Notes under the pieces: generated by a model
Databases searched by the model: none
The model's input: only the letters and a program-made list of their open reading frames with translations
Told to the model about the DNA's origin: nothing
Assembly (NCBI RefSeq): GCF_019930585.1
Contig: NZ_CP082839.1
Location: forward strand, 1,054,001 to 1,118,000
DNA length: 64,000 bases
Reading direction: 5' to 3'
From: Sphingomonas nostoxanthinifaciens
GTDB taxonomy: Bacteria; Pseudomonadota; Alphaproteobacteria; Sphingomonadales; Sphingomonadaceae
Made by a program: the position numbers and the translations under genes
In this document: positions 1-64,000 of the stretch, in pieces
How positions within the stretch are numbered: the stretch's first letter is position 1
How the letters are laid out: every line of letters begins with the position of its first letter

Positions 1-1224
1 GACCGGGATCGCATCCTCACCCCCCGATGAGATAAACGCCTGCACAAGCCGCGTGCCGGAGGATGGCAGAAGCGTGGCCGGGATGGATGCACGGTGCCGA
101 GCCATACCGGCCAGCCAAACGGGTCGCCCTTTGGTCATGCGAACGGGGGGATGAACGACTTGCAGGTCAACCGATCCGGCGAGTAGCCCGACCGTCACCG
201 GCCTGCCATGCCTCATCAGCACGACAGATTGGCGAGCGGCCTTCGGTGCGGCGATCTTGTGAAGGTCTATATCGGGCCGGTTCATAGGGACCGGGGAAAG
301 TCCAGCCTGATCGATCGTCAGCGGATCGATCCCGGTCGCGCGCTTGAGAAGGCCCGCCATCATCGGCAGCGTTCCGCCCTCGGCAGCGATCGGACGCTCC
401 GCTGCGTGATGCTCTCCGGCGTAGATCAGGATTTTGGCGTCGGGATATGCTCGAACCGCGCGAGTGACGATGTTGTCGGCCTGATCCTGCTCGCGCTGCT
501 CCTGTGCAACCTTGGCGTCGGTCGAATAATCGGTCCTTATTTTCTCGTAGGTGACGGGCCGATATCCCAGAGCGAGGGACTGCCTGATGAAATCAGCGAA
601 CACAGGATCGTCAAGGTAATAGCCGCTGGACTGGCGAGAATAGCCATCGGCAGTGAGCTGCGCCATTTTCTGTCGCGCATCATCGTCGTCGGCCGCACGC
701 TTCAAGGCTTCGGCGGCCAATACGGTATAGCCCAGCGGGCGAAGCGCGCGAGCAACCTCCAGACCGAAGGCCCTGCCCCTTGGATCAAGATGGTTCTCAT
801 CGAGGATGACGATGCGGGTATGGCGAGCGCGTCGGACGATTTCCTGGATCGCAGGCACACCGCTGGATAAGCGAAGCTCCGAAATCTGGTCTTCCGGGAC
901 GTGGAAATCGGGGCCTTTGGCGGTGTTGAAGGTAGGAACCCCAGTCATCGTGGACATGACCTGCGCCCATTGATCGACGACATCGGGGTCGGCGGTTTCC
1001 TCCACGCGCTCGATCCCCAGCTTCCGAAGAAGACCATAGGAAGCGTCAACATAGCGCCCGTGGGATGCGTCATTGATCGACTGCTTGTAGGCGTTGAGCA
1101 GGCTGTCGCTATCGAACCGCTTTACGGGTGGGGTCGGGGCGGGCTGTTGAGGGCCGGATGCCATCGTGCTCGCCGGTGAGGCGAGAACGCTCAACGCAAC
1201 GGCGATGATCGGGCGATAACGCAT
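1..1224 (-). CDS. Exported protein with ChaN/EreA/TIKI-like fold (partial)
   Basis: The minus strand is open from an ATG at 1224 to the left edge, so the C-terminus is missing (408 codons seen). The first 20 or so residues form a signal peptide (MRYRPIIAVALSVLASPAS). Around residues 115-150 there is ILDENHLDPRG followed 15-20 residues later by VLAAEAL, and later LIYAGEHHAAER. Glu/His pairs spaced like this occur in the ChaN/EreA/TraB-TIKI superfamily, which includes haem-binding and esterase-like members. The exact activity cannot be assigned. The gene is divergent from a padR gene and shares with it a palindromic intergenic site, so PadR control is likely. No full-length match to a named protein is recognised. 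Confidence 0.6.
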   Translation of the reverse strand, partial: MRYRPIIAVALSVLASPASTMASGPQQPAPTPPVKRFDSDSLLNAYKQSINDASHGRYVDASYGLLRKLGIERVEETADPDVVDQWAQVMSTMTGVPTFNTAKGPDFHVPEDQISELRLSSGVPAIQEIVRRARHTRIVILDENHLDPRGRAFGLEVARALRPLGYTVLAAEALKRAADDDDARQKMAQLTADGYSRQSSGYYLDDPVFADFIRQSLALGYRPVTYEKIRTDYSTDAKVAQEQREQDQADNIVTRAVRAYPDAKILIYAGEHHAAERPIAAEGGTLPMMAGLLKRATGIDPLTIDQAGLSPVPMNRPDIDLHKIAAPKAARQSVVLMRHGRPVTVGLLAGSVDLQVVHPPVRMTKGRPVWLAGMARHRASIPATLLPSSGTRLVQAFISSGGEDAIPV

Positions 1225-1235
1225 CTGGACACTCC

Positions 1236-1254
1236 ATAGTACGATTCGTACTAT
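1236..1254. promoter_or_regulatory. Perfect palindrome, probable PadR operator
   Basis: ATAGTACGATTCGTACTAT is a perfect 9-bp inverted repeat around one central base. It lies 12 bp from the start of the exported-protein gene on one side and 24 bp from the padR start on the other. PadR-family dimers commonly bind such palindromes in the promoter of their own gene and a divergent target. The binding role is inference from position and symmetry. Confidence 0.65.
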
Positions 1255-1277
1255 TGTTGGCTTTCGGGAGAATGGCA

Positions 1278-1793
1278 ATGGGCGTCGAGGTGCGTGGCCT
1301 CACCGAACTCGAAGGAGCGATCCTGTCCGAGATCGAGCATCGCGGGCACCGGACCGCGTTCCAGGTGCGCCGGGCCTTTGCCGAATCCTTCTCGCTCGAA
1401 TGGAGAGGGAGTGCCGGCGCGGTCTATCCCGCCGTCCGGAGGCTCGAACGGGAAAGGCTTCTCTCCGCGTCGGAACCCGCCGGAGGTCGCAAGACCCGTA
1501 CCCTGGCGCTGACGGCGATCGGGCGGGAGGCATTGCTGACATGGGCCCGCGACCCCTTGCTGTCATCCAGCAGCGGTGTGGATCCCTTCCGTCTGCGCGC
1601 CGGCATCTGGTCGTTGCTGCCGGAACCGGAGAAAATCGCGCTGCTGTCCGACGTTGAAGCGCATATTAAACAGCAGATCGCCCTGATCGAGGGCCATGTG
1701 CACGACCTCGATCCCGTCGAGGCGATCCGAATTGGACTGGTGCTAGACCATCAGCGGGAGCGCCTCCGCCAGATAGAACGGTGGAGGCGATAA
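1278..1793 (+). CDS. PadR family transcriptional regulator
   Basis: A winged-helix repressor of about 171 residues. The N-terminal part reads LTELEGAILSEIEHRG, then a recognition-helix region with YPAVRRLERERLL and the wing around GRKTRTLALT, which is the PadR pattern. The C-terminal half carries the helical dimerisation segment (EAHIKQQIALIEGHVHDL), as in the Vir-type PadR subgroup. GGGAG at 1266-1270 is best spaced for the ATG at 1278. An in-frame ATG at 1272 and a TTG at 1254 are alternatives, but the TTG would place the operator inside the gene. It probably represses itself and the divergent exported protein by binding the palindrome at 1236. The ligand is unknown. Confidence 0.85.
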   Translation: MGVEVRGLTELEGAILSEIEHRGHRTAFQVRRAFAESFSLEWRGSAGAVYPAVRRLERERLLSASEPAGGRKTRTLALTAIGREALLTWARDPLLSSSSGVDPFRLRAGIWSLLPEPEKIALLSDVEAHIKQQIALIEGHVHDLDPVEAIRIGLVLDHQRERLRQIERWRR

Positions 1794-1901
1794 CCCCTTC
1801 TTTCACGCAAACGAGGGCAAAATGGGAATCCCACTGCCACCACGTATCATTGCGGCAGCGATACGGCTGTGTTAGGGCGGCAATACACTTAGGGGGGGCT
1901 T

Positions 1902-2315
1902 GTGGTGTTGGAGGAGTATCAAGCGCCGGCCAAAGTGAAGCTGGCGGCGCTCTGGGCATCCACGATGTTCTGCTACATCTACGGTGATTATTTCGGCCTC
2001 TACGTTGCCGGCACACTGGCGGACATGAACCAGGGCAGCATGGGTCCGCTCGGCCATGCGACCCCCGGTGTTCTCACCAGCGTATCCCTGATGATGGCCA
2101 TCCCGAGCCTGATGGTCGCGTTGTCATTGCTGCTGCCGGCGTCCATCTGCCGTTGGGCCTGCATCGTGCTGGGTCTGTTCTATACCGCGATCATGGCAGT
2201 CAGCCTCCCCGGTTCGGAGCCGTTCTACAAGGTGCTAGCGGCGATCGAGATGGCGCTGACGCTGGCGATCACCGTCGTCGCGATCCGTTGGCCGCGGGAG
2301 GTTCGCCGTGGCTGA
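1902..2315 (+). CDS. DUF6326 family membrane protein
   Basis: A 137-residue inner-membrane protein with four predicted hydrophobic segments. The first carries the motif WASTMFCYIYGDYFGLY, which I associate with DUF6326 proteins. The others cover roughly residues 55-80, 85-100 and 105-128. Function is unknown. Its stop overlaps the GTG start of the following DUF4386 gene by 8 bp, which indicates translational coupling and a shared membrane role. A DUF4386 gene is again paired with a small membrane protein near 59 kb in this window. Confidence 0.75.
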   Translation: MVLEEYQAPAKVKLAALWASTMFCYIYGDYFGLYVAGTLADMNQGSMGPLGHATPGVLTSVSLMMAIPSLMVALSLLLPASICRWACIVLGLFYTAIMAVSLPGSEPFYKVLAAIEMALTLAITVVAIRWPREVRRG

Positions 2316-3048
2316 GGCTGTGCCTTCACCCCGCATCGCCCGGCTGGCGGGCGCGATGTATCTCGGCACGATCGTGTTGGGACTGTTCGCGGAGGTGGGT
2401 GCGCGGGGCTCGCTGATCGTCGGCGGCGACGCCGCCGCGACGGCGCGCGCCATCCTCGCCGACGAGACGCTGTTCCGAGCCGGCATCGCCGCCGATCTCG
2501 CGATGCTCGCCTGCTATGTCGGGGTGACGGCGCTGTTCCTCGATATGTTTCGCCCGGTCCACGCCGGCGCGTCTCGGATGGCGGCAGCCTTCAGCTTTAT
2601 CGGTATTGCCGTTCTGGCCGCCGACACCCTCCTGCTGCTCGCCCCGCTGCGTTTGCTGGCGCCGTCTCCCGCCCTGGCGACGCTGGGCGAGCCGCAGCGC
2701 GAAGCGGCGGCACTGCTCGCGCTCAGGATACACGGCGACAACTACGACGTGAGCCTCGTGTTCTTCGGCATCTATTGCCTGATGCTGGGCTGTCTGGCGT
2801 GGCGCTGCGGCTTCCTTCCCAAGGCGATCGGCGCGCTCATGGCGTTGGCTGGTGGCTGCTACATATTCGACAGCGTCGCCGACCTGACGGCACCGACGTT
2901 CGCCCGGACGCTGTCGCCGCACCTGATGGACCCGACCCTGATCGGCGAGGCCGCGCTGGCGCTGTGGCTGCTGGTGTTCGGCGCGCGCGGGACGCCCGGC
3001 CGGGCGACGCGGATGCCACAGGCCGCTCGGCAAGGGCATCGCGCTTGA
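2308..3048 (+). CDS. DUF4386 domain membrane protein
   Basis: A 246-residue protein with about six membrane segments. Hallmarks of DUF4386 are visible: RIARLAGAMYLGTIVLG at the start, the central LRIHGDNYDVSLVFFGIY helix, and GFLPKAIGALMALAGGCYI. The start is the GTG at 2308 inside the end of the DUF6326 gene, and the end overlaps the TTG start of the next gene. The three genes therefore form one translationally coupled unit. No reaction is known for the family. The paralogue at 58751-59479 on the other strand has the same helix order. Confidence 0.8.
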   Translation: MAEAVPSPRIARLAGAMYLGTIVLGLFAEVGARGSLIVGGDAAATARAILADETLFRAGIAADLAMLACYVGVTALFLDMFRPVHAGASRMAAAFSFIGIAVLAADTLLLLAPLRLLAPSPALATLGEPQREAAALLALRIHGDNYDVSLVFFGIYCLMLGCLAWRCGFLPKAIGALMALAGGCYIFDSVADLTAPTFARTLSPHLMDPTLIGEAALALWLLVFGARGTPGRATRMPQAARQGHRA

Positions 3049-4574
3049 CGGGCGGTCCGGTTTCCCGCCTCCGATCGGCGGATACCGCGGCGCTGTTGGC
3101 GGCCTCGATCGTCGCCGCCCTGCACCTGGCGCTCGGCGGTCGCTACGACCTCTTCCGCGACGAGCTCTACTTCATCGTCTGCGGCCAGCATCCAGCCTTC
3201 GGCTATGTCGATCAGCCGCCGGCCGTGCCGCTGCTGGCGGCATCGCTCTACAAGCTCGGCCTGGGTGCACATGGCTTGCGCATACCGACCGCCATTGCGG
3301 CCGGCGCGCTGGTGTGGCTGGCGATGCGCTTCGCCCGGTCGCTGGGCGGGGGCGGGCGAGCGCAGGCCTTTGCCGGCCTCGCCTGCGCGATCGCGCCGAT
3401 GCTGATGGGGCTGACGGCAACGCTGAACACGTCGGCGTTCGATCCGCTCGCCTGGACCGCCGTCGCCTGGCTGCTGGTCAGGGCGAACCGCGAGGGTGAC
3501 GATCGCGCGCTGATCCTCGCCGGCCTGGTCGCCGGGCTGGCGTTGCAAGTGAAGTATTCCATGCTGTTCTGGATGGTCGGGTTGACGCTCGGCCTGCTCC
3601 TGACGGCGGAGCGACGGGTGCTGCTGCGACCTTCCTTCTGGATCGGGGCAGCGCTCGCGGCCGTGATCGCGGCGCCGTCGTTCGTCTGGCAATGGGCGCA
3701 CGGCTTCCCGTTTCTGGAACTGGGTGCCGCAGCGAAAGGCAAGAACGCCGACACCGCCGCTCTGCCTTTCCTCGCGAACCAGGTGCTTGTGCTGAACCCG
3801 GCCTTCGCGCCTTTGTGGATCGCCGGCCTGCTCGCGCCCTTCGCCGTACCGCGCCTGCGCGACCTGCGCTTCCTGGTGATCGGCGCGGTCGTGGTGGTTG
3901 CCATCGTACGGATCGGGCACGGCAAGGACTATTACCTCTCGCCGCTCTATCCGACGCTGTTCGCGATCGGCGCGGTTGCCTTCGCGCCGCTGGTGCGCAC
4001 CCGCATCGGCGGGATCGCGGCCGCCAGTGACGTCGCGGCCGCCATCGCCCTGTCCGCGCTCGCCGCGCCGCTGGCGCTGCCGATCCTCTCCCCGCCGGTC
4101 CTTGAGGCCTATATCAAGCGGACGGGGTTCGCGCCGCAGCAACAGGAGCGCAGCTTCAAGGGCACCGTGCTGCCTCAGGTCATGGCCGACCAGCTCGGCT
4201 GGCACGACTTCGTCGGTCAGGTCGAGAGGGCATGGAACCGCGTCCCCGCTGCAACGCGCGCGACTACGGCCATCAAGGTCGAGAACTATGGCGAGGCCGC
4301 CGCCCTTGACCTCTATGGCAAGGGGCTGCCGCCCGTGGTCAGCGGGCACAACCAGTATTTCCTATGGGGCCTGCGCGGTCAGCACCCGGCCAACGTGCTG
4401 TCGATCCAGGACGATATGGCAGGACTGCGACCTTATTGCCGCAAGGCGACCCTGCTCGGCACCACAGGCTCGCGCTATGCGATGGTGTTCGAGAATGGCA
4501 AGGTGATCGCACTGTGCGAAGGCGTAAAGCCGTCGCTCGCCGATCTCTGGCCCCAGCTTAAACTGTACTCGTAG
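3045..4574 (+). CDS. Glycosyltransferase family 39 (PMT-type) membrane protein
   Basis: A 509-residue polytopic protein related to ArnT and PMT lipid-linked sugar transferases. Just after the first helix is YDLFRDELYFIVCGQHPAFG; the RDE pair is the catalytic acidic motif of the first periplasmic loop. It is followed by YVDQPPAVPLL, typical of bacterial GT39. About ten more hydrophobic segments follow, then a soluble C-terminal part with NYGEAAALDLYG and SGHNQYFLWG. Such enzymes move a sugar from an undecaprenyl-phosphate donor to an acceptor at the periplasmic face; donor and acceptor are unknown here. The TTG at 3045 overlaps the DUF4386 stop. An upstream reading frame extends to 2775 but is antisense-like filler within DUF4386. 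Confidence 0.85.
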   Translation: MTGGPVSRLRSADTAALLAASIVAALHLALGGRYDLFRDELYFIVCGQHPAFGYVDQPPAVPLLAASLYKLGLGAHGLRIPTAIAAGALVWLAMRFARSLGGGGRAQAFAGLACAIAPMLMGLTATLNTSAFDPLAWTAVAWLLVRANREGDDRALILAGLVAGLALQVKYSMLFWMVGLTLGLLLTAERRVLLRPSFWIGAALAAVIAAPSFVWQWAHGFPFLELGAAAKGKNADTAALPFLANQVLVLNPAFAPLWIAGLLAPFAVPRLRDLRFLVIGAVVVVAIVRIGHGKDYYLSPLYPTLFAIGAVAFAPLVRTRIGGIAAASDVAAAIALSALAAPLALPILSPPVLEAYIKRTGFAPQQQERSFKGTVLPQVMADQLGWHDFVGQVERAWNRVPAATRATTAIKVENYGEAAALDLYGKGLPPVVSGHNQYFLWGLRGQHPANVLSIQDDMAGLRPYCRKATLLGTTGSRYAMVFENGKVIALCEGVKPSLADLWPQLKLYS

Positions 4575-4713
4575 ATCGGCGGCTTGAGCTGATTAGCCTG
4601 CCCGATTGCCATCGGTTTGAAAACACGAGCTGCTGTTTGCGGGTTTGTGGCGGATCAGTATCCGACCTCAAGAGCGACCACTATTAGGCGTCCACCAATC
4701 CTACCGACCAGGG

Positions 4714-5350
4714 TCACATCCCCACCAGGGTATCGGGCCCGTTCATCGCCATGATGGCGCTGACCTCCATGCGAGCGGTAAACAGCGGCTTGAAGACACT
4801 GCGATCGGGGGCCGTGATGATGGTGCCACCATCACGCTGATCCGCCCAAGCCGCATATTGCCATGCGCTTCCGATCAGCTTCAAGGAGTGGCTCGGAGGC
4901 GGCGCTGGTAGAGGCGGTTCATCAAAGTCATGGCGGCTGTCACAGTCCGCCTTGCTCATCTTTCCGTTCGAGAGCGTACCCGCTGTGTAGTCGGCCTGCA
5001 ACGAGTAGCACGCACCGTCGCTGAATGAGAATGTGATGGGTAGAAACCCCGGCGACCAAGCAGCGGTAAGCTGCCGTTTCGCCGTGTCCTCGATCTGAAA
5101 TGCCCCTACAATCTTGATATTGCCCGTCGCCGCTCCCCGCTTATAGTCGGGATCAACGCGAAATAGGCTTGCTAGCGACGCATCCGGGAGGCGGATCACA
5201 CGAGGCTCAGTCGGGTCGGTCGGCGCTGCGACGCCGGGCTGCACCTTTCCCGCTATAGCCAGCAGGCGGGACGAACTGAGCGTGCGCGGCCGACGCCGAT
5301 ACCATCAGCTTAACCGCGACACTCCGATACCGATGCGGGACTTTCGTCAT
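4714..5350 (-). pseudogene. Exported hypothetical protein, single frameshift
   Basis: An ATG at 5350 follows GGAGG and starts a basic, short signal peptide ending SASAAHAQF. After FVPPAGYSGK the frame is lost near 5240. The +1 frame continues as VQPGVAAPTDPTEPRVIRLP for 170 residues to a stop at 4714. The mature part contains AAWSPGFLPITFSFSDGACY, ADCDSRHDFDEPPLP and TAPDRSVFKPLFTARMEV. I do not recognise the family. Joining the two frames gives one sensible protein of about 211 residues, so one base in or near the GGGAAA run is missing or extra. Sequencing error is an alternative to true inactivation. Confidence 0.6.
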
Positions 5351-5445
5351 CGTGCGCCTCCTCCGAACAATATAGCTGCGGAGTATAACAGCGCCGAGGG
5401 TCACGATGCCACTTTCCGATCAACCATCCTATTTCGGGAAGCGGA

Positions 5446-5856
5446 TCAAAGCCTCTGGAACAGCGGTAGGATGTGGTCGCGGGTAAGGGGGGCTAACGGC
5501 AGCGTCAGCGCCGTCGGAACATCAACCCAGATGGCCTCCGCTATCTCGGATTGAACGACAGGATCAAGCGGCGCCCGAACGTGATAGACTTCGGCCTCAA
5601 CGATATGATCCGGTTCGTTGGCGGCCGGCGCGGAGTAGCAGCCGAGATAGGGGACGTCGCCGTCCGCCAACACCAAGCCGATCTCTTCGGCCAGCTCGCG
5701 CCGGAGTGCGCCTGTTGGGCTTTCGCCATCCTCGATCTTGCCACCGGCTTGCATAAAGCAGTTGGTTCCAGCCTTGCGAACCAGCAACAAGCGGCCTTCG
5801 CTGTCATCTATAAGGGCGGCGGCTATTTGGATGGTGCGGGACGCCTTGTCGGTCAT
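5446..5856 (-). CDS. Nudix hydrolase
   Basis: The Nudix box G-x5-E-x7-REUxEExGU is complete from GGKIEDGESPTGALRRELAE through EIGLV, so the enzyme should bind Mg2+ and hydrolyse a nucleoside diphosphate-X or similar substrate in the cytoplasm. The protein is about 136 residues, a single-domain size. The start at 5856 (MTDKASRTIQ) is preceded by ATGGAG at good distance; a start at 5871 is also in frame. Substrate cannot be inferred. The gene stands alone between an inactivated exported protein and a dead MFS transporter. Confidence 0.88.
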   Translation of the reverse strand: MTDKASRTIQIAAALIDDSEGRLLLVRKAGTNCFMQAGGKIEDGESPTGALRRELAEEIGLVLADGDVPYLGCYSAPAANEPDHIVEAEVYHVRAPLDPVVQSEIAEAIWVDVPTALTLPLAPLTRDHILPLFQRL

Positions 5857-5989
5857 CTGGCTATGCTCCATGCTGCGGTTCGTAGCTTAACATCCGGTTG
5901 AGTCCCTTAGGCTTGTCCACACTCGGCTTCCGCGTCATCGTGCGACGTCGCTGGGGGAAGCATCAAGATGCCGCGTTGCCGATGGGTAG

Positions 5990-6976
5990 AGACGTAAATC
6001 TATTCTGCATCGGCTCCGCCAAATTCGCAATTGCGACGGCCCTCGTCCCCGTTAGACTAGGTTTGCCCTTATCGGCAGCGGCTACTCTCCTGGGACGCTT
6101 GGCTTGGTTCTCGCGGCACAGACGATCCCGATTGTGCTCATCCTGCTCCTAGGTGGCGTCATTGGCGATCGTTGGGCTCGGCGACGCATCATGAACTGTG
6201 TTGATGCACTCCGCTTCATATCGCAATCGGCCAAGCGATGGCGCTGATCGGCGGCGGTGCCAAGCTTCTTTCGGTTGTCATGCTCACGGCGCCGATCGGT
6301 GTCGGCACCGCCTTTTACTATCCCGCTCGCGGCGGTCTTGTCGCCCAACTCGCGGCAAAGGATCAACTGGCGAGAGCGAATGGCGCATTTGTTGCCAGCG
6401 CCGGCCCTAAATGGGCGATCGGCATCGACGGGCTCACCTACGCGGTAAGCGCCCTATGTCTCGCGCTTGTCCGCGATCCGGCAAACCCAATGCCGCCCGG
6501 ATTTCCCGCTCTTTGCTAGATGATCTACGAAGCGGCGTGGGAGCCTTTGCAATCCATTCGGGGAGCGCTTTTAGCGTAGCGAGACGCGTGGAGCGCGGCG
6601 CTGCAGCCCTTTTGCAGCGCGCTCTGTTCACATCTGGTCTGCTTAGAAACTGTTTCCAGGCAATGGCTGCCAGCCTTGCCTTAATCTACTAACGGCGCTT
6701 CAGCCAATCGCTTGGCCAGGGGTGGAGCGCGGCGATACTCGACCGCTGCGCTCCATTGCGTCGACCAGCAGCAAAACGCGATTGACGAATGGCTGGCGAT
6801 CGGAGGGGTCGTTCGTGTTCACAGGGCTGCTACAACCCGATCAGCATCTCTTGGCTTCGGGCATAGTGCAAACCTTGAGCATAGCCATGCTTGGCGTCGT
6901 GGGGGCGTTCATCGCCAACGTGGACTATTCGTCCTTGCCGCGATCATTCTGTGGTCATAAACTGCATAGTTCATAA
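5990..6976 (+). pseudogene. MFS transporter remnant
   Basis: Pieces of a major facilitator transporter are scattered over all three plus frames. The hallmark loop between helices 2 and 3, GGVIGDRWARRRIM, is at about 6150-6192. The segment AFYYPARGGLVAQLAAKDQL (helices 4-5) is at 6310-6370, and a helix like ASGIVQTLSIAMLGVVGAFI is near 6855-6915. Several frameshifts and internal losses separate them, and no start is clear. The motif set matches drug- or siderophore-exporter MFS proteins (DHA3-like). The gene is certainly inactive as sequenced. Confidence 0.7.
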
Positions 6977-6982
6977 ATCGAG

Positions 6983-7495
6983 ATGAGGGTGGACAGTCTC
7001 TTGCAGCATTTGATTAGTGAAGATATTGATCGGATAGACAGTCGTATCTTGCGAGAACTATCACGCGATGCGCGGGTGTCAGATATAGCTTTAGGAGAGC
7101 GCGTGCATTTGTCGAGCACCGCCGTCGCTCGTCGGCGCAAAGCGCTCGAAGATCGTGGTTTTCTGCAAGGCTACAGTGCCGATCTTGATTTAACCAAACT
7201 AGGCTTCGGTACTACGGTAATTGTTGCGATTGAGCTTAGCTCTCAAGCCGAACGTGCACTGAACGAATTTGAGGAAGCGGTAGTGCAGTGCCCGTCAATG
7301 TCGTTTTGTAGCTTTGTATCAGGAGACACTGACTTCTTCATGATGATACATGTGAAGTCTTTTGAGGACTATGACCGTGTTTATCGACGCGAATTGTCAA
7401 CACTTCCGCATGTCGCCAAAATTCGCAGCAGCTTCGTGATGCGAAAGGTGCTCGATCGTAAATTGCCCACCGCGCTTCTGTCGTTGGACGACTGA
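6983..7495 (+). CDS. Lrp/AsnC family transcriptional regulator
   Basis: A 170-residue regulator. The N-terminal helix-turn-helix opens with IDRIDSRILRELSRDARVSD, then VHLSSTAVARRRKALEDRG. The C-terminal RAM ligand-sensing domain holds the GDTDFFMMIHVKSFEDYDRV strand-helix pair. Members sense amino acids or related molecules and form octamers. It lies just upstream of a TonB receptor and an exported amidohydrolase in the same direction, so it is a good candidate for their regulator. Base composition is lower in GC than the receptor gene, which may mean separate acquisition. The start at 6983 has a poor ribosome site (ATCGAG). Confidence 0.9.
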   Translation: MRVDSLLQHLISEDIDRIDSRILRELSRDARVSDIALGERVHLSSTAVARRRKALEDRGFLQGYSADLDLTKLGFGTTVIVAIELSSQAERALNEFEEAVVQCPSMSFCSFVSGDTDFFMMIHVKSFEDYDRVYRRELSTLPHVAKIRSSFVMRKVLDRKLPTALLSLDD

Positions 7496-7778
7496 TTCTC
7501 GGATACACAACTTAAAGCGCATGTCTGCGGAGCGCGCGCACGAATCCGACGCGAAGTCGGTGAATCACATTAAATTGCTGTGCGGCTGCGCGCATATCGG
7601 TAGCAAATTGTCGAGAAACCCTCACTCCCTTCTGGTAATCTCGCCGCTGGGTCTGAGGCATCGTGAGCTTTACTAGCAGCAAGCTGCGGCAACGAAGGGC
7701 GCAATCGTACGCGTCGCTTATAAGTTAAAAAGATCGAGCGGAGAGGATTGCCCGAGGCAACAAGATAAGGGGGCAATC

Positions 7779-10700
7779 GTGAATAAATTTGTGCCTGATG
7801 ATATCGACGGCCGCAGCTATCGCGCGCTGAAAGCTATTACGCTCGCCACTGTGGCGACCGCTCTAGTCGCTGGCCCGGGGCAGGCGCAGCAAATCTTGCC
7901 TTCCTCTGGTACGCCGCAGATCGGACCGGTGCGAGTCGCTCCCGAGCAAGGCGGCGGTCCGGTCAACACGTCCGGGGCCAAGCCCGCGCCGGGTAGCGAT
8001 GGCATCGTCGGCGACGAGACCACGCAGGAAATTCCGCGCAACGACATCGTCGTCACTGGCACTCGCATCGTGCGGGACGGCTATGCCGCCCCCACACCCG
8101 TCACGGTGCTGGGCGCCGCCGAAATCGCGGCGCAGGCGCCGGCCAACATCTCCGACTTCGTCAATCAATTGCCGTCGATCGCCGGCAGCGGCACCGCCGC
8201 GACCAGCTCGGGCAGCCTGTCGAACGGTATCGCTGGCATCAATTCGATCAGCTTGCGTGGCCTGGGGGCTGGCCGCACGCTGGTGCTGCTGGATGGGCAG
8301 CGCTCGGTCGCGTCGTCGGTTGGCGGCGTGGTCGACATCAATACGTTTCCGCAGGATCTGGTCGAGCGGGTCGAGGTCGTGACCGGCGGCGCATCCGCCC
8401 AATATGGTTCGGATGCGGTCGGCGGCGTCGTCAACTTCATCCTCAAGAAGAATTTCAAGGGGTTCGAGCTGCACGCCGACCAAGGCATCACGACCTATGG
8501 CGACGGGCGCAACTATCGCTTCAGCGGCAGCGCCGGCTTCTCGGCGCTCGACGATCGCCTGCATATACTGCTCAACGCCGATTATTTCCGCCAGACAGGC
8601 GTCGACACGATCGATCGCAGCTACAACAATCTCGATTATTTTCAGATCAACAACCCCGCTTACACCGCGACCAACGGGTTGCCGCAGCGCCTCGTCGGCT
8701 CCGGCTTCGGTGTCGGCACCTATACGGCCGGCGGGCTCATCACCTCCGGCCCGCTGTTGGGCACCTACTTTCTCGGCAACGGCCAGACCGCGAAGCTGAA
8801 CTTTGGCACGTTCAATTCGACGTCGAGCCCGTGGATGATCGGCGGCGACTATCGCACCACCATGGCGGGACATGTCAGCACCAACTCGCTGCTGCCGCAC
8901 GAAGAGCGGATCGGCGTGTTCGATCGCACCTCGTTCGACATCACGCCTGACATCCAGGTCTACGGGCAATTTTCGTGGAATCGCTACCAGGGGCAGAGCT
9001 TCTATCAGCAGACGCCCAGCACCGGCGTCACTATCCAGCCCGACAACGCCTATCTAAGGACCTATTATCCGCAGATCGCGGCGCAGGTGACGAGTCCCTT
9101 CACCATCGGCACGAGCAACGATGGCTTCCCGGTGCCCGGCAGCAACAACAGCCGCGAAGTGTTTCGCTACGTCGCCGGGGCCAACGTCAATTACAGCCTG
9201 TTCGGCAAGGCGTGGAAGTGGAACGCCTATTACCAGCTTGGTGTCACCAAGGCGCATGAGGAGCTGACCAACACTTGGCAGACGCAGCGCATGGCGCTGG
9301 CGCAGGACGCCGTCGTCGGGCCGGGTGGCTCGATCGTCTGCCGCTCGACGCTGACCGATCCCACCAACGGCTGCGTGCCGATCGATCGCCTCGGCCTCCA
9401 CGGTGGCCCATCGGCGGCGGCGCTCGCCTATATCTACGGCAGCGGACAGCCGTATCGCGACGAGACGATCAAGGAGAATGTCGCCTCGATCAGCACCAGC
9501 GGCGAAGTGTTCAACCTGCCCGGCGGCCCCGCCGCGATCGCGTTCGGCGGCGAATGGCGCAAGGAGCAGATCAAGGGCTATGTACCGCAGCAATATCAGC
9601 CGATCCGCAACGCCAACGGCACTACCACGAGTGTCTGGCTGTACGGCAATTACCTGCCCAACAATGGCGGGTATAACGTGAAGGAAGGCTTCGTCGAGGT
9701 CGATCTGCCCGTATTGAGGGGCGTCAACGTCAACGCCGCCGGCCGCTATACAGATTATTCGACTTCCGGCACGGTGCAGACGTGGAAGGCGGGCGGGACC
9801 TACACACCTACCCCGGATATTAAGCTGCGCGGCACCTACAGCCACGATATCCGCGCGCCCAACCTGCAGGAGTTGTTCGCATCGGGCACCGCGCGGACCA
9901 ACTCGGTCATCCTGCCGGCCAATTCGCCGCTGGGCGCCGGCTCCTACCAGTTCGTGGAAAGTACGATCGGCAATGCCAGCCTGAAGCCGGAGAAGGCCAA
10001 TACCTGGACGGCGGGCGCGGTGCTGACGCCATCCTTCTTCCGCGGGTTCAGCGTGTCGTTCGACTATTACGACATCAAGATCGCCCATGCGATCGGATCG
10101 ATCACGTCGCAGAACACGGTCGACTTCTGCTATTCGGGCTCGACTGCTTATTGCAGCAACATCGTCTATACCGGCGGCACGCTCAGCCAGATCATCATCC
10201 AGCCGTTCAACTTCGCCAGCCAGCACGAGAAGGGCTTCGATATCGAGGCGAGCTATCGGACCAAATTGTCCGACATTTCCGACAAGCTGCCGGGTAGCAT
10301 CAGCATCCACGGCGAGCTGACCCATTATATCGAGAACGTCATCGACAACGGCATCTTCCCGGTCGACTATGCCGGGGTGAACGGCGGCAGCCTCGCCGGC
10401 ACCTATAATTCGCCGAGCTGGGTGTATCGGATCAGCGCCTTCTACAATATTGATCCGGTGACGTTCAATCTGGTCGCACGCGGGTTCAGCGACGGCGTCT
10501 ACGGCAACGATTACATCCAGTGCACGGCGGGCTGCCCGACCTCCACGACGCAATATCGCACGATCAACAACAACCATATCGCCGGCGCTTATTATTTCGA
10601 CGCATCGGTTAGCGTGAAGATGAAGCCGTTCGGCAACGACGGCGACCTGACGCTGGTCGTCAACAACGTGGCAAACAAGAAGCCAGTGCCGGTTGGCAAC

Positions 10701-10802
10701 GGCCCGGACGGCAACAACACGCCGGCTTATTCGCAGACCAACCGCCAGCTTTACGACGTGCTGGGCCGAACCTTCCGCATCTCGGCACGGGTCAAGTTCT
10801 GA
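7779..10802 (+). CDS. TonB-dependent outer-membrane receptor
   Basis: A 1007-residue receptor. The GTG start follows AAGGGGG. Signal peptide: residues 1-36, ending GPGQAQQ. A TonB-box-like NDIVVTGTRI lies at about residue 88. The plug domain spans roughly 95-215, with SISLRGLGAGRTLVLLDGQR and GGASAQYGSDAVGGVVNFI. The beta-barrel runs to the end (TFRISARVKF, terminal aromatic residue). It resembles sphingomonad receptors of the TonB-dependent family that import large ligands using TonB energy. The amidohydrolase gene starts on its last base, so the pair is co-translated; the ligand is probably an amide-linked conjugate or peptide. The 283 bp in front hold the likely promoter; no clear operator was found there. 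Confidence 0.95.
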   Translation: MNKFVPDDIDGRSYRALKAITLATVATALVAGPGQAQQILPSSGTPQIGPVRVAPEQGGGPVNTSGAKPAPGSDGIVGDETTQEIPRNDIVVTGTRIVRDGYAAPTPVTVLGAAEIAAQAPANISDFVNQLPSIAGSGTAATSSGSLSNGIAGINSISLRGLGAGRTLVLLDGQRSVASSVGGVVDINTFPQDLVERVEVVTGGASAQYGSDAVGGVVNFILKKNFKGFELHADQGITTYGDGRNYRFSGSAGFSALDDRLHILLNADYFRQTGVDTIDRSYNNLDYFQINNPAYTATNGLPQRLVGSGFGVGTYTAGGLITSGPLLGTYFLGNGQTAKLNFGTFNSTSSPWMIGGDYRTTMAGHVSTNSLLPHEERIGVFDRTSFDITPDIQVYGQFSWNRYQGQSFYQQTPSTGVTIQPDNAYLRTYYPQIAAQVTSPFTIGTSNDGFPVPGSNNSREVFRYVAGANVNYSLFGKAWKWNAYYQLGVTKAHEELTNTWQTQRMALAQDAVVGPGGSIVCRSTLTDPTNGCVPIDRLGLHGGPSAAALAYIYGSGQPYRDETIKENVASISTSGEVFNLPGGPAAIAFGGEWRKEQIKGYVPQQYQPIRNANGTTTSVWLYGNYLPNNGGYNVKEGFVEVDLPVLRGVNVNAAGRYTDYSTSGTVQTWKAGGTYTPTPDIKLRGTYSHDIRAPNLQELFASGTARTNSVILPANSPLGAGSYQFVESTIGNASLKPEKANTWTAGAVLTPSFFRGFSVSFDYYDIKIAHAIGSITSQNTVDFCYSGSTAYCSNIVYTGGTLSQIIIQPFNFASQHEKGFDIEASYRTKLSDISDKLPGSISIHGELTHYIENVIDNGIFPVDYAGVNGGSLAGTYNSPSWVYRISAFYNIDPVTFNLVARGFSDGVYGNDYIQCTAGCPTSTTQYRTINNNHIAGAYYFDASVSVKMKPFGNDGDLTLVVNNVANKKPVPVGNGPDGNNTPAYSQTNRQLYDVLGRTFRISARVKF

Positions 10803-10825
10803 TGAGGATCACAAGGGGCATGACA

Positions 10826-12403
10826 ATGACGATGACGAAGGCCAGGATGATGGCGGCGCTGATCGGCGCGACGCTGCTGACCCCCGCCGCGCAGGCGGCG
10901 GCAAGCGCGGCGCTGAAGGCGCAGGCCGTTGCCGACGTGGACAGCCAAGCCAAGCAGATCCAGGTGATGGTCGACCAGATCTTCAGCTTCGCCGAGCCCG
11001 GATTCCAGGAGGTGCGCACCTCCGCTTACCTCGCCGACATTCTCGAAAAGCACGGTTTCACTGTCACGCGCGGGGTCGCTGGCATGCCGACCGCCTTCAC
11101 CGCCACCTGGGGCTCGGGCGGGCCGCTGATCGCGCTGGGCAGCGATATCGACAATCTGCTCGGCGTCTCGCAATATCCCGGCATCCCCAACGTCAAGCCG
11201 ATGGTCGCGGGCGCGCCGGGCCATGGCGAGGGCCATAATTCGGGGATGCCGCTGATCGTCGCGGCCGCCATCGCTGCTAAGGACGTGATGGAGAAAAACC
11301 ACATCCAGGGCCGCCTGATGGTGTGGCCGGGCGTGGCCGAGGAGTTGCTCGGCTCGAAGGCCTATTATGTCCAGGCGGGCGTGTTCAAGGGCGTCGACGC
11401 CTGCATCTTCACCCATGTCTCCAGCGACTTCTCGACCGCTTATGGCGACCTTGGCCAGAACGGCATGGTCTCGGTCGAATATACGTTCCACGGCAAGACC
11501 GCGCATTCGGCCGGCATGCCGTGGGAGGGGCACAGCGCGCTCGACGGCGTCGAGCTGATGGACACCGCCTGGAACTTCCACCGCGAACATATGCCGGTCA
11601 CGCAGCGCTCGCACTATGTCATCACCAATGGCGGCGGCCAGCCCAACGTCGTGCCGGCGACCGCCTCGGTCTGGTATTATTTCCGCGATCGCACCTTTGG
11701 CGCCGTGAAGACGATGTACGAGATGGGCAACATCACCGCAGAGGCGGCGGCGAAGGAGACGGACACCACCGTCGAGCATCACATCCTGGGCTATGCCGCG
11801 CCCAATTTTGCGAACAAGCCGCTGGCCGAGGCCGCGTTCCTGAACATCGCGAAGGTCGGCATGCCCAAGTGGAGCGCCGACGATCAGGCCTTCACCAAGG
11901 CGGCGCAGGAAGTGAACCATCGCAAGGTCGAGCCGCTCAAGGACAAGGTGACGCCGCTCTCCACGCCCGAAAATCGCGAGCGCTCGATCGGTGGCGGATC
12001 GGACGATATTGGCGACATCATGTGGGCGGTGCCGACGATCACCATCCGCTTCCCGTCGAACATCCCCAACATGATCGGCCATCACGTCACCTCGGCGATG
12101 GCGATGGCGACGCCGATCGCGCACAAGGGGGCGGTGGTCGGCGCCAAGGCGGTGGCGATGACGGTGCTGGACATGATGACGACGCCAAAGCTCTTGGCAG
12201 ATGCCAAGGCCTATTACACCGACGTTCAGTTGAAGACCGACACCTACGCCCCGATCCTGGAGAAGCCGGCGATCTGGCTGAACGAGAAGGCGATGCGCGA
12301 ATATCGTCCGCAGATGGAGAAATTCTATTACGATCCGATGAAGTACCCGACCTATCTCGACCAGCTCGGGATCAAATATCCGACCACGACCGTGATGCCG
12401 TGA
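10826..12403 (+). CDS. Exported M20-family amidohydrolase (AbgB-like)
   Basis: A zinc-dependent amidohydrolase of about 525 residues, with a signal peptide (MTMTKARMMAALIGATLL to TPAAQA). Metal and substrate motifs visible include GHGEGHNSG (about residue 130), WPGVAEELLGSKAYY (catalytic Glu region) and CIFTHVSSDFST. Insertions around HHILGYAAPNF and GGGSDDIGDIMWAVPT match the M20D aminobenzoyl-glutamate hydrolase branch. It probably cleaves an amide in the periplasm after the receptor has imported the ligand. AAGGGG at 10813-10818 fits the ATG at 10826. ATGs at 10820 and 10802 are in frame, the last overlapping the receptor stop by one base. Confidence 0.9.
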   Translation: MTMTKARMMAALIGATLLTPAAQAAASAALKAQAVADVDSQAKQIQVMVDQIFSFAEPGFQEVRTSAYLADILEKHGFTVTRGVAGMPTAFTATWGSGGPLIALGSDIDNLLGVSQYPGIPNVKPMVAGAPGHGEGHNSGMPLIVAAAIAAKDVMEKNHIQGRLMVWPGVAEELLGSKAYYVQAGVFKGVDACIFTHVSSDFSTAYGDLGQNGMVSVEYTFHGKTAHSAGMPWEGHSALDGVELMDTAWNFHREHMPVTQRSHYVITNGGGQPNVVPATASVWYYFRDRTFGAVKTMYEMGNITAEAAAKETDTTVEHHILGYAAPNFANKPLAEAAFLNIAKVGMPKWSADDQAFTKAAQEVNHRKVEPLKDKVTPLSTPENRERSIGGGSDDIGDIMWAVPTITIRFPSNIPNMIGHHVTSAMAMATPIAHKGAVVGAKAVAMTVLDMMTTPKLLADAKAYYTDVQLKTDTYAPILEKPAIWLNEKAMREYRPQMEKFYYDPMKYPTYLDQLGIKYPTTTVMP

Positions 12404-12828
12404 CGGTGTGCGCCACCCCGGAAACGATCCGCGGTGGCGCCGCGCCGCGCGACTACTGCCGGATCGTTCCCCTTTGCTCTGCGCTGCCCCTTCTGAGGGG
12501 TCCATCGATTATGCGAGTCTGGATCGACAAAGGGACGACCAACGCCGAACGAAAGGCCGACTATGCGTAGGCGCAGCCATCGCGGATGGGCGTGTTTAGC
12601 CGGAGCGGGGTGGATCGCCAGCGGCTGCAATCGCGGACGGATGATCGGCTCAAAAGAACAATTACAAAGCCGTGTGGCGCCACGTCGGCGCTATAGCTGA
12701 TCGAGCGCTGGTCAAGCTCTTTAACCGATTACAGGTGGCGAACCTATATGAAGCGACGGCCGCAAGTCTAGGTGTTTGATCCCACGGTTTGATGATGCGA
12801 TCCTGTCGTTGGAATGGAAGGAAGCCGT
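12404..12828. other. Intergenic stretch, no gene seen
   Basis: About 425 bp between the amidohydrolase and a transposase remnant. A possible GC-rich hairpin (GGTGTGCGCCACC region, then GGTGGCGCC) follows the amidohydrolase stop, but it has no T-run. Open frames here are short or continue from neighbours and have no ribosome site. Nothing further can be supported. Confidence 0.5.
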
Positions 12829-13460
12829 ATGGGACGGGTTTGTCGCGGGAGCGCTATGACCGCGCACGCCGCCCGACCACCGATACAGCGATCGCAAGCT
12901 TCCCTTGCGAAGCTAAGCCGGGAACTTCAGATTAACCCCAAAAGAGTCGCGAAGTGGCGCGAGCGGGGAACGGTCGATGATCGGAAGATCGGGCTGAATG
13001 CCCCTCATTCCAAGCCCTGTCCCAAGTCGAGAGGCGATGGTTGTCACGTTCCGGCGGCACACCCTTGCCGCTGGACGATTGCCTCTATTCCCTGCAGCCG
13101 ACTATCCCTCACCTTACCAGGTCAGCGCTGTACCGATGTCTCCAGCGGCACGGCATATCCCGCTTGCCCGATGTCGAAGGCGGCAAGCCCAAGCTCAGCG
13201 CTTCAAACGCTACCCGATCGACTTCTTCCACATCGATATTACCGAGGTGCAAACTGCCGAAGGCAAACTGTACCTTCGTCGGCATCGATCGCACTAGCAA
13301 GTCGCGGTCACACACCTCGCCGACTTCGTGGCAGCCTATAATTTCGCCCGCCGCCTCAAGACACTCAACGGCCTCACGCCCTACGAATACATCGCCAAGA
13401 TCTGGACGTTTGAGCCAGAACGGTTCATCGTCAATCTGATCCACCAGATCCCGGACTGAA
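12829..13460 (+). pseudogene. IS481-family transposase remnant with internal deletion
   Basis: Translation in three frames gives the conserved N-terminus of an IS481-type transposase (MGRVCRGSAMTAHAARPPIQ, then RSQASLAKLSRELQINPKRV), the linker PLDDCLYSLQPTIPHLTRSA, the first catalytic strand FFHIDITEVQTAEGKLYL, and directly afterwards the C-terminal HLADFVAAYNFARRLKTLN with YEYIAKIWTFEPERF. The part between FVGIDRTSK and this end, with the remaining DDE residues, is absent. At least two frameshifts are also present. Ends and target duplication could not be defined. It cannot be mobile on its own. Confidence 0.8.
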
Positions 13461-13626
13461 CACATAGCGTGTCCCAATGCGCAGTGATCGTGGTTTGCGT
13501 CTCGCCCCGATTGAAAAGCAGCACGGCACGACCGCCGGGGCAAGCGATAGCCCCGCCAATAACCCAGCCCAATCGCTATCGCTATCAAGCACCTCTGGAA
13601 GCGTGTCCCAGCTGCCTGACGATGGA

Positions 13627-14880
13627 TCATGATTTCGGGAGATCTCGCTCGCGCGTAAGCCACGCAGAGACGACGGCGGTAACAACAAGTGCCGCACCAG
13701 CGCCGGCCTTCCCCGGCTTGCGAATGAGCGAGAGGCCGACCGCCGTCATGACCGAGGACATCATTCCGACCTTCTTCAAGCCTATTAGTCGCGCCACGCG
13801 AACGCTGGTGCGAGACGCGATGAATGCCGCTGTGATCGATGGTTCAGCCTGTGAGGGTTCTTCCTGCTTTACCGGCGGCGCGGGCCGCGTGACGTCCGCC
13901 GTGTTTGCCACCGCCGGGTCAGCTGCTACATGATCCGCAACCCAGGCGCCGCGCTCGCCGGCAGGCTTCACCGCGCCTTCGGTGGTATCGGCAGTGGTCT
14001 GGTGCTCAAGCTCGGCATTGAGCTCGGCTCCAAAAAGCAAGACGTAGCTCGAAAGATATATCCAGGTGAGCATGACGACCACGGCGCCGAGCGAGCCGTA
14101 GGTGGCGTTGTAATTGCCGAACTTCGCCACGTAGATGCCGAACCCCAGCGTTAGCAGCAGCCAGCAAAGAGCCGCAAGGAGCGAGCCCGGCGTGATCCAC
14201 GCCCAGCGCGCCTTCGCGCGTGAAGGGCCGTATCGATACAGCGTGGCAGCCGCGGCAGCGCCGCCGCAGCCCAAGAGCAGGTACGATAGAAGTTTGCCCA
14301 GAACGAGCACAACGCCAGGTGCGCCAGGGATTAGATTTTCCAGATGCCCGAGTGCTGCGATCGCGATGAGTGCGATGATCGCTACCGCTACCGCCGCCGC
14401 CGTGATCGCCAGTGCGAGCGCGTTGAGCGCCAGGAACCCGCGTTTCTCTTTTTCTTCATAGGCTATGTTGAGGGCGGTGATCACCGATCCGGCGCCGTTG
14501 CGCGCGCCGAATAAAGCGATCGCCAAGGCGAGCAGAACTCCAAAACCCTTCTTGCTGCCCGACGTCTTGACGACATTCATCAGCTGCTCGCCGACGAGCT
14601 TGGCGGCGTCGGTCGGCATGACCGAGGTCAGCCCCTTCATATTGTCGACCACTGTCTGGGAATCCGCGAGCAATCCGTAGCTCAGTACGATCGCGCCAAG
14701 CAGAGGCACGAGCGCCAGGAACCCGTAGAAAGCGACCCCGGCTGCGATCAGCCCGATATTATCCCCACCGCCCTCGTTCCAAGCCCGAAGGACGACGGCC
14801 TTCCATTCGCTGAGCGACATCGCCCAGGGGCTCGGAGCGTTATGCCCGCGCGAAGGGGTGGTCGACAATCGAGCGGGCAT
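13627..14880 (-). CDS. YihY/BrkB family membrane protein
   Basis: A 417-residue inner-membrane protein. The family core begins with WNEGGGDNIGLIAAGVAFYG, which is diagnostic. It continues through ARNGAGSVITALNIAYEEKE and ends with the YGSLGAVVVMLTWIYLSSYV helix and LFGAELNAELEHQ. Six membrane helices are expected. The last 130 residues are a low-complexity, proline/alanine-rich extension with one more hydrophobic stretch. The physiological role is unsettled; BrkB names are historical. The start at 14880 follows the DUF3597 stop by 4 bp, suggesting one minus-strand operon DUF937-DUF3597-yihY. An internal ATG at 14820 is an alternative start. Confidence 0.88.
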   Translation of the reverse strand: MPARLSTTPSRGHNAPSPWAMSLSEWKAVVLRAWNEGGGDNIGLIAAGVAFYGFLALVPLLGAIVLSYGLLADSQTVVDNMKGLTSVMPTDAAKLVGEQLMNVVKTSGSKKGFGVLLALAIALFGARNGAGSVITALNIAYEEKEKRGFLALNALALAITAAAVAVAIIALIAIAALGHLENLIPGAPGVVLVLGKLLSYLLLGCGGAAAAATLYRYGPSRAKARWAWITPGSLLAALCWLLLTLGFGIYVAKFGNYNATYGSLGAVVVMLTWIYLSSYVLLFGAELNAELEHQTTADTTEGAVKPAGERGAWVADHVAADPAVANTADVTRPAPPVKQEEPSQAEPSITAAFIASRTSVRVARLIGLKKVGMMSSVMTAVGLSLIRKPGKAGAGAALVVTAVVSAWLTRERDLPKS

Positions 14881-14884
14881 TGGA

Positions 14885-15283
14885 TCAACCCTTCAGATCG
14901 GCTGGCACTTTGCCGCCATTTTCCTCAAGCTTCTGCATCACGGCCTTGTGAAGCGCGATATTCTCCTCAGCGCTGCCGTCGGCGCCGACGTGGAGATTAA
15001 GCTCGTTGGCAAGCTCCTTGCGTGCCGACAGGCTCGAATCCATGTCGAGCAGCGTCAAAAGATCCACGATCGACATCCGCCAATTGCTTGGCCGGCCTTT
15101 CGCCGCGGCGAGTTCGGTCAGCACCGCCTCTACATCGACCGGCTGCGCCGGCGCCAACGGCGCCACGGGCGCCGGCACTGCCTGAGCGGGAGCGGCTTGC
15201 GCAGCGGGAGCCGCCGGCGCAGGCGCGGCCAGGGCCTGACCATGGTGGAATATCTTGTTCATGATGGTGCCGAAAATGCTCAT
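14885..15283 (-). CDS. DUF3597 domain protein
   Basis: A 132-residue soluble protein. Residues 1-15 (MSIFGTIMNKIFHHG) form an amphipathic start. Residues 18-50 are an Ala/Pro-rich linker. The C-terminal half carries the DUF3597 signature: VDVEAVLTELAAAKGRPSNW, RMSIVDLLTLLDMDSSLSAR and ELNLHVGADGSAEENIALHK. The core is structurally LysM/KTN80-unrelated and its function is unknown. It is often a neighbour of stress or envelope genes in alphaproteobacteria. It lies between DUF937 and yihY in one direction. Confidence 0.88.
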   Translation of the reverse strand: MSIFGTIMNKIFHHGQALAAPAPAAPAAQAAPAQAVPAPVAPLAPAQPVDVEAVLTELAAAKGRPSNWRMSIVDLLTLLDMDSSLSARKELANELNLHVGADGSAEENIALHKAVMQKLEENGGKVPADLKG

Positions 15284-15309
15284 GCTTAACTCCCTTACTG
15301 AGATTGAAA

Positions 15310-15747
15310 TCAGGCCTTGCCGAGACCGCCAAGCAAGCCGCCCAGGCCCCCGAAACCACCGCCCGAACTGACCTTGCGCGCGACCAGCGCCGCAGCAGCG
15401 ATCGAGGCGAGCTGCGGCAGCACCGCCTTGATCTTGTCCACGCTGATGCCGATGTTCGCGCTGGCTGCAGCCGCGGCCGAGCGACTGGCGTCTTTCGATT
15501 CAAGGATCTCACCAAGAATCGATTTGCCATGGTCTTCCGCCTCGTCGCTGCCGGGTACAGGCGCGTCGTCGGCCGAAGCATTATCGAGGCCACCAGATGC
15601 CGCATGTTGGGCAAGCTTGGGACCCAGCATAGGGGCCAGGCTGCCGATCACGCTTTGCATCTCGTCCGGCGAGAGGCCAACCCTCGCACCAATCTGCTGA
15701 AGCGCGCCGCTACCAGCGCCCTGCTCGATCATATCTATCAGTGACAT
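15310..15747 (-). CDS. DUF937 domain protein
   Basis: A 145-residue protein with the DUF937 layout: an N-terminal helical repeat (SLIDMIEQGAGSGALQQIGA, GLSPDEMQSVIGSLAPMLGP), a polar middle segment, a second helical repeat (IDKIKAVLPQLASIAAAALV style), and a Gly-rich tail FGGLGGLLGGLGKA. Such proteins are cytoplasmic and of unknown role (YidB-like). It is the first gene of the minus-strand set with DUF3597 and yihY; spacing to DUF3597 is 26 bp. Its start overlaps the end of an aminoglycoside-phosphotransferase remnant. Confidence 0.85.
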   Translation of the reverse strand: MSLIDMIEQGAGSGALQQIGARVGLSPDEMQSVIGSLAPMLGPKLAQHAASGGLDNASADDAPVPGSDEAEDHGKSILGEILESKDASRSAAAAASANIGISVDKIKAVLPQLASIAAAALVARKVSSGGGFGGLGGLLGGLGKA

Positions 15748-16170
15748 CGGTGATATCCTTTGCTTATTGCATCGGCCCGCAGTAGAGCGACCTCCTCCGC
15801 TTCGCGAACCGGCTCAACGCTGCCGTCCTCGCTAAGGTTCTCGAAAAGCTGATCCAGCCGGTAGCGGATGAAGTGATTGCGCGAACGCTCCAGCTGGCCC
15901 GCGTCGACCGTTTTTGAACGATAGAGTTCAACCACGCGGGACGCTGCGGCTTCGCCGCAGGCCCACAGGCCAAGAAATTCCTGTGCCGAATCTCCGAGAG
16001 CTACGTCGCCAAAATCGATGACTCCCGAAATCCGCTGCGCTTGCGGATCCAGCAGGATATGTTCAGCGACAAGATCGCCCTGAATGACCGCCAGTTCGCG
16101 ATCCCCCTAGTTGCCGAATACAGCGAGCTCGAGCCCGTCGTCACCAAGTGCGCCCAACGCCCTTTCATCG
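15738..16170 (-). pseudogene. Aminoglycoside phosphotransferase (APH) C-terminal remnant
   Basis: Reading the minus strand towards 15738 gives ERALGALGDDGLELAVFGN, a TAG, then GDRELAVIQGDLVAEHILLD and ISGVIDFGDVALGDSAQEF. IQGDL-x-AEHILLD is the Brenner-like catalytic loop and VIDFGD the metal-binding motif of APH-fold kinases. The last part (SRNHFIRYRLDQLFENLSED) is a normal APH C-terminus. The N-lobe is missing and the frame holds an in-frame stop near 16110. Its upstream side is fused to a DUF4403 remnant on the other strand. Confidence 0.7.
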
Positions 16171-16560
16171 TGCCGGGGATCGGCCCGGTGATCGCCGCCT
16201 TCGGCAAGATTGCGATCTACGGCACCGAAGGCAGCAAGATCCCGGTCGGCGTCACCTTTACCGCTGCGCGCCCGGGCCAAGCGCCTTCACACGGGACGAT
16301 TTGGCTAAACGGGCGTCTCGTCAACGACGTCGACAGTCAACGGATCACCTTCGCTGATCTCGGTGTGATCGGCGTGTCGGACTCCACTGGCACCAGCCTC
16401 TTGATCCGGCTCGCCAATGCCCGGGCCTCTCCGAAGCGGTTGCCGACGCGCTCAAATAGGGTTTCAGCAACGATTATCGTAAACTCCGCGGCAGGATCAA
16501 TTCCGCCGTGACGATCGACGCCATGGACAGGCCCGCGCTGAGCTTGGGCCAGGCAAAGAT
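16085..16560 (+). pseudogene. DUF4403 family protein, C-terminal remnant
   Basis: The plus frame reads FAIPLVAEYSELEPVVTK, RPFIVPGIGPVIAAFGKIAI, GTIWLNGRLVNDVDSQRITF and DSTGTSLLIRLANA, all in the order of the second half of DUF4403 proteins (large exported or envelope proteins of unknown role). After ANA the frame shifts, and the sense continues as PGLSEAVADALK, TAG, GFSNDYRKLRGRINSAV. So one frameshift and one stop break it, and the N-terminal two-thirds are absent. Its 5' edge abuts the antisense APH remnant at about 16090. Confidence 0.65.
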
Positions 16561-16715
16561 CTTTCCGAGAACGAAGCCGACACCGAGAATGCCACCACAT
16601 CACGCCACCACGACGCGGCCGCGACCGCGCTGCCGGCCGGAAGCCGCTCACCGCCGACGAAAACGACTGCTAGCGAGGTGACTGCGGTCAGCATCGCGAC
16701 GATGACGGCCGACCA
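16470..16715 (-). pseudogene. Possible YdcZ/DUF606-type DMT transporter remnant
   Basis: On the minus strand WSAVIVAMLTAVTSLAVVFV and GGERLPAGSAVAAAS run in one frame. After a shift another frame gives ILGVGFVLGKIFAWPKLSAG, then LSMASIVTAELI. Together these look like two or three helices of a DUF606-type DMT membrane protein. The assignment rests on helix pattern and a few motifs only. The piece is frameshifted and flanked by other remnants. Confidence 0.35.
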
Positions 16716-16724
16716 TCATCCTCC

Positions 16725-17095
16725 CCTTTTCGAGACGGGCAAGCCGCTAGCTGCGATCAGGCGGAGGCGTTGAAACGGGTGGGCGATACGAATCGCCTCG
16801 GTCCGCGACACCACGGACAAGGCGCGGAAGGTCTCGTTCGAGTGCCGGCGGTGCCATCCGGAATTTGTCGGGATTGCCGACCCCGCCGGGCAGCAGCAAC
16901 CCGTCAAGGCGCCTGGCTCAACGTCCGACGACGTCATGTCCGGCGTGATGGTGCTGCCCTTGTCATCATGCTGAATGCCTTGGATCGGCGTGCTCTTGAT
17001 GCTAGCGAGCGTATCCTCGGCCCCGGCGTCGATCAAGCTTTCGCGCGGTTTGAAGGGCTCCGATTGTTCGAGGCCGCCAGTGGCGAGAAGACCTA
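16725..17095 (-). pseudogene. DJ-1/PfpI-type glutamine amidotransferase-like remnant
   Basis: The minus strand reads LLATGGLEQSEPFKPRESLI, then AGAEDTLASIKSTPIQGIQ and DVEPGALTG. After a one-base shift near 16900 it continues as LLLPGGVGNPDKFRM and ERDLPRLVRG. This is the N-terminal half of a type-1 glutamine amidotransferase-like (PfpI/YhbO) protein up to just before the catalytic Cys elbow. The start codon region and the whole C-terminal half, including the catalytic cysteine, are missing. Confidence 0.65.
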
Positions 17096-17270
17096 GCGGC
17101 TAATCGACGGAATGGGGTTGCCATTCCGGATCGATTTTCACCAAAATTAACGATGCCGCGTTCGTTCCGATCAGGTGACAGAGGCAGAACACCTCGTCAG
17201 CATCTGCGGGTTGCGCGCGTCAAATCGGCATGCGGTGCGTTGTTTATCTGAAGCAGCGGGAAGACTTGAG

Positions 17271-17726
17271 ATGGCTAACATCATGGATGACATGTTGACC
17301 TTGTGGACTTGGCCGCTTCAGGCTGCCAAGTTCGGCAGCGATCTTGTTGAGAGTTCGTTTGCAAGCCAGCGGGTCATCGCGGCCCGGCTGCCGACAATCG
17401 GTGCGGCGCTTCAAAATCCGTTCGCCACCGATCATGTCGAATTAAGCCGCATGGTCACCGAAAAAGTCGAGGCCTTCGGCGCGTCGGGTCGGTCGCTGGC
17501 CGCGACGAGTACTAAGGTTCGCCGCGCGTCGGCCGCCAATGCCCGTGCGCTCGGCCGCATCGCGAGCGGTGGCTTGCTTTGGCCCCAGGATTGGGCGCGC
17601 CTCGCCCAGCAGAATTTGGCCGCCATGGCCGACGTGATGACAGCACCGGCCGCTGCGCTCGCCCCCATCCGTAAAGGTGTTACCGCCAACGACCGACGAT
17701 TAAGCCGCCCCAAAAAATTCCTATAG
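17271..17726 (+). CDS. Phasin-like hypothetical protein
   Basis: A 151-residue helical protein beginning MANIMDDMLTLWTWPLQAAK, preceded by GGGAAG at 7 bp. An upstream in-frame start at 17175 adds 32 residues of unlike composition and is less likely. The amphipathic helices (FGSDLVESSFASQRVIAARL, TEKVEAFGASGRSLAATSTK) resemble polyhydroxyalkanoate-granule phasins or PhaP-like proteins. I call it phasin-like by pattern, not by a signature motif. It stands alone, with more than 200 bp of non-coding DNA behind it. Confidence 0.6.
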   Translation: MANIMDDMLTLWTWPLQAAKFGSDLVESSFASQRVIAARLPTIGAALQNPFATDHVELSRMVTEKVEAFGASGRSLAATSTKVRRASAANARALGRIASGGLLWPQDWARLAQQNLAAMADVMTAPAAALAPIRKGVTANDRRLSRPKKFL

Positions 17727-17962
17727 TGACCGTTGCTGGCCGGTGCCCGGCCGAGGATCGTCGGTGCGCTCTGATTACATCACATCCGGCGAGTGCGGCC
17801 AGGGACAGTGCCTAGCCCGAATAGTCCGACGGAGGCGCAAAGCCCTCAGGGCGGAAGTCACAAATTGGCGGTTCTTTTACATTGGCGCTTCGAATAGATT
17901 GTTAGAATAATAGCCGCGGTGATCGGTCTACCTTATTTAGACGATGACCCAGCTTTGTCCCT

Positions 17963-18166
17963 TTAATCCAACAGCGTGCCTGCAGTGACGCCAAACGGCT
18001 TGGCGAGCTTCTCGACGACCGTGATCGTTGGGTTCCGCGCGCAGCGCTCAATGTCGCTGACATAGGTGCGATGGATGCCGGCCTCGTGCGCGAACGCTTC
18101 CTGGCTCCAGCCCTTTTCCGCGCGAAGCCGCCGCAGGTTGTTCGCAAGGCGGTCCCGGATATCCAC
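17963..18166 (-). CDS. XRE-family HTH regulator (short)
   Basis: A 67-residue protein that is almost only a Cro/C1-type helix-turn-helix: LANNLRRLRAEKGWSQEAFA, EAGIHRTYVSDIERCARNPT, VVEKLAKPFGVTAGTLLD. The GIHRTYVSDIERGxRNPT type is common in small phage-linked or restriction-linked regulators. It lies at the edge of the decayed prophage, so it is probably the residual repressor or a methyltransferase-linked controller. The longer frame to 18351 lacks a ribosome site and is not preferred. Confidence 0.82.
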   Translation of the reverse strand: MDIRDRLANNLRRLRAEKGWSQEAFAHEAGIHRTYVSDIERCARNPTITVVEKLAKPFGVTAGTLLD

Positions 18167-18279
18167 GACCGGCTAGAGACGCGCCTGTCGCCGATCGATC
18201 TACAGACGATCAGAGACATTCGAGTTGACTTCATGATCCGCCGGAGCGTCAGTGTCTCTGATAGTCGATAGAGGTGCAG

Positions 18280-19116
18280 ATGCCATTCCAGTTCAACATG
18301 CTGCTCGAAGAGGCCGGTATCGATCCCGCAGCGGTCCGCCTGCTGCGCCATCAGCCGGCCGTCGCTGGACGATCGCTGCTGGATATCTGGCGGGCCGATC
18401 GCGCGACGTTCGAAGCTTATCAGGCGCTGCAGGCGGTCGCACAGCGCGCCAGCTTCGCCCGGCCTTGCTGGGCCAGCTTCATCGGCACTTGGGACGGCCG
18501 GACGCTGTTCGTCGGCCTGTACGAAGCCGGATCGCCAATGCCGATCCTAGAGGGGTTTACCGCGCCGATTTCAGCCGTCCAGCATGATGCCGGCACCTAC
18601 GATCGCTATCTGACACAGCGAAGCGATCACCTGATCCTCTATGCCGGTAAAGTATATGTCGAGTGGGGCGGGGGCGCATCCGGCAAGCGGGCCTGGGCCC
18701 AGCGGGCCGATGCGCAGAACAAGCCGATCACCGAGCTACATCTCGATGCGCCCGACCGGCCGTTCCCCGGCTTGATGGCGCTGGCAGTGCCGCTATCGTC
18801 GCTGGCCGACGCGCCATCGGGCTAAATCGGGCCGCTCGATCGGGCGCGGGGCATCTATCTGCTCACCTGCCCCCGCGACGGCAGCCTCTATGTCGGCTCA
18901 GCGACCTCGCCAGGCGGCTTTTGGGCGCGCTGGGCGGAATATCGTGCTAACGGCCATGGCGGCAACGTCGCGCTGCGCGACCGCCCTCCGTCCGATTTCA
19001 TCGTATCGGTGCTGGAGGTGGCCGGGTCGACCGCAACCGTCGACGACATTCTTGCCAGCGAAGCGCTGTGGAAGCGCAAGCTGCAATCGCGCGAGTTGGG
19101 GCTCAACCGCAACTGA
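18280..19116 (+). pseudogene. GIY-YIG nuclease family protein interrupted by an in-frame TAA
   Basis: Frame 18280-18825 codes for 182 residues of an N-terminal domain with FNMLLEEAGIDPAAVRLLRH and WASFIGTWDGRTLFVGLYEA, then a TAA at 18823. The same frame carries on without a gap as IGPLDRARGIYLLTCPRDGS, LYVGSATSPGGFWARWAEY and VLEVAGSTATVDDILASEAL to a stop at 19116. RGIYLL and LYVGSA are the GIY and YIG strands; the Arg/Glu catalytic region follows. The whole is a normal 278-residue sphingomonad protein but for the stop. GAGG at 18271 supports the ATG at 18280. Confidence 0.75.
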
Positions 19117-19954
19117 GGCAGATCGCGCTACGCGTGACCTTATTCCTTGGGCGTCTGATCGCCCTCCAGCAGGTGAGCGTTTTTGACAAGCCGTCGCTTC
19201 CGCCGCCGCGGCCATGCCGCCGGATATTCGAACCAAATTTGATCGACGATCCCGCCTCCCAAATGGGTGGCCGCTCGGGACGGTGGCGTTCAGGCAGGCC
19301 TTCCCATGCGCGAAGATAGCCATCGAACAGCAGCATATAGGCCATTTGCCGCGGCACGTCGTCGTGATCGCGCTCGATCTCGCCGCGCAAACGCATGATT
19401 TTCGCCTTGATCGCTTCCATATCCTGCAGGTCTTTGCGCCACTGGCGCTGTTCGAGCGTGGTGGCTGGCCCGAAGAATCGGACCTGCCGTTTCTAAAAAT
19501 CGACTTCGATGTCGGCTGGGTGTGGAAGCAGGCGTTCGTCCAAATACTGCCGTTCTTCCGGCGTTGCCATATCCAGCCGGTGCTCGGTAGCCTGAACATA
19601 TTCCTCCCAGGCGAGCAAATTGGCCTCTTCGGCCGCCCGCTTTTTCTGCTGGATTGTGTCGAGACGCGTCAGATATGCCTTCTGGGCGTTCGTACCCCCC
19701 AACACCGCCGTCTTGATCTGCGAGCGCGACACCGCTCGGCTTGTTTCCATAACTTCGCCGGACTTGGTCGTCATCAACCTCTCGGCCTCTTCGAGGGCCA
19801 CCCGTTCGTTGTCGGTCAAGCCCAGTGGCGTTTTGGGCTTATTCTTGCTGCCGCGCTTGCGGCCTCGTTGGCGGTGCGAATTGTTCGGAAACTGGTGTTC
19901 GGCAGGCGGTTTGCCATATCCTGCCGCAGCAGGTTCAGGAAGTTTGCTGCTCAT
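19103..19954 (-). pseudogene. DUF5681 phage protein interrupted by an in-frame TAG
   Basis: From ATG 19954 the frame gives AAAGYGKPPAEHQFPN and RQRGRKRGSKNKPK, the DUF5681 N-terminal signature seen in proteins next to phage terminase genes. It continues to LLPHPADIEVDF and a TAG at 19493-19495. The same frame then runs on: KRQVRFFGPATTLEQRQWRK, DMEAIKAKIMRLRGEIERDH, up to 19103, about 283 codons in all. Its start overlaps the end of the methyltransferase by 20 bp. No terminase follows, so the neighbouring phage genes were deleted. The end overlaps the GIY-YIG gene on the other strand. Confidence 0.7.
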
Positions 19955-21336
19955 CGGGAGCACGTTCGGTAGACAATGTGTCCTCTGCTCTTTGCGCAGT
20001 CGCGTCTTCAAAGCTACTATTATCTAGTTTACTTTTGACTATCCTGCCGGTGTATTGCTGATAACGTGTGATGATTGTGTCGCAGTAGATGGGGTCGTAC
20101 TCTATCAGTCGCGCCGATCGGCCGCATTGTTCCGCGGCGATGAGTGTGCTGCCCGACCCGCCGAACATGTCCAGCACGATATCCCCGCGGCGCGACCAGT
20201 CGCGGATGGCGTCGGCCACCAGAGCAACCGGCTTCACCGTGGGATGCATCTCCAGTTCAGCGTCGCGACTGCCGCCGATCGCGTTCGCGCCAGCATAATC
20301 CCAGACGTTGGTGCGGTACCGTCCCGTCGCCGAGCCCGAAGCTGTTGACGTTGGGATCGGTGCCCACCTTGTAGACAAACACGAGCTCATGCTTCGAGCG
20401 ATAGAACGAACCCATGCCGGCGTTGGTCTTGTTCCAGACGCATAGAGTCTTCAGTTCGTCGAAGACGGCTGATCCTGCTTCCATCAACTCGCTCATATGT
20501 CGCCAGTCCATGCAGACGAACGCGATCGTACCATCGCGGCAACGCCGCGCGCCTTCGCCAAGCGTCGCCTTCAGGAAAGACGTGAACTCGCTCTGGTTCA
20601 TCTTGCCAGCGGCCATCGCGAACTCGCGATGTTGACCTTGCCGAGCCCGCTGACGTTCCCGGCAATCTTCACATTGTAAGGCGGGTCGGTGAAGACGAGG
20701 TCGACGCGTTCGTTGCCCAGCAGCAGATCAAAGTGCGACGCTTCACGGGAATCACCACAGACGAGCACATGACGGCCGAGCAACCAGACATCGCCATGCC
20801 GCGACGTGGCACGAAGCGGCGGTTCGGGTGTTTGATCTTCAGGACCGGTCGTGGTTGCCGGATCAGCGTCTGCGGCCTCGTCGAGAGCGAAGTCGATCTG
20901 GGCCAAAGAGAAGCCGGTCAGCTCGACATCGAAGCCCAGGTCGATCAGATCCTGTAGCTCGGTGGCCAGGATCTCGCGATCCCATCCGCATTGAACGCCA
21001 GCTTATTATCGGCCAACACATAGGCCTTCACCTCGTCGGGCGACAGGTGGCCGAGCGAGAGCGTCGGTACCTCGGTCAGGCCCAGCTCCTTGCCGCCATG
21101 ACACGACCGTGGCCGGCAACGATCGTGCCGTCTCCCGCGAGCAGGATGGGGTTGGTAAAGCCGAAGCGCCGGATGCTGGCGGCGATCTGCTTGACCTGCT
21201 TTTTGGAATGGGTGCGGGCATTGCCCGCATAGGGGCGCAGGGTCGCGACCGCCTTCATCTCAATCTGCGGATGGTTCACCAAGCGCTCTTTCAACGTCCG
21301 GGCGAACTTCAAGGGGGAGGGCGGGGGCGTCGACAC
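19935..21336 (-). pseudogene. ParB-DNA methyltransferase fusion, four frameshifts
   Basis: From ATG 21336 the N-terminal ParB-like domain reads VATLRPYAGNARTHSKKQVK and DGTIVAGHGRVMAA. A one-base loss near 21105 moves the frame to KELGLTEVPTLSLG-like sequence and ADNKLAFNA. A second shift near 20985 gives WDREILATELQDLIDLGF. The methyltransferase part has the catalytic VFTDPPYNVKIAG (near 20690), a shift near 20625, then FTSFLKATLGEGARRCRDGT. A last shift near 20330 leads to NVWDYAGANAIGGSRDAELE and LDMFGGSGSTLIAAE (SAM-binding). Order DPPY then FxGxG makes it a beta-class adenine-N6 or cytosine-N4 enzyme of a prophage. It is dead as sequenced. Confidence 0.8.
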
Positions 21337-21342
21337 CGCTAG

Positions 21343-21838
21343 CCGGATCTAGAATCAGAAATGGTACGGCTAATCAATTATGGCTCGGTCTGGCATTTAA
21401 TCCAATGCCACAATGCGGCCGTCATTCGGCCTAACCCATTGCTGTGGTTAGATTAAGCGCTGCCTTAGCCGCAAAATGCAGCTCAAAACGCGCAATTTTC
21501 CCTCCAGATTGACGAATCTGCAGGGAAATTCGAGCCGCATTGCGGGCCTAGCAGGGCAGACCGGTTCGCTTGGGACTGCCAACGCCACCACCCAGTCTGC
21601 CAGTTGTCACGATTTCCCCGTCTGTCACGTCGGCCGCAAATTCTCCCCGCATTTCCGGGGCTTTGCACGAGTGCGTTTTGAGGCTGCAGGCCCAGAGACG
21701 TCTCCGCCGACCTTTCCCGTCGCCAAATGCGCCTCGGTCTCCGACCCTAGATTTCTCACCTGACTTTTCTGGCGATGCTAAACGAGCAGGGGCCGCGATC
21801 GACATCACCACCGGCTATCCATCCTGAGGAGCATCATC
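21343..21838. other. Non-coding stretch before phage structural genes
   Basis: About 500 bp upstream of the methyltransferase remnant and in front of the plus-strand phage genes. Reading frames on both strands are short, have unusual composition and lack ribosome sites. A GAGGAGCATCATC leader directly precedes the next ATG at 21839. No att site, tRNA or terminator is evident. This is where phage genes on the two strands diverge, so a deletion joint is possible. Confidence 0.45.
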
Positions 21839-22123
21839 ATGGTCGACTAGAACAGCACGCTTGCCGAAGTCGTAGCGGCCGAGCTCGTGGCCGCACGCGC
21901 CATCCTCGAGGCTGCGACGACGTATCAGTTGGCGCTTGCCGCTGCCGTGGCGGATCTGGACCTGCCCGCCAGCTACATCTCGCAGCCGAAGGCGATCGCC
22001 GCCGGCCTGATCGCCAACCTGAGCTACGCGATCACCACCCAGCTGCCGCAGGTCATCAAGGAGCTGTCGCCGCCCGACGACGCCACCGGGGGCGCGCCGG
22101 CCGGCACCATCATCGCATATTGA
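21839..22123 (+). pseudogene. Small phage protein with amber codon at position 4
   Basis: ATG 21839 follows GAGGAGC. It reads MVD, TAG, then NSTLAEVVAAELVAARAILE, TTYQLALAAAVADLDLPASY, AIAAGLIANLSYAITTQL and ends GGAPAGTIIAY. Apart from the TAG it is a continuous 94-codon alanine-rich helical protein with typical sphingomonad codon use. If translation instead starts at the GTG at 21887, 78 residues remain. It lies next to an SGNH tail-type protein, so a head-tail connector or tail accessory role is possible, but no family is recognised. Confidence 0.5.
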
Positions 22124-22169
22124 TCCACCCGCCGGCGCGCCGGCACTTCTTCTTCCGAAAAGATAAACG

Positions 22170-23471
22170 ATGCGCTCCACGAGCCACGCCGCTCGGCGGT
22201 ATTCCTATGGCCAATCGCCTTTGATAGTGCCCCCGCCGTTTTTCGACGAGGCTTACAAAGCCGCCGGCGCTTGGGACGATATCAACGCCAAGATCTCTCC
22301 CGCAGCAGGCAACGCCCTGCTCAACGCGCTCGAGGTGGAAAGTCCGTTCAACATGGCGCGGGTTGCTTACTTCAACCCCGACGCCACTACCGCGGCCACG
22401 ATCGAAAGCTGGGATATCGGCGTCGCATCGACCATTCTGGCCGCCCAGCCGATCCCCGCGTTGATGGTTCCCCTCACCGTCGGAGTGGTCTCCGCGTCGG
22501 CCGGGGCGCCGTTTACGCTGCCAGCGGCACAGGCTGCCGCAACGGGGCAGGTCTCGGCAAACCGCATCCCAACCTGGCTGTTCAGCGATTGGGTTGCCTT
22601 GCGGTCGATCGCACGCAGCGATGGCGGGACGCGGCCCGTGGCCGTCGTGCGCTCGCGTTCTTCTGGGCTTCTGCCGTTTACGACAACGACTGGCTCTTGG
22701 ACGACCGGCTATGCTGGAGCCGGTGGATGGCTGAGCATCTCCGGAGGGCGTGAATATCGCACATGGTGGGGCTCGGGAGCCTCGGCGCCCACTGGCTATG
22801 CCAACGGCAGCACGGCGAACACGCCTGTCACCCAGAACCAGTGCATCCTACTCCAGACCCGCACGACCGCGCAGACTCTCACGATCGTCGAGACTGGTGA
22901 CAGCAAGAACCGCGGCTACACCACGAACACCGGCTTCGACAGCATGGCGCGCAATGCCCAGCGGCTGAACCCGTATGCTTTCAAGACCGGCGTTGCGAAC
23001 TGCGGTAACGCCGGCGCCATCACCTCGACGATCCAGGTCGTCGCGAAAAAGATGATCGACTTCTTCGCCGGCCCTAACGTGGCGGTCATCATCCCGGCCT
23101 ATTCGCAGAACGACAACTCGAACACCGCGGCCGCCGACCTTACGGCAGAGTTCGCTCGCTGCCTCGACATATGCGCCTATGCCGTCAGCAAGGGTTGCAT
23201 CCCGATCATCGACTGCGGCACGCCGTGGGCATCGCCGGACGCGTCGTCGGATGTCGCGCTGGCTAATCTGCGCAATAACATCGTGCCCGTGAGTGGATAT
23301 CGCTTCTTCAAAGCCTTTGATGCGCTGGGTGATGGCGCGAACACGCAGCGATTGCAGGTTCAGTATCAGGGCGACGGCAATCACCCGAACGATGCCGGCC
23401 AAGCGATCAAGGCTCAGATCGTGCTGCCGATCCTGCGCGACATCGCCCTTAGCCTCGGCATGACCGCCTGA
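22170..23471 (+). CDS. SGNH/GDSL hydrolase, phage tail-type
   Basis: A 433-residue protein. The N-terminal 230 residues look like a structural tail domain with repeated Thr/Ser/Gly-rich strands. The C-terminal 200 hold an SGNH hydrolase: VETGDSKNRGYTTNTGF gives block I with the nucleophile Ser in GDS, IPAYSQNDNS gives block III Asn, and GDGNHPNDAGQ supplies the Asp-His pair. Such domains on phage tails de-acylate cell-surface polysaccharide. The annotated ATG at 22170 has a weak ribosome site. An ATG at 22207 in the next frame would give MANRL and then fall out of frame, so the true start may be lost to a one-base shift. Confidence 0.8.
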   Translation: MRSTSHAARRYSYGQSPLIVPPPFFDEAYKAAGAWDDINAKISPAAGNALLNALEVESPFNMARVAYFNPDATTAATIESWDIGVASTILAAQPIPALMVPLTVGVVSASAGAPFTLPAAQAAATGQVSANRIPTWLFSDWVALRSIARSDGGTRPVAVVRSRSSGLLPFTTTTGSWTTGYAGAGGWLSISGGREYRTWWGSGASAPTGYANGSTANTPVTQNQCILLQTRTTAQTLTIVETGDSKNRGYTTNTGFDSMARNAQRLNPYAFKTGVANCGNAGAITSTIQVVAKKMIDFFAGPNVAVIIPAYSQNDNSNTAAADLTAEFARCLDICAYAVSKGCIPIIDCGTPWASPDASSDVALANLRNNIVPVSGYRFFKAFDALGDGANTQRLQVQYQGDGNHPNDAGQAIKAQIVLPILRDIALSLGMTA

Positions 23472-23476
23472 CGAAA

Positions 23477-23517
23477 TGGAGCGCGCCGCGACAACGCATG
23501 AACGGCGACGCGCTCCA
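23477..23517. repeat. Hairpin A, TGGAGCGCG / CGCGCTCCA
   Basis: Just after the SGNH gene, TGGAGCGCG at 23477-23485 pairs with CGCGCTCCA at 23509-23517. The 9-bp GC-rich stem could end transcription of the SGNH gene, though no T-run follows. The same stem pair recurs 122 bp downstream. Confidence 0.65.
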
Positions 23518-23598
23518 CCTGGCTTGACCGTCTTGGGGGGACTGGTCGACTCCCGTTCCAGCCCGAACTGGTTAGCCAAAGCTTACGGACAAACGGAA

Positions 23599-23635
23599 TG
23601 GAGCGCGCCGAGATTGGCGCCACCAGCGCGCTCCA
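23599..23635. repeat. Hairpin B, identical stem to hairpin A
   Basis: TGGAGCGCG at 23599-23607 and CGCGCTCCA at 23627-23635, the same two arms as hairpin A with a different, shorter loop. The left arm is preceded in both by GAA or CGGAA and followed by CCG, so about 14 bp are shared at the left side. It precedes the next phage gene by about 85 bp. Confidence 0.65.
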
Positions 23636-23719
23636 CCCCGCTCATTATTGCCAGCGAACGGGTGCCGGCACCCCTTTTTCGACCTCGCTCGCCGCGCCTT
23701 TAGCCGGCTGGAGACGCTC

Positions 23720-24031
23720 ATGAACCTGCTCGACGCGCTCTCGATGCTGAGCGACGCTGTCTGCATCGGCTTCGCCGTCTGGACCTTTCCCTCTCTCTGG
23801 CGCGTGATCACCGGCCGCCGCACCCAGTATAGCGACCCGCTGAAGGTGCTCGCGCTGCTGCTGATTTCCAGCCACTACAGCTTTACGATCGTACGCTGGG
23901 CGTTCGGCGCGCACCGCGATCTCATCAATCATGCCGAGAAGATCGGCCGCGAAGCCGCCTACGTCTGGTCGATGCTGACCATTGGCGGCGCCGTGATAGT
24001 GATCCGCGGCTATAAGGCGATGGGTCGGTAA
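23720..24031 (+). CDS. Small phage membrane protein
   Basis: A 103-residue protein from MNLLDALSMLSDAVCIGFAV, with three hydrophobic segments (SDAVCIGFAVWTFPSLW, VLALLLISSHYSFTIVRWAF, WSMLTIGGAVIVIRGYKAMG). Its place between a tail-type hydrolase and a lysis region suggests a phage membrane accessory protein, possibly lysis related; no family is assigned. A longer frame from 23648 has no ribosome site. The next gene follows immediately. Confidence 0.65.
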   Translation: MNLLDALSMLSDAVCIGFAVWTFPSLWRVITGRRTQYSDPLKVLALLLISSHYSFTIVRWAFGAHRDLINHAEKIGREAAYVWSMLTIGGAVIVIRGYKAMGR

Positions 24032-24168
24032 ACGCCGACACGGTCCAAGCTGTCAGCGCGGCGCTTACCGCAGGAAAGCCGATCGCCACCCATGCCGAAG
24101 GCTGGACGTGGACCAGCATCGGCATCTGGTTCTTCGGAGCAATCGGAACCCCGTCGCTGATCCTCGGC

Positions 24169-24540
24169 ATGCTGAAGCTCATCCCGGTCATGAGAAAGCT
24201 CGCCAACGAGCGCGAGAAAACGATCGACGACGAACGTCGCGGTGACATGGCCGAGATGCCGAAGGAGATCGCCGACCTCAAGGCCGAGATCGCAACCATG
24301 CGCGCTAGCCACGATGCAGAGATCGGGATCATGCGCCACCGGGCCAACAATGCCACGATGTGCATCGACGCCCTGCTGATGCTGTTGAAAGCTGCGCCCG
24401 ATAAGGTGGCCGACCACATCGAGACGATCGCCGCTATGCGCGAGCGGCACCGCCAGGAAGAAGCAGTCGAGAAGGGCACCGCGGCCGGCGCGAAGATCAT
24501 CGCGGCGGGGAACGGTCAGCCGGCAGCCGCCACTTCCTAG
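24169..24540 (+). CDS. Phage membrane-anchored coiled-coil protein, start uncertain
   Basis: From 24169 the protein is 123 residues: a helix MLKLIPVMRKLANEREKTID, then a coiled coil (MPKEIADLKAEIATMRASHD) and a Lys/Glu-rich tail. The same frame is open back to 24016 and upstream codes for THAEGWTWTSIGIWFFGAIG, then TPSLILGMLKLIPV, clearly a membrane anchor belonging to it. No ATG, GTG or TTG lies in frame between the TAA at 24013 and 24169. Either the start codon was mutated or a frameshift joins it to the preceding gene. Coordinates are the conservative choice. i-spanin or Rz-like function is only a guess from shape and position. Confidence 0.5.
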   Translation: MLKLIPVMRKLANEREKTIDDERRGDMAEMPKEIADLKAEIATMRASHDAEIGIMRHRANNATMCIDALLMLLKAAPDKVADHIETIAAMRERHRQEEAVEKGTAAGAKIIAAGNGQPAAATS

Positions 24541-24779
24541 CTCGATGTAATTCGGCCGCAGACGCTACGTTGCATCAAACTCCCCCGAGGTGAGCAACGG
24601 AGCGCCACAACAGCCGACCAATCCCAGCTGCCGGACGGGCTGGCTAGCACACATAGATCAGCTTGAGCAACGACCCGCTGACCTTGGGGGGATGAGGCCA
24701 GCGGGGCGGCTAAGGCAAGCATACAGGGAAGATGCTGGCCTCGCGACCAATAACATGCAGCTTTGACTTGGAGTTCCAA

Positions 24780-25476
24780 ATGATCGACTGGAAGGGCGTC
24801 GCCCAGCGAGCGCTTTCGCGCCGGCTATTACGCGGGCGCGATCGACGGCGACGATGGCCCGAAGACCTATACGGCGCTGTTCGCCTATGCTGCCCAGCGG
24901 CCGCCCGACATCACCATCGCCGCGATCGGCGCGGCGGCGGCGAAGTGGATCAAGGGCGATGCGATCGCGCAGACGCCGGCGCGGCTGGCCGAGTTCGTCG
25001 CGCAGACCTGCAACGAGACCGGGGGGTTCACGCGGTTCGAGGAGGATCTGCGCTACTCGGCCGCGACCATGCTGGCGCAGTGGCCCAAGCACTTCACCGC
25101 TGCGCAGGCGGTGGCATGCGTCGGCCGACCAGTCGACATCGCCTGTCGCGCCTATGGCGGCCGCATGGGCAACGCAGCGCCGCCGGCGAAGGACGGGTGG
25201 CTCTATCGCGGTCGGGGCATGCTCCAGCTGACCGGCAAGGCTGCCTATGCGCAATTCGGCCAGTTGGTCGGGCTCGACCTTGTCGCCAATCCTGATTTGG
25301 CCGCCGATCCAGCCGACAGCCTCGTCATCGCGCGCGAGTTCTGGCGGGCGGCTGGGGTCAACGCCGCGGTCGATACCGGCAACTTCACCAAGGCCCGTCA
25401 GCTCACCAAGGGCGGGACGATCGGGCTCGCCAATGTGGCCGCGATCCGCGCGCGGCTGCTGCGCGTCCTCACCTAA
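24780..25476 (+). pseudogene. GH19 endolysin/chitinase-type, frameshift near codon 10
   Basis: ATG 24780 starts MIDWKGVAQ and then must shift +1 near 24808 to reach FRAGYYAGAIDGDDGPKTYT. From there the frame is intact: FVAQTCNETGGFTRFEEDLR carries the catalytic acid pair of GH19 muramidase/chitinase-like enzymes, WLYRGRGMLQLTGKAAYAQF is the conserved substrate cleft, and NPDLAADPADSLVIAREFW follows. It ends at 25476. No alternative start exists in the second frame before ATG 25069, which lies past the catalytic residues. It is the lysis enzyme of the decayed prophage. A terminator follows at once. Confidence 0.75.
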
Positions 25477-25480
25477 AAAA

Positions 25481-25502
25481 AGGCCAGCGCAAACGCTGGC
25501 CT
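25481..25502. terminator. Perfect 9-bp hairpin after the endolysin gene
   Basis: AGGCCAGCG, loop CAAA, CGCTGGCCT, starting five bases after the endolysin stop. A run of seven A precedes it, so it forms a canonical intrinsic terminator in the minus direction and a strong stem in the plus direction. Confidence 0.8.
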
Positions 25503-25616
25503 AAATAGGGGATGAGATGCCTGAAAGGCACCCCTTTTGTGCGCCGCATCAATCGCTTCTGCAACTGCGAAAACCGAAATCGCCAACGCGACTTAGTTCG
25601 CAATGGGAGACCCAAC

Positions 25617-26012
25617 ATGTCCGACCTTCCCGCGCCGGCCGCCACTGCCGTGCATGCCCTGCTCGCATCATTCGTCCGTCACGCCCTCGTCGCCGCCGGC
25701 TCCGCGCTGGTGACGCGCGGGATCGTCGATCAAGGCGCGGTCGACGGCTTCATCGGCACCATGGTCGAGACGATCGTCGGCACGCTGATGGTCGCCGGCG
25801 CCACCGGCTGGGCGCAGGCGCGCGCCTTCCTCTCCCACACCCGCCTGGCCGCCGCATGGGCGGCGCTCAACGGCGAGCCCGCGCCGGTCGCTATCGTGGG
25901 ACCAGTGACGGTTGATCGCTTCATCACCGATCAGGGCGTCGACCTGACGACCGCGCTCCCTCTTTCCACCGCTGCCGCCGGTCAGGCCGTCAGCGCTGGC
26001 CCCGTCGCCTGA
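25617..26012 (+). CDS. Putative phage holin, Pam3-gp28-like
   Basis: A 131-residue protein with ATG 25617 and GGGAG 8 bp upstream. The N-terminal half has the small-holin layout AVHALLASFVRHALVAAGSA, LVTRGIVDQGAVDGFI and ETIVGTLMVAGATGWAQARA: two hydrophobic helices with a short polar turn, as in Pam3-gp28-type putative holins. The C-terminal half is an Ala/Val/Thr-rich extension (ALNGEPAPVAIVGPVTVDRF). It follows the endolysin gene after a hairpin, fitting a lysis cassette. The family call is by pattern. Confidence 0.6.
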   Translation: MSDLPAPAATAVHALLASFVRHALVAAGSALVTRGIVDQGAVDGFIGTMVETIVGTLMVAGATGWAQARAFLSHTRLAAAWAALNGEPAPVAIVGPVTVDRFITDQGVDLTTALPLSTAAAGQAVSAGPVA

Positions 26013-26031
26013 CCTTCAATCGGAGAACACC

Positions 26032-26400
26032 ATGTCCAAGCTCTTCGTCGGCTTCCTCAGTTCCGCGCAGCTGACCGCGCACCACGCCGCCGGCCACGCG
26101 GTCGAGCAGTTCGCCCTGTCCGAGACGCAGAAGGTCGTCGCCACCCTCAAGACGACCTCGATCGGCGCGACCGTCACCGCCGACATCACGGCGCTGAAGG
26201 ACTCGACGCTGACCGGCGCGGAGAAGTACGAGCAGGTGGTGGCGAACACCGCGCCGCTCGTCCTGTCCTATGTCACAGGTGGCGGGCTCGCCTCCCTGGC
26301 CTCGGACGCGGCCGACGTCGCGCGCGAGCTGGTGCAGTCGCTCTACAATGACGTGGCGTCGGCGCTGAAGCCTGCCGCTGCGCCGGCGGCCGCGGCCTGA
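26032..26400 (+). CDS. Phage-associated hypothetical protein
   Basis: A 122-residue protein starting MSKLFVGFLSSAQLTAHHAA with GGAG 12 bp upstream, 19 bp after the holin-like gene. It has one weakly hydrophobic stretch (TAPLVLSYVTGGGLASLAS) and Ala-rich tails, with no recognised motif. Position at the end of the lysis region and same strand indicate it is a late phage gene. It ends just before a hairpin shared with a convergent small gene. Confidence 0.55.
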   Translation: MSKLFVGFLSSAQLTAHHAAGHAVEQFALSETQKVVATLKTTSIGATVTADITALKDSTLTGAEKYEQVVANTAPLVLSYVTGGGLASLASDAADVARELVQSLYNDVASALKPAAAPAAAA

Positions 26401-26407
26401 CCCATGC

Positions 26408-26433
26408 GGCGGAGGGGCTTATTGCTCCTCCGC
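26408..26433. terminator. Hairpin between convergent phage genes
   Basis: GGCGGAGG at 26408-26415 and CCTCCGCC at 26426-26433 form an 8-bp perfect stem with a 10-base loop, 8 bp after the plus-strand stop at 26400. The minus-strand gene's own stop lies inside the loop, so the stem is part of that gene's 3' end. Confidence 0.65.
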
Positions 26434-26638
26434 CAGCGCGGCGTCGATCGACCGGTGCCACATGTCTTGCTGCGACCATGGGATATCGGCGCAGGATCAT
26501 CTCGATGGTCGGCTCGCGCATTGCAGCGATGATGACCCGTGCGACATCCTGATAAGACCGCCAGGCATCATCTTGAAGCCGCCCGCTTTGACTTGCGAGG
26601 ACCCGCGCCACCCGCTCGATCATGGTCGGTCCGGTCAT
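26419..26638 (-). pseudogene. Small phage protein, frameshifted
   Basis: From ATG 26638 (or 26623) the frame reads MIERVARVLASQSGRLQDDA, WRSYQDVARVIIAAMREPTI and EMILRRY. After a one-base shift near 26480 the sense goes on as PWSQQDMWHRSIDAALAEEQ to TAA 26419. The pattern 'ERVARAL...ARAAIEAMREPT...W..MIDAAL' is common in small sphingomonad and rhizobial phage proteins of unknown role. In the unshifted frame the protein would run on into the antisense of the previous gene with improbable Arg/Pro content. Confidence 0.55.
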
Positions 26639-26897
26639 AGTCTCTCTTGCGACAGCGCGGTTGTGACGACGGTCAATATGGCCCGCGTCCATCCCATAAG
26701 GAAAGGGTGATGTCCCGCTCTCCCCCCCCGTTCGTTCTGCCCGTGCATGATTCCGCAACCGGCGCTTCGAGCCAACTGCGCGATCCCCATTTCCTCCATG
26801 TCCGAGTCAATTTCGAGAAAACTCGATCGGGAATAGGCTTCGGGAAAGCGGCTCTTTTACCGGTTACGACAGCGCCGTCACGCCCCCGCTTTCCCGT

Positions 26898-27173
26898 TCA
26901 ACTTCCTGTTAAGGAAGGCAGGCGACTTTCGATAAGCGGCATGAGAGCCGAAACCGACATGCTCACGACCGATCGGAGCAACGGCGTACCGTCCGCCTGT
27001 TCGACCCTGACCTCGATCGCGGCGGTCGCTTTGCCTTTGTGTATCTCATCGATCGCCATCGCGGCTGCACTTTGAATGGCTTCGGTGAGCGCATCTTCAG
27101 GCCGGTCGTATTCGCTTCCGCCATCCCGCGAGCGGAATTCGGAATTGATGGCGTGAATGTAAAGCGTGGGCAT
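26898..27173 (-). CDS. DUF6894 family protein
   Basis: A 91-residue protein, preferred start MPTLYIHAINSEFRSRDGGS at 27173 (a further in-frame ATG at 27212). DUF6894 members are short proteins of the form MPRYFF(H)...DGxxxxD..G.EL.....A..EA; here GGSEYDRPEDALTEAIQSAA fits, followed by the conserved strand AAIEVRVEQADGTPLLRSVV. Function unknown; often found near stress or mobile genes in alphaproteobacteria. It stands alone between the prophage and a Crp/Fnr regulator. Confidence 0.65.
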   Translation of the reverse strand: MPTLYIHAINSEFRSRDGGSEYDRPEDALTEAIQSAAAMAIDEIHKGKATAAIEVRVEQADGTPLLRSVVSMSVSALMPLIESRLPSLTGS

Positions 27174-27305
27174 AGCGCAGGCCTCGTCGGAGGCGCAGAC
27201 GCTTCGGCCCACAGCCGTCGGCGCCTCTCAAGCTACAACCGACGATGATCCTGATATGCTTGAAGTTCGCCCAGGGGACAATGTCGAAAGTTAAGGTTGC
27301 CAGCC

Positions 27306-28019
27306 TTATTTGAGGCGCTTGTGCAGGTAATTGGCATCGAAGCCAGATATGTACGTCAGGGCAGCCGGGTCCTTGATGTGCAACATGCCCCGGCTCAGTT
27401 CGATCGCGCCGGAACGCCGCAATTCCTGAAGGATGCGGTTGATGTGGACCGAGGTCATGCCGAGCGCGTCGGCGAGCACCGCCTGCGGAAGCGGCAGCTC
27501 CATAGTAGAGCCGTCGCTCAGGCCGATCCGGACGGCACGTAGGAACAGCTCTAGGATAAGGTGGGCGACCCGTTCAATGCTGGAGCGACGACCTAGGCTG
27601 ACGATCCAGGCACGTAACGTACCCTCATCGACGAGCTGCGCGATGTACATGGCAGTCGCGATGCGAGGATGTGACGCCAGCATCTCGTCCATCGCCGTGC
27701 GGCCAATCGTCGCGACAGAGGCCCTAGTGACAGTTTGGATGCTGTGATCCATCTCGGCGAGCATACCGATGTGCAGGTCGCACGCGTCGCCCGGCATGAG
27801 GAATGCCATGATCTGGCGGGTTCCGCTGGGCAGAACCTTGTAGCGGAAGGCCCAGCCTTCCAGCACGACCAGCACCGGGCCTGGTGGGTCCCCCTCACGG
27901 ATTAGATCCTTTCGCGCTCCGTACGCTTTTGGGTGCGCGGTGACGCGCTCCAACGCGCGCAGTTCAGAGTTATCGAAGTCCGCAAATCCGCGGAGCTTTT
28001 CAATGAAGCGGTTCCCCAT
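27306..28019 (-). CDS. Crp/Fnr family transcriptional regulator
   Basis: A 237-residue regulator. The N-terminal cyclic-nucleotide-type barrel has REGDPPGPVLVVLEGWAFRY and RQIMAFLMPGDACDLHIGML. The C-terminal helix-turn-helix is LPLPQAVLADALGMTSVHIN with RILQELRRSGAIELSRGMLH. No N-terminal cysteine cluster is seen, so it is not an oxygen-sensing Fnr; it belongs to the widespread alphaproteobacterial Crp/Fnr proteins with unknown ligand. A related regulator sits at 61925-62665. It is a single gene. The AT-rich leader at 28021-28110 holds several TTGAT/ATCAA half-sites but no perfect FNR box. Confidence 0.9.
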   Translation of the reverse strand: MGNRFIEKLRGFADFDNSELRALERVTAHPKAYGARKDLIREGDPPGPVLVVLEGWAFRYKVLPSGTRQIMAFLMPGDACDLHIGMLAEMDHSIQTVTRASVATIGRTAMDEMLASHPRIATAMYIAQLVDEGTLRAWIVSLGRRSSIERVAHLILELFLRAVRIGLSDGSTMELPLPQAVLADALGMTSVHINRILQELRRSGAIELSRGMLHIKDPAALTYISGFDANYLHKRLK

Positions 28020-28153
28020 AGAGGTAGCCTACTGACGAGCTATGTTAATTGATATTGCCAGGTAACATTGCATTTAATCAATAAGATACCGATCGTCACG
28101 GCCGTATCGTTGCCATATCATGCGGCCTTTCCAGCAACGACAAGCTGTGATTT

Positions 28154-28384
28154 GTGGCACACGGCACACCAACGGAAACGCTTCGGGTAACGGCGCAGGC
28201 GTTGAGAGACTGGCTGGCACGGCTCGATCAGGAGCGTGTCGGCCAACTGGCCGCTTGCTACATCGATCAAGCCGCCCACCTTTTGGATGACGAGGCGAGG
28301 ACGCGCATAGCCGATAAGCCGGGCAACGCTCGCGATCCAGGCAGGCGCGCGGCTCCGGGAGACGACGACAGTAACCTGCGATAA
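28154..28384 (+). CDS. Possible small hypothetical protein
   Basis: GTG start; 76 residues with a plausible helical stretch ALRDWLARLDQERVGQLAAC and YIDQAAHLLDDEA. Third-position GC fits real coding, but there is no ribosome site and the last 20 residues look like noise. The antisense frame is also open. Kept as a weak candidate. Confidence 0.3.
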   Translation: MAHGTPTETLRVTAQALRDWLARLDQERVGQLAACYIDQAAHLLDDEARTRIADKPGNARDPGRRAAPGDDDSNLR

Positions 28385-28511
28385 CATAGCGGGTTATAGA
28401 GGCGACCGTAGCATCTGCTACCTTGAGGCGTCGCCGCGAGCGTGCAGGCAGCGACAACGCTCCGCACCGGAGCGGCGTACTTCCTGACGGGCTCATACCG
28501 GGGATGCTGCG

Positions 28512-28683
28512 ATGACACTGGATAATGACGAGACTTACTATCAGCGCCGGGCCGAACAGGAGCTCTCCATCGCGAGCGCGACCGCTGATTCGCCGATCAA
28601 GGATCCACCTCGACCTTGCGTCACGCTACGCGACGCTGCGCGAGCTCGCTGTTCGGGACGGCTCACAAACGAGCCGACCATGA
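28512..28683 (+). pseudogene. Small sphingomonad protein, frameshifted
   Basis: ATG 28512 gives MTLDNDETYYQRRAEQELSI, then ASATADSPIK. After a shift near 28605 another frame continues HLDLASRYATLRELAVRDGS with QTSRP and TGA at 28681. Together this is a 57-residue protein of a common sphingomonad type (DxxYYxRRAExEL...HxxLAxxYxxRL). Role unknown. The unshifted reading runs on with Arg/Pro-rich sequence and is unlikely. Confidence 0.55.
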
Positions 28684-28762
28684 TCGCGCCGATGCTGCGC
28701 ACGGCAAGGTAGGCGCGGCAATCTACCGGGCGGTGCTGCCAATCCAGATCGAGGAGGTGCCG

Positions 28763-29061
28763 GTGACCTACACGATCGGCACGGCGTCGGGCAGCGGCAA
28801 GCGCACGTGCATCCTGACAGACAGCGAGTCGCGCGCCACGACGCAGGCGACCACTGCCGGGAAGGTCAAGGAGCCGGTGCTGCTGCTCACCTCGATCGCG
28901 CGAGCCGCTGGCATGACCAGCGATGGCTATGCCCTCACGGTGCGCGATGCGCAGCTCAGCAAGGACGAAGCGGTCACCACCGCCTCGACCGCCGCCGTCC
29001 TCGCCCCCAAGCAATGCTGTTCACGGTGCTGTCGAGCCCGCTGTTCCAGGTGGAGCGCTAA
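28763..29061 (+). CDS. Hypothetical protein, possible 3' frameshift
   Basis: GTG 28763 follows GAGGAGG. Translation: MTYTIGTASGSGKRTCILTD, SESRATTQATTAGKVKEPVL, MTSDGYALTVRDAQLSKDEA, then LAPKQ. In this frame the tail becomes Cys/Arg-rich to about 29250. In the +1-shifted frame it ends sensibly as MLFTVLSSPLFQVER at 29061, so a frameshift near 29015 is suspected. Coordinates follow the shifted reading. No family is recognised; composition resembles the nearby phage proteins. Confidence 0.4.
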
Positions 29062-29150
29062 GCGCTCTGTGGCGTCTCGTCTTATGCTGTCAGATAAGAG
29101 TTGTGCGCCGCGACAGGATGTCCGACGCCGGTTGACCGAACGCTGTGATC

Positions 29151-29321
29151 ATGGCCGCGTCTCATGCTCCCGCTTCTGTCCGGTTCGATTCACATTGGCT
29201 TTACCCGTCGCACCATGTCTACGCGGGGCGACGGCCCAAGCCGGATGTTGAGAACCTGTCGTTGGACGAGCACATTCGCCTTTACCGTTGCCAGCTGGAC
29301 ATGGCATGCCACCCGGACTGA
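29151..29321 (+). CDS. Short ORF, 56 residues, hypothetical
   Basis: An ATG at 29151 opens a 57-codon frame too short for usual ORF cut-offs: MAASHAPASVRFDSHWLYPS, VYAGRRPKPDVENLSLDEHI, then RLYRCQLDMACHPD. Amino-acid composition is balanced, third positions are GC-rich, and the acidic helix LSLDEHIRLYRCQL looks real. There is no strong ribosome site. Function unknown. It shares direction with the small genes around it. Confidence 0.45.
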   Translation: MAASHAPASVRFDSHWLYPSHHVYAGRRPKPDVENLSLDEHIRLYRCQLDMACHPD

Positions 29322-29450
29322 GCACGAGCTGCTTTTCGGCGACGCCAGTGTGGGCGAGCGCTCTTTGTGCCCATCGCGGCGGCCCAATCGGGCAGCGTCT
29401 CAAGCGCCAGACTAATGGCGCCCCCTTTCCCGCTCGAGCGTTTTGGCCGG

Positions 29451-29687
29451 ATGTCCGAGAACCGCCCCACCACCGACGAGCTGCGCGCGCTGATCGTGGA
29501 GATCCTGCAAGGTGCGACTGATGACGACCGATGGGACAGACTGGTCGGACCGGTACTGCTCGTACCTATCTGGCTCCATATTAAGTCGAACTGGGATATC
29601 GACCTCTTTGGAGAGACGGCCGACAGGCGCGCGATGGTCAAAGCGGTCGAGATCGTGCGCGGTCTGTACCCTCACGCTCGGCCGTAG
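29451..29687 (+). CDS. Hypothetical protein
   Basis: A 78-residue acidic protein: MSENRPTTDELRALIVEILQ, GATDDDRWDRLVGPVLLVPI, HIKSNWDIDLFGETADRRAM, VKAVEIVRGLYPHARP. Balanced composition and two helices suggest a genuine small protein; no family recognised. ATGs at 29415 and 29367 are in frame but have no better ribosome site. It is followed after 10 bp by a tiny membrane ORF on the same strand. Confidence 0.55.
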   Translation: MSENRPTTDELRALIVEILQGATDDDRWDRLVGPVLLVPIWLHIKSNWDIDLFGETADRRAMVKAVEIVRGLYPHARP

Positions 29688-29697
29688 AGACGGCCTC

Positions 29698-29811
29698 ATG
29701 CGCCTTTTCTTCTGGCAAGACTTAGTATTCACCTTCGCGCTTTTGCTAATTATGGCCGCGACGATGGCGATTATAGGTGCCCACCCGGGGGGCTTTGCGT
29801 TCTCAGAATAG
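29698..29811 (+). CDS. Tiny single-helix membrane protein
   Basis: 37 residues: MRLFFWQDLVFTFALLLIMA and ATMAIIGAHPGGFAFSE, one transmembrane helix. The gene starts 10 bp after the stop of the hypothetical gene before it. Too short for family recognition. Tandem arrangement with a soluble acidic protein might be a small regulatory pair, but that is speculation. Confidence 0.4.
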   Translation: MRLFFWQDLVFTFALLLIMAATMAIIGAHPGGFAFSE

Positions 29812-30060
29812 AAGGCTTTCATTAACCTTCAGGCCACGCGCGGAGGCTTTATTCCGCCATCTCCCAGAAATTGTTAACGATGATCCCGAATAGTCGCGCA
29901 CGACCTCGGAGAGCTCAAAGATTGAGCATTTCGCTCGTCCAGCGTTTCTGTGACCCACGAGCCAGCCGTAATGTTCGTCGCGTCCGCCTACCGACCGGCC
30001 GCAACGTCGGGAGCGAAACGCTTTCCTGCGGCATTTATCGACGGAGCGGGGTATAGTATC

Positions 30061-30336
30061 ATGCGGAATGATATCTTGGGACGAACGCGAGTGCCCATAC
30101 GATTGCCAGACGCGGAACGGATACGCTGGTTGATTGCAGAGTGCGCTGCGCAGCATTCCGACCAAGAAACTGAGCATTTTTTGGAGCATATTTTGCAAAT
30201 TGAATTGATTAGCGCTGGTGCGCGTGACGAATTCAGTTGGCGCCTTGCTAGTTGCAGTGGGACATTTTTTGAAATTGAAGCGCTGCAACAGGCGGCCAGC
30301 CTCGTGCACAAGCGGTACCCGCTGATATACGGTTGA
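30061..30336 (+). CDS. Hypothetical protein in AT-richer DNA
   Basis: A 91-residue protein: MRNDILGRTRVPIRLPDAER, IRWLIAECAAQHSDQETEHF, LEHILQIELISAGARDEFSW, ASLVHKRYPLIYG. The codon use is more AT-rich than in flanking genes, which hints at transfer. No motif recognised. The start follows GGGGTATAGTATC, an acceptable ribosome site. A frame extending to 29950 upstream is not supported. Confidence 0.5.
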   Translation: MRNDILGRTRVPIRLPDAERIRWLIAECAAQHSDQETEHFLEHILQIELISAGARDEFSWRLASCSGTFFEIEALQQAASLVHKRYPLIYG

Positions 30337-30511
30337 GTAACCGTGTACCTTTCCCGCATGCGGTAGGCAAATCGCACGGTGTCGGCACGAGCATCAGCGC
30401 GTTTTGCAGAATAGCCTATCTGCCGCCGGCCAGAGTGATCGGGTTTCCCAAAAGCGGTTGCAAAGAAAACCAATCGCTTTTGGATTGCCAGGCTGCTCGA
30501 CGCTGGTCATC

Positions 30512-30784
30512 GTGAGCGACATCGAAGACGAGGTGATCGACATGAGCGAGGCGCCCGACTGGTTTGAACTCGTTAAAATTGTCCAACCGAGTTCGTTCGA
30601 TGGCAGGATCGGCTGGAACGAGATCAGTGAGGCAATGGCCTTGGTTGACGCGGTCGCTGAAGTTTTGTGTTCGCCCCCCGCAGCGGGCATGACGATCGTG
30701 TTCGTCGCGGTTGCCGATCGCCCTCGGCGTCTTGGCCGAAGTGCCATCAAAGCGCTCAAAGATCATCCAAGCTTTCCGGGATGA
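30512..30784 (+). CDS. Hypothetical protein
   Basis: GTG start at 30512 giving 90 residues: MSDIEDEVIDMSEAPDWFEL, PSSFDGRIGWNEISEAMALV, AVAEVLCSPPAAGMTIVFVA, RSAIKALKDHPSFPG. It is acidic at the front with one hydrophobic strand. The reading frame extends upstream to 30404 with less typical residues. No family recognised. It directly precedes a transposase remnant. Confidence 0.45.
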   Translation: MSDIEDEVIDMSEAPDWFELVKIVQPSSFDGRIGWNEISEAMALVDAVAEVLCSPPAAGMTIVFVAVADRPRRLGRSAIKALKDHPSFPG

Positions 30785-30809
30785 GCCATGGAGTTTATGC
30801 GTTCGACTA

Positions 30810-30930
30810 CCTAAGTCCGACATGGCCAAGGCTAGTGCTTTTGGCGGCAAGCGCTGGCCGCCGCTGTGCCGCTTCCTCAACGCCGGACAGCTGAAGATCG
30901 ACAATAACATCGCCGAAAGGCGTAGCGCAG
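30810..30930 (+). mobile_element. IS66-type transposase remnant
   Basis: The frame reads MAKASAFGGKRWPPLCRFLN followed by AGQLKIDNNIAERR. The tail matches the IS66 transposase signature (RWPALTRFLDDGRLEIDNNAAER). Only about 40 codons remain, with no ends visible. It borders a truncated ECF sigma-factor gene, so insertion or later deletion probably removed that gene's 5' half. Confidence 0.65.
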
Positions 30931-30934
30931 TCTC

Positions 30935-31207
30935 GTGTCGATCGAGGCAGCCGATGAGGCTTCCCTTGCAGTCACGCCGGCGCAGGGGGCGCGGCTGCTT
31001 GCCGCTGATCTCCTACGTGCGCTCAACGGTCTACCCGACGATCAGCGTTCGGTGCTATTGCTCGTCTCCGTCGAGGATCTGTCCACTGCGGAGGCGGCGG
31101 TGATGAAGGTGCCGATGGGCACCGTGACGTCGTGCCTGTAACATGGGCGCGACCAGCTGGCGACAATCATGGAGGCCGGCGAGCAGCCCCGGCTAAGGAG
31201 GGCCGCG
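30935..31207 (+). pseudogene. ECF sigma factor, region-4 remnant
   Basis: The frame encodes ARLLAADLLRALNGLPDDQR, SVLLLVSVEDLSTAEAAVMK and VPMGTVTSCL, then TAA, HGRDQLATIMEAGEQPRLRR. LPDDQRSVLLLVSVEDLSxAEAA and VPxGTV are the sigma-4 helices of RpoE-type sigma factors; the DNA-contacting helix is cut by the TAA at 31139. Region 2 is missing, replaced by an IS66 scar. The partner anti-sigma gene follows and is also broken. Confidence 0.72.
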
Positions 31208-31986
31208 TGACCATGCCAGGCGGCGAGGACACCTGATGGCGTGGATCGAAGGACGGTTGCCGCGGGCGACGGTCACGTCGGCGAACTGGAGCGTGCCGGC
31301 AAACGGGTAGGTGCTGCCGTCGCCAAGCGGCGGTCGACCGCTACCTAGCCAGCCATCCCAAAGGCCGGGTACCTTCGCGTAAAGACCGATCAAAGGCGGC
31401 AATTCGTTCACACCTTCGCGCCAATCGCCGCCGAGCCGATACCGGCCGCCATGCGCATCAGCGCGATCTCAGCGCGGGCACGGGCTGAGGGCAGGCGGTA
31501 GTCGCGGCAGTGCTGCTCGCCATCGGCTTTGGGCGGAGGATGGGGCATTCGTGACATGCCTGCGCCGCCTCACACCGGCATTGCCGCGCTCGCACAGGGG
31601 GCGACAGAGAGCTACGGTGTAGGGTTCGGACACGCTGCGCCGCGCTGAACTCAGCGACCCCTAGCAACTCGTGCCCTGGATGTCGGCACGTCTGGGCGCT
31701 GTGGTGGTCTCAGATCTCGCGTCGGCAGGCTACCGTTTCGTCGGCGGTCAGCCGGTGACGACCGCGCATGGCCCGCCCGCCCTGTTCCTGTGCGACAGAC
31801 CGCGCACCCTTCGGCTCAGTGTGATAACCCTGCCGATGGAAATCGACGAAACCGCCCGCAAGACCGCCATCGCAGAGGGGAAGTGGATCGGGCAGCTGGG
31901 CGAGGTGCAGCGTGGTCTCGTCCGGCCGCACCCGCCGCGTGCGCGTCATCGCCGATCCCATTCGCTTGCAGGTCAATCAGACGTAG
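31207..31986 (+). pseudogene. Membrane anti-sigma factor remnant
   Basis: Pieces in three frames follow anti-sigma order. A front segment AWIEGRLP is near 31238, and RYLASHPKGRVPSR near 31340. A run like AVLLAIGFGGGWG, probably the transmembrane helix, is near 31510. The periplasmic part MSARLGAVVVSDLASAGYRF, VGGQPVTTAHGPPALFLCD and LRLSVITLPMEIDETARKTA is at 31680-31880. The end IADPIRLQVNQT is at 31948-31986. Pairing with the ECF gene immediately upstream supports the call. Several frameshifts are present. Confidence 0.6.
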
Positions 31987-32017
31987 CACACTACCTCAAC
32001 CAACAAGGGGAACAGAT

Positions 32018-32383
32018 ATGACCGAACCAGCCGAAGTAGGGCTAATCGAGGCAAGCATCATGCGCGTCTGGAATGAGCGCGACGATGAGCGGCGGCTGAT
32101 GTCGATCGAAGAGATCTACCATGCCGCCGCAACGATCTACGAACCCAACCGAGCGGTGACGGGACATCGGCAGATTTCTACGGTGGTCGCCGAGGTGCTT
32201 GCCGAGACTCCGCCGGGATTCCGGTTCGAGGTGACCGGTCCGACGCTTGGCCATCACGGCCTCGCCGTGACGCGGTGGCAGGGCGGGCCTCCGGGAGAAG
32301 TGACAATCAGCGGGGCCGACGCGGTTCGGGTTGCTGACGGCAAGATCTTCGAGCATTACTTCTTCTTTGACCCGAAGCTTTGA
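32018..32383 (+). CDS. NTF2-like / SnoaL-like protein
   Basis: A 121-residue protein, ATG 32018 with AAGGGG 8 bp upstream. The fold pattern is IMRVWNERDDERRLMSIEEI for the N-terminal helix, YEPNRAVTGHRQISTVVAEV, then strands FRFEVTGPTLGHHGLAVTRW and ISGADAVRVADGKIFEHYFF. This matches nuclear-transport-factor-2-like small isomerase/hydrolase families. Active-site residues differ widely in this group, so no reaction is assigned. It lies after the dead anti-sigma gene and may once have been its target. Confidence 0.75.
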   Translation: MTEPAEVGLIEASIMRVWNERDDERRLMSIEEIYHAAATIYEPNRAVTGHRQISTVVAEVLAETPPGFRFEVTGPTLGHHGLAVTRWQGGPPGEVTISGADAVRVADGKIFEHYFFFDPKL

Positions 32384-32814
32384 CGCAAGCTCTTTCAAAA
32401 GCTAGTCAGGGAGCGATAAGCGTCAATCGCGGTGCCTAAGTTAATGCTGTCTGATTGATCATCCGCCGTATTCTTGACAAAAGTTGATTATTAGATGTGG
32501 CGACCATGCGACGTAACGGCGCCTCGGCATCGGGGTGGCACCTCACCGGCGGAAACTGGACCTACCGGCGAGGTGCCTCTTAACAGTGCGTCAGCGTGTA
32601 GCTCTGCAGCGTTGGCTTTTCCCCTTCTCAGCGGATCTTCCCGCCCCTAACATTCTTGCTGCGAGCCAAAGTTCAAATGTGATTTTCTCAGTGTCGAAAC
32701 GACCGCCTTTGGCTCAAGATCCAGGCTCCAGCGCTGGTTCGGCAGCAGCGCTAGCGTCGGAGCGGTCGCCCGCGCGCGACCGCGCTTTCGTCCCGTCCGG
32801 CGACGCACCGTCAG
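32384..32814. other. Intergenic stretch, no gene seen
   Basis: About 430 bp between the NTF2-like gene and an IS3 remnant. Composition is mixed, and the part near 32460-32500 is AT-rich (TTGACAAAAGTTGATTATTAG), which could hold a promoter facing right. No open frame with a ribosome site was found. Confidence 0.45.
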
Positions 32815-33215
32815 ACTTCCTCACGGTAGATCCGTTCGGTCTTCTTGCGGCGATCTTTGTGCCGTCCCGGCGCAGCAGGATGTGCAGCCGCCGATAGCTG
32901 AACCGGAAGGCCCCGCTGCGCCAACCACCGCAAATGCGACCGCAGGTCGCCATAATCCGACCAGCGCAAACGATACCGCGTGCTTTTGCGGTCCGCTCCG
33001 ACGACAGCACACGCCCGCCGCTCGCTCATTCCGAGCGCCGTCTGGATATGCGCAACCGCTTCCCGCTCCGCAGCAGGCATCACCTGTTTTTTTGAAAGCA
33101 GGTCCTTCAGACGTGCGTTGTCGAGCATTGTGTCCGCCAGCCGCCGGTTGGGTCGAGCGTTGTTCTCCTCGAGCGCTCGCAGCGGCTTCGCGTCGGGCGT
33201 CCAGGCCGCCGACCT
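32815..33215 (-). mobile_element. IS3-family transposase remnant (orfA end plus orfB start)
   Basis: Minus frame: LRALEENNARPNRRLADTML with DNARLKDLLSKKQ is the end of orfA, then AAEREAVAHIQTALGMSERR, ACAVVGADRKSTRYRLRWSD and YRRLHILLRRDGTK are the start of orfB of an IS3 (IS407-like) element. The catalytic DDE part is missing. It differs clearly in sequence from the intact IS3 element at 60437-61650, so it is a separate old insertion. Confidence 0.75.
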
Positions 33216-33442
33216 TAGCTCCAGGACATTGCCGATCAAATGCACGCGCGAACAGAAACGCCAAACCGGTGGATTAAGATGTTGATTGGTAGAAACATTA
33301 TCGTTGAACCATCTGACGATCATCACCATATTAAGTTCACGTCCGAGGCTCGGCGTTCGATGCAGGTCTTACTTAGCATCGAGTGATTGTAAGTTTGTTG
33401 AAATGCGTCTGACATACGATACATGGGTCGGTGGAGAGGGCT

Positions 33443-33613
33443 ATGGACGTGACGCGCGCAGACGCGATGCTCCGCGAGGTTTTGATTTTTCTTGACGAGC
33501 GTGGTCCGACGATCGCCGGCTGCTACGTTCAGATGGCTCTTGATGCCTTCGATATGGATGACCTTAACAGAGCGGGCGTTGCACCGGCACAGGGGCTGGG
33601 TCGAGACGGTTGA
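33443..33613 (+). CDS. Small hypothetical protein
   Basis: 56 residues: MDVTRADAMLREVLIFLDER, GPTIAGCYVQMALDAFDMDD, then LNRAGVAPAQGLGRDG. GGAGAGG lies 6 bp before the ATG. The LDERGPTIAGCYVQMALDAL pattern recurs in short sphingomonad proteins of unknown function, to my recollection. An in-frame ATG at 33431 is less likely. Confidence 0.6.
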   Translation: MDVTRADAMLREVLIFLDERGPTIAGCYVQMALDAFDMDDLNRAGVAPAQGLGRDG

Positions 33614-34138
33614 TGATCTCTTCTAGAGCATGGATCGAATCTAACTCGCCCCCCATTTGCTACGCGCCGCAACATGGGCATCGCCCGCCGTCGCTGTAAC
33701 GGATGTTCGCGTTCGTGAGTGTGCGGCCGATACCGTTGCAGCTACGATGCTGGTTAAGCTCGACGGGGACGATCAGCCTGCCGCTCGCCCAAGGGCACGA
33801 TGCTCTAATTGTACGCTGACCGATTAATCGGCTAAGCCATCTCAACCCTACGGTTATGCGCGATCTATCAGTTGTTGATAAGCTGTGCCTCGTGCCCGCG
33901 TACGGTCATGATCAGCAGCATTCCGTTGTGGTGAAGTTTTAAAGGGCAGAGTAGGCGAACGCTCTCCCGAGCGCCCGAACTGCCTTGGTGATCTGCTTGC
34001 TGGAACCGGACAGCCAAAAAATTTCGTCTCCGCATCGGTATGCGCGACGTTTCGTCCACAAATGAGTTGAAGATGCGATGGCCAGCCGAGCGAGAATGAA
34101 GGCGCCTGCTCAGTCACTTAGGACGTAAGTATATGCCC
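33614..34138. other. Non-coding stretch
   Basis: About 525 bp with no supported gene. Short open frames on both strands are composed of rare residues and lack ribosome sites. No repeat longer than about 10 bp, hairpin with T-run or RNA gene was recognised. Confidence 0.45.
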
Positions 34139-34330
34139 ATGTCGCCAGAACAGTATCGTAATGAATCGTCCTCGTTGCGGATACGGATCAATCTCATACA
34201 TCATCAAATCGATCAACTATTTAAAAAATCGACCGAAGATTTTTCGAGTGATACATTTAGAGAGCTTGTTGCAAACCATCAGCGGTGCATCGGAGAGTTA
34301 TCTGAGATAAACAGAAAATTCCTGTGCTAA
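34139..34330 (+). CDS. Small AT-rich hypothetical protein
   Basis: 63 residues: MSPEQYRNESSSLRIRINLI, HHQIDQLFKKSTEDFSSDTF, RELVANHQRCIGELSEINRK. It is rich in Asn, Lys and Ser with A/T-ending codons, unlike its surroundings, so recent transfer is likely. A helical, possibly dimeric protein; no family recognised. An ATG 6 bp upstream is also in frame. Confidence 0.5.
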   Translation: MSPEQYRNESSSLRIRINLIHHQIDQLFKKSTEDFSSDTFRELVANHQRCIGELSEINRKFLC

Positions 34331-34334
34331 AACA

Positions 34335-34864
34335 GTGAGATACGAAACTAAGTGGGAAGGCGATCCGGGGCAGCGCGGTACGCACTATGCTGCCACAGCG
34401 TACGCGTGCATTGTACATCTTGATCATGCTTATGACAGCGGCGCCTATAAAATTCGGATCACAGATAACAGTCAGCACGTGCTGGAATCGGCGATACGCG
34501 TCAAGGCCGCGAAAGGAATCCTTAATTCCATCCGAATCGCGCAGAGATCAGCTTTGCAGCGAGCACCTTTGCGCAGTCCAGTACGGCGGCGTCGCCGAGT
34601 ACAACGGGGACACAAAGCGGGCCCACGATGGGTAGCGCTGGTGTGGTCGGCATGGACTCGACCGGCAGAAGATCTGACGGCATGCACGGCATTGGCGTGG
34701 GCTTTCAGAACAACGGCGGTGATAATATCAGCGGGACGGGTAGCAGTTCGAACGAGAAACTTTCCTCGTCGAGGGCGACCAAGGCCAGCCGTCGCTCAGC
34801 ACGCTCGCCGCATTGCACAGACGCCATGAGCGGGACCGCGACGGACGGCTCAACTCCTCGCTAA
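34335..34864 (+). pseudogene. Decayed small exported protein (tentative)
   Basis: From about 34550 one frame reads STFAQSSTAASPSTTGTQSG, PTMGSAGVVGMDSTGRRSDG and MHGIGVGFQNNGGDNISGTG. This resembles the mature start of small Gly/Ser/Thr-rich exported sphingomonad proteins after a signal peptide cleavage (AxA-FAQ). No intact signal peptide is found in frame upstream. The other two frames have Arg-rich noise. Held as a likely remnant only. Confidence 0.3.
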
Positions 34865-35103
34865 ACTCAATGTCGCCGGCCGTCCTCATGGGTATCTCTG
34901 ACATCGAAGGGCTGAACCGCGACGCTCGGGTGTGAGCCATGCATCACAGCTCTGGGCCGCGAACGGGGTGGACGCTTTCGAGGGGGTGGGGTGGGCTCGC
35001 TCGAGGCCCCCAATGATGCTCGATCGCTCCAAGTGGCAGCGACGACTATGCGGAACCTTGGTGCCGCCGCGGCGCTGGTGCCATTCAGAATAGGAGCGGT
35101 CGC

Positions 35104-35310
35104 GTGGCTTGGTGCAAGATTGAAGACGTTCCTCCGCCGGTCGAACGCCCAATCTTGATCCGTATATGTGAGGACGATGAGGTGGTGGTCGCGTTTCTCA
35201 GCAAAGACGGCGTCTGGTACGCCGGAGGTGCACTCGTCCAAAACTCTATGACGGTGCTTGGCGCCACTCCGACTGAATGGTGCGAGCCAGATGGGCCTGA
35301 TCGGCTGTAG
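35104..35310 (+). CDS. Small hypothetical protein
   Basis: 68 residues from GTG 35104 with AGGAG 8 bp upstream: MAWCKIEDVPPPVERPILIR, ICEDDEVVVAFLSKDGVWYA, GGALVQNSMTVLGATPTEWC. The W-x-x-I-EDVPPP start and closing PTEWCEP recall DUF551-like small proteins that have 'W.PI.D.P.....V.......PTHW' ends. Role unknown; often phage borne. Confidence 0.6.
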   Translation: MAWCKIEDVPPPVERPILIRICEDDEVVVAFLSKDGVWYAGGALVQNSMTVLGATPTEWCEPDGPDRL

Positions 35311-35700
35311 CGTCGTGCCAGCGCAACGCCCGCAAGTGGCCGCCGCGGGCTTGCAGACACGCTCCCCCCTGGCGCCATATTGGGTGGATGGCGGTCCGTC
35401 TGCTTTGAGCGTGTGGGGGTCGTAAGCCGTCGTTGGTTCAAGATCAGGAAACGAGTAGCGAGCGGTTCCTAATCGGGCCAGTCAAGGTTCTAACGATTAA
35501 TTATGAGCGCAACGTTTGTTGATACGAGGCTCGTGGAACCGTTATTCGGCGGAAATCGACGCTTCATTCCTATCCCCTCGCTGAAGTGAGCGGCGAGCAA
35601 AGCAGGTGTTCATTGGTCAATTCGTCAGGACCGCTTCACGCCGTGAAAGTCGCCATTACGGATTTGAACGCACCATTTTGCAAGCCGACATCTGCTGTCG
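35311..35700. other. Intergenic stretch, no gene seen
   Basis: About 390 bp before the convergent GH130 gene. It contains short AT-rich patches around 35460-35530 but no supported gene, hairpin with T-run or repeat. Confidence 0.45.
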
Positions 35701-36612
35701 TCAGATCCGCTTTATCAGGGCGCGGAGAAGCTGGGCGTCGGCGAGCGAATAATAAAGCCAGATCGCGCGATCGACGATCACGACCGAGGCGGCAAACGCA
35801 ATGTCCGCAGCGCTGCGATCCGGACCTGGAGGTGGAGTGATCAACAGCTCGATGCAGCGATCGACTACGCTGGAATACTCGGGATCGAAGGCAATCCAGC
35901 CGATCCGCCAGCGCGCATCCTGTGTCGCTCCATTGTAGAACATCACAGGACAATCCTTGTTGTCGGTTAGGAGTGGGCCGGTGGAGAGGTGCCAGCCATC
36001 CCAACTGTCCGGGCGCGGTGCGAAGGGCTGCACCTGGTGATCCCACGGGCCGGCGACGGTCTCGCCGATCGCCAAGCCCACCAGCGAAGCTTCGGCGTGG
36101 GCGTACTCGTAGAACATGCGCCACTCGCCTGCTTTGGTGCGATCGACCGTGGCCTCCTTGATGTTGCCCTCACTGGTCGAATTGAGCATCGCGACGCCGC
36201 GCTTCTCCAGATGCGCTTGCGAGGGGCCAGTGGCATAGAGCAGATCGGCGTGTGCACGCGTCTGATCGACACCGGTATAATAGACGACGAGACTCTGATC
36301 GGGCTGGACCACCGGGGTCGGATCCTCGCAGCCGCCGATATCGTCAGGGCCGGGGCCGGGCTTGAGTACCGGATCGCCTTCGACGGCAAAGGTGAGGCCA
36401 TCGTCGGAAAGCGCGTGCCAGATCGTGCCCGTATCAGCGGCAGCACCATGATCATAATCGCCGCGCGGCACGGCACGAACCAACATCGCAAACCTGCCGT
36501 CCGGGCGGCGCCAGACATAGGGGCTCATCAGATCGCGGTCGGCAACCTCGTCAGGGCCAGTGACCGAGACCGCGTCGATCTGTTCGACATTGAAATCGAT
36601 ACGCTTGTTCAT
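35701..36612 (-). CDS. GH130-like glycosidase/phosphorylase
   Basis: A 303-residue five-bladed-propeller protein of the GH130 type. Visible motifs: LMSPYVWRRPDGRFAMLVRA, DIGGCEDPTPVVQPDQSLVV (the GC/GxEDPR-like strand with a catalytic-region acid), KEATVDRTKAGEWRMFYEY, and SWDGWHLSTGPLL. GH130 enzymes cleave or phosphorolyse beta-mannosides; true phosphorylases and hydrolases differ in a second acid and in phosphate-binding residues, which I cannot assign safely. It starts 3 bp after the SDR fragment's stop on the same strand, so the two were co-transcribed in sugar metabolism. Confidence 0.78.
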   Translation of the reverse strand: MNKRIDFNVEQIDAVSVTGPDEVADRDLMSPYVWRRPDGRFAMLVRAVPRGDYDHGAAADTGTIWHALSDDGLTFAVEGDPVLKPGPGPDDIGGCEDPTPVVQPDQSLVVYYTGVDQTRAHADLLYATGPSQAHLEKRGVAMLNSTSEGNIKEATVDRTKAGEWRMFYEYAHAEASLVGLAIGETVAGPWDHQVQPFAPRPDSWDGWHLSTGPLLTDNKDCPVMFYNGATQDARWRIGWIAFDPEYSSVVDRCIELLITPPPGPDRSAADIAFAASVVIVDRAIWLYYSLADAQLLRALIKRI

Positions 36613-36615
36613 CGC

Positions 36616-36987
36616 TCAAGCACCCTGCGCGACGGTAAGCGAAAGCGCGCCGTCGATCGTCACGGTGGTGCCGGTGATATAATCCGCAGCGGGCGAGAGC
36701 AGGAAGGCCACCAGCGCCGCTACTTCATCGGGCCGGCCTGCGCGACCCCAGGGGATTGCGGCCTCCTTTGCTTTCAGCTCCTTCGGATGGTCGAGCGCGG
36801 ATTGGTTCATCGGCGTCAGGATCATGCCAGGAGCGACCCCGTTGACCGCGATCCCTTTGGGCGCGAGCTCCAACGCGAGAGCGGCGGTTAGTTGCGAGAG
36901 CCCAACCTTGGCGGAATCATAGTCGACCCCGCCGGGGCGGGGGGCTTTCTCGTGAATCGAAGAGATGTTGACGACGCGGCCCTTCAA
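36616..36987 (-). pseudogene. SDR dehydrogenase, 5'-truncated
   Basis: 123 residues equal to the last half of a classical SDR: RVVNISSIHEKAPRPGGVDY with the YDSAK active-site Tyr-Lys, LALELAPKGIAVNGVAPGMI, then SPAADYITGTTVTIDGALSL. The Rossmann half with the cofactor motif TGxxxGIG is missing; the plus-strand sequence beyond 36987 is unrelated. Full-length relatives are about 260 residues and resemble glucose or sugar-alcohol dehydrogenases. It was probably cut by a deletion. Confidence 0.75.
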
Positions 36988-36998
36988 GGGGGCTCGCC

Positions 36999-37273
36999 AT
37001 GTGGATCTCAGTCGGAGCGTTGATCGCCGTGCAGCCGCAGGAAGGAAGGAACGCTCGTTCCACCCGAAATTTGATCGAGATACTCTTATTCGGCGTGGTC
37101 CTTGTGCTGATCTTACTTTTTGGGGCCGCAGCGATGCCTCTCGCTATCGGACGCCTCGTATCCTTTGGTTTGCGCAAGGCACCTTGCTGCTTACGGGTGC
37201 GTTCGCGGTGATCTGCACGGCAATCGGACTCATGCATGGTCTGAGGAGCGGAAGCGGTGCTGCACCGCGCTAG
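36999..37273 (+). pseudogene. Two-helix membrane protein, frameshifted (tentative)
   Basis: One frame gives NLIEILLFGVVLVLILLFGA and AAMPLAIGRLVSFGL. After a shift near 37160 another gives LWFAQGTLLLTGAFAVICTA and IGLMHGLRSGSGAAPR to TAG 37273. Together they make a plausible two-helix small membrane protein. It starts right at the joint where the SDR gene was cut, so its own 5' end is unclear. Confidence 0.35.
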
Positions 37274-37383
37274 AGTGAGCGCGCGCCTCCTGCCAAATAG
37301 AGTTGCCCAGCGCTTTCAATCGTGCGGCGTCGCCATTGGCCAAAAAATTTGGCGGAACGCCTTTGGACCGGTAACCTGAGTGC

Positions 37384-37785
37384 ATGGACGCGCTCTTCCG
37401 TTTCCCGACGGCTTCCCGGAGAGATCCCGAAGTCGAGGCTTGGTTTGCGCACGGGGACGCGTTGCGAGGCTTGGCCGTAATTTGGTTCGAGCGAATGCGC
37501 GCTTGCGGTTCTGACGTGGGCGAACTCATCCATGATGGGCGCCCGACCGCGTGCGCGGGCGATGCAGCCTTCGCGTATGTCGACGCCCACACAGAGCATG
37601 CCAACATCGGCTTCTTCTTCGGCGCCTTTCTCGACGATCCGGCTGGCCTGCTACAAGGCGCTGGCAAGCGCATGCGTCACATCAAGCTGCGGACGAGCCG
37701 GATGCCGGATGAAGCCGCGCTGAGTGAACTCATCATCGCCGCTTACCATGACATTCGCCGGCGCCTCGACGAAACGCGGCTCTGA
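37384..37785 (+). CDS. DUF1801 domain protein
   Basis: A 133-residue protein of the DUF1801 (YdhG-like) fold. It has the family features RDPEVEAWFAHGDALRGLAV near the start, AFAYVDAHTEHANIGFFFGA in the middle and the closing GKRMRHIKLRTSRMPDEAAL. The family binds neither a known cofactor nor a known substrate. It is followed within 16 bp by DUF1428 on the same strand, and then a methyltransferase; such trios of small cytoplasmic proteins are common in sphingomonads. Confidence 0.85.
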   Translation: MDALFRFPTASRRDPEVEAWFAHGDALRGLAVIWFERMRACGSDVGELIHDGRPTACAGDAAFAYVDAHTEHANIGFFFGAFLDDPAGLLQGAGKRMRHIKLRTSRMPDEAALSELIIAAYHDIRRRLDETRL

Positions 37786-37800
37786 GAAGAGGAGAAATGC

Positions 37801-38157
37801 ATGTACGTATGCGGCCTCGTCATACCCGTTCCCGAGGGTAGCATGGACGCCTATCGTCGCTGGGCGGAGAACGGTGCGAAGTTCTTCAAGGAATATGGCT
37901 GTCTCGAGATCGTCGAATGCTGGGAGGATTTCATCCCGCATCGTGAGCAGACTGATTTTCGGAAAGCGGTCGCCGCGAGGGAGGGTGAGAGGGTCGTGTT
38001 GACCTGGCAGATCTGGACCGACAAGGCGAGCTTCCAGAACGCCGAGGAAAGGATGCATGACGATCCGAGAATGGATACGGCTGGTGATCCACCTTTCGAC
38101 GCGCGGCGCTTGATCCTAGGCTGCTTCCAACCCCTCGCCACGATGGGCCGCAATTAG
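37801..38157 (+). CDS. DUF1428 domain protein
   Basis: A 118-residue dimeric alpha-beta-barrel-type protein. Family motifs: MYVCGLVIPVPEGSMDAYRR, EYGCLEIVECWEDFIPHREQ, TDFRKAVAAREGERVVLTWQ, and DPRMDTAGDPPFDARRLILG. AGAGGAGAAATGC places a strong ribosome site 5-8 bp before the ATG. Function unknown; the fold suggests binding of a small ligand. Sits in a likely operon with DUF1801. Confidence 0.9.
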   Translation: MYVCGLVIPVPEGSMDAYRRWAENGAKFFKEYGCLEIVECWEDFIPHREQTDFRKAVAAREGERVVLTWQIWTDKASFQNAEERMHDDPRMDTAGDPPFDARRLILGCFQPLATMGRN

Positions 38158-38228
38158 CTGGTCGCCCGCTTGGGCGACCTTTACTCCCGCTTCGACATCC
38201 AAACGACAATGCATTTGAGCTGGGACTT

Positions 38229-38837
38229 ATGGCGGACAGCACGCAGCCCACCATCATCGAAGTCTATCAACGTCATGGCGAAGCGTGGGCCGAGCTACGA
38301 AATAAAGAACTCGTCGAGAGCTCGTGGCTTGACCGCTTCTCCGCTATGCTACCTGCTAGAGGAACGGTGCTTGATATCGGCTGCGGCTCCGGCTTGCCGA
38401 TCGGGCGTGAGCTGATCCGGCGTGGGTTCGACCTGACAGGGGTTGATGGCACGCCAACGATGCTCTCGCTGTTTCAGCGCAACCTGCCTGGGACGCCTGC
38501 TCACCTGATCGACATGCGCGAGCTCGCCTTGGGCCGGCGGTTCTCGGGCCTGCTGGCTTGGGACAGCTTCTTTCATCTGTCGCCCGCCGATCAGCGCCTA
38601 ATGTTCGAGCGGTTCCAAGCCCACGCTGAGCATGGCGCCGCCCTAATGTTCACCAGCGGCAATCAAGAGGGGATTGCGATAGGCGACTTGGAAGGCGATC
38701 CCTTGCACCACGGCAGCCTGAACTCGGATGAGTATCGAGCATTGCTTGATGCGGCTCGCTTTGATGTCGTCGCGCACGTCGTTGCAGATTTGACCTGCGG
38801 TGGTCGAACTGTCTGGCTAGCTCAACAGCGCCCTTGA
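38229..38837 (+). CDS. Class I SAM-dependent methyltransferase
   Basis: A 202-residue methyltransferase. The SAM-binding motif I is GTVLDIGCGSGLPIGRELIR. The acidic post-I strand is GFDLTGVDGTPTMLSLFQRN, and motif IV lies at RFSGLLAWDSFFHLSPADQR. It ends ADLTCGGRTVWLAQQRP. Substrate unknown; the family includes small-molecule methyltransferases. It starts 71 bp after DUF1428, so it may be part of the same transcript. Confidence 0.88.
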   Translation: MADSTQPTIIEVYQRHGEAWAELRNKELVESSWLDRFSAMLPARGTVLDIGCGSGLPIGRELIRRGFDLTGVDGTPTMLSLFQRNLPGTPAHLIDMRELALGRRFSGLLAWDSFFHLSPADQRLMFERFQAHAEHGAALMFTSGNQEGIAIGDLEGDPLHHGSLNSDEYRALLDAARFDVVAHVVADLTCGGRTVWLAQQRP

Positions 38838-39231
38838 GCGGCGCGGAAGCTCAGTTGCTTAGCACATCGTGCCCTTGAGCGCGATCCACCAGTCCCAGGA
38901 CCGACCTTAACCGATGTCCGCTTCTGGGAGCAGCTAAGAGCTGTTGAATGTCGCATTGTGGGTCGTCTGAGCTGCCAAACGGCTAGCGACCAACTCAAGC
39001 GGTTCCACGGCGCGCGTAAATGGCCGCTCCCGCCGGAACCCGCCATTCTCTCTCGGGGGCAGCATAAACTTGTCGAGCGGGAGAAGCAAAGCTGCGCAAT
39101 ACCTTTCATGAAGGGGAGCCGTCGGGCTATCTCTTTCCCCGCCGGGTCGTTGTCCTGTGGCGGACTGAACCATCGCTGCGCCGTCGACGCGTCGATCGCG
39201 GCACAAACGGGCCAGCGGGCATTCCAACGAC
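38838..39231. other. Intergenic stretch, no gene recognised
   Basis: About 390 bp. A continuous plus frame from 38958 reaches into the next gene region (MGRLSCQTASDQLKRFHGAR and so on), but residue use is unconvincing. The minus strand is also open (34-111 codons) without motifs. Probably non-coding or a remnant beyond recognition. Confidence 0.4.
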
Positions 39232-41383
39232 ATGAAGTCCATCGCGTTCGTCGGCGCAGGCCCGACCACGATCTATACCCTCTGCGCGTTCCTGAACGAG
39301 GTGGACGTTCCGGCGGCGGTCGTCATCTACGAGGAGCAGCCACGCGCCGGCCTCGGCACACCCTACCGCCCCGGCTGGAACGACCCGGCCATGCTGTCCA
39401 ACATCGCGAGCGTGGAGATCCCGCCGATCGAAGAGACCCTGATCGACTGGCTGCGGCGCCAGCCCAGGGCCCGGCTCGTCAGACTGGGCATCGACCCGAC
39501 CTGATCGACGAGCACACCTTCTATCCGCGTCTAGCCCTTGGAGAATACTTCCTAGACCAGTTCCAGGCACTCATCGCGCGCGGCCGGCGCGGGGGATCGC
39601 GATCGACATCGCCACCAGCTGCCGAGTGACGGACATCATCGCCGATGGCGACGGGCTCCGCGTGCTTGTCTCACCGAAGAGGGGCAGCGCCTTCGAGCGT
39701 CGGTTCGATCAGGTCGCGCTCGCGACGGGCCATCAGTGGCCGAAGGAGCCGGAAGTGCGCCCCGGATACTTCCTCAGTCCCTGGCCGGCCGGGGCGCTGC
39801 AGCGCGTTCCGGCCACAAACGTGGGCATCCGCGGCAGCTCGCTGACGGCGATCGACGCCGCGGTGGCACTTGACGTCGCGCACGGGACTTTCATCGAGAC
39901 GCAGGGTGACAAGATAGGATACCGTGCCAACGCCGGCGGCGACTTGTTGCACATGACGATAATGTCCCGCAAGGGGATGCTCCCCGAGGCGGACTTCCAT
40001 CACCCGGTCCCCTGCGAGCCGCTTGCCATCTGCACCGCCGAGGCCATCGACCGCCTCATCGATACCGAATGCGATACGCTGCTCGACAGCTCCTACCGTC
40101 TCTTCAAGCGGGGGCTTGCGCACGCCGATCCGGACTACGCCGCGCGGATAGGACTCGACGGCCTCGCGCTTGAGGACTTCGCGGACCGCTACTTCGCCGA
40201 ACGCGCTGACGTCGATCCGTTCGTCTGGGCCGACGCCAACCTCGCCGAGGCGCGATCGAACTATGAACTCGGCGTCACCGTTCCTTGGCGCTACGCGATC
40301 CTGCGGATGCACGAGGTTCTCGCGCGCATCGTCCCGCACCTCGACCCGGATGCGCTCGACCGCTTCGGCCGCTTCCTCAAACCCGTTTTCGTCGACGAGT
40401 ATGCCACCGTGCCACATCTCTCCATCGAGCGTCTGCTCGCTCTGCATCGCGCCGGCCACCTCGACGTGTCGGCGCTCGGCGAGGACTATCGGGTCGATAG
40501 CCACGGCGCGGAGCCGGGCGCTACGGTGATCATCGACGGCGAGCGGCGGCACTTTCCCGTGTTCATCGATGCGACCGGCCAGCGCCCCCTCGCGGCGGAC
40601 AGGTTCCCATTTCGTTCGCTGCTTGAGCAGGGCGTGGTCCCGGACGCCGCCGAGGACGATCCCGAGGAGCCGAAGGGGATCGCGGTCGACGAGGGCTTCC
40701 ATCCGGTCTCGGACGAGCCCGCGGCAGCCAGGATCCATTGCCTCAGCATGCCATTCATCCTCGGACGGCATCCCTTCATCCAGGGGATTACGAGCTCGCA
40801 CGAGATGGGCGGAATAGTCGGTTCGGACCTCGCTCGCGCAGTGGCCGAGCAGACCCCCGGCCGTGGCGCTGGAGGGTATGCGATGAAGCTGTTCGCGATC
40901 TACGTGGGCGGAGAGCACCCCGAAGCACACATCGAGATCCACGACGTGCGCTTCGTCGTCGCGGCCTCCATCCGTGATATCTACGATCAGCTCCGTGCCG
41001 AGTGGTGGGGAACGCCCGGGACCCTCCACGTCGACTGTTGGGCGGAGATCGACCACGCAGACGGCTTCGACGTGTCGCTGCGGCCGCAGCGGCCGTCGGG
41101 CAAGAAGAAGCTCTACTTCGTCAATCTCGGCGGATACGACGGACTAGGCTTCGCCGAGCAGCACAACAACATGTTCGTCGTTGCCACCCCCGTTGCCGAC
41201 GCGAAGGCCCAGGCGCTGCGATCGATCGCCGGCTGGACAGACGCGCACCGCGATGACCTCTACGAAGCCGAGAAGGCGTTCGCTCTCGACACCATGATCG
41301 GCGACCGCTTCCACATCCATCTCACACCCAACGCCGAACGGCGTCCGCCGCGGTTCACCTGCAGATACACGCCGCTGAGGTGA
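39232..41383 (+). pseudogene. FAD/NAD(P)-binding protein fused to DUF1543, two frameshifts
   Basis: ATG 39232 starts KSIAFVGAGPTTIYTLCAFL, a GxGxxx dinucleotide fold of the PF13454-type flavoprotein family. Near 39500 the frame shifts to LIDEHTFYPRLALGEYFLDQ, and near 39590 again to GIAIDIATSCRVTDIIADG, which then stays open to 41383. The long part has VALATGHQWPKEPEVRPGYF and AFIDATGQRP-like strands (FPVFIDATGQRPLAADRF). From MKLFAIYVGGEHPEAHIEIH onward, about 170 residues match the DUF1543 double repeat. The total is about 715 codons. The flavin/DUF1543 fusion is unusual. Frameshifts affect only the first 120 codons, so the 585-codon ORF at 39626 might still be made. Confidence 0.75.
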
Positions 41384-41397
41384 GATCGGCCAAAACG

Positions 41398-41428
41398 AAA
41401 GGCGCCGCCCTTTCGGACGGCGCCTGTT
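41398..41428 (-). terminator. Intrinsic terminator of the CsbD gene
   Basis: AGGCGCCG and CGGCGCCT form an 8-bp stem around the CCCTTTCGGA loop. On the minus strand it is followed by TTTCGTTTTGG, a T-rich run. It lies 16 bp past the CsbD stop and 17 bp past the DUF1543 stop, serving the convergent genes. Confidence 0.75.
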
Positions 41429-41443
41429 CGCGGTCTCGTCGAA

Positions 41444-41623
41444 TTACTTGGCGCCGGTGCCCGGCTCCATCGTCTTCGGCGCCTTGCCGTCCTCGACGCG
41501 TCCCTCGTTGCGCAGGTCACGACCCTCCTGGGCCTTCTGCTGGCTCTCGGGGGACTTGCCGTGCTCGTTGAACTCCTCCTTGACGTAGCCGGCGGCTTCC
41601 TTGACTTTGCCTTCGACGCTCAT
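41444..41623 (-). CDS. CsbD-like stress protein
   Basis: A 59-residue hydrophilic protein: MSVEGKVKEAAGYVKEEFNE, HGKSPESQQKAQEGRDLRNE, GRVEDGKAPKTMEPGTGAK. The GKVKEAAGxxKEE start is the CsbD (PF05532) pattern; these small proteins are strongly induced by general stress in Gram-positives and by the EcfG-type response in alphaproteobacteria. The same-frame extension to 42118 is antisense to the kinase gene. It is divergent from the UbiB operon, 214 bp away, so a shared stress promoter region is plausible. Confidence 0.8.
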   Translation of the reverse strand: MSVEGKVKEAAGYVKEEFNEHGKSPESQQKAQEGRDLRNEGRVEDGKAPKTMEPGTGAK

Positions 41624-41837
41624 GTGAATCTCGTCATCTGGCGGACCGGAAGGCCGTGCTTTCCCAACCCCTTGCGCGCGACGACGTTCCGCCTGCCTTC
41701 GAGGCGCGTCGCCGCGACAATCGCGAGACCCGCAGTTCAGGATCCACTCCGGAGGGCCGCCGCGATTGGACGGCCTGCGCCGACGAGACGCGACGTGCGT
41801 TGGACGGTGCCAGCCCGGCATCGACAAGGAACAGACG

Positions 41838-43160
41838 ATGGCAGACGACGACCGCGGGCGCGCGGTGCCGAGCGGTCGCTTTTCGCGGTTCGGCCTCTTC
41901 GGAAAGTTGGCTGGCGGTGTCGCCGGTGGCATGATCGCCGAAGGCGCGCGCAAGCTGGCCTCCGGCGATCGTCCACGGATGAGCGACCTTCTGCTGACGC
42001 CAGCCAATGCCGCCCGGGTCGCCGACCAGCTGTCCCACCTCCGCGGCGCCGCGATGAAGCTGGGGCAGATGATCTCGATGGACGCGGGAGACGTACTGCC
42101 GGCCGAGCTCACGGCCATCCTGGGACGGCTTCGGGACCATGCGCATCACATGCCGCCGCAGCAGCTCGACAAGGTCCTGATTGGCGAGTGGGGCGCGGGA
42201 TGGCGACGGCGGTTCCGCCACTTTCAGGCGAACCCAATTGCCGCCGCCTCGATCGGCCAGGTCCATCGGGCAGAGCTTCCGGATGGCCGCGTGCTCGCGA
42301 TCAAGGTCCAGTATCCCGGAGTCGCGTCCAGCATCGACGCCGACGTAGACAACGTCGCCACCCTGCTGCGCTTGTCGGGGCTGCTCCCCCGCGAAATCGA
42401 TGTCGCGCCGCTGCTCGCCGTGGCCAAGCGGCAGCTGCACGAGGAGGCGGACTACGTGCGCGAGCTCGCCATGCTCGAGCGCTATCGCGCACTGATCGGC
42501 GACGATCCCGCCTACGTCGTGCCGACCACCGAGCCTGCGCTGAGCACTGGTTGCGTCCTGGCGATGGAGTTCATCGTTGGCGAACGCATTGACGCGCTCG
42601 AGGGGCGCGCTCAAGAGGAGCGGGACAGGGCAGCGACCGCACTTGTCGCACTGGTCCTGCGCGAGCTGTTCGCGTGGGGCTACATGCAGACCGATCCGAA
42701 CTTCGCCAACTACCACTGGCAGGCGGACACCGGCCGCCTGGTGCTGCTGGACTTCGGAGCGGCACGGGAGGTGCAACCGGAAACCCGGCGCGGCTATCAT
42801 CGCCTGCTCATGGCGGGACTGAGCGGCAGCCGCGACCAGGTCCGGGATGCTGCCGTCGCCGCGGGCTTCCTCGGCGCGACGGCGGTGAAGCGGCATCAGC
42901 CCGCAGTCGATCGGATGGTGGACGTCATTCTCGGCGAACTGAACCGGCCGGGCGCCTTTGACTTCGGCGACCGCTCCTTCGTCTCCGCGCTGCGCGCGGA
43001 GGCCGTCGCCATGGCGGAGGACCGCTCGACCTGGCACGTCCCGCCGGTCGACACGCTGTTCGTCCAGCGCAAGGTAAGCGGCACCGCCCTGCTGTGCGCG
43101 CGTTTGAAGGCTCGGGTTGACGTCCGAGCGATGATCGGGATCCATCGCGACGCCCTTTGA
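41838..43160 (+). CDS. ABC1/AarF/UbiB (COQ8-type) kinase-like protein
   Basis: A 440-residue atypical kinase. The KxGQ motif is in RGAAMKLGQMISMDAGDVLP. The alanine-rich nucleotide loop is AAASIGQVHRAELPDGR, the catalytic Lys AIKVQYPG, the catalytic Asp YMQTDPNFANYHWQ, and the metal-binding DFG is LVLLDFGAARE. Family members control coenzyme Q synthesis and related lipid biology. Start at 41838 (MADDDRGRAVPSGRF), with GACGATG context and a ribosome site of AAGGAACAGACG. It heads an operon of six genes with short or overlapping joints. Confidence 0.9.
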   Translation: MADDDRGRAVPSGRFSRFGLFGKLAGGVAGGMIAEGARKLASGDRPRMSDLLLTPANAARVADQLSHLRGAAMKLGQMISMDAGDVLPAELTAILGRLRDHAHHMPPQQLDKVLIGEWGAGWRRRFRHFQANPIAAASIGQVHRAELPDGRVLAIKVQYPGVASSIDADVDNVATLLRLSGLLPREIDVAPLLAVAKRQLHEEADYVRELAMLERYRALIGDDPAYVVPTTEPALSTGCVLAMEFIVGERIDALEGRAQEERDRAATALVALVLRELFAWGYMQTDPNFANYHWQADTGRLVLLDFGAAREVQPETRRGYHRLLMAGLSGSRDQVRDAAVAAGFLGATAVKRHQPAVDRMVDVILGELNRPGAFDFGDRSFVSALRAEAVAMAEDRSTWHVPPVDTLFVQRKVSGTALLCARLKARVDVRAMIGIHRDAL

Positions 43161-43246
43161 GCGGCGCATCGGCCAGATCGCCGGAACGTCCGCGCCGGCG
43201 CTTCGCTTTAATCACGCGGTCGATCGGACCGCCCGCGAGGAACGCC

Positions 43247-43492
43247 ATGGCCGACGACAAGACAGCGACGCTCTACCGCATGATCCTTCCGGAGGAGACC
43301 TGCCCGTTCGGCGTCCACGCCAAGAAACTGCTCGAGGACAACGGCTTCACCATCGAGGAGCACATCCTCGAGTCCCGCGACGAGGTGGAGGCATTCGAGC
43401 AGAAGCACGGCGTCCAGACGACGCCGCAGGTCTTCATCGACGGCGAACGGATCGGCGGCAGCGACGATCTCGAGCGCTACCTCGCCCAGTGA
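43247..43492 (+). CDS. Glutaredoxin (CPFG active site)
   Basis: An 81-residue glutaredoxin: TATLYRMILPEETCPFGVHA carries the active-site Cys-Pro-Phe-Gly, a monothiol form lacking the second Cys of the classical CPYC. TTPQVFIDGERIGGSDDLER has the TVP-type cis-Pro loop and the GG-D glutathione site. It is likely a GSH-dependent thiol oxidoreductase. The start at 43247 is preceded by CGAGGAACGCC. It overlaps the next gene's start by 4 bp. Confidence 0.92.
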   Translation: MADDKTATLYRMILPEETCPFGVHAKKLLEDNGFTIEEHILESRDEVEAFEQKHGVQTTPQVFIDGERIGGSDDLERYLAQ

Positions 43493-44025
43493 ATCGACGC
43501 GAGCCAGTCGTCAGGTCCGCCGGACTTTCGCCGCTTGTCGCCGGTGGCATCGTCATCGGCGTGCTCGGCCTGAGCGCTCTCATCGGACGCCGCAACGCCC
43601 CAGATCCCTCGCACCCCGGGATACGGAACTGGTATCGACGTCTCGACAAGCCCGGCTTCACACCGCCCGACGCCGTCTTCGGCGCGGTGTGGCCCGCCTT
43701 GGAGACCGGCATGGCGGTCGGCGGCTACCGCCTCCTGCGGCACGAACCGTCCGCCCGGCGTAACGCCTCGGTCGGGCTTTGGCTGGTAACGACGGCCATG
43801 ATCGGCGGCTGGACCGAGATCTTCTTCCGCGAGCGCGCCCTAGCCAGCAGCGCCGCCGCGTCCGGAGCGATGCTGGCGACGACGGCCGCCTACGTGGCCA
43901 CGACCCACAGGGTCGATCGCGTCGCCCAGGCAACCGCGGTTCCGCTCATGGGGTGGCTAGCCTTCGCCACCGTGCTGGCCACGCGCGTGTGGCAGCGCAA
44001 TAGGCCGGCGGGCGCTCCTCGATGA
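43489..44025 (+). CDS. TspO/MBR family membrane protein
   Basis: A 178-residue protein with five helices. The family signature is GIRNWYRRLDKPGFTPPDAV, FGAVWPALETGMAVGGYRLL (KPxxxPPxxxFxxVWxxLexxM). TspO proteins bind tetrapyrroles and porphyrins and react to light and oxidative stress in alphaproteobacteria. GTG start at 43489 overlaps the glutaredoxin stop; the end overlaps the next start by 4 bp. Neighbours suggest a role in tetrapyrrole or redox stress. Confidence 0.88.
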   Translation: MNRREPVVRSAGLSPLVAGGIVIGVLGLSALIGRRNAPDPSHPGIRNWYRRLDKPGFTPPDAVFGAVWPALETGMAVGGYRLLRHEPSARRNASVGLWLVTTAMIGGWTEIFFRERALASSAAASGAMLATTAAYVATTHRVDRVAQATAVPLMGWLAFATVLATRVWQRNRPAGAPR

Positions 44026-44384
44026 GCCTGACCGTCTGGCACGACGGCAGCTGCCCGCTGTGCCGCCGGGAGATTTCCCTTATCCGGCGGTTGGATCGGC
44101 GCCGCGCGATCACGTTCGTGGACGCGACTGACGGCGCAAGCGCATGCCCGCTCGACAGGGCGGAGATGCTCGCCCGCTTCCATGCCGTGGAGGACGGCCG
44201 CATGCTCACCGGCGCGGCGGCGTTCGCCGCAATGTGGAGAGCGATCCCCATGCTGCGACCGCTTGGTCTGGCGGCGCGAGTCCCCTTCGTCCTCACCGGG
44301 CTCGAATGGCTCTACGGACGGTTTCTATCGGTTCGGCCGTCACTTCAGCGCCTCGCGCACCGCCTGGAGCGGCGGGCGGCGTGA
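44022..44384 (+). CDS. DUF393 (DCC) thiol-disulfide oxidoreductase
   Basis: A 120-residue protein. The DxxCPLC motif VWHDGSCPLCRREISLIRRL defines the DCC family, a thioredoxin-like fold with a CxxC redox pair. DRAEMLARFHAVEDGRMLTG and PFVLTGLEWLYGRFLSVRPS complete it. It may shuttle electrons to neighbouring membrane proteins; the partner is unknown. It overlaps both neighbours by 4 bp, so it is tightly co-translated with TspO and DUF427. Confidence 0.88.
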   Translation: MSLTVWHDGSCPLCRREISLIRRLDRRRAITFVDATDGASACPLDRAEMLARFHAVEDGRMLTGAAAFAAMWRAIPMLRPLGLAARVPFVLTGLEWLYGRFLSVRPSLQRLAHRLERRAA

Positions 44385-44878
44385 ACAGGCCCGTCCCCGA
44401 TCTCGCGATGCCCTGGCAGGAGAGCGTCTGGACGTTTCCCCGTCCATCCATCGCGCAGCCCGTCCAGGCGCACCTGCGGGTCGTTCTCGACGGCCGGACC
44501 ATCGCCGAGACGCGGCGCGGCGTTCGCACCATAGAGACGAACCATCCGCCAACCTACTACTTCCCACCGGACGACGTTGCTCCGGGAGCGCTGCGGCCCG
44601 TCGGCGGCACGAGCTTCTGCGAATGGAAGGGATCGGCGGTCTACTTCGACGTCGTGTCCGGCGACGTGGTCAGATCCAGGGCGGCTTGGGCCTACCCCGA
44701 CCCGACCGCGTCCTTCGCGGACATCCGCGACCACGTCGCGTTCTACGCGGCTGCCATAGACGCCTGCTTCGTCAACGGCGAGCAGGTCGTGCCTCAGCCG
44801 GGCGGGTTCTACGGGGGCTGGATCACCTCCCGGGTCGCAGGTCCATTCAAGGGCATTCCGGGGAGCCAGGGTTGGTAG
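44381..44878 (+). CDS. DUF427 domain protein
   Basis: A 165-residue protein: MPWQESVWTFPRPSIAQPVQ, RTIETNHPPTYYFPPDDVAP, TSFCEWKGSAVYFDV. The TNHPPTYYFP and FCEWKG strands are the hallmark of DUF427, a beta-rich family with no known reaction. The GTG start overlaps the DUF393 stop. It is often near photolyase or stress genes in sphingomonads, as far as I recall. The extra front residues in longer readings are DUF393 antiframe. Confidence 0.85.
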   Translation: MNRPVPDLAMPWQESVWTFPRPSIAQPVQAHLRVVLDGRTIAETRRGVRTIETNHPPTYYFPPDDVAPGALRPVGGTSFCEWKGSAVYFDVVSGDVVRSRAAWAYPDPTASFADIRDHVAFYAAAIDACFVNGEQVVPQPGGFYGGWITSRVAGPFKGIPGSQGW

Positions 44879-45585
44879 AGGCGGTCGCCGTCGTGATCGG
44901 CGCGGGCGGCGGCATCGGCGTAGCGCTCATCCAGGCGCTCGCTTCGTCCGGTCGCTACGCCCGCGTCCACGCGCTGTCGCGCGACCCGGGTGAAGATGAC
45001 GGTGAAGTCTTCGGAGGCGTCATCGATGTCACGGACGAGGCAAGCATCCGCCACGCCGCCGGGCGCATCGGACCGCCAGTCGATCTGGTCGTGATCGCGA
45101 CCGGCATCCTGCATGAGGACGGCATTATGCCAGAAAAGGCGCTGGGCGAATTAGACGGCGGCACGCTCGCGCGCATCTTCCAGCTCAACACGATCGGGCC
45201 GGCGCTGGCCTTCAAGCACTTCGCGCCGTTGCTGGCGAGCGACCGGCGTACCGTGATCACCGCACTCTCCGCCCGCGTCGGCAGCATCTCCGACAACCGC
45301 ACCGGCGGCTGGTATGGCTACCGCGCCTCGAAGGCCGCGCTCAACATGATCGTGAAGTCGGCCGCGATCGAGATCGCGCGGTCCCGGCCGCTGGCCCTGT
45401 GTTTCGCGCTACACCCGGGAACGGTGGATACGGGTCTGAGCCAGCCCTTCCAGCGGGGCGTTCCGCCGGACCGGCTGTTCAGCCCCGACCGCGCGGCCCG
45501 GCAGCTCCTTGATGTGATTGCCGGTCTCGATAGCAGATCGAACGGTAGGATCTTCGGCTGGGACGGGCGCGAAATCGATCCCTGA
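44872..45585 (+). CDS. SDR family NAD(P)-dependent oxidoreductase
   Basis: A 237-residue classical SDR. The cofactor site is VVIGAGGGIGVALIQALASS, the dinucleotide base region DVTDEASIRHAAGRIG, the NxxG-like LVVIATGILHEDG, and the catalytic segment ALSARVGSISDNRTGGWYGY with YRASK. TTG start at 44872 overlaps the DUF427 stop by 7 bp; no better start is visible upstream. Resembles C-factor-like (CsgA) SDRs. Last gene of the operon; after it the DNA is IS debris. Confidence 0.85.
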   Translation: MVEAVAVVIGAGGGIGVALIQALASSGRYARVHALSRDPGEDDGEVFGGVIDVTDEASIRHAAGRIGPPVDLVVIATGILHEDGIMPEKALGELDGGTLARIFQLNTIGPALAFKHFAPLLASDRRTVITALSARVGSISDNRTGGWYGYRASKAALNMIVKSAAIEIARSRPLALCFALHPGTVDTGLSQPFQRGVPPDRLFSPDRAARQLLDVIAGLDSRSNGRIFGWDGREIDP

Positions 45586-45999
45586 TGATTATCGTATTCT
45601 AGCAATTTTCTGCTGATCGACAACGGGCGGCTGAATCGTAAATGCACGAATCGCGTAACAACCTAAGCGCGCAAGAACGCCATGGGGCGAAGCGTAGTCT
45701 GAACGCTGCAGCCCGAATGATTGAAAATGGGACGTGGATCGTCGATCACCTGCGCGTCGGTTTCTGCCAAAAGCCCTCGTTTGCCGCGGTCGTTGAATAT
45801 GGCGGCAAAGTCCCATTTCTTGCCTTTCAGCGCTGGCTGTCCGTGCCGTGGCGAAGTCCGGTGACGCAAGATAACGGTTGTCCGCTTCCGGGTGACGCGG
45901 ATTGGCTCGTCAGTGTCCATCTCTGGGTTTACTTGACCATCTCATGCTTGGTCCAGCGGGACACTTATGCCTCCGAGCAGGTGGGTTAATCAGCTCGGC
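45586..45999. other. Unassigned stretch between the operon and an IS1182 remnant
   Basis: About 410 bp. A plus frame of 115 codons (45642-45989) and a minus frame of 85 codons overlap, neither with a ribosome site, recognised motif or convincing codon use. Possibly transposon debris. No terminator with T-run follows the SDR gene within the first 60 bp. Confidence 0.35.
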
Positions 46000-46403
46000 A
46001 TTGCCGTCGTGGCTTAGGCGCTTGCGACACAGCACCACGAATGCGCGGAACACCGCCTTGAAGGCGGAGCGGTTGTCGCGACGGGAGCCGGCGATAGTCT
46101 TGAAGTCGGGCCGCAGCCCGCGCAGGAGTCAGATCAGTTCCGCGCAGGAGTCAGATCAGTTCGAGATTGCGCGCCGCCTCCGCCTCGACTGCACCTCGAT
46201 TGAGGTGGCCGTACAGGTACAGCTTGAGCATGTCGGCCGCCCCGTTGCTTTCGGTTGCGCCCGCACGAAGCCGGTCTCGCTCAGATCGAGATCGTCCACG
46301 AACGCATCGATGAAGCGAACCGGGCTGTTCCACCGACATAGTCCTCGACCAATACCGGCAGCAGGAGTGCCTGCTCGCGCGCATGACCCTCGATGTACGC
46401 CAT
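46000..46403 (-). mobile_element. IS1182-type transposase remnant
   Basis: From ATG 46403 the minus strand reads AYIEGHAREQALLLPVLVED, YVGG; then frames alternate through RFIDAFVDDLDLSETGFVRA, LKLYLYGHLNRGAVEAEAAR and finally RDNRSAFKAVFRAFVVLCRK. This is the N-terminal 130-140 residues of an IS1182-family transposase. At least two frameshifts exist, one caused by a 22-bp tandem duplication. The catalytic core is absent. Confidence 0.75.
46119..46162. repeat. Perfect 22-bp tandem duplication
   Basis: The unit CGCGCAGGAGTCAGATCAG plus TTC occurs twice without a gap (46119-46140 and 46141-46162). The length is not a multiple of three, so it shifts the frame inside the IS1182 remnant. Looks like a replication-slippage event. 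Confidence 0.9.
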
Positions 46404-46684
46404 GAAACAGCATACGCCGGTCAGCGACCATATCGAATCAGCCGGTGTCTTGCCGCACAGTCTGCCATGGTTGAGCGGGAAGTTACTAACGGGCCGCGAG
46501 CGAGTTCGGCGGCTCGCAATGCCGCTCAACGGCCCCGCAAATGATCCCTCGCTTCCGGGATCGGCCACGTCGAAAATCGAGCAAATCTTTTGACGTGATG
46601 GCGTTCCTGCCGCCCAGCTTGCGGGGCATAACCGCCATCGACCCGCGCATCGATGGCGACTTTCCTCGCTTGCCTAGCGCGTCG

Positions 46685-47395
46685 CTATGAGGCCGGCTGA
46701 GTGTCGGCCAAAGCCAATTCCACCGCAACGGTCGCATGGATCGCGGTGGTATCGAAAATCGGGACGGGGCTATCCTCCGGTCGAAGCAGCAGCATCAATT
46801 CGGTGCACCCGAGGATCACGGCCTCGGCGCCTGCCTCAACCATCCGCGCGATGATCGCGCGATAGGCGTCTCTCGACGCCGCGACGACCTTCCCGACGAC
46901 AAGCTCCTCGTAGATCACTCGATGCACCGTTGCGCGGTCCTCGTCCGTGGGGACGATGACACTCAACCCATGCTGCTTGGCCAAGCGCCCCTTGTAGAAT
47001 TCGTGCTCCATGGTGAAGGCCGTGCCGAGGAGCCCGTCTTTCCGAATACCCGCCGCCTTAACGCGCCCTGCGGTCGGATCCGCGATATGGAGAAGCGGCA
47101 CGTTCACCGCCGCCTGAATGGCGGGCGCCATGCGATGCATGGTGTTAGTGCAGATCAGCAGCATCTCGGCACCGGCCGCCTCGAGCCGCCGGGCCGCGTC
47201 CACCATGCGAGCCGTGAGGCCGCCCCAATCACCGCGATGCTGCAGCTCCTCGATCTCGGCGAAGTTGAACGACCACAGCAGGCAGGAAGCGGAAGCTGTC
47301 GGTCCAAGCCGGTCCCGGACACCCTGGTTGAGAATGCGATAATATTCCGCCGAGCTTTCCCAACTCATTCCGCCGATCAGGCCGATCGTCAGCAT
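46685..47395 (-). CDS. Aspartate/glutamate racemase family protein
   Basis: A 236-residue PLP-independent racemase-like protein. MLTIGLIGGMSWESSAEYYR is the family start. The two catalytic cysteines lie in MLLICTNTMHRM and AVILGCTELMLLL. ATGs at 47401 and 47416 are in frame; GAGGG suits 47395 best. Members interconvert Asp/Glu enantiomers or act as hydantoin or maleate-type isomerases; the substrate is open. It lies 64 bp downstream of marR on the same strand, so marR and the racemase are probably one transcript under the operator at 47900. Confidence 0.88.
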   Translation of the reverse strand: MLTIGLIGGMSWESSAEYYRILNQGVRDRLGPTASASCLLWSFNFAEIEELQHRGDWGGLTARMVDAARRLEAAGAEMLLICTNTMHRMAPAIQAAVNVPLLHIADPTAGRVKAAGIRKDGLLGTAFTMEHEFYKGRLAKQHGLSVIVPTDEDRATVHRVIYEELVVGKVVAASRDAYRAIIARMVEAGAEAVILGCTELMLLLRPEDSPVPIFDTTAIHATVAVELALADTQPAS

Positions 47396-47459
47396 TGTCA
47401 TGTCCCTCATGTGCATTTGCGCTACGCTGCCGATGCTCGGCCTTCGCCCTTAGGACCGG

Positions 47460-47921
47460 CTAGCTTTCCATCGTCTCGGCCAGCATCCGCATCAGCCGCA
47501 CGAGATCGTCGAAATCCCGACGCTCCCAATCCTGGAACATCGCTACCGCCATGTCCTCGCGGGCTATATCGAGCGCGTCTGTCGCTGTCTTGCCCGAAGG
47601 TGTCACCACAGCCTCGTTCACGCGCTTGTCAGTTGCGCTTGGCCGCCGTTCGACCAACCCGAGCGCCTCGAGGCGTGCCACCTGGCGGCTGACCGTCGTG
47701 TAATCCCGACCTATGCCGTCGGCGAGATCGCCCACGCCGATCGGGCCGCGTCGCTCGACAGACACGAGCAGCGGGAACAGCGCGCGCTCGAGCGACAGGC
47801 CCGCCTTGGCGAGCAGTTCAGCATCGCGTTCGGGACGGTTCATCACGCCCGCGATATCGATCAGCGAACGGTGCAGCTCGGGCAGCAGCGCCTTAATATG
47901 TGCATTATGCACTTTCCTCAT
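47460..47921 (-). CDS. MarR family transcriptional regulator 1
   Basis: A 153-residue winged-helix regulator from MRKVHNAHIKALLPELHRSL. The DNA-binding part is RGPIGVGDLADGIGRDYTTV, SRQVARLEALGLVERRPSAT and the wing DKRVNEAVVT. The palindrome GTGCATTATGCAC at 47900-47912 overlaps its first codons (VHNAH), and a second copy is at 47949. Binding there would block both its own gene and the divergent mipA. The longer frame to 48068 is antisense to mipA. The ligand is likely an aromatic or phenolic compound, because the regulon includes a flavin monooxygenase; this is inference. Confidence 0.88.
   Translation of the reverse strand: MRKVHNAHIKALLPELHRSLIDIAGVMNRPERDAELLAKAGLSLERALFPLLVSVERRGPIGVGDLADGIGRDYTTVSRQVARLEALGLVERRPSATDKRVNEAVVTPSGKTATDALDIAREDMAVAMFQDWERRDFDDLVRLMRMLAETMES
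47896..47912. promoter_or_regulatory. MarR operator O1
   Basis: ATATGTGCATTATGCAC; the core GTGCATTATGCAC (47900-47912) is a perfect palindrome around one T. It lies over the start of marR. An identical 17-bp copy is O2, 49 bp away centre to centre. Confidence 0.8.
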
Positions 47922-47949
47922 TGACACCCCGACCGCCTCCCTAGATATG
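47921..47949 (+). promoter_or_regulatory. mipA promoter, -35 TTGACA
   Basis: TTGACA at 47921-47926, with GATATG at 47944-47949 as -10 at 17-bp spacing. The -10 overlaps operator O2, so a bound repressor would block RNA polymerase. TTGACA also overlaps the marR start codon on the other strand. Confidence 0.6.
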
Positions 47950-47961
47950 TGCATTATGCAC
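47945..47961. promoter_or_regulatory. MarR operator O2
   Basis: ATATGTGCATTATGCAC again, identical over 17 bp to O1, ending 13 bp before the mipA ATG. Two sites 49 bp apart allow two repressor dimers on the divergent promoter. Confidence 0.8.
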
Positions 47962-47974
47962 AAGGGAGCATGAG

Positions 47975-48895
47975 ATGGAAGAGCAAACCGAGGCCGACGT
48001 TTTGATTTGCGAAGACTGCCCCGCCGTGCCGACCATCTCTCGCCGGCGCTTGAATGGGCTGCCGGCACTCCTGGCGATATCGTTCCTCGTTGCAGGGTTA
48101 CCGAGCTGTGCCTGGGCGCAGGACGCGTCGACGGCAGGCGGTCATGCCGATGTCGCGGCTCAAGCGGGCAGCGATGCTCCGCAGGGCCCGATGAACTTCA
48201 TCGCCGTCGGGGTCGGCGTGGCGCCCAAATACCCAGGCGCGAAGAGCTACTCGCCCGTTCCGTTCATCGCCGCCGACATCACGGGCAAGGGCGTCGAAAT
48301 TTCGATGCGTGGTCCAAATATCCGCGCGAATCTGCTGGGCGATTCCGCTTTCTCCATCGGTCCCGTCGCCGGCCTCAACTTTGGTCGGAGCCAGAGCGAC
48401 GGCGGCGTCGCCCGCAACCTTCCCAAGATCAGCGATGAAATCGATCTTGGCGGCTACGCCGCCTATCGCTTTGGCGGCAATGAGCGAGGCCAAGGCCAGC
48501 TCGAGCTGGAGGTCACCGCGCTCCGGGATGTGTCCCACACGAGCAATGGCTTCACCGTCAACGGAGACGTTTCGTACATCCTCCTGCGCAGCTTTCGCTG
48601 GAGCCTCGGAGCGGACGCCAACCTGACCTATGCGAGCAGCAGGACGCTACGCACGTATTTCGGCATTACGCCCGCCTCCGCGCTGGCCTCGGGCCTGATC
48701 CCCTATTCACCAACTGGCGGCGTCCGCGACGTGGGAGGTGGCCTTACCGCGGGCTACCAGTTCAACCGCCGCTGGGGTGTCATCTCGCGGTTCGGATATA
48801 ATTATCTGGTCGGTGATGCCGCCAAGAGCCCGATCGTCAAGGCTGGATCGCGCGGCCAGCTGCTCGGCGGGGTCGCACTGTCGTACCGCTTTTGA
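47975..48895 (+). CDS. MipA/OmpV family outer-membrane protein with chimeric N-terminus
   Basis: A 306-residue protein. Residues 18-49 (VPTISRRRLNGLPALLAISF through WAQ) are a signal peptide. Then MNFIAVGVGVAPKYPGAKSY and RFGYNYLVGDAAKSPIV match the MipA/OmpV beta-barrel family. The first 13 residues, MEEQTEADVLICE, precede the signal peptide and resemble the start of the FAD monooxygenase (MEERTDIDVLICG). The DNA agrees in most positions there, including the upstream operator and -35. A native GTG start at 48026 would give a normal signal peptide. Outer-membrane role: scaffold or small-molecule passage is possible. Confidence 0.85.
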   Translation: MEEQTEADVLICEDCPAVPTISRRRLNGLPALLAISFLVAGLPSCAWAQDASTAGGHADVAAQAGSDAPQGPMNFIAVGVGVAPKYPGAKSYSPVPFIAADITGKGVEISMRGPNIRANLLGDSAFSIGPVAGLNFGRSQSDGGVARNLPKISDEIDLGGYAAYRFGGNERGQGQLELEVTALRDVSHTSNGFTVNGDVSYILLRSFRWSLGADANLTYASSRTLRTYFGITPASALASGLIPYSPTGGVRDVGGGLTAGYQFNRRWGVISRFGYNYLVGDAAKSPIVKAGSRGQLLGGVALSYRF

Positions 48896-48916
48896 ACGCT
48901 CGCGGAGGCCTCAACC

Positions 48917-49993
48917 ATGAAAAGATCCAATGGCCGACCTTGGTCACTTTCGGGCAGGATCATCCGATGGACAATTGCCGGCGCCTTAATAGCTAGCAGC
49001 GTCTTGATCGTGCCGCCTTTGTACCGGCTTATTGCTCCTGCGAAACCTTCATCCACAAGCGCATTGCGATTCACCGGCTTTATAACGCTGCCCCCGAGCA
49101 CGAGCTTCCTATCTCTGTTCGACTACATGATTGTGGAAGGCGGCTACCTGTACGCGGCGAGCATCAAGCCGGGAACCGTTTTCAAGGTACCCCTTGGCGC
49201 CGGACCGCTGCCAACGGGTTCGCAGATCAAGAACCTGGCTGGACCGCCGTGGGGGCAAGGCGTGGCATTCGATCCAGTGCGACGTCTCGGCTTCGTGTCG
49301 CGCAGCGGCGCGAACAGCGTGGATGTGTTCGATCCAGCGCGGATGCGTCTCATTCGCCGCATATCGGTGGATGCCGGTGTCGATGCGGTCGTTTTCGATC
49401 CGGTGGATCGGCTGGTGTACGCGGCGCATGGCGACACCGGCCACGCCACCCTGATCGATCCCGACAGGCTCACTATAGTCGATCGTGTTCGGTTCGATGG
49501 GAAATTGGAGTTCGCTGCTTTCGACCCAACCACCCGGCGAATCTACCAGAATCTCAATGACAGGAATGCGCTTGCCGTCGTCGATCTCGCCCGACGGCAG
49601 GTCATCAATCAGTGGCCTCTGGAAGGCTGCGAAGGACCCAGCGGTATGGCCGTCGATGCAGCACGGCATCGTTTGTTCATAGCCTGCAACAGCAACTCTC
49701 GCTTGGCAGTGTTCGATCTCGACCGGCATAGCGTCGTCGCCACGCTGCCGGTCGGCCGGGCACCGGACGTGGTCGGATACGATGCGGCGTTGCACCGCAT
49801 CTACACCACCGGCTGGTTCGGCATCATGTCGACGATCCAATCAGGCCCAGCTGGTCGCTACCGCGTGCTGGCGCCGATCCACCTCAACATCGGTGCGCAC
49901 ACGCTTGGCATCGATCCACTCACCCACCGTGTGTACATCGGCTACGCAAGCGTATTCTCCGCGCCGCGCATGGCGGTATTCGACGCCAAGTAG
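48917..49993 (+). CDS. YncE-like beta-propeller protein, membrane anchored
   Basis: A 358-residue protein. Residues 15-38 are a hydrophobic signal-anchor. Repeats of YVTN/NHL type follow: GVAFDPVRRLGFVSRSGANS, AVVFDPVDRLVYAAHGDTGH, FAAFDPTTRRIYQNLNDRNA and DVVGYDAALHRIYTTGWFGI, each about 40-45 residues, giving a seven-blade propeller. Such periplasmic proteins bind ligands or partners; no enzyme site seen. It begins 22 bp after mipA on the same strand and is likely co-transcribed. Confidence 0.82.
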   Translation: MKRSNGRPWSLSGRIIRWTIAGALIASSVLIVPPLYRLIAPAKPSSTSALRFTGFITLPPSTSFLSLFDYMIVEGGYLYAASIKPGTVFKVPLGAGPLPTGSQIKNLAGPPWGQGVAFDPVRRLGFVSRSGANSVDVFDPARMRLIRRISVDAGVDAVVFDPVDRLVYAAHGDTGHATLIDPDRLTIVDRVRFDGKLEFAAFDPTTRRIYQNLNDRNALAVVDLARRQVINQWPLEGCEGPSGMAVDAARHRLFIACNSNSRLAVFDLDRHSVVATLPVGRAPDVVGYDAALHRIYTTGWFGIMSTIQSGPAGRYRVLAPIHLNIGAHTLGIDPLTHRVYIGYASVFSAPRMAVFDAK

Positions 49994-50044
49994 ATGGTCG
50001 GCGCTCACGCCCAACTAGGGTGAGCCACCTTCGACCTATCTCGC

Positions 50045-50057
50045 GTGCATAATGCAC
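50045..50057. promoter_or_regulatory. MarR operator O3
   Basis: GTGCATAATGCAC, the exact reverse complement of O1/O2, 20 bp upstream of the TTGACA element at 50065. Same layout as O1 to TTGACA (21 bp) at the mipA promoter. Confidence 0.78.
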
Positions 50058-50064
50058 TTATCTG

Positions 50065-50093
50065 TTGACACCGGCGCTGCCGAGGGTGATGGG
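50065..50093 (+). promoter_or_regulatory. FAD monooxygenase promoter, -35 TTGACA
   Basis: TTGACA at 50065-50070. The operator O4 begins 28 bp after its first base, exactly as O2 does at the mipA promoter. The -10 is degenerate (GATGGG near 50088). Confidence 0.55.
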
Positions 50094-50105
50094 TGCACTA
50101 TGCAC
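50093..50105. promoter_or_regulatory. MarR operator O4 (one mismatch)
   Basis: GTGCACTATGCAC differs from the O1 core by T to C at one position. It lies 15 bp before the monooxygenase ATG at 50121. Weaker binding than O1-O3 is expected. Confidence 0.7.
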
Positions 50106-50120
50106 ACAGAGGAACCCGGT

Positions 50121-51629
50121 ATGGAAGAGCGAACCGACATCGACGTTTTGATCTGCGGAGCCGGCGCGGCTGGTCTGACGCTGGCCATCGACCTGGCACG
50201 GCGGGGTATCTCCTTCCGCATCATCGATCAGGCCGAACGCCCGTTCGGGGGCTCGCGGGGAAAGGGTATCCAACCCCGCACGCAGGAAGTGTTCGAGGAT
50301 CTCGGCATCATCGATCGCGTCATGGCGGCAGGCGGCGTCTACCCGCCGATGCGCGCCTATGAGGCTGACGGCAGCTTCACCGAGCGGCAGGGCTTTCAGG
50401 CACCGCCGACATCGCCGGACGTGCCCTACTTTATTTCGCTGATGATCCCGCAGTTCCTGACCGAAGACGTGATGCGCGAGCGGCTTGCCGAGCTTGGCCA
50501 TGCCGTCGAGTTCGGACACGCGCTGACCGGATTAAAGCACGGCGACGACGGGGTTAGCGCCGACATCGTATCACCGCAGGGTGAGCAGATGATTTATGCG
50601 CGCTACCTCATCGGCGCGGACGGGGGACATAGCTTCGTCAGGAACGCGCTTGGGATCGGTTTCCCCGGCAAAACACTCGGCGTGCGCGCGATCGTCGCCG
50701 ACGTTCGGCTGAGCGGGCTCAACCGCGATGCATGGCACCAGTTCAACGATGGTGACATGGAGCGGCTTGTCGCGATCTGCCCACTTGCCGGCACCAACCT
50801 GTTCCAGGTCCAGGCGCCGATCGCGCTGGAAGGCGATCCCGATCTCTCGGCTGAAGGGCTGGAACGGATGATCGCCGAACGGACCGGCAGGAGCGATATC
50901 GAACTGCGCTCGGTGTCTTGGGCGTCTGCGTACAGGATCAACGCGCGGTTGGCGGACCGCTACGGGGTTGGCCGCGTGTTCCTCATCGGCGACGCCGCCC
51001 ACGTTCATCCGCCGATGGGCGGGCAGGGCCTCAACACCGGCGTGCAGGACGCCTATAATCTGGCATGGAAGCTTGCGGCGGTCCTGGCCGGCGCGCCCGA
51101 CGATCTGCTCGAGACCTACGAGGAGGAACGACGCCCCGTCGCGGCTGATGTTCTTGGGCTTTCGACCCGTTTGCTGGCCGGCGAAAGCCGGCAAGATGCC
51201 ATGCGCCGCGGCGAGGACACCAGTCAGCTCGGTATCCGATACCCAGCATCCTCGCTTTCTCATGATAACGGAAAACGCACGGCATCCCCGCTCGCCGGCG
51301 ACAGGATGCCGGACGCAACCCTGGCGGGCGCTGCGGGCCAACCCCGCCGCCTGTTCGAGTTGCTTGCGGGAGTGCACTGGACGCTGCTGATCGCCGCGCA
51401 CGACTACCGGCCAACCGCTGCGAGGGAAGGCTTACGGGTCGTGACGGTCGGGCCTGGCGCGGAGATACGCGACGTCGCCGACCAGCTGGGTCTCAGCAAC
51501 GGCGGCGGTCTGCTCATTCGTCCCGATGGCTATGTCGGCGCGACGTTCGACAGGATCAGCCTCGATCGGGTCGACGCGTATCTGGCGAAGGCGCTTCCCG
51601 CGCGCGGGCGCGTGTTGCAGGCCGCCTGA
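50121..51629 (+). CDS. FAD-dependent aromatic hydroxylase (PHBH-type monooxygenase)
   Basis: A 502-residue group A flavin monooxygenase. FAD motif: VLICGAGAAGLTLAIDLARR. The DG motif is GADGGHSFVRNALG. The GD motif is RVFLIGDAAHVHPPMGGQGL, followed by NTGVQDAYNLAWKLA. A thioredoxin-like C-terminal domain (WTLLIAAHDYRPTAAREGL) is present, as in phenol and pentachlorophenol hydroxylases. It hydroxylates an aromatic ring using NAD(P)H. The start at 50121 (MEERTDIDVL) follows GAGGAACCCGGT. Operators O3 and O4 flank its promoter, so it belongs to the MarR 1 regulon. Confidence 0.92.
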   Translation: MEERTDIDVLICGAGAAGLTLAIDLARRGISFRIIDQAERPFGGSRGKGIQPRTQEVFEDLGIIDRVMAAGGVYPPMRAYEADGSFTERQGFQAPPTSPDVPYFISLMIPQFLTEDVMRERLAELGHAVEFGHALTGLKHGDDGVSADIVSPQGEQMIYARYLIGADGGHSFVRNALGIGFPGKTLGVRAIVADVRLSGLNRDAWHQFNDGDMERLVAICPLAGTNLFQVQAPIALEGDPDLSAEGLERMIAERTGRSDIELRSVSWASAYRINARLADRYGVGRVFLIGDAAHVHPPMGGQGLNTGVQDAYNLAWKLAAVLAGAPDDLLETYEEERRPVAADVLGLSTRLLAGESRQDAMRRGEDTSQLGIRYPASSLSHDNGKRTASPLAGDRMPDATLAGAAGQPRRLFELLAGVHWTLLIAAHDYRPTAAREGLRVVTVGPGAEIRDVADQLGLSNGGGLLIRPDGYVGATFDRISLDRVDAYLAKALPARGRVLQAA

Positions 51630-52023
51630 TGAGATACTCCCAAGCATCGATCGCGACCGGCGGCATGCCCGTCGGTCCGATCCTCCGTAACGTGCTGTTT
51701 CAGGCGCATGGAGTGATCGTCTCGGCGGCTACTGGGGCTGTTCGCCGTAAGCATCATGACGGCGGCCATGCTGGTCTCAGCTATTCGCGCCTACGTCCGA
51801 TCGGTGCGGGCGTGACAAAATGAACCTGACCGACAGCGTGTGCATGCCGGTCGGGGTCACTACCGCTCATGTGAGACGACAGCAGAACCGCAAAGACGAT
51901 TGCGGCAGCCCGCCTCTGGAGAACATAATGCCGGCCATCGACCGCAACGGCGCCCCACTGTCGGCACCCGATCAGGCTATCGGACATGATGGGGCCATCG
52001 GTCGAACCAGGAAGGAACAGCGT
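51630..52023. other. Intergenic stretch with remnants
   Basis: About 390 bp without a convincing gene. Frames of up to 64 codons follow the monooxygenase stop (QAHGVIVSAATGAVRRKHHD) but lack a ribosome site and known motif. AGGAAGGAACAGCG at 52009-52023 is the ribosome site of the following protease gene. Confidence 0.45.
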
Positions 52024-53016
52024 TTGACGGCTGTTTCGAACGTACGGGACGAGCCAAAGTCGCTTCACGCGCGGCATCGGTCGCGGTGGCTCACTCTGGG
52101 CGCGAGAGCGCCGCTGTTGGCTGCGATCGCCTGCGCCGTTGTTGCCGGGGCGCAGGCGCCGGTCGTCCCCAAGCCCCTGCGTGCGCCCGAGTTCAGGCTG
52201 TCGGGTGACCGCGTGGTTTTGCCTATCGTATGGTCCGCGAGTACCCGTTGATCGAAAGCCGGATCGCCGGCGTCAAGGGCAAGCTCATGCTTGACACCGG
52301 AATAGACCAGGCGCTGGCCGTCAACGACCATCGCGTTCCCCTGCCGCCAGGGCAGCCGATCGGAACCGGTCATTTCGGCAGCGGTCAGTCTTTCCCAATG
52401 CGCCTAAGCACGTCCGTGCCCGATGTCCAAGTGGCGCATCTGCAATTCCCGAAGGTAACGCACGTGCAAACCAAGGACGCCACGCAGCTGGAGCACATCA
52501 CGCCCGACTTCGTCGGCTGGCTCGGCTATTACTTCTGGCAGGGCTACGCGATGAAGGTCGATTATGCCCGGTCGCAAGCGACCTTCTACAAGGGTTCGCC
52601 CGAGGCTTATCTGGCCGGGGAAAAGGTCATTGGGATCATCCCGTTCGAGGTGAGCAAGCTTCCCAACCATCCATTGGTCCACGTCCGCATCGGCGGCATG
52701 GAGGCGAGGGCGGCGTTCGACACCGGCCAATATGGGGACGGTCTTCACGGATGAGGCGACGAGGCGTCAACTGCTGGCCGACGGCACGCTGAAACCGGGT
52801 TCCAAGGAGGGCTCCTACGATCTCACCGGCATCGAGTTCGGCGGAAAGCGCTATCCGGGCGTGGATCACATGGATGTTCAAACGACCCCGTTTCCTGCGG
52901 CATCGGCCATCGGCATCGACGAGCCTACGATCGTCACGATCGGCTACGGCTTCCTGCGGCAATACAAGACCGTGTGGGACTATCGCTTGAAGCGCATCTA
53001 TTTGCTGGCGCGCTGA
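52024..53016 (+). pseudogene. Exported retropepsin-like aspartic protease, two frameshifts
   Basis: TTG 52024 starts a signal peptide (ARAPLLAAIACAVVAGAQA). Near 52225 the frame moves to MVREYPLIESRIAGVKGKL, MLDTGIDQALAVNDH, the first DTG catalytic motif, then WLGYYFWQGYAMKVDYARSQ. Another DTG is in GGMEARAAFDTGQ; after a further shift near 52730 the end is GTVFTDEATRRQLLADG and YGFLRQYKTVWDYRLKRIYL to 53016. Full length is about 330 residues, a bilobal retropepsin-like secreted protease. Two single-base shifts make it inactive as read. It precedes M61 by 4 bp. Confidence 0.7.
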
Positions 53017-53020
53017 CGGC

Positions 53021-54964
53021 ATGAAAACCATTTTAGCGGGTCGCATGTTCGGGTTGTGGGCCGTTCGGTGTCGGCTGAAGACCGCAGTCGCCTTGACGGT
53101 ATCAGTCTTCCTGGCGGTATCGCTTGCCGCACAGGCTGCTTCGCCATTGACGGTAGCTCGCACAGCATTGCCGGCCTGGTCGGAGAAGCCGTTCCGCGGA
53201 ACGATCGAGCTGGACGTGGATGCGAGCGACACGGTGCATGGCATCGTCAAGACGCATGAGACGATCCCGGTGCAGCGAACCGGAGACGTGACCCTGCTCT
53301 ACCCGGAATGGGAGACGGCCAGTCATGCTCCCACCGTGCCGGTCGCATCGCTCGCGGGCCTGACGATCAGGATCGATGGCCGCCGGGTGGAATGGCGCCG
53401 CGATCCCCTCGACGTCCATGTCTTCCATATTTCCGTGCCGGCGGGCGCCGAGCAGCTGGCAGTCGACCTGCAATATATCGCCGATCGCGGTACTTTGCGT
53501 GAAGGCATGCTCAGCGTGCCATGGCAACGCGTGCTGCTCTACCCGGCCGGCTGGTCCGTCGCGACCATCCGCGTCGCCGCCAGCTTGCGCGTCCCGACCG
53601 GGCTCACGACCGTCACCTCGCTCGACCAGACACACTCGGACGGCAGCCTCATGCGCTTCGCCCCGACCTCGCTCGAGCGACTCGTCGATGCGCCGTTCTA
53701 TGCCGCCCGCCATGCGCGCACCATCGACCTTATGCCCGGCGACCCGCAGCCGGTTCGGCTCGACATCCTTGCCGAAGACCCCGCTTTGCTTGCCGCCAGC
53801 AACGCGGAGATCGCCAAGCTGCGCGCGCTGATGACGCAAACGCGTCGACTGATGGGGCCCGCGCCGTTCCGGCATTACGACGCGATCGTCGCGCTCGACG
53901 ACGGCCCTGGCGCGGGCGGGATCGAGCATCTCGAAGAGGGCGAGAACATCCTGCCCACACACTACTTTCTTGATCCCGCCAAGCAGCTCGCCAACCGCGA
54001 CCTGATCGCGCACGAGCTTGTCCATGCCTGGAACGGCCGATTCCGGCAGCCTGCCGACCTGTGGACCCCGACCTTCAACCAGCCGGTCGGTGGTAGCCTG
54101 TTATGGGTGTACGAAGGGCAAACCGAGTTTTGGGGACGCGTTCTGGCGGCTCGATCCGGCCTGCGAACCCGGCAGGAGACACTGGACAAGCTGGCGCTCG
54201 ACGCCGCTCTCGTCGCCAACCGGCCAGGCCGGGCCTGGAAATCACTTGCCGACAGCACCAACGACGCGATCTACATGGCCGGCCACCATGTCGGCTGGCG
54301 CGATTGGCAACGCCGGGAGGACTATTATCCCGAAGGCGTGCTGCTCTGGCTGGACGTCGACGCCCGCCTGCGCGAACTGAGTGGTGGTCGGCGAGGGTTG
54401 GACGACTTCGCGGCGCTGTTCTTCCATGCGGTGAAACCCGATGGAACGGTCAGCACCTATACCTTCGAGGATGTGTGCCGCACGCTGGACATGGTCGCCC
54501 ATGACGATTGGTCGGCGTTCCTCATGCGACACCTCCAGAGCCATGACGATGCCGATGCGATGGCCGGGCTGACCAGGGCAGGTTGGCGACTGATCTACAC
54601 CAGCGCGCCGACCGAGAGCTTCCGCCAGGACGAAGCGGAGAATGGCGGTATCGACCTTACATATTCCATCGGTGCCGTGGTCGGGGACGACGGACGGGTA
54701 GAAAGTGTTGCCTGGGACGGTCCAGCATTCCGTGCGGGTCTGACGCCGGGTATGCGGCTGTTGGCAATCGGGGCATCTCCATTCTCGATCGATGCTCTTC
54801 GGCAAGCCGTTTCAAAAACGCCGAGTTCGCCGCTGATCCTTACAGCAGGAACAGATCACACTGGCCGGAAAATCACCGTCGTTTATGACGGGGGCCTCCG
54901 GTACCCGAAACTGGAGCGGCTTGAAGGAGTGACAGATCGTCTGTCGACCCTCCTCGCACCTTGA
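53021..54964 (+). CDS. M61 family metallopeptidase (glycyl aminopeptidase type)
   Basis: A 647-residue exported protease: signal segment RLKTAVALTVSVFLAVSLAA. The zinc site is RDLIAHELVHAWNGR (HExxH) and the third ligand Glu is in VYEGQTEFWGRVLAA. The N-terminal beta domain (LTIRIDGRRVEWRRDPLDVH) and C-terminal PDZ domain (AFRAGLTPGMRLLAIGA) complete the M61 plan. Enzymes of this type trim N-terminal Gly/Ala. ATG 53021 starts 4 bp after the retropepsin stop. Its 3' end overlaps the end of a convergent marR gene by 92 bp. Confidence 0.92.
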   Translation: MKTILAGRMFGLWAVRCRLKTAVALTVSVFLAVSLAAQAASPLTVARTALPAWSEKPFRGTIELDVDASDTVHGIVKTHETIPVQRTGDVTLLYPEWETASHAPTVPVASLAGLTIRIDGRRVEWRRDPLDVHVFHISVPAGAEQLAVDLQYIADRGTLREGMLSVPWQRVLLYPAGWSVATIRVAASLRVPTGLTTVTSLDQTHSDGSLMRFAPTSLERLVDAPFYAARHARTIDLMPGDPQPVRLDILAEDPALLAASNAEIAKLRALMTQTRRLMGPAPFRHYDAIVALDDGPGAGGIEHLEEGENILPTHYFLDPAKQLANRDLIAHELVHAWNGRFRQPADLWTPTFNQPVGGSLLWVYEGQTEFWGRVLAARSGLRTRQETLDKLALDAALVANRPGRAWKSLADSTNDAIYMAGHHVGWRDWQRREDYYPEGVLLWLDVDARLRELSGGRRGLDDFAALFFHAVKPDGTVSTYTFEDVCRTLDMVAHDDWSAFLMRHLQSHDDADAMAGLTRAGWRLIYTSAPTESFRQDEAENGGIDLTYSIGAVVGDDGRVESVAWDGPAFRAGLTPGMRLLAIGASPFSIDALRQAVSKTPSSPLILTAGTDHTGRKITVVYDGGLRYPKLERLEGVTDRLSTLLAP

Positions 54965-55409
54965 TGAACTGCGCTTCGGCGAGCCGATCAAGGATCGAGA
55001 TCGCCGCCCGGAGCATGTCTCGTTCACCGGGGGACAACTGGCTCTGAATGGCGTGCTCGATCCGAGATGTGCGCACTTGGCGCTCCTGCGCAAGTGCGGC
55101 ACAGCCAGCGGGGGAGATTTTCACCAGACGGCTCCGGCGGTCAGAAGGATCGGCGCCCTGATGCACCAGTCCGTCCGTATCTAGCCCCGCCACCACCAAC
55201 CGCATCGTTTGATGGGTCACGCCGCGCTTCTCGGCCAAGCCGGCGACGTTCATCGGGCCGAGCCGGTGAAGAAGATCGAGCGCTTCGGACTGCGCCGACC
55301 GCACCGTACCTGTATCCTGCCGAATGACGCGCACAAAGGCGCTGACGCTTCGCCGGAGATCATTTGCCAACCGAGCTTCGTCCGATCGGTCTCCATTCGC
55401 CTCGCTCAT
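54873..55409 (-). CDS. MarR family transcriptional regulator 2
   Basis: A 178-residue winged-helix regulator from MSEANGDRSDEARLANDLRR. DNA-binding: LGPMNVAGLAEKRGVTHQTM, RLVVAGLDTDGLVHQG, wing DPSDRRSRLVKISPAG. The last 30 residues overlap the M61 gene on the other strand and may be an extension. Start ATG at 55409 overlaps the stop of the SnoaL gene (ATGA), so the two are one operon. Not related closely to MarR 1 and no GTGCATTATGCAC site is nearby. Confidence 0.85.
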   Translation of the reverse strand: MSEANGDRSDEARLANDLRRSVSAFVRVIRQDTGTVRSAQSEALDLLHRLGPMNVAGLAEKRGVTHQTMRLVVAGLDTDGLVHQGADPSDRRSRLVKISPAGCAALAQERQVRTSRIEHAIQSQLSPGERDMLRAAISILDRLAEAQFIKVRGGSTDDLSLLQAAPVSGTGGPRHKRR

Positions 55410-55831
55410 ATATCGGCTAGTGCTGTTGCAAACTGGCGAGCACGGTCGAGAGAACTGTTGATACCCCAATGCTCGATATAGCGACCTTCTGCGACCCGCA
55501 CGATATCAATGACGTCGATGCTGACCGGCTTGCCCGTAGCCTTAACCCCGAATAGCGGCCCGGCATGAACGCCCGAGATGGTCTTGCGCGTGGTCACCTT
55601 GTCACCTTCCTCAACCTGATCGTGGATCGTGACCTTCAATCCGGCCAGCGCCGGGCGGAGGACGTTTTCAAACGTGTTCCACATGCTCTCGGCGCCATCG
55701 GACGCGCCCGGCGGAGCAGATCGGTTTATAAACCCCGGCGCGATCAGCGCCTCGAAGGCGGAACGATCACCGCCTGCAATGACTTCCTCGTTGAACCGGC
55801 GAACCACCTTTTTCGCATCGTGCATCGGCAT
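55406..55831 (-). CDS. SnoaL-like ester cyclase family protein
   Basis: A 141-residue NTF2-fold protein. MPMHDAKKVVRRFNEEVIAG, GDRSAFEALIAPGFINRSAP, then WNTFENVLRPALAGLKVTIH and DIVRVAEGRYIEHWGI have the SnoaL polyketide-cyclase-like pattern. GGAGG lies 5 bp before the ATG at 55831. The start further up at 55912 lacks one. Activity on a polyketide is not implied. It is translationally coupled to MarR 2. Confidence 0.82.
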   Translation of the reverse strand: MPMHDAKKVVRRFNEEVIAGGDRSAFEALIAPGFINRSAPPGASDGAESMWNTFENVLRPALAGLKVTIHDQVEEGDKVTTRKTISGVHAGPLFGVKATGKPVSIDVIDIVRVAEGRYIEHWGINSSLDRARQFATALADI

Positions 55832-56011
55832 GGAGACCTCCGTTGGGAGTGCGCATATACAGGTATGCTGTGCGTCTTCAAGATTTCGCCATTGGCGGTG
55901 TTTCCCGATCAATTATCGTTTGAGGGAAGGGAGCCGGCCTGGTAGCCGAGTGATGAACTGCCTCAGGAGCCGATCGCCGGTTTAGGCGATCAGCTCTCCG
56001 ACGGTGAATAG

Positions 56012-56040
56012 GACCGGCACATGACCGTGCGGTTTTTTTC
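56012..56040 (+). terminator. Orphan intrinsic terminator
   Basis: ACCGGCAC and GTGCGGT pair with one bulge around ATGACC and are followed by a run of seven or more T. No plus-strand gene ends nearby, so the gene it served has been lost. The 370 bp around it hold no other supported feature. Confidence 0.5.
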
Positions 56041-56286
56041 GTCTGGTTCCTGCTAGGTGTCGTCATCAATCCTGCGACGGCGATATTCTACTCCGTACGC
56101 CGCGCATTTTTGATCGCAGTCATATGGGTTATGCCGATGGGAGCACCTCGTGCCATGCATGCCATGTCGAGCCATTTGACATCCAAACGCTAACAGGCCG
56201 TTCTTCGGATGTGCGCGAATAGTAGGTATCATGAAGGTGTCGCACACTTGTTGGCTCGACGGTGTGCATTCGAGCCGCTGCCTGCC

Positions 56287-56853
56287 TCAGCCCTTGGGAA
56301 CGAACAACGCCGTTTTCCCATCGGCACCGTTGCGAAATATGGGAGCACCGTCACCGGCCAATGCTTGTGCCATGTCATGCTTCAGCACCGTCACGTTGGG
56401 CATGGCGGTGTAGAAACGCCAGCCGGTCAGGTCCGACTTGCCGATTGTAGCAAGCATGTACCCCTCGGTTGGAGCGGCCTTGCCCGCCTTGGCGGCATCG
56501 ATCGCCTTCATCATGTCCACAACCGGCAGGACCACTGCAATAGGCTGACCTTTCTTGACTGGCAGGGCCTTGCGCTGGCGGCCGGCGGTGTCGCTGCCCC
56601 AAAGCTCATAGTCATCATCACCGCTGATCGTTCCGAGGTCGCAATATGGCCGCTGGGCCGCTGCCTGGTAGTCCAGGTGCATCAGCTTCGGCATCACGCT
56701 CATAGAGACGATTAGGTCGGCATCCGCCTGGATGGCCGGGTTGATTGCCCGTACGCTGGCGCCCTGATCCGCAGATACGGCACATTCGGCGTATGCCGCC
56801 CCGGCCGTGGCCATGCCGACCACCACCATCGATCCCCGAATCAATCGCTTCAT
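56287..56853 (-). CDS. Exported hypothetical protein
   Basis: A 188-residue protein with a signal peptide (MKRLIRGSMVVVGMATAGAA, cut after AYA). The mature part has ECAVSADQGASVRAINPAIQ, YCDLGTISGDDDYELWGSDT, ALPVKKGQPIAVVLPVVDMM and FYTAMPNVTVLKHDMAQALA. The first Cys and YCD Cys may pair. No family recognised. GGAGGGGTGAC 5 bp upstream is a strong ribosome site. Single gene. Confidence 0.75.
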   Translation of the reverse strand: MKRLIRGSMVVVGMATAGAAYAECAVSADQGASVRAINPAIQADADLIVSMSVMPKLMHLDYQAAAQRPYCDLGTISGDDDYELWGSDTAGRQRKALPVKKGQPIAVVLPVVDMMKAIDAAKAGKAAPTEGYMLATIGKSDLTGWRFYTAMPNVTVLKHDMAQALAGDGAPIFRNGADGKTALFVPKG

Positions 56854-56934
56854 GTCACCCCTCCTGCCGGGAACACGGTCGGCCGTTATGTCTTTTTGGC
56901 CAACTGGCCTGCCCCATTAGGGTGGTCAACCTGG

Positions 56935-57128
56935 TAATTTAGGGTTCCGGGCGAGGCAAGACGGCTTCGGGGGCTGGCGGCAGGTATCCTCGGCGATGCA
57001 ACGCCCTTGCCGCCGATCGGCATCGCATAGACGCCATGCTGGAGGATGACGTCTTTCACCATCACCTCATTGTCGATGAAGTAGGTCGGGCGCAGGATCG
57101 TCGCGCTGAAGTCCATCGCCGCCAGCAT
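56935..57128 (-). pseudogene. NmrA-type NAD(P)-binding protein remnant
   Basis: The minus strand from 57128 reads AAMDFSATILRPTYFIDNEV, MVKDVILQHGVYAMPIGGKG and VASPRI. LPATILRPAYFMDN and DVILxxGVYxMPIGxKG are typical mid-protein segments of NmrA/atypical SDR proteins. Both the Rossmann start and the end are missing. It lies head to head with a truncated lysR with only 2 bp between them. Confidence 0.65.
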
Positions 57129-57130
57129 CC

Positions 57131-58023
57131 GCTCGGCGCCGTCTGCTTGCCCTTGCCGACTTTACGCTCGTCGCTCGCCACGGCGGCTTCGGCAAAGCTG
57201 CTCGCGCCGCGCGGCGCCCCAAAGCAACATTGTCCCGGCGCGTAGCCGAACTAGAAGCGAGGCTGGGCCTACGCCTGTTTGAACGCGGTAGCCGCGACCT
57301 CAAGCTGACCGAGGAAGGACGGGCGCTGTACGAGCGCGCCGGCGCGCTGCTGACCGAACTTGAGGAGACGTCTGCGGCGATCGCGTCGGGTAGCGAGCGG
57401 GTGCGGGGCCGGCTGCGGATCAGCGTGCCTTTATTGTTCGGGCAGGTGGCAATGGGGCAGCTGGCCGCTGATTTTGCCCGGCAATATCCTGACGTTCGGC
57501 TGGAGGTGACGACCGACGACCGTGCCGTCGATATGATCGAGGAAGGCTGCGACCTCGTGATCCGGGTCGATCCCGCTGCCGACGAAGCGCTGGTAGGACG
57601 CCCCTTCCTCCATGACCGGCTTGTGGTGGCGGCTGCGCCCGACCTGCCGTGGGCAACAGGTGCGACCGTGCCCGGCGCGGTGCGCGGCGGCGATGCCACT
57701 CGAAGCTGGAAGGTGATCGCGCCAGACGGACCGGTGGAGATCATGTCGATCCTATCCTGCGTCTGTCATCGATGATCATGATCCGCGATGCTGTGCGCGT
57801 CGGCGCAGGCGCGGCGCGCCTGCCGCTGTCGCTGGTCAGCCGCGATATCGCAAGCGGCAGATTGGTGCATCGGGGCGACGTGGCCGGCTCCGACATCGCG
57901 CTTTGGGCGCTCTATCCGACCCGCCGGCTACTCAACGCCAGGGTGTCCGCCTTCCTTGAGCTCCTGCGACGATCTTTCCCCACTGGAATGCCGGAAGAAC
58001 TTGCCGGCTATGTCGACGGTTAA
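57131..58023 (+). pseudogene. LysR family regulator, 5'-truncated and frameshifted
   Basis: From about 57131 the frame reads RRLLALADFTLVARHGGFGK, AARAARRPKATLSRRVAELE and ARLGLRLFERGSRDLKLTEE, the LysR helix-turn-helix, but without a start codon. The substrate domain continues to LRISVPLLFGQVAMGQLAAD and VVAAAPDLPWATG. Near 57735 the frame shifts; DPILRLSSMIMIRDAVRVGA and DIALWALYPTRRLLNARVSA end the protein at 58023. Without its promoter and start it cannot be functional. The NmrA remnant behind it was probably its divergent target. Confidence 0.75.
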
Positions 58024-58196
58024 GAAAGCCCGAATCCTGCCGCGCCTTGTAGTGAGACCTGCACAACCGCGTTCGTGATCAGTCCGTTTTGCCCTCGGCC
58101 GAAGGCCTGAGCGTCTTGAAATTGCTTTACGGGGTCGCCTACCGTGCTGCGGACACGTTGTAGGCGCGACGACCAGAACCGTCACGGTAAAACACC

Positions 58197-58699
58197 ATGC
58201 GCGCCGTGAAGGGAATGACGACGATGATGCTACCGCTAGTCCTTGCATTGGCCGCCGCCGGCATGTCCGGAGCTTCGATGCAAAAATCGACGAAAGCGGA
58301 TGTAGCCGTGTCCGCAGATCGTCGCGCTATCGAAGGGTTGCTGGCGACCTATATCAAGGCAGTCTCGACAAGAAACCAGCATTGTTCGAGACGCTGCTTC
58401 TCAACAAGAACGTGCCCTTCGCCTATGTTCCCGACGACAGCGCTGCGGTCGCGCGAAAGGGTACCGCTGATTACGAAGCGTTCCGAAAGGGGGTATTCGA
58501 AGGCGAAGCATTCACCCAAAGCTTTCGCGACGTGAGCATTGCGCAGGACGGCAATGTTGCCGACGTTCGCCTCGTGTTCGTCAATACCAGCCCGGGATCA
58601 ACCTCTTGGGGATGGAAGACGATGCAACTCCTTAAGATCAACGGAAGCTGGAAGATTGCCAGCGAGTTCTTCACCAGTCATGCAGGCGCCCCACGCTAG
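58197..58699 (+). pseudogene. Exported NTF2-like protein, one frameshift
   Basis: ATG 58197 (or 58215, MTTMMLPLVLALAAAGMSG) starts a signal peptide, then ADRRAIEGLLATYIKAVSTR. Near 58372 the frame shifts and continues as LFETLLLNKNVPFAYVPDD, GVFEGEAFTQSFRDVSIAQD, and WGWKTMQLLKINGSWKIASE to TAG 58699. The join gives a normal 167-residue NTF2/DUF4440-like exported protein. A single-base change, real or sequencing error. Confidence 0.65.
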
Positions 58700-58750
58700 G
58701 CACCTCGACGGCTACTCAAATGCGAAATTGGCAGAGGGCCGGCTGCACGG

Positions 58751-59479
58751 CTAACATTTGAATGGACGCCGGACCACCATCTGCATGGCCGTGACGAGCA
58801 GCCAGATAATGAAGGGCAGCTCACCAATCTGTAATAGCGATGCGATCCTTTCATAGTTCGCAATTTCCCCTGCTGGCACCAGCCCCGGCATCACCAGCAT
58901 CGCACCGGACCCGAGCAGCCAGCCCAAGCCGCCCGCCAGTTCGCACAGGCCGAGCAGCTTTGGTACGAACCCGCTGCGGATGATCAGCATTCCGAGGGGA
59001 AGCAGCCACAGCCCCCAGAAGATGCCGGCGATTCCCACGCCGTCGCCATGCAGACGGATCATCAGACTGGCGAGTGCGTCACGCTGGGGCAGGGTGAAGG
59101 CATTCGCGATGCCGGGATCGATCGCCAAGGATAGCGCGCCTACCTCTGTCAGCAGGTTGAGGAACATGATCGGGATCGGCATGAGCGCCAGCACGAACAT
59201 CTGCCATGCTAGGTTGCGGTTCACCGGTTGGAACATGCGATACATCTGGATCGCGAGAAATACCTCGACGGTTTGATAGATCGCCTCGCTCAACATGTTC
59301 AGCCGAATCATCGGCACCGCTTCGACGATGCGCATGACCGCGCCGGCCGGCCCCACACCATCGACAAGCTTAGCTGGATCGAGGGCGAACGACACCGGCG
59401 CGATCACGGCATCCAAGCCGTACAGAAGCGCGGCCACGGGTACGAGCCGTCGGAAATTCTGAACGTCTGCTTTTTCCAT
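58751..59479 (-). CDS. DUF4386 domain membrane protein, second copy
   Basis: A 242-residue membrane protein of about six helices. VPVAALLYGLDAVIAPVSFA, MIRLHGDGVGIAGIFWGLWL, LPLGMLIIRSGFVPKLLGLC and ELAGGLGWLLGSGAMLV follow the DUF4386 order, as in the copy at 2308-3048. It starts 22 bp after the stop of a smaller membrane gene on the same strand, so the two form a unit. Unknown role. Confidence 0.8.
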   Translation of the reverse strand: MEKADVQNFRRLVPVAALLYGLDAVIAPVSFALDPAKLVDGVGPAGAVMRIVEAVPMIRLNMLSEAIYQTVEVFLAIQMYRMFQPVNRNLAWQMFVLALMPIPIMFLNLLTEVGALSLAIDPGIANAFTLPQRDALASLMIRLHGDGVGIAGIFWGLWLLPLGMLIIRSGFVPKLLGLCELAGGLGWLLGSGAMLVMPGLVPAGEIANYERIASLLQIGELPFIIWLLVTAMQMVVRRPFKC

Positions 59480-59500
59480 AGCTGCTCTCGCCGCCGCTGA

Positions 59501-59929
59501 TCAGCGGATCGTCACTGCGCCTGGACGAGACCGCCACGGGTCCCCCGACGCAGCGAAGTAGGTGCGGCCCACATAGCCCCAGGGGATGATAAATGGGAAC
59601 ACCACGACCATCAGCACCGCAACGAGCGTGCTCGCCACAGCGTCGTCGATCCGGTGCGCCGTCCAAAGCGGGACTGCGATCCGGACCAGCCAGATCAGCT
59701 TCCACGTCATTTCGAAGAAGAGCAGTGGCAACATCTTTAACGGATATCGCAAGCCCAGGATCGAAAGCAGGCCAAGCGCGCACAGCATCGAAAGAACGAT
59801 GCCGTGCATTACTTCCAGCGCGGGGCCGCGCGCGATGAGCACAGGCGCCATCTGCGAACCCAAGCCAAGGATTAAGAGGAGGTAACCGCAGCGCAGCAGA
59901 TTGAGACGGGTCACAGATGGTTCGGTCAT
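59501..59929 (-). CDS. Small four-helix membrane protein
   Basis: A 142-residue protein with four hydrophobic segments: LLRCGYLLLILGLGSQMAPV, HGIVLSMLCALGLLSILGLR, MLPLLFFEMTWKLIWLVRIA, ASTLVAVLMVVVFPFIIPWG. The GLRYPLKMLPLLFFEMTWK stretch recurs in sphingomonad hypothetical proteins, to my recollection. It pairs with DUF4386 as the DUF6326 gene does at 1902. Not DUF6326 itself. Confidence 0.65.
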   Translation of the reverse strand: MTEPSVTRLNLLRCGYLLLILGLGSQMAPVLIARGPALEVMHGIVLSMLCALGLLSILGLRYPLKMLPLLFFEMTWKLIWLVRIAVPLWTAHRIDDAVASTLVAVLMVVVFPFIIPWGYVGRTYFAASGDPWRSRPGAVTIR

Positions 59930-60097
59930 GCCGATTTCCCCGGCTTGGTTTGAAGGGATGTCACCCGGCGGACTGTTCAGCGGGTGGGCGACGCATATTA
60001 TAAATTGTCTTTGCCTCGTTAACTCACAATCTGACGGGATCGCGCATCGCTAAATTACGTACGATATATGTTCGATCGACACGTGTGCCGGGCCCCA

Positions 60098-60436
60098 TCA
60101 CATATATATCGGTAGATTTTCCTCTTCCCACAGCATGAAGCGTTGAAGGCGCGTTTGTAGCGCAAGCACGGCCGTGCGATAGCTTGGCCACTCAGTACTA
60201 ATGCGTTGTGGCGTCCAATAACGGACATGCGCGCTGTAGTCGCCCTGCAATTCCCTTATTATTTTACCTCGTTGCATTACTTCATAAACGAATGTCGCGT
60301 TGGTGGTTGACAGGCTCACGATCTGGGCATGCTCGTGCACGAGGTGAGATTTGAATGCTTGCGCGAAAAGAAAGCGTTCGCGGATCAATCCTGCGTGATC
60401 CGCTCCCGCCTCGATTTGTAACAAGTCGGCGAATCC
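60098..60436 (-). pseudogene. Hemerythrin-like protein truncated by the IS3 element
   Basis: About 112 codons remain, reading GFADLLQIEAGADHAGLIRE, RFLFAQAFKSHLVHEHAQIV, YSAHVRYWTPQRISTEWPSY and LQRFMLWEEENLPIYM. The pattern of helices with HLVHEHAQ and a late WEEEN matches sphingomonad hemerythrin-like proteins. The frame runs into the IS left end at 60437; the first residues of the long frame (MEEFQ) are encoded by IS sequence. The missing N-terminus is not found on the other side of the IS. Confidence 0.5.
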
Positions 60437-60497
60437 TGACGTGCTCCCCTGAAACTCCTCCATTTTGAGCTAGAGTCCTTCATTGAGGAGGACGGAG

Positions 60498-60764
60498 ATG
60501 AAGCGCAGCAGGTTTAGCGAGGAGCAGATCATAGGGCTCCTGCGTGAGCAGGAAGCTGGATCGTCGACCGCGGACGTGTGCCGCAAACACGGCGTGAGCA
60601 GCGCGACCTTCTACAAATGGAAGGCGACCTATGGCGGCATGGACGTGTCGCAGGCGCGCAAGCTGAAGGTGCTGGAGGACGAGAACGCGCGGCTGAAGCG
60701 GCTGTTGGCCGATGCGATGCTCGACAATGCGGTGCTGAAGGAGGTTGCCTCAAAAAACTGGTGA
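60498..60764 (+). CDS. IS3 orfA (transposase helix-turn-helix protein)
   Basis: An 88-residue protein [60 protein letters not shown], ending EVASKNW. The first part is the IS3 helix-turn-helix; the second is a leucine zipper for joining with OrfAB. The ATG at 60498 follows GGAGGACGGAG. An upstream in-frame start at 60483 is possible. Overlaps orfB through the slippery site. Confidence 0.92.
60752..60758 (+). promoter_or_regulatory. -1 programmed frameshift heptamer A AAA AAC
   Basis: In the orfA frame the codons are TCA AAA AAC TGG TGA, so the classic slippery A_AAA_AAC lies one codon before the orfA stop. A -1 shift reads CTC AAA AAA CTG and enters orfB, giving the OrfAB transposase. A following stem of GGCCTGCCGCTCGCC-type sequence may stimulate it. 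Confidence 0.85.
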
Positions 60765-61624
60765 GGCCTGCCGCTCGCCGGAGGGCTGTCGAAGATGTTC
60801 GGCAGGCCTTCGGTATCAGCGAGCGTCGGGCCTGCGCCATCCTCAGCGTGGATCGGTCGTCGATGCGCTATGCGCATCGGCGTGGTGATGATGGCGACCT
60901 GCGGTCGCGTCTTCGCGAGATCGCGCTCGAACGTCGGCGCTTCGGCTACCGGCGGCTGGGGATCATGCTGGCGCGCGAGGGTCTGGTCATGAACCACAAG
61001 AAGCTGCTGCGGCTGTATCGCGAGGAGAATCTACGGGTGCGCAGACGGCGTGGTCGCAAGCGAGCGATGGGCACGCGGGCACCGGTGACGCTACCGCAAG
61101 GCCCGAACCAGCGATGGAGCCTGGACTTTGTGAGCGACACGCTGGTGTGCAGCCGGCGTATCCGCATCCTCGCCGTCGTCGACGACTTCACGCGCGAGAG
61201 CCTCGCGCTGGCGGTTGACACGTCGCTGTCGGGCGCTCGGGTCGCACGGGAGCTGGACGCGATCATCGCGGTGCGCGGCAGGCCGCTAATGATCGTCAGC
61301 GATAACGGGACCGAACTGACGAGCCTGGCGATCCTGCGCTGGGCGCAGGACCGGCAGATCGAGTGGCATTACATCGCGCCGGGCAAGCCGCAGCAAAACG
61401 GCTACGTCGAGAGCTTTAATGGTCGCTTGCGCGACGAATGTCTGAACGAGACGCTGTTCGCGTCGTTGAGCCACGCCCGCTCGGTGTTGAGCAGCTGGCG
61501 CGACGACTACAACCATGTGCGACCGCATAGCGGGATAGGCGGGCTGACGCCCGCCGATGCTGCCAAGCGGGTTGTGCAACCCCGCCCACATGGGCACGAT
61601 GATGACCCCGGACTCCAGTTATGA
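60761..61624 (+). CDS. IS3 orfB (DDE transposase, made as OrfAB fusion)
   Basis: Frame -1 to orfA. HTH_21 part: [20 protein letters not shown] and [20 protein letters not shown]. Catalytic triad: first Asp in [10 protein letters not shown], second in [10 protein letters not shown], Glu in [38 protein letters not shown] is the usual end. All motifs are present and the frame is unbroken, so the element is probably active. A GTG at 60761 could start OrfB alone; most product should arise by the -1 shift. Confidence 0.92.
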
Positions 61625-61898
61625 CTGGAGGAGAAATGGGGAGCACGTCACGCCCTACCTAAATTTGACGGCATTCACGACCTAAAGAGCAGACGCCGGC
61701 GTCGGGGCATGAGCTATCGTCTCTGAGGGAGATGATGCGGACATCGCTTGATAAGAGCGTGTTTGTCAGCGTCCCGCGTAGGGGGCTTGTTGGCTCCCGA
61801 CCGGACTTGATAACTGCCATACCTATAAGCCAGACGCGCGCCGACGCCATGATGCGGTGTGTGGGCGGCGCATAGGATAAATCTTGTCTTGAGGCTTT

Positions 61899-61919
61899 AT
61901 ATTGATGTCTTATCAATAT
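61899..61919. repeat. Perfect inverted repeat ATATTGAT-N5-ATCAATAT
   Basis: Eight-base arms with GTCTT between them, starting 6 bp beyond the stop of the Crp/Fnr gene. It may be its transcription stop, though no T-run follows on that strand. The arms contain TTGAT/ATCAA, FNR-type half-sites, but the 5-base spacer differs from the usual 4. The rest of 61651-61898 shows no gene. Confidence 0.6.
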
Positions 61920-61924
61920 GAGGA

Positions 61925-62665
61925 CTATAAGTTGTAGTTGGGAATCATCAAATATTCCGAGCTAAACTCAGCTATTTCATCTAAAAGACGGCCATTTGTT
62001 ACCTTCACCCTTCCAGCTTTGAAAGTCATTATTTCAGTCTCACGAAAGGCCCGCAGTATACGGTTTACATGAACGGCAGTCAGACCTACGACTTCCCCAA
62101 GTTTCTCCTGTGTCATCGGTAACTGAAATGACCATCGCGAACCTGCGCCGATCTGTTCCATGCGTCGGCCCATCTCGCAAAAGAGATGTGCCACCCTCTC
62201 ACGAGCGTCTCTGCGACCAAGTAGGCCGATCCATTTCCCAAGGCCGGCGGCGTCGACTGCTGTGTCCCGCCACAGTGCTTGCGCGATCGCGGGATATTCC
62301 GCCGCGATTGCTAAAAGCGCAGCGCGCGGCACCTCCACGACGGTGGATGAAGAGACCGTTGCGACCGTCCAGCTCACATCGGGCAGGACGCTGGCGATCA
62401 AGTCGCACATATCGCCAGGAATATAGAGGCTCGTGATCTGCCGCGCGCCATTGGCCCCCAGATCGCTTCGCGCCAGAAGTCCTTCGGCGACCAAGCAAAC
62501 GAACTCACTTTTCCGGCCTGGAAACGCGACGTCGTAATGGGAACGAAGCTGCATGGAGTTGCCGGGAAGGCCGAGCACCGCGCTCCGCTCCTCGATCGAC
62601 AGCACGGACCTGAGAAGCAGCCGCCGCAGGAACGCTGACAACGCTCCTCGGATTGCTTCGTTCAT
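61925..62665 (-). CDS. Crp/Fnr family transcriptional regulator, second copy
   Basis: A 246-residue regulator: IEERSAVLGLPGNSMQLRSH (barrel start), FVCLVAEGLLARSDLGANGA, RQITSLYIPGDMCDLIASV. The C-terminal helix-turn-helix is LPMTQEKLGEVVGLTAVHVN with RILRAFRETEIMTFKAGRVK. Same type as the regulator at 27306-28019 but distinct (LxQ-like PGDMCDLIASVLPDVSW versus PGDACDLHIGMLAEMDH). Both lack N-terminal cysteines. Start MNEAIRG follows GGAGCGTGC. Confidence 0.9.
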   Translation of the reverse strand: MNEAIRGALSAFLRRLLLRSVLSIEERSAVLGLPGNSMQLRSHYDVAFPGRKSEFVCLVAEGLLARSDLGANGARQITSLYIPGDMCDLIASVLPDVSWTVATVSSSTVVEVPRAALLAIAAEYPAIAQALWRDTAVDAAGLGKWIGLLGRRDARERVAHLFCEMGRRMEQIGAGSRWSFQLPMTQEKLGEVVGLTAVHVNRILRAFRETEIMTFKAGRVKVTNGRLLDEIAEFSSEYLMIPNYNL

Positions 62666-63060
62666 GCACGCTCCTCGTCATATTCGGCACGCGGTGCACC
62701 CCCCGCGTCAAATGGATATTGTATAAACATTACAAACGGTTTCAAGTGAATCCCGCTCGGATGAATAGCCAGCTCCACTCCGCGCCAAGAAGGTCTACTG
62801 AAGAACCGCCTTGCGTCGTCGCACTATGCCGGTCAAGCAAGCCGAGCGCGTGCTATCAAGCGAAACGGACCAGCTGCGGACGGTTGCTCTGCGTGTTGCT
62901 CGCATAGGTACGCGAGTGCAAACGGCAGGTGCAGCAGATCGGCCTGACGCGTCAAAGTTTTAAGTTGACCAGCGTTAGGCTAATCGGAATAGGCAAAACG
63001 CCGCCACCCTTTAAAGTGGTGAGGACGCCGCCGACGTTGCGAGAGCGCGGCGGCCGCGCC
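62666..63060. other. Intergenic stretch
   Basis: About 395 bp. No supported gene. The AT-rich part at 62715-62740 (TATTGTATAAACATTACAAAC) is a good candidate for the crp promoter region. Near 63004-63025 CCACCCTTTAAAGTGG can form a small hairpin, followed on the minus strand by TTTT, a weak terminator for the gene at 63061. Confidence 0.45.
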
Positions 63061-63363
63061 TTACCGGTCTTCTTCGCGCTCTTCATGTTCGTGCCAGCGA
63101 CGCTCGCGGCGCTCGTCCCAATAGCGGCGGCGTGCCTCCTGCGCTTCCCAGCGCTGACGGTCCTCCCAACGCTCACGCGCCGCCCATGCTGCGCGGCGAT
63201 CATAGCTGTATCCGTATCCATATTGGTAGCTCGGCGGGTAGTAGACCGGCGGGTAGTTTGGCTCAAGGTAGAGGCCAAGGCTCTGGGCAGAAGCCGAGCT
63301 CGCGGCAATCGTACCGGCGGCGGACGCCGCCAGCATGGTTAGCAGTGACATCTTGCGGGTCAT
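63061..63363 (-). CDS. Exported Tyr/Arg-rich small protein
   Basis: A 100-residue protein with a signal peptide (MTRKMSLLTMLAASAAGTIA to SSASAQ). The mature part has YLEPNYPPVYYPPSYQYGYG (Pro/Tyr-rich), followed by a charged helix RERWEDRQRWEAQEARRRYW and DERRERRWHEHEEREEDR. AGGAAGGAAACGCC before the ATG is a strong ribosome site. Similar small exported proteins are known in sphingomonads as of unknown function; the highly charged tail might bind metal or nucleic acid, but no evidence for that is seen. Confidence 0.75.
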   Translation of the reverse strand: MTRKMSLLTMLAASAAGTIAASSASAQSLGLYLEPNYPPVYYPPSYQYGYGYSYDRRAAWAARERWEDRQRWEAQEARRRYWDERRERRWHEHEEREEDR

Positions 63364-63852
63364 AGGCGTTTCCTTCCTGTTAAAGGGCGCGGCAGCGGAC
63401 GCCGCAGCAATTACCTTTTTTGATCGTGGTCATACCTGCAATCCAGGTAGCCTGGGAGATCACCGCACCCATGCTGGCCTCGTGGCCTTGGCGGTCGTCG
63501 CCGCTTCCGATCGCGATTCTTCGATCGCCGACGGGGAACGAAGTGGCGGCGACGGTTGCCAAAGCCGCGATCATGATCGACTGGTGCGCCATGATTCACC
63601 ACACTCATCATTAGTTTGTGCAATACGACGAGATAAACAGGCGAAGATGCAGAGAAGCTGAACTGGTCTAGCAGACCCTGTTAATCAGCGTTGTTTTCTC
63701 GTAATGTCGGCTGGGTATTGATCGCAAATGCGGCGGCGTATCAGCCGCCTTTCCCGGCAAACCGGGGGCCCTGTCAGGCCGCGACAAATGCGTGCTGCTT
63801 GGCAGTTGGATCGCGGGTATGAAAGGAATGTTTTTACGATTGGAGAACCGGC
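63364..63852. other. Intergenic stretch with a weak ORF
   Basis: About 490 bp. A minus-strand frame 63380-63592 starts MAHQSIMIAALATVAATSFP, like a signal peptide, but ends in Cys/Arg noise (GNCCGVRCRAL) directly before the ribosome site of the gene at 63061. Antisense frames are also open. It might be a broken exported protein. Nothing else is supported. Confidence 0.35.
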
Positions 63853-64000
63853 ATGCGACTGCTTGGATTTATCGCGGCAATGGCCCTCAACACGGCAACG
63901 CAGGCGGCCGATTATACGGTCGTCCGCGCTACGGCAGATGTTAACGTGAGCGCGGTCAGAGCTTGGGCTACTATCGGCGACTATTGCGCGGGTCTCACCA
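63853..64000 (+). CDS. Exported SRPBCC-family protein (partial)
   Basis: Runs off the right edge. ATG 63853 with GGAG 7-10 bp upstream; signal peptide MRLLGFIAAMALNTATQA; then ADYTVVRATADVNVSAVRAW with ATIGDYCAGLT. 'V..AxVWATIGDYCAI' is the start of the polyketide-cyclase/START-like SRPBCC domain in many sphingomonad exported proteins. Only 49 residues are visible. Confidence 0.65.
   Translation, partial: MRLLGFIAAMALNTATQAADYTVVRATADVNVSAVRAWATIGDYCAGLT

Follow-up and report, generated by a model that had tools for sequence, protein, structure and literature searches.

In the genome of Sphingomonas nostoxanthinifaciens, a stretch running from a MarR operator to codon 20 of an FAD monooxygenase gene is duplicated, and the mipA-yncE pair lies between the two copies, with mipA fused to a monooxygenase gene head; it is highly probable that this goes back to a duplication in this lineage and that mipA and the monooxygenase share one MarR repressor. 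The features of the locus within the window, i.e. the whole 64,000-nucleotide stretch of DNA that was analysed, are as follows.

47460..47921, minus strand: marR-family repressor gene, divergent from mipA (Pfam MarR PF01047, 1.7e-11, above the cut-off)
47900..48034, plus strand: promoter block 1 and 20 monooxygenase-derived codons, 5' of mipA and fused to it; homologous to block 2
47900..47912: operator 1 of block 1, GTGCATTATGCAC, kept in orthologous loci
47921..47926, plus strand: TTGACA, the -35-like element of block 1
47949..47961: operator 2 of block 1, GTGCATTATGCAC, a palindrome, compared across orthologous loci
47975..48895, plus strand: mipA, encoding a MipA/OmpV outer-membrane protein, 306 codons from the ATG, of which the first about 20 are monooxygenase-derived (Pfam MipA, 9.1e-47)
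47975..48034, plus strand: captured monooxygenase head
48026..48028, plus strand: in-frame GTG, possible original or alternative start of mipA, with the n-region MPTISRRRLNGLP
48917..49993, plus strand: YncE-like beta-propeller gene, second of the mipA-yncE pair (TIGR03866, 1.9e-15, below its cut-off)
50045..50180, plus strand: promoter block 2 and the native monooxygenase head; homologous to block 1
50045..50057: operator 1 of block 2, GTGCATAATGCAC, retained despite the absence of marR here
50065..50070, plus strand: TTGACA of block 2
50093..50105: operator 2 of block 2, GTGCACTATGCAC, a palindrome
50121..51629, plus strand: FAD-dependent aromatic-ring monooxygenase gene, PRK06184 subfamily (NCBIfam NF004832, 3.9e-205; Pfam FAD_binding_3, 2e-78)

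Extent of the duplicated promoter block

Both blocks are ~135 bp long and begin with operator 1, which is followed by TTGACA, operator 2, a ribosome site and the first codons of a gene; order and spacing are the same in the two. In agreement with the original prediction, the palindromes begin at 47900, 47949, 50045 and 50093 and the TTGACA hexamers at 47921 and 50065, and operator 2 follows the first base of TTGACA by exactly 28 bp in both blocks. The string ATGGAAGAGC occurs at 47975 and 50121, with no third site on either strand of the window. Zero-mismatch GTGCAYWATGCAC has four sites in the 4.3-Mb genome, all of them at the mipA/monooxygenase locus. The pairwise alignment that had been suggested gave a local score of 52.5, compared to at most 27.5 for ~2000 random window segments. 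Searched against its own 4.3-Mb genome, block 1 finds, besides itself, block 2 as the sole real match, with 73% identity over 115 nt and an E of 3.5e-9; the next match, with an E of 0.27, is an operator alone. The match between the blocks is far beyond chance, and chance or convergence was rejected as its source on the alignment score and the genome-wide E.

On its left side, block 2 starts with operator 1; upstream of 50045, identity to block 1 drops to 3/12 and then 1/12, and no remnant of marR was found there. The left flank of block 1 continues into marR, where 8-10 of every 12 nucleotides match the Sphingopyxis marR. At the right side, ungapped identity per 12 nt counted from the two ATGs runs 11, 9, 11, 7, 7 and then 3, 3, 3, the last values being background (about 3) beyond approximately codon 20; the right end of the repeat (D1) lies at 48033 in block 1 and at 50179 in block 2. 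The likeness of the two gene starts, first described over 13 codons, is real but had been drawn too short: codons 1-12 share 31 of 36 nt, and codons 13-20 share 14 of 24, compared to a mean of 7.3 for a null drawn from in-frame window sequence (P about 0.004). As the head is short and translation starts favour certain codons, such a similarity might in principle arise by convergence or by selection for a good translation start, with no shared descent. We regard this as exceedingly improbable, given the 31 identical nucleotides in codons 1-12 and a homology that reaches codon 20 and spans the whole promoter with fixed spacing at the above E value of 3.5e-9.

The two blocks are 77% identical to each other, and each is 78% identical to the Sphingopyxis block. 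Differing from each other as much as from the block of another genus, they point either to a duplication of long standing or to copies from different lineages.

The fused head and the start of mipA

The Pfam MipA domain is present at full length (profile positions 1-221 of 221) at residues 76-306, and the nearest MipA relatives found are 37-48% identical. A MEEQTEADVLIC start in MipA proteins elsewhere would speak against a borrowed head; it was looked for in 13 relatives and found in none (0/13), and none aligns to the first 12 residues. The 11 relatives whose starts were read have an ordinary signal peptide, with a short positive n-region followed by a hydrophobic stretch. This absence, together with the block homology, bears out the proposal that mipA is fused behind a copied promoter and gene start. 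Codons 13-20 encode the FAD-binding motif GAGAAGLT in the monooxygenase and EDCPAVPT in mipA, a decay that is expected because the constraint of the enzyme is gone.

Two start codons have to be weighed for mipA. From the ATG at 47975, the n-region has 30 residues and a charge of -3, the hydrophobic stretch beginning 30 residues in, whereas from the GTG at 48026 it has 13 residues and a charge of +3, compared to 2-7 residues in other MipA proteins. These values, in addition to the decay of codons 13-20, favour a start at GTG 48026, in which case the monooxygenase codons would be an untranslated 5' leader that is in frame by accident. By contrast, AGGGAG is at a good distance before the ATG, whereas no clear ribosome site precedes the GTG; moreover, codons 1-12 are better kept than the promoter spacer (31/36 versus 9/22), and the frame is open throughout from the ATG. 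On balance, we rate a GTG start as a serious possibility, at slightly less than even chance. The GTG had been put forward as the start of a clean signal peptide, which fits its n-region but not its ribosome site, weaker than that of the ATG. It is rather doubtful that the borrowed head is translated and kept as a working leader of MipA, as either a long n-region or a translation-tuning segment; if true, it would be a new chimeric export signal built from the start of a cytoplasmic enzyme.

Ancestral arrangement and origin of the locus

Pairs of marR and monooxygenase genes were sought by scanning GTDB genomes and Sphingomonadaceae family genomes. At 15 loci in Alpha-, Beta- and Gammaproteobacteria, marR and the monooxygenase are immediate divergent neighbours, and no gene intervenes, neither mipA nor yncE nor any other. 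They include Sphingopyxis panaciterrae (L018; monooxygenase 74%, marR 76%), a genome of the same family (L094/L109), a conjugative plasmid of Sphingobium baderi (L114) and three further same-family genomes (L110, L111 and L113), in addition to Mesorhizobium, Aminobacter, Shinella, three Pseudomonas, Pigmentiphaga, Massilia and Reyranella. Genomes in which marR adjoins the monooxygenase without mipA, as the original prediction advised looking for, thus exist (L018, L094, L114 and others). A pair of ATATGTGCATNATGCACATAT-like palindromes, which are predicted binding sites, is found 46-49 bp apart in 13 of the 14 orthologous loci measured; at the 14th, the S. baderi plasmid, the second palindrome is degenerate and the automatic pick landed elsewhere. 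TTGACA sits at the same offset in L018 and L094 as in block 1. The ancestral unit is marR divergent from the FAD monooxygenase, and its TTGACA promoter is flanked by two predicted MarR operators at a distance of about 49 bp from each other. In Sphingobium fluviale (L014:5934-6001), a 74% identical monooxygenase has neither marR nor these operators and carries another palindrome, GGTGTGCCACATGGCACACC, upstream, suggesting a change of regulator.

Compared to this arrangement, the block before the monooxygenase in the window is, by synteny, the copy without marR, whereas the marR-linked, ancestral-looking block precedes mipA. The view that mipA stands behind a copied promoter is therefore at best partly right. 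In our model, the segment that begins with operator 1 and ends at codon 20 of the monooxygenase was duplicated in this lineage and the mipA-yncE pair came to lie between the two block copies; mipA, in frame with the 20-codon head, would use the promoter, operators and ribosome site of that head. The likeliest route would be a tandem duplication of the block, the monooxygenase and the adjacent mipA-yncE pair, by which operator 1 became attached to the end of yncE. A deletion would then have linked mipA to codon 20 in the first monooxygenase copy, and the trailing mipA-yncE copy would have been lost. The capture of mipA is upheld, but not the insertion by which it had been explained, since tandem duplication followed by deletion accounts for the same junctions.

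Alternatively, the two blocks might stem from two marR/monooxygenase modules, namely a resident one, which later lost its monooxygenase except for the head now joined to mipA, and one acquired horizontally, which lost marR. Block-to-block identity equal to the identity to other genera is in line with such an origin, as are the patchy distribution of the module (6 of 398 family genomes) and its occurrence on a conjugative plasmid. In the trees of both marR and the monooxygenase, however, the window falls beside Sphingopyxis L018 and within one and the same small group; this shared nearest relative argues mildly against two sources. The mipA head is also nearer to the monooxygenase head of the window (31/36) than to any other monooxygenase head (at most 28/36), a small difference that points the same way. 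An origin from two modules is hence judged unlikely, and duplication within the lineage is the preferred reading.

No intermediate arrangement was found among the genomes scanned, and no close orthologue of this mipA (best 47%). Same-genus genomes gave no close mipA or monooxygenase, and a search around the locus for leftovers of an additional mipA, yncE or monooxygenase copy was negative. Plasmids gave no close relative of either protein (best 45% for MipA and 30% for YncE), family genomes no close YncE (sole match 32%), and phage or viral contigs no MipA relative. Four viral contigs with an operator-like pair carry none of the window genes. On one viral contig (L136:4451-4511), a similar operator pair surrounds TTGACA, and its second palindrome is closely followed by ATATAATGG; none of the window genes lies nearby, and this pair probably belongs to an unrelated repressor.

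Predicted regulon and comparison with known systems

The two blocks have diverged unevenly, with 24 of 26 operator positions and 6 of 6 TTGACA positions identical, but only 9 of 22 in the 22-nt spacer. This pattern is expected if the sites are selected in both copies, and therefore points to retained co-regulation. Operator 1 of block 1 (47900-47912) is located inside the first codons of marR (VHNAH, in relatives VQDAH or VKNTH), so that the predicted DNA-binding site and the start of the protein are under joint constraint. In block 2, operator 1 is a perfect palindrome although the overlapping marR codons are gone, which argues for its retention as a predicted binding site. Backed by this operator conservation, mipA and the monooxygenase are probably co-regulated by one MarR. 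The repressor would most likely act on itself, on mipA-yncE and on the monooxygenase, and binding of a putative aromatic or electrophilic ligand would release all targets jointly. TTGACA is termed -35-like only, because a sigma-70 scan found neither a consensus -10 nor a full consensus promoter; a literature search found no publication with the exact operator strings.

The regulator contains a MarR winged helix domain (Pfam PF01047, 1.7e-11). More distant marR relatives (58% in L138, 1380-1560, and 51% in L139, 1890-2090) also have similar operator pairs, which precede a DUF4405-like membrane protein and then a zinc-type oxidoreductase in L138, and a zinc-type oxidoreductase in L139. The regulator and its operator pair therefore go with more than one cargo, and their theme looks like redox or aromatic detoxification. 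Downstream of marR in the window, on the same strand and after a gap of about 43 bp, lies an Asp/Glu racemase gene (46685-47416), which may be part of the marR operon; it does not adjoin marR in the closest relatives.

The monooxygenase is a group A FAD monooxygenase of the PRK06184 subfamily (NF004832, 682 bits versus a cut-off of 476); among proteins of solved structure, rifampin monooxygenases and polyketide oxygenases are the closest to it. Assignment as a rifampin monooxygenase was rejected, as the score for NF033145 (239.7 bits) is under the curated cut-off of 800. The next 600 bp or so past the gene (51630-52230) may be degraded sequence, as they contain nothing that is convincing as a gene; a search there for remnants of mipA or yncE was negative.

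With a copy of the donor promoter, donor codons that are absent from MipA relatives and an ancestral arrangement without mipA, the locus adds a new example to an established process, promoter capture with a 5' fusion. As a natural case of how a gene may enter a regulon already in place, it is unusually legible: copies of the donor's promoter, of its two operators and of its opening codons can still be read beside the donor itself, and selection appears to keep the operators while the remainder diverges. The predicted three-gene MarR regulon would tie an aromatic monooxygenase to an outer-membrane protein.

The components have counterparts in characterized systems. MipA of the window belongs to the same Pfam family (residues 76-306) as that of Pseudomonas aeruginosa, where MipA-MipB are polymyxin sensors (PMC10936184), but differs from it in the 20-codon foreign head. 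The counterparts of the regulator are MarR repressors encoded divergently from their target gene. Similar to MhqR of Staphylococcus aureus, a quinone-sensing MarR (PMC6798810), the regulator is a MarR protein with palindromic operators and oxidoreductase genes as likely targets; it fits no curated MarR subfamily, all NCBIfam matches being far below cut-off. Deletion-born gene fusions are also documented (PMC12803068), in which the 5' part of one gene is joined to another by loss of the intervening DNA. Here the donor monooxygenase survives intact next door, and duplication is therefore needed besides deletion. Deletion and tandem duplication are documented routes to promoter capture as well (PMC11111574): in the cases reviewed there (Anderson and Roth 1978; Li and Bock 2019), a rearrangement likewise puts a coding region under the promoter of a neighbour and leaves that promoter in two copies. 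Those cases are laboratory events seen just after selection, whereas the copies at the present locus are old and diverged, and comprise a two-operator control region together with a coding head.
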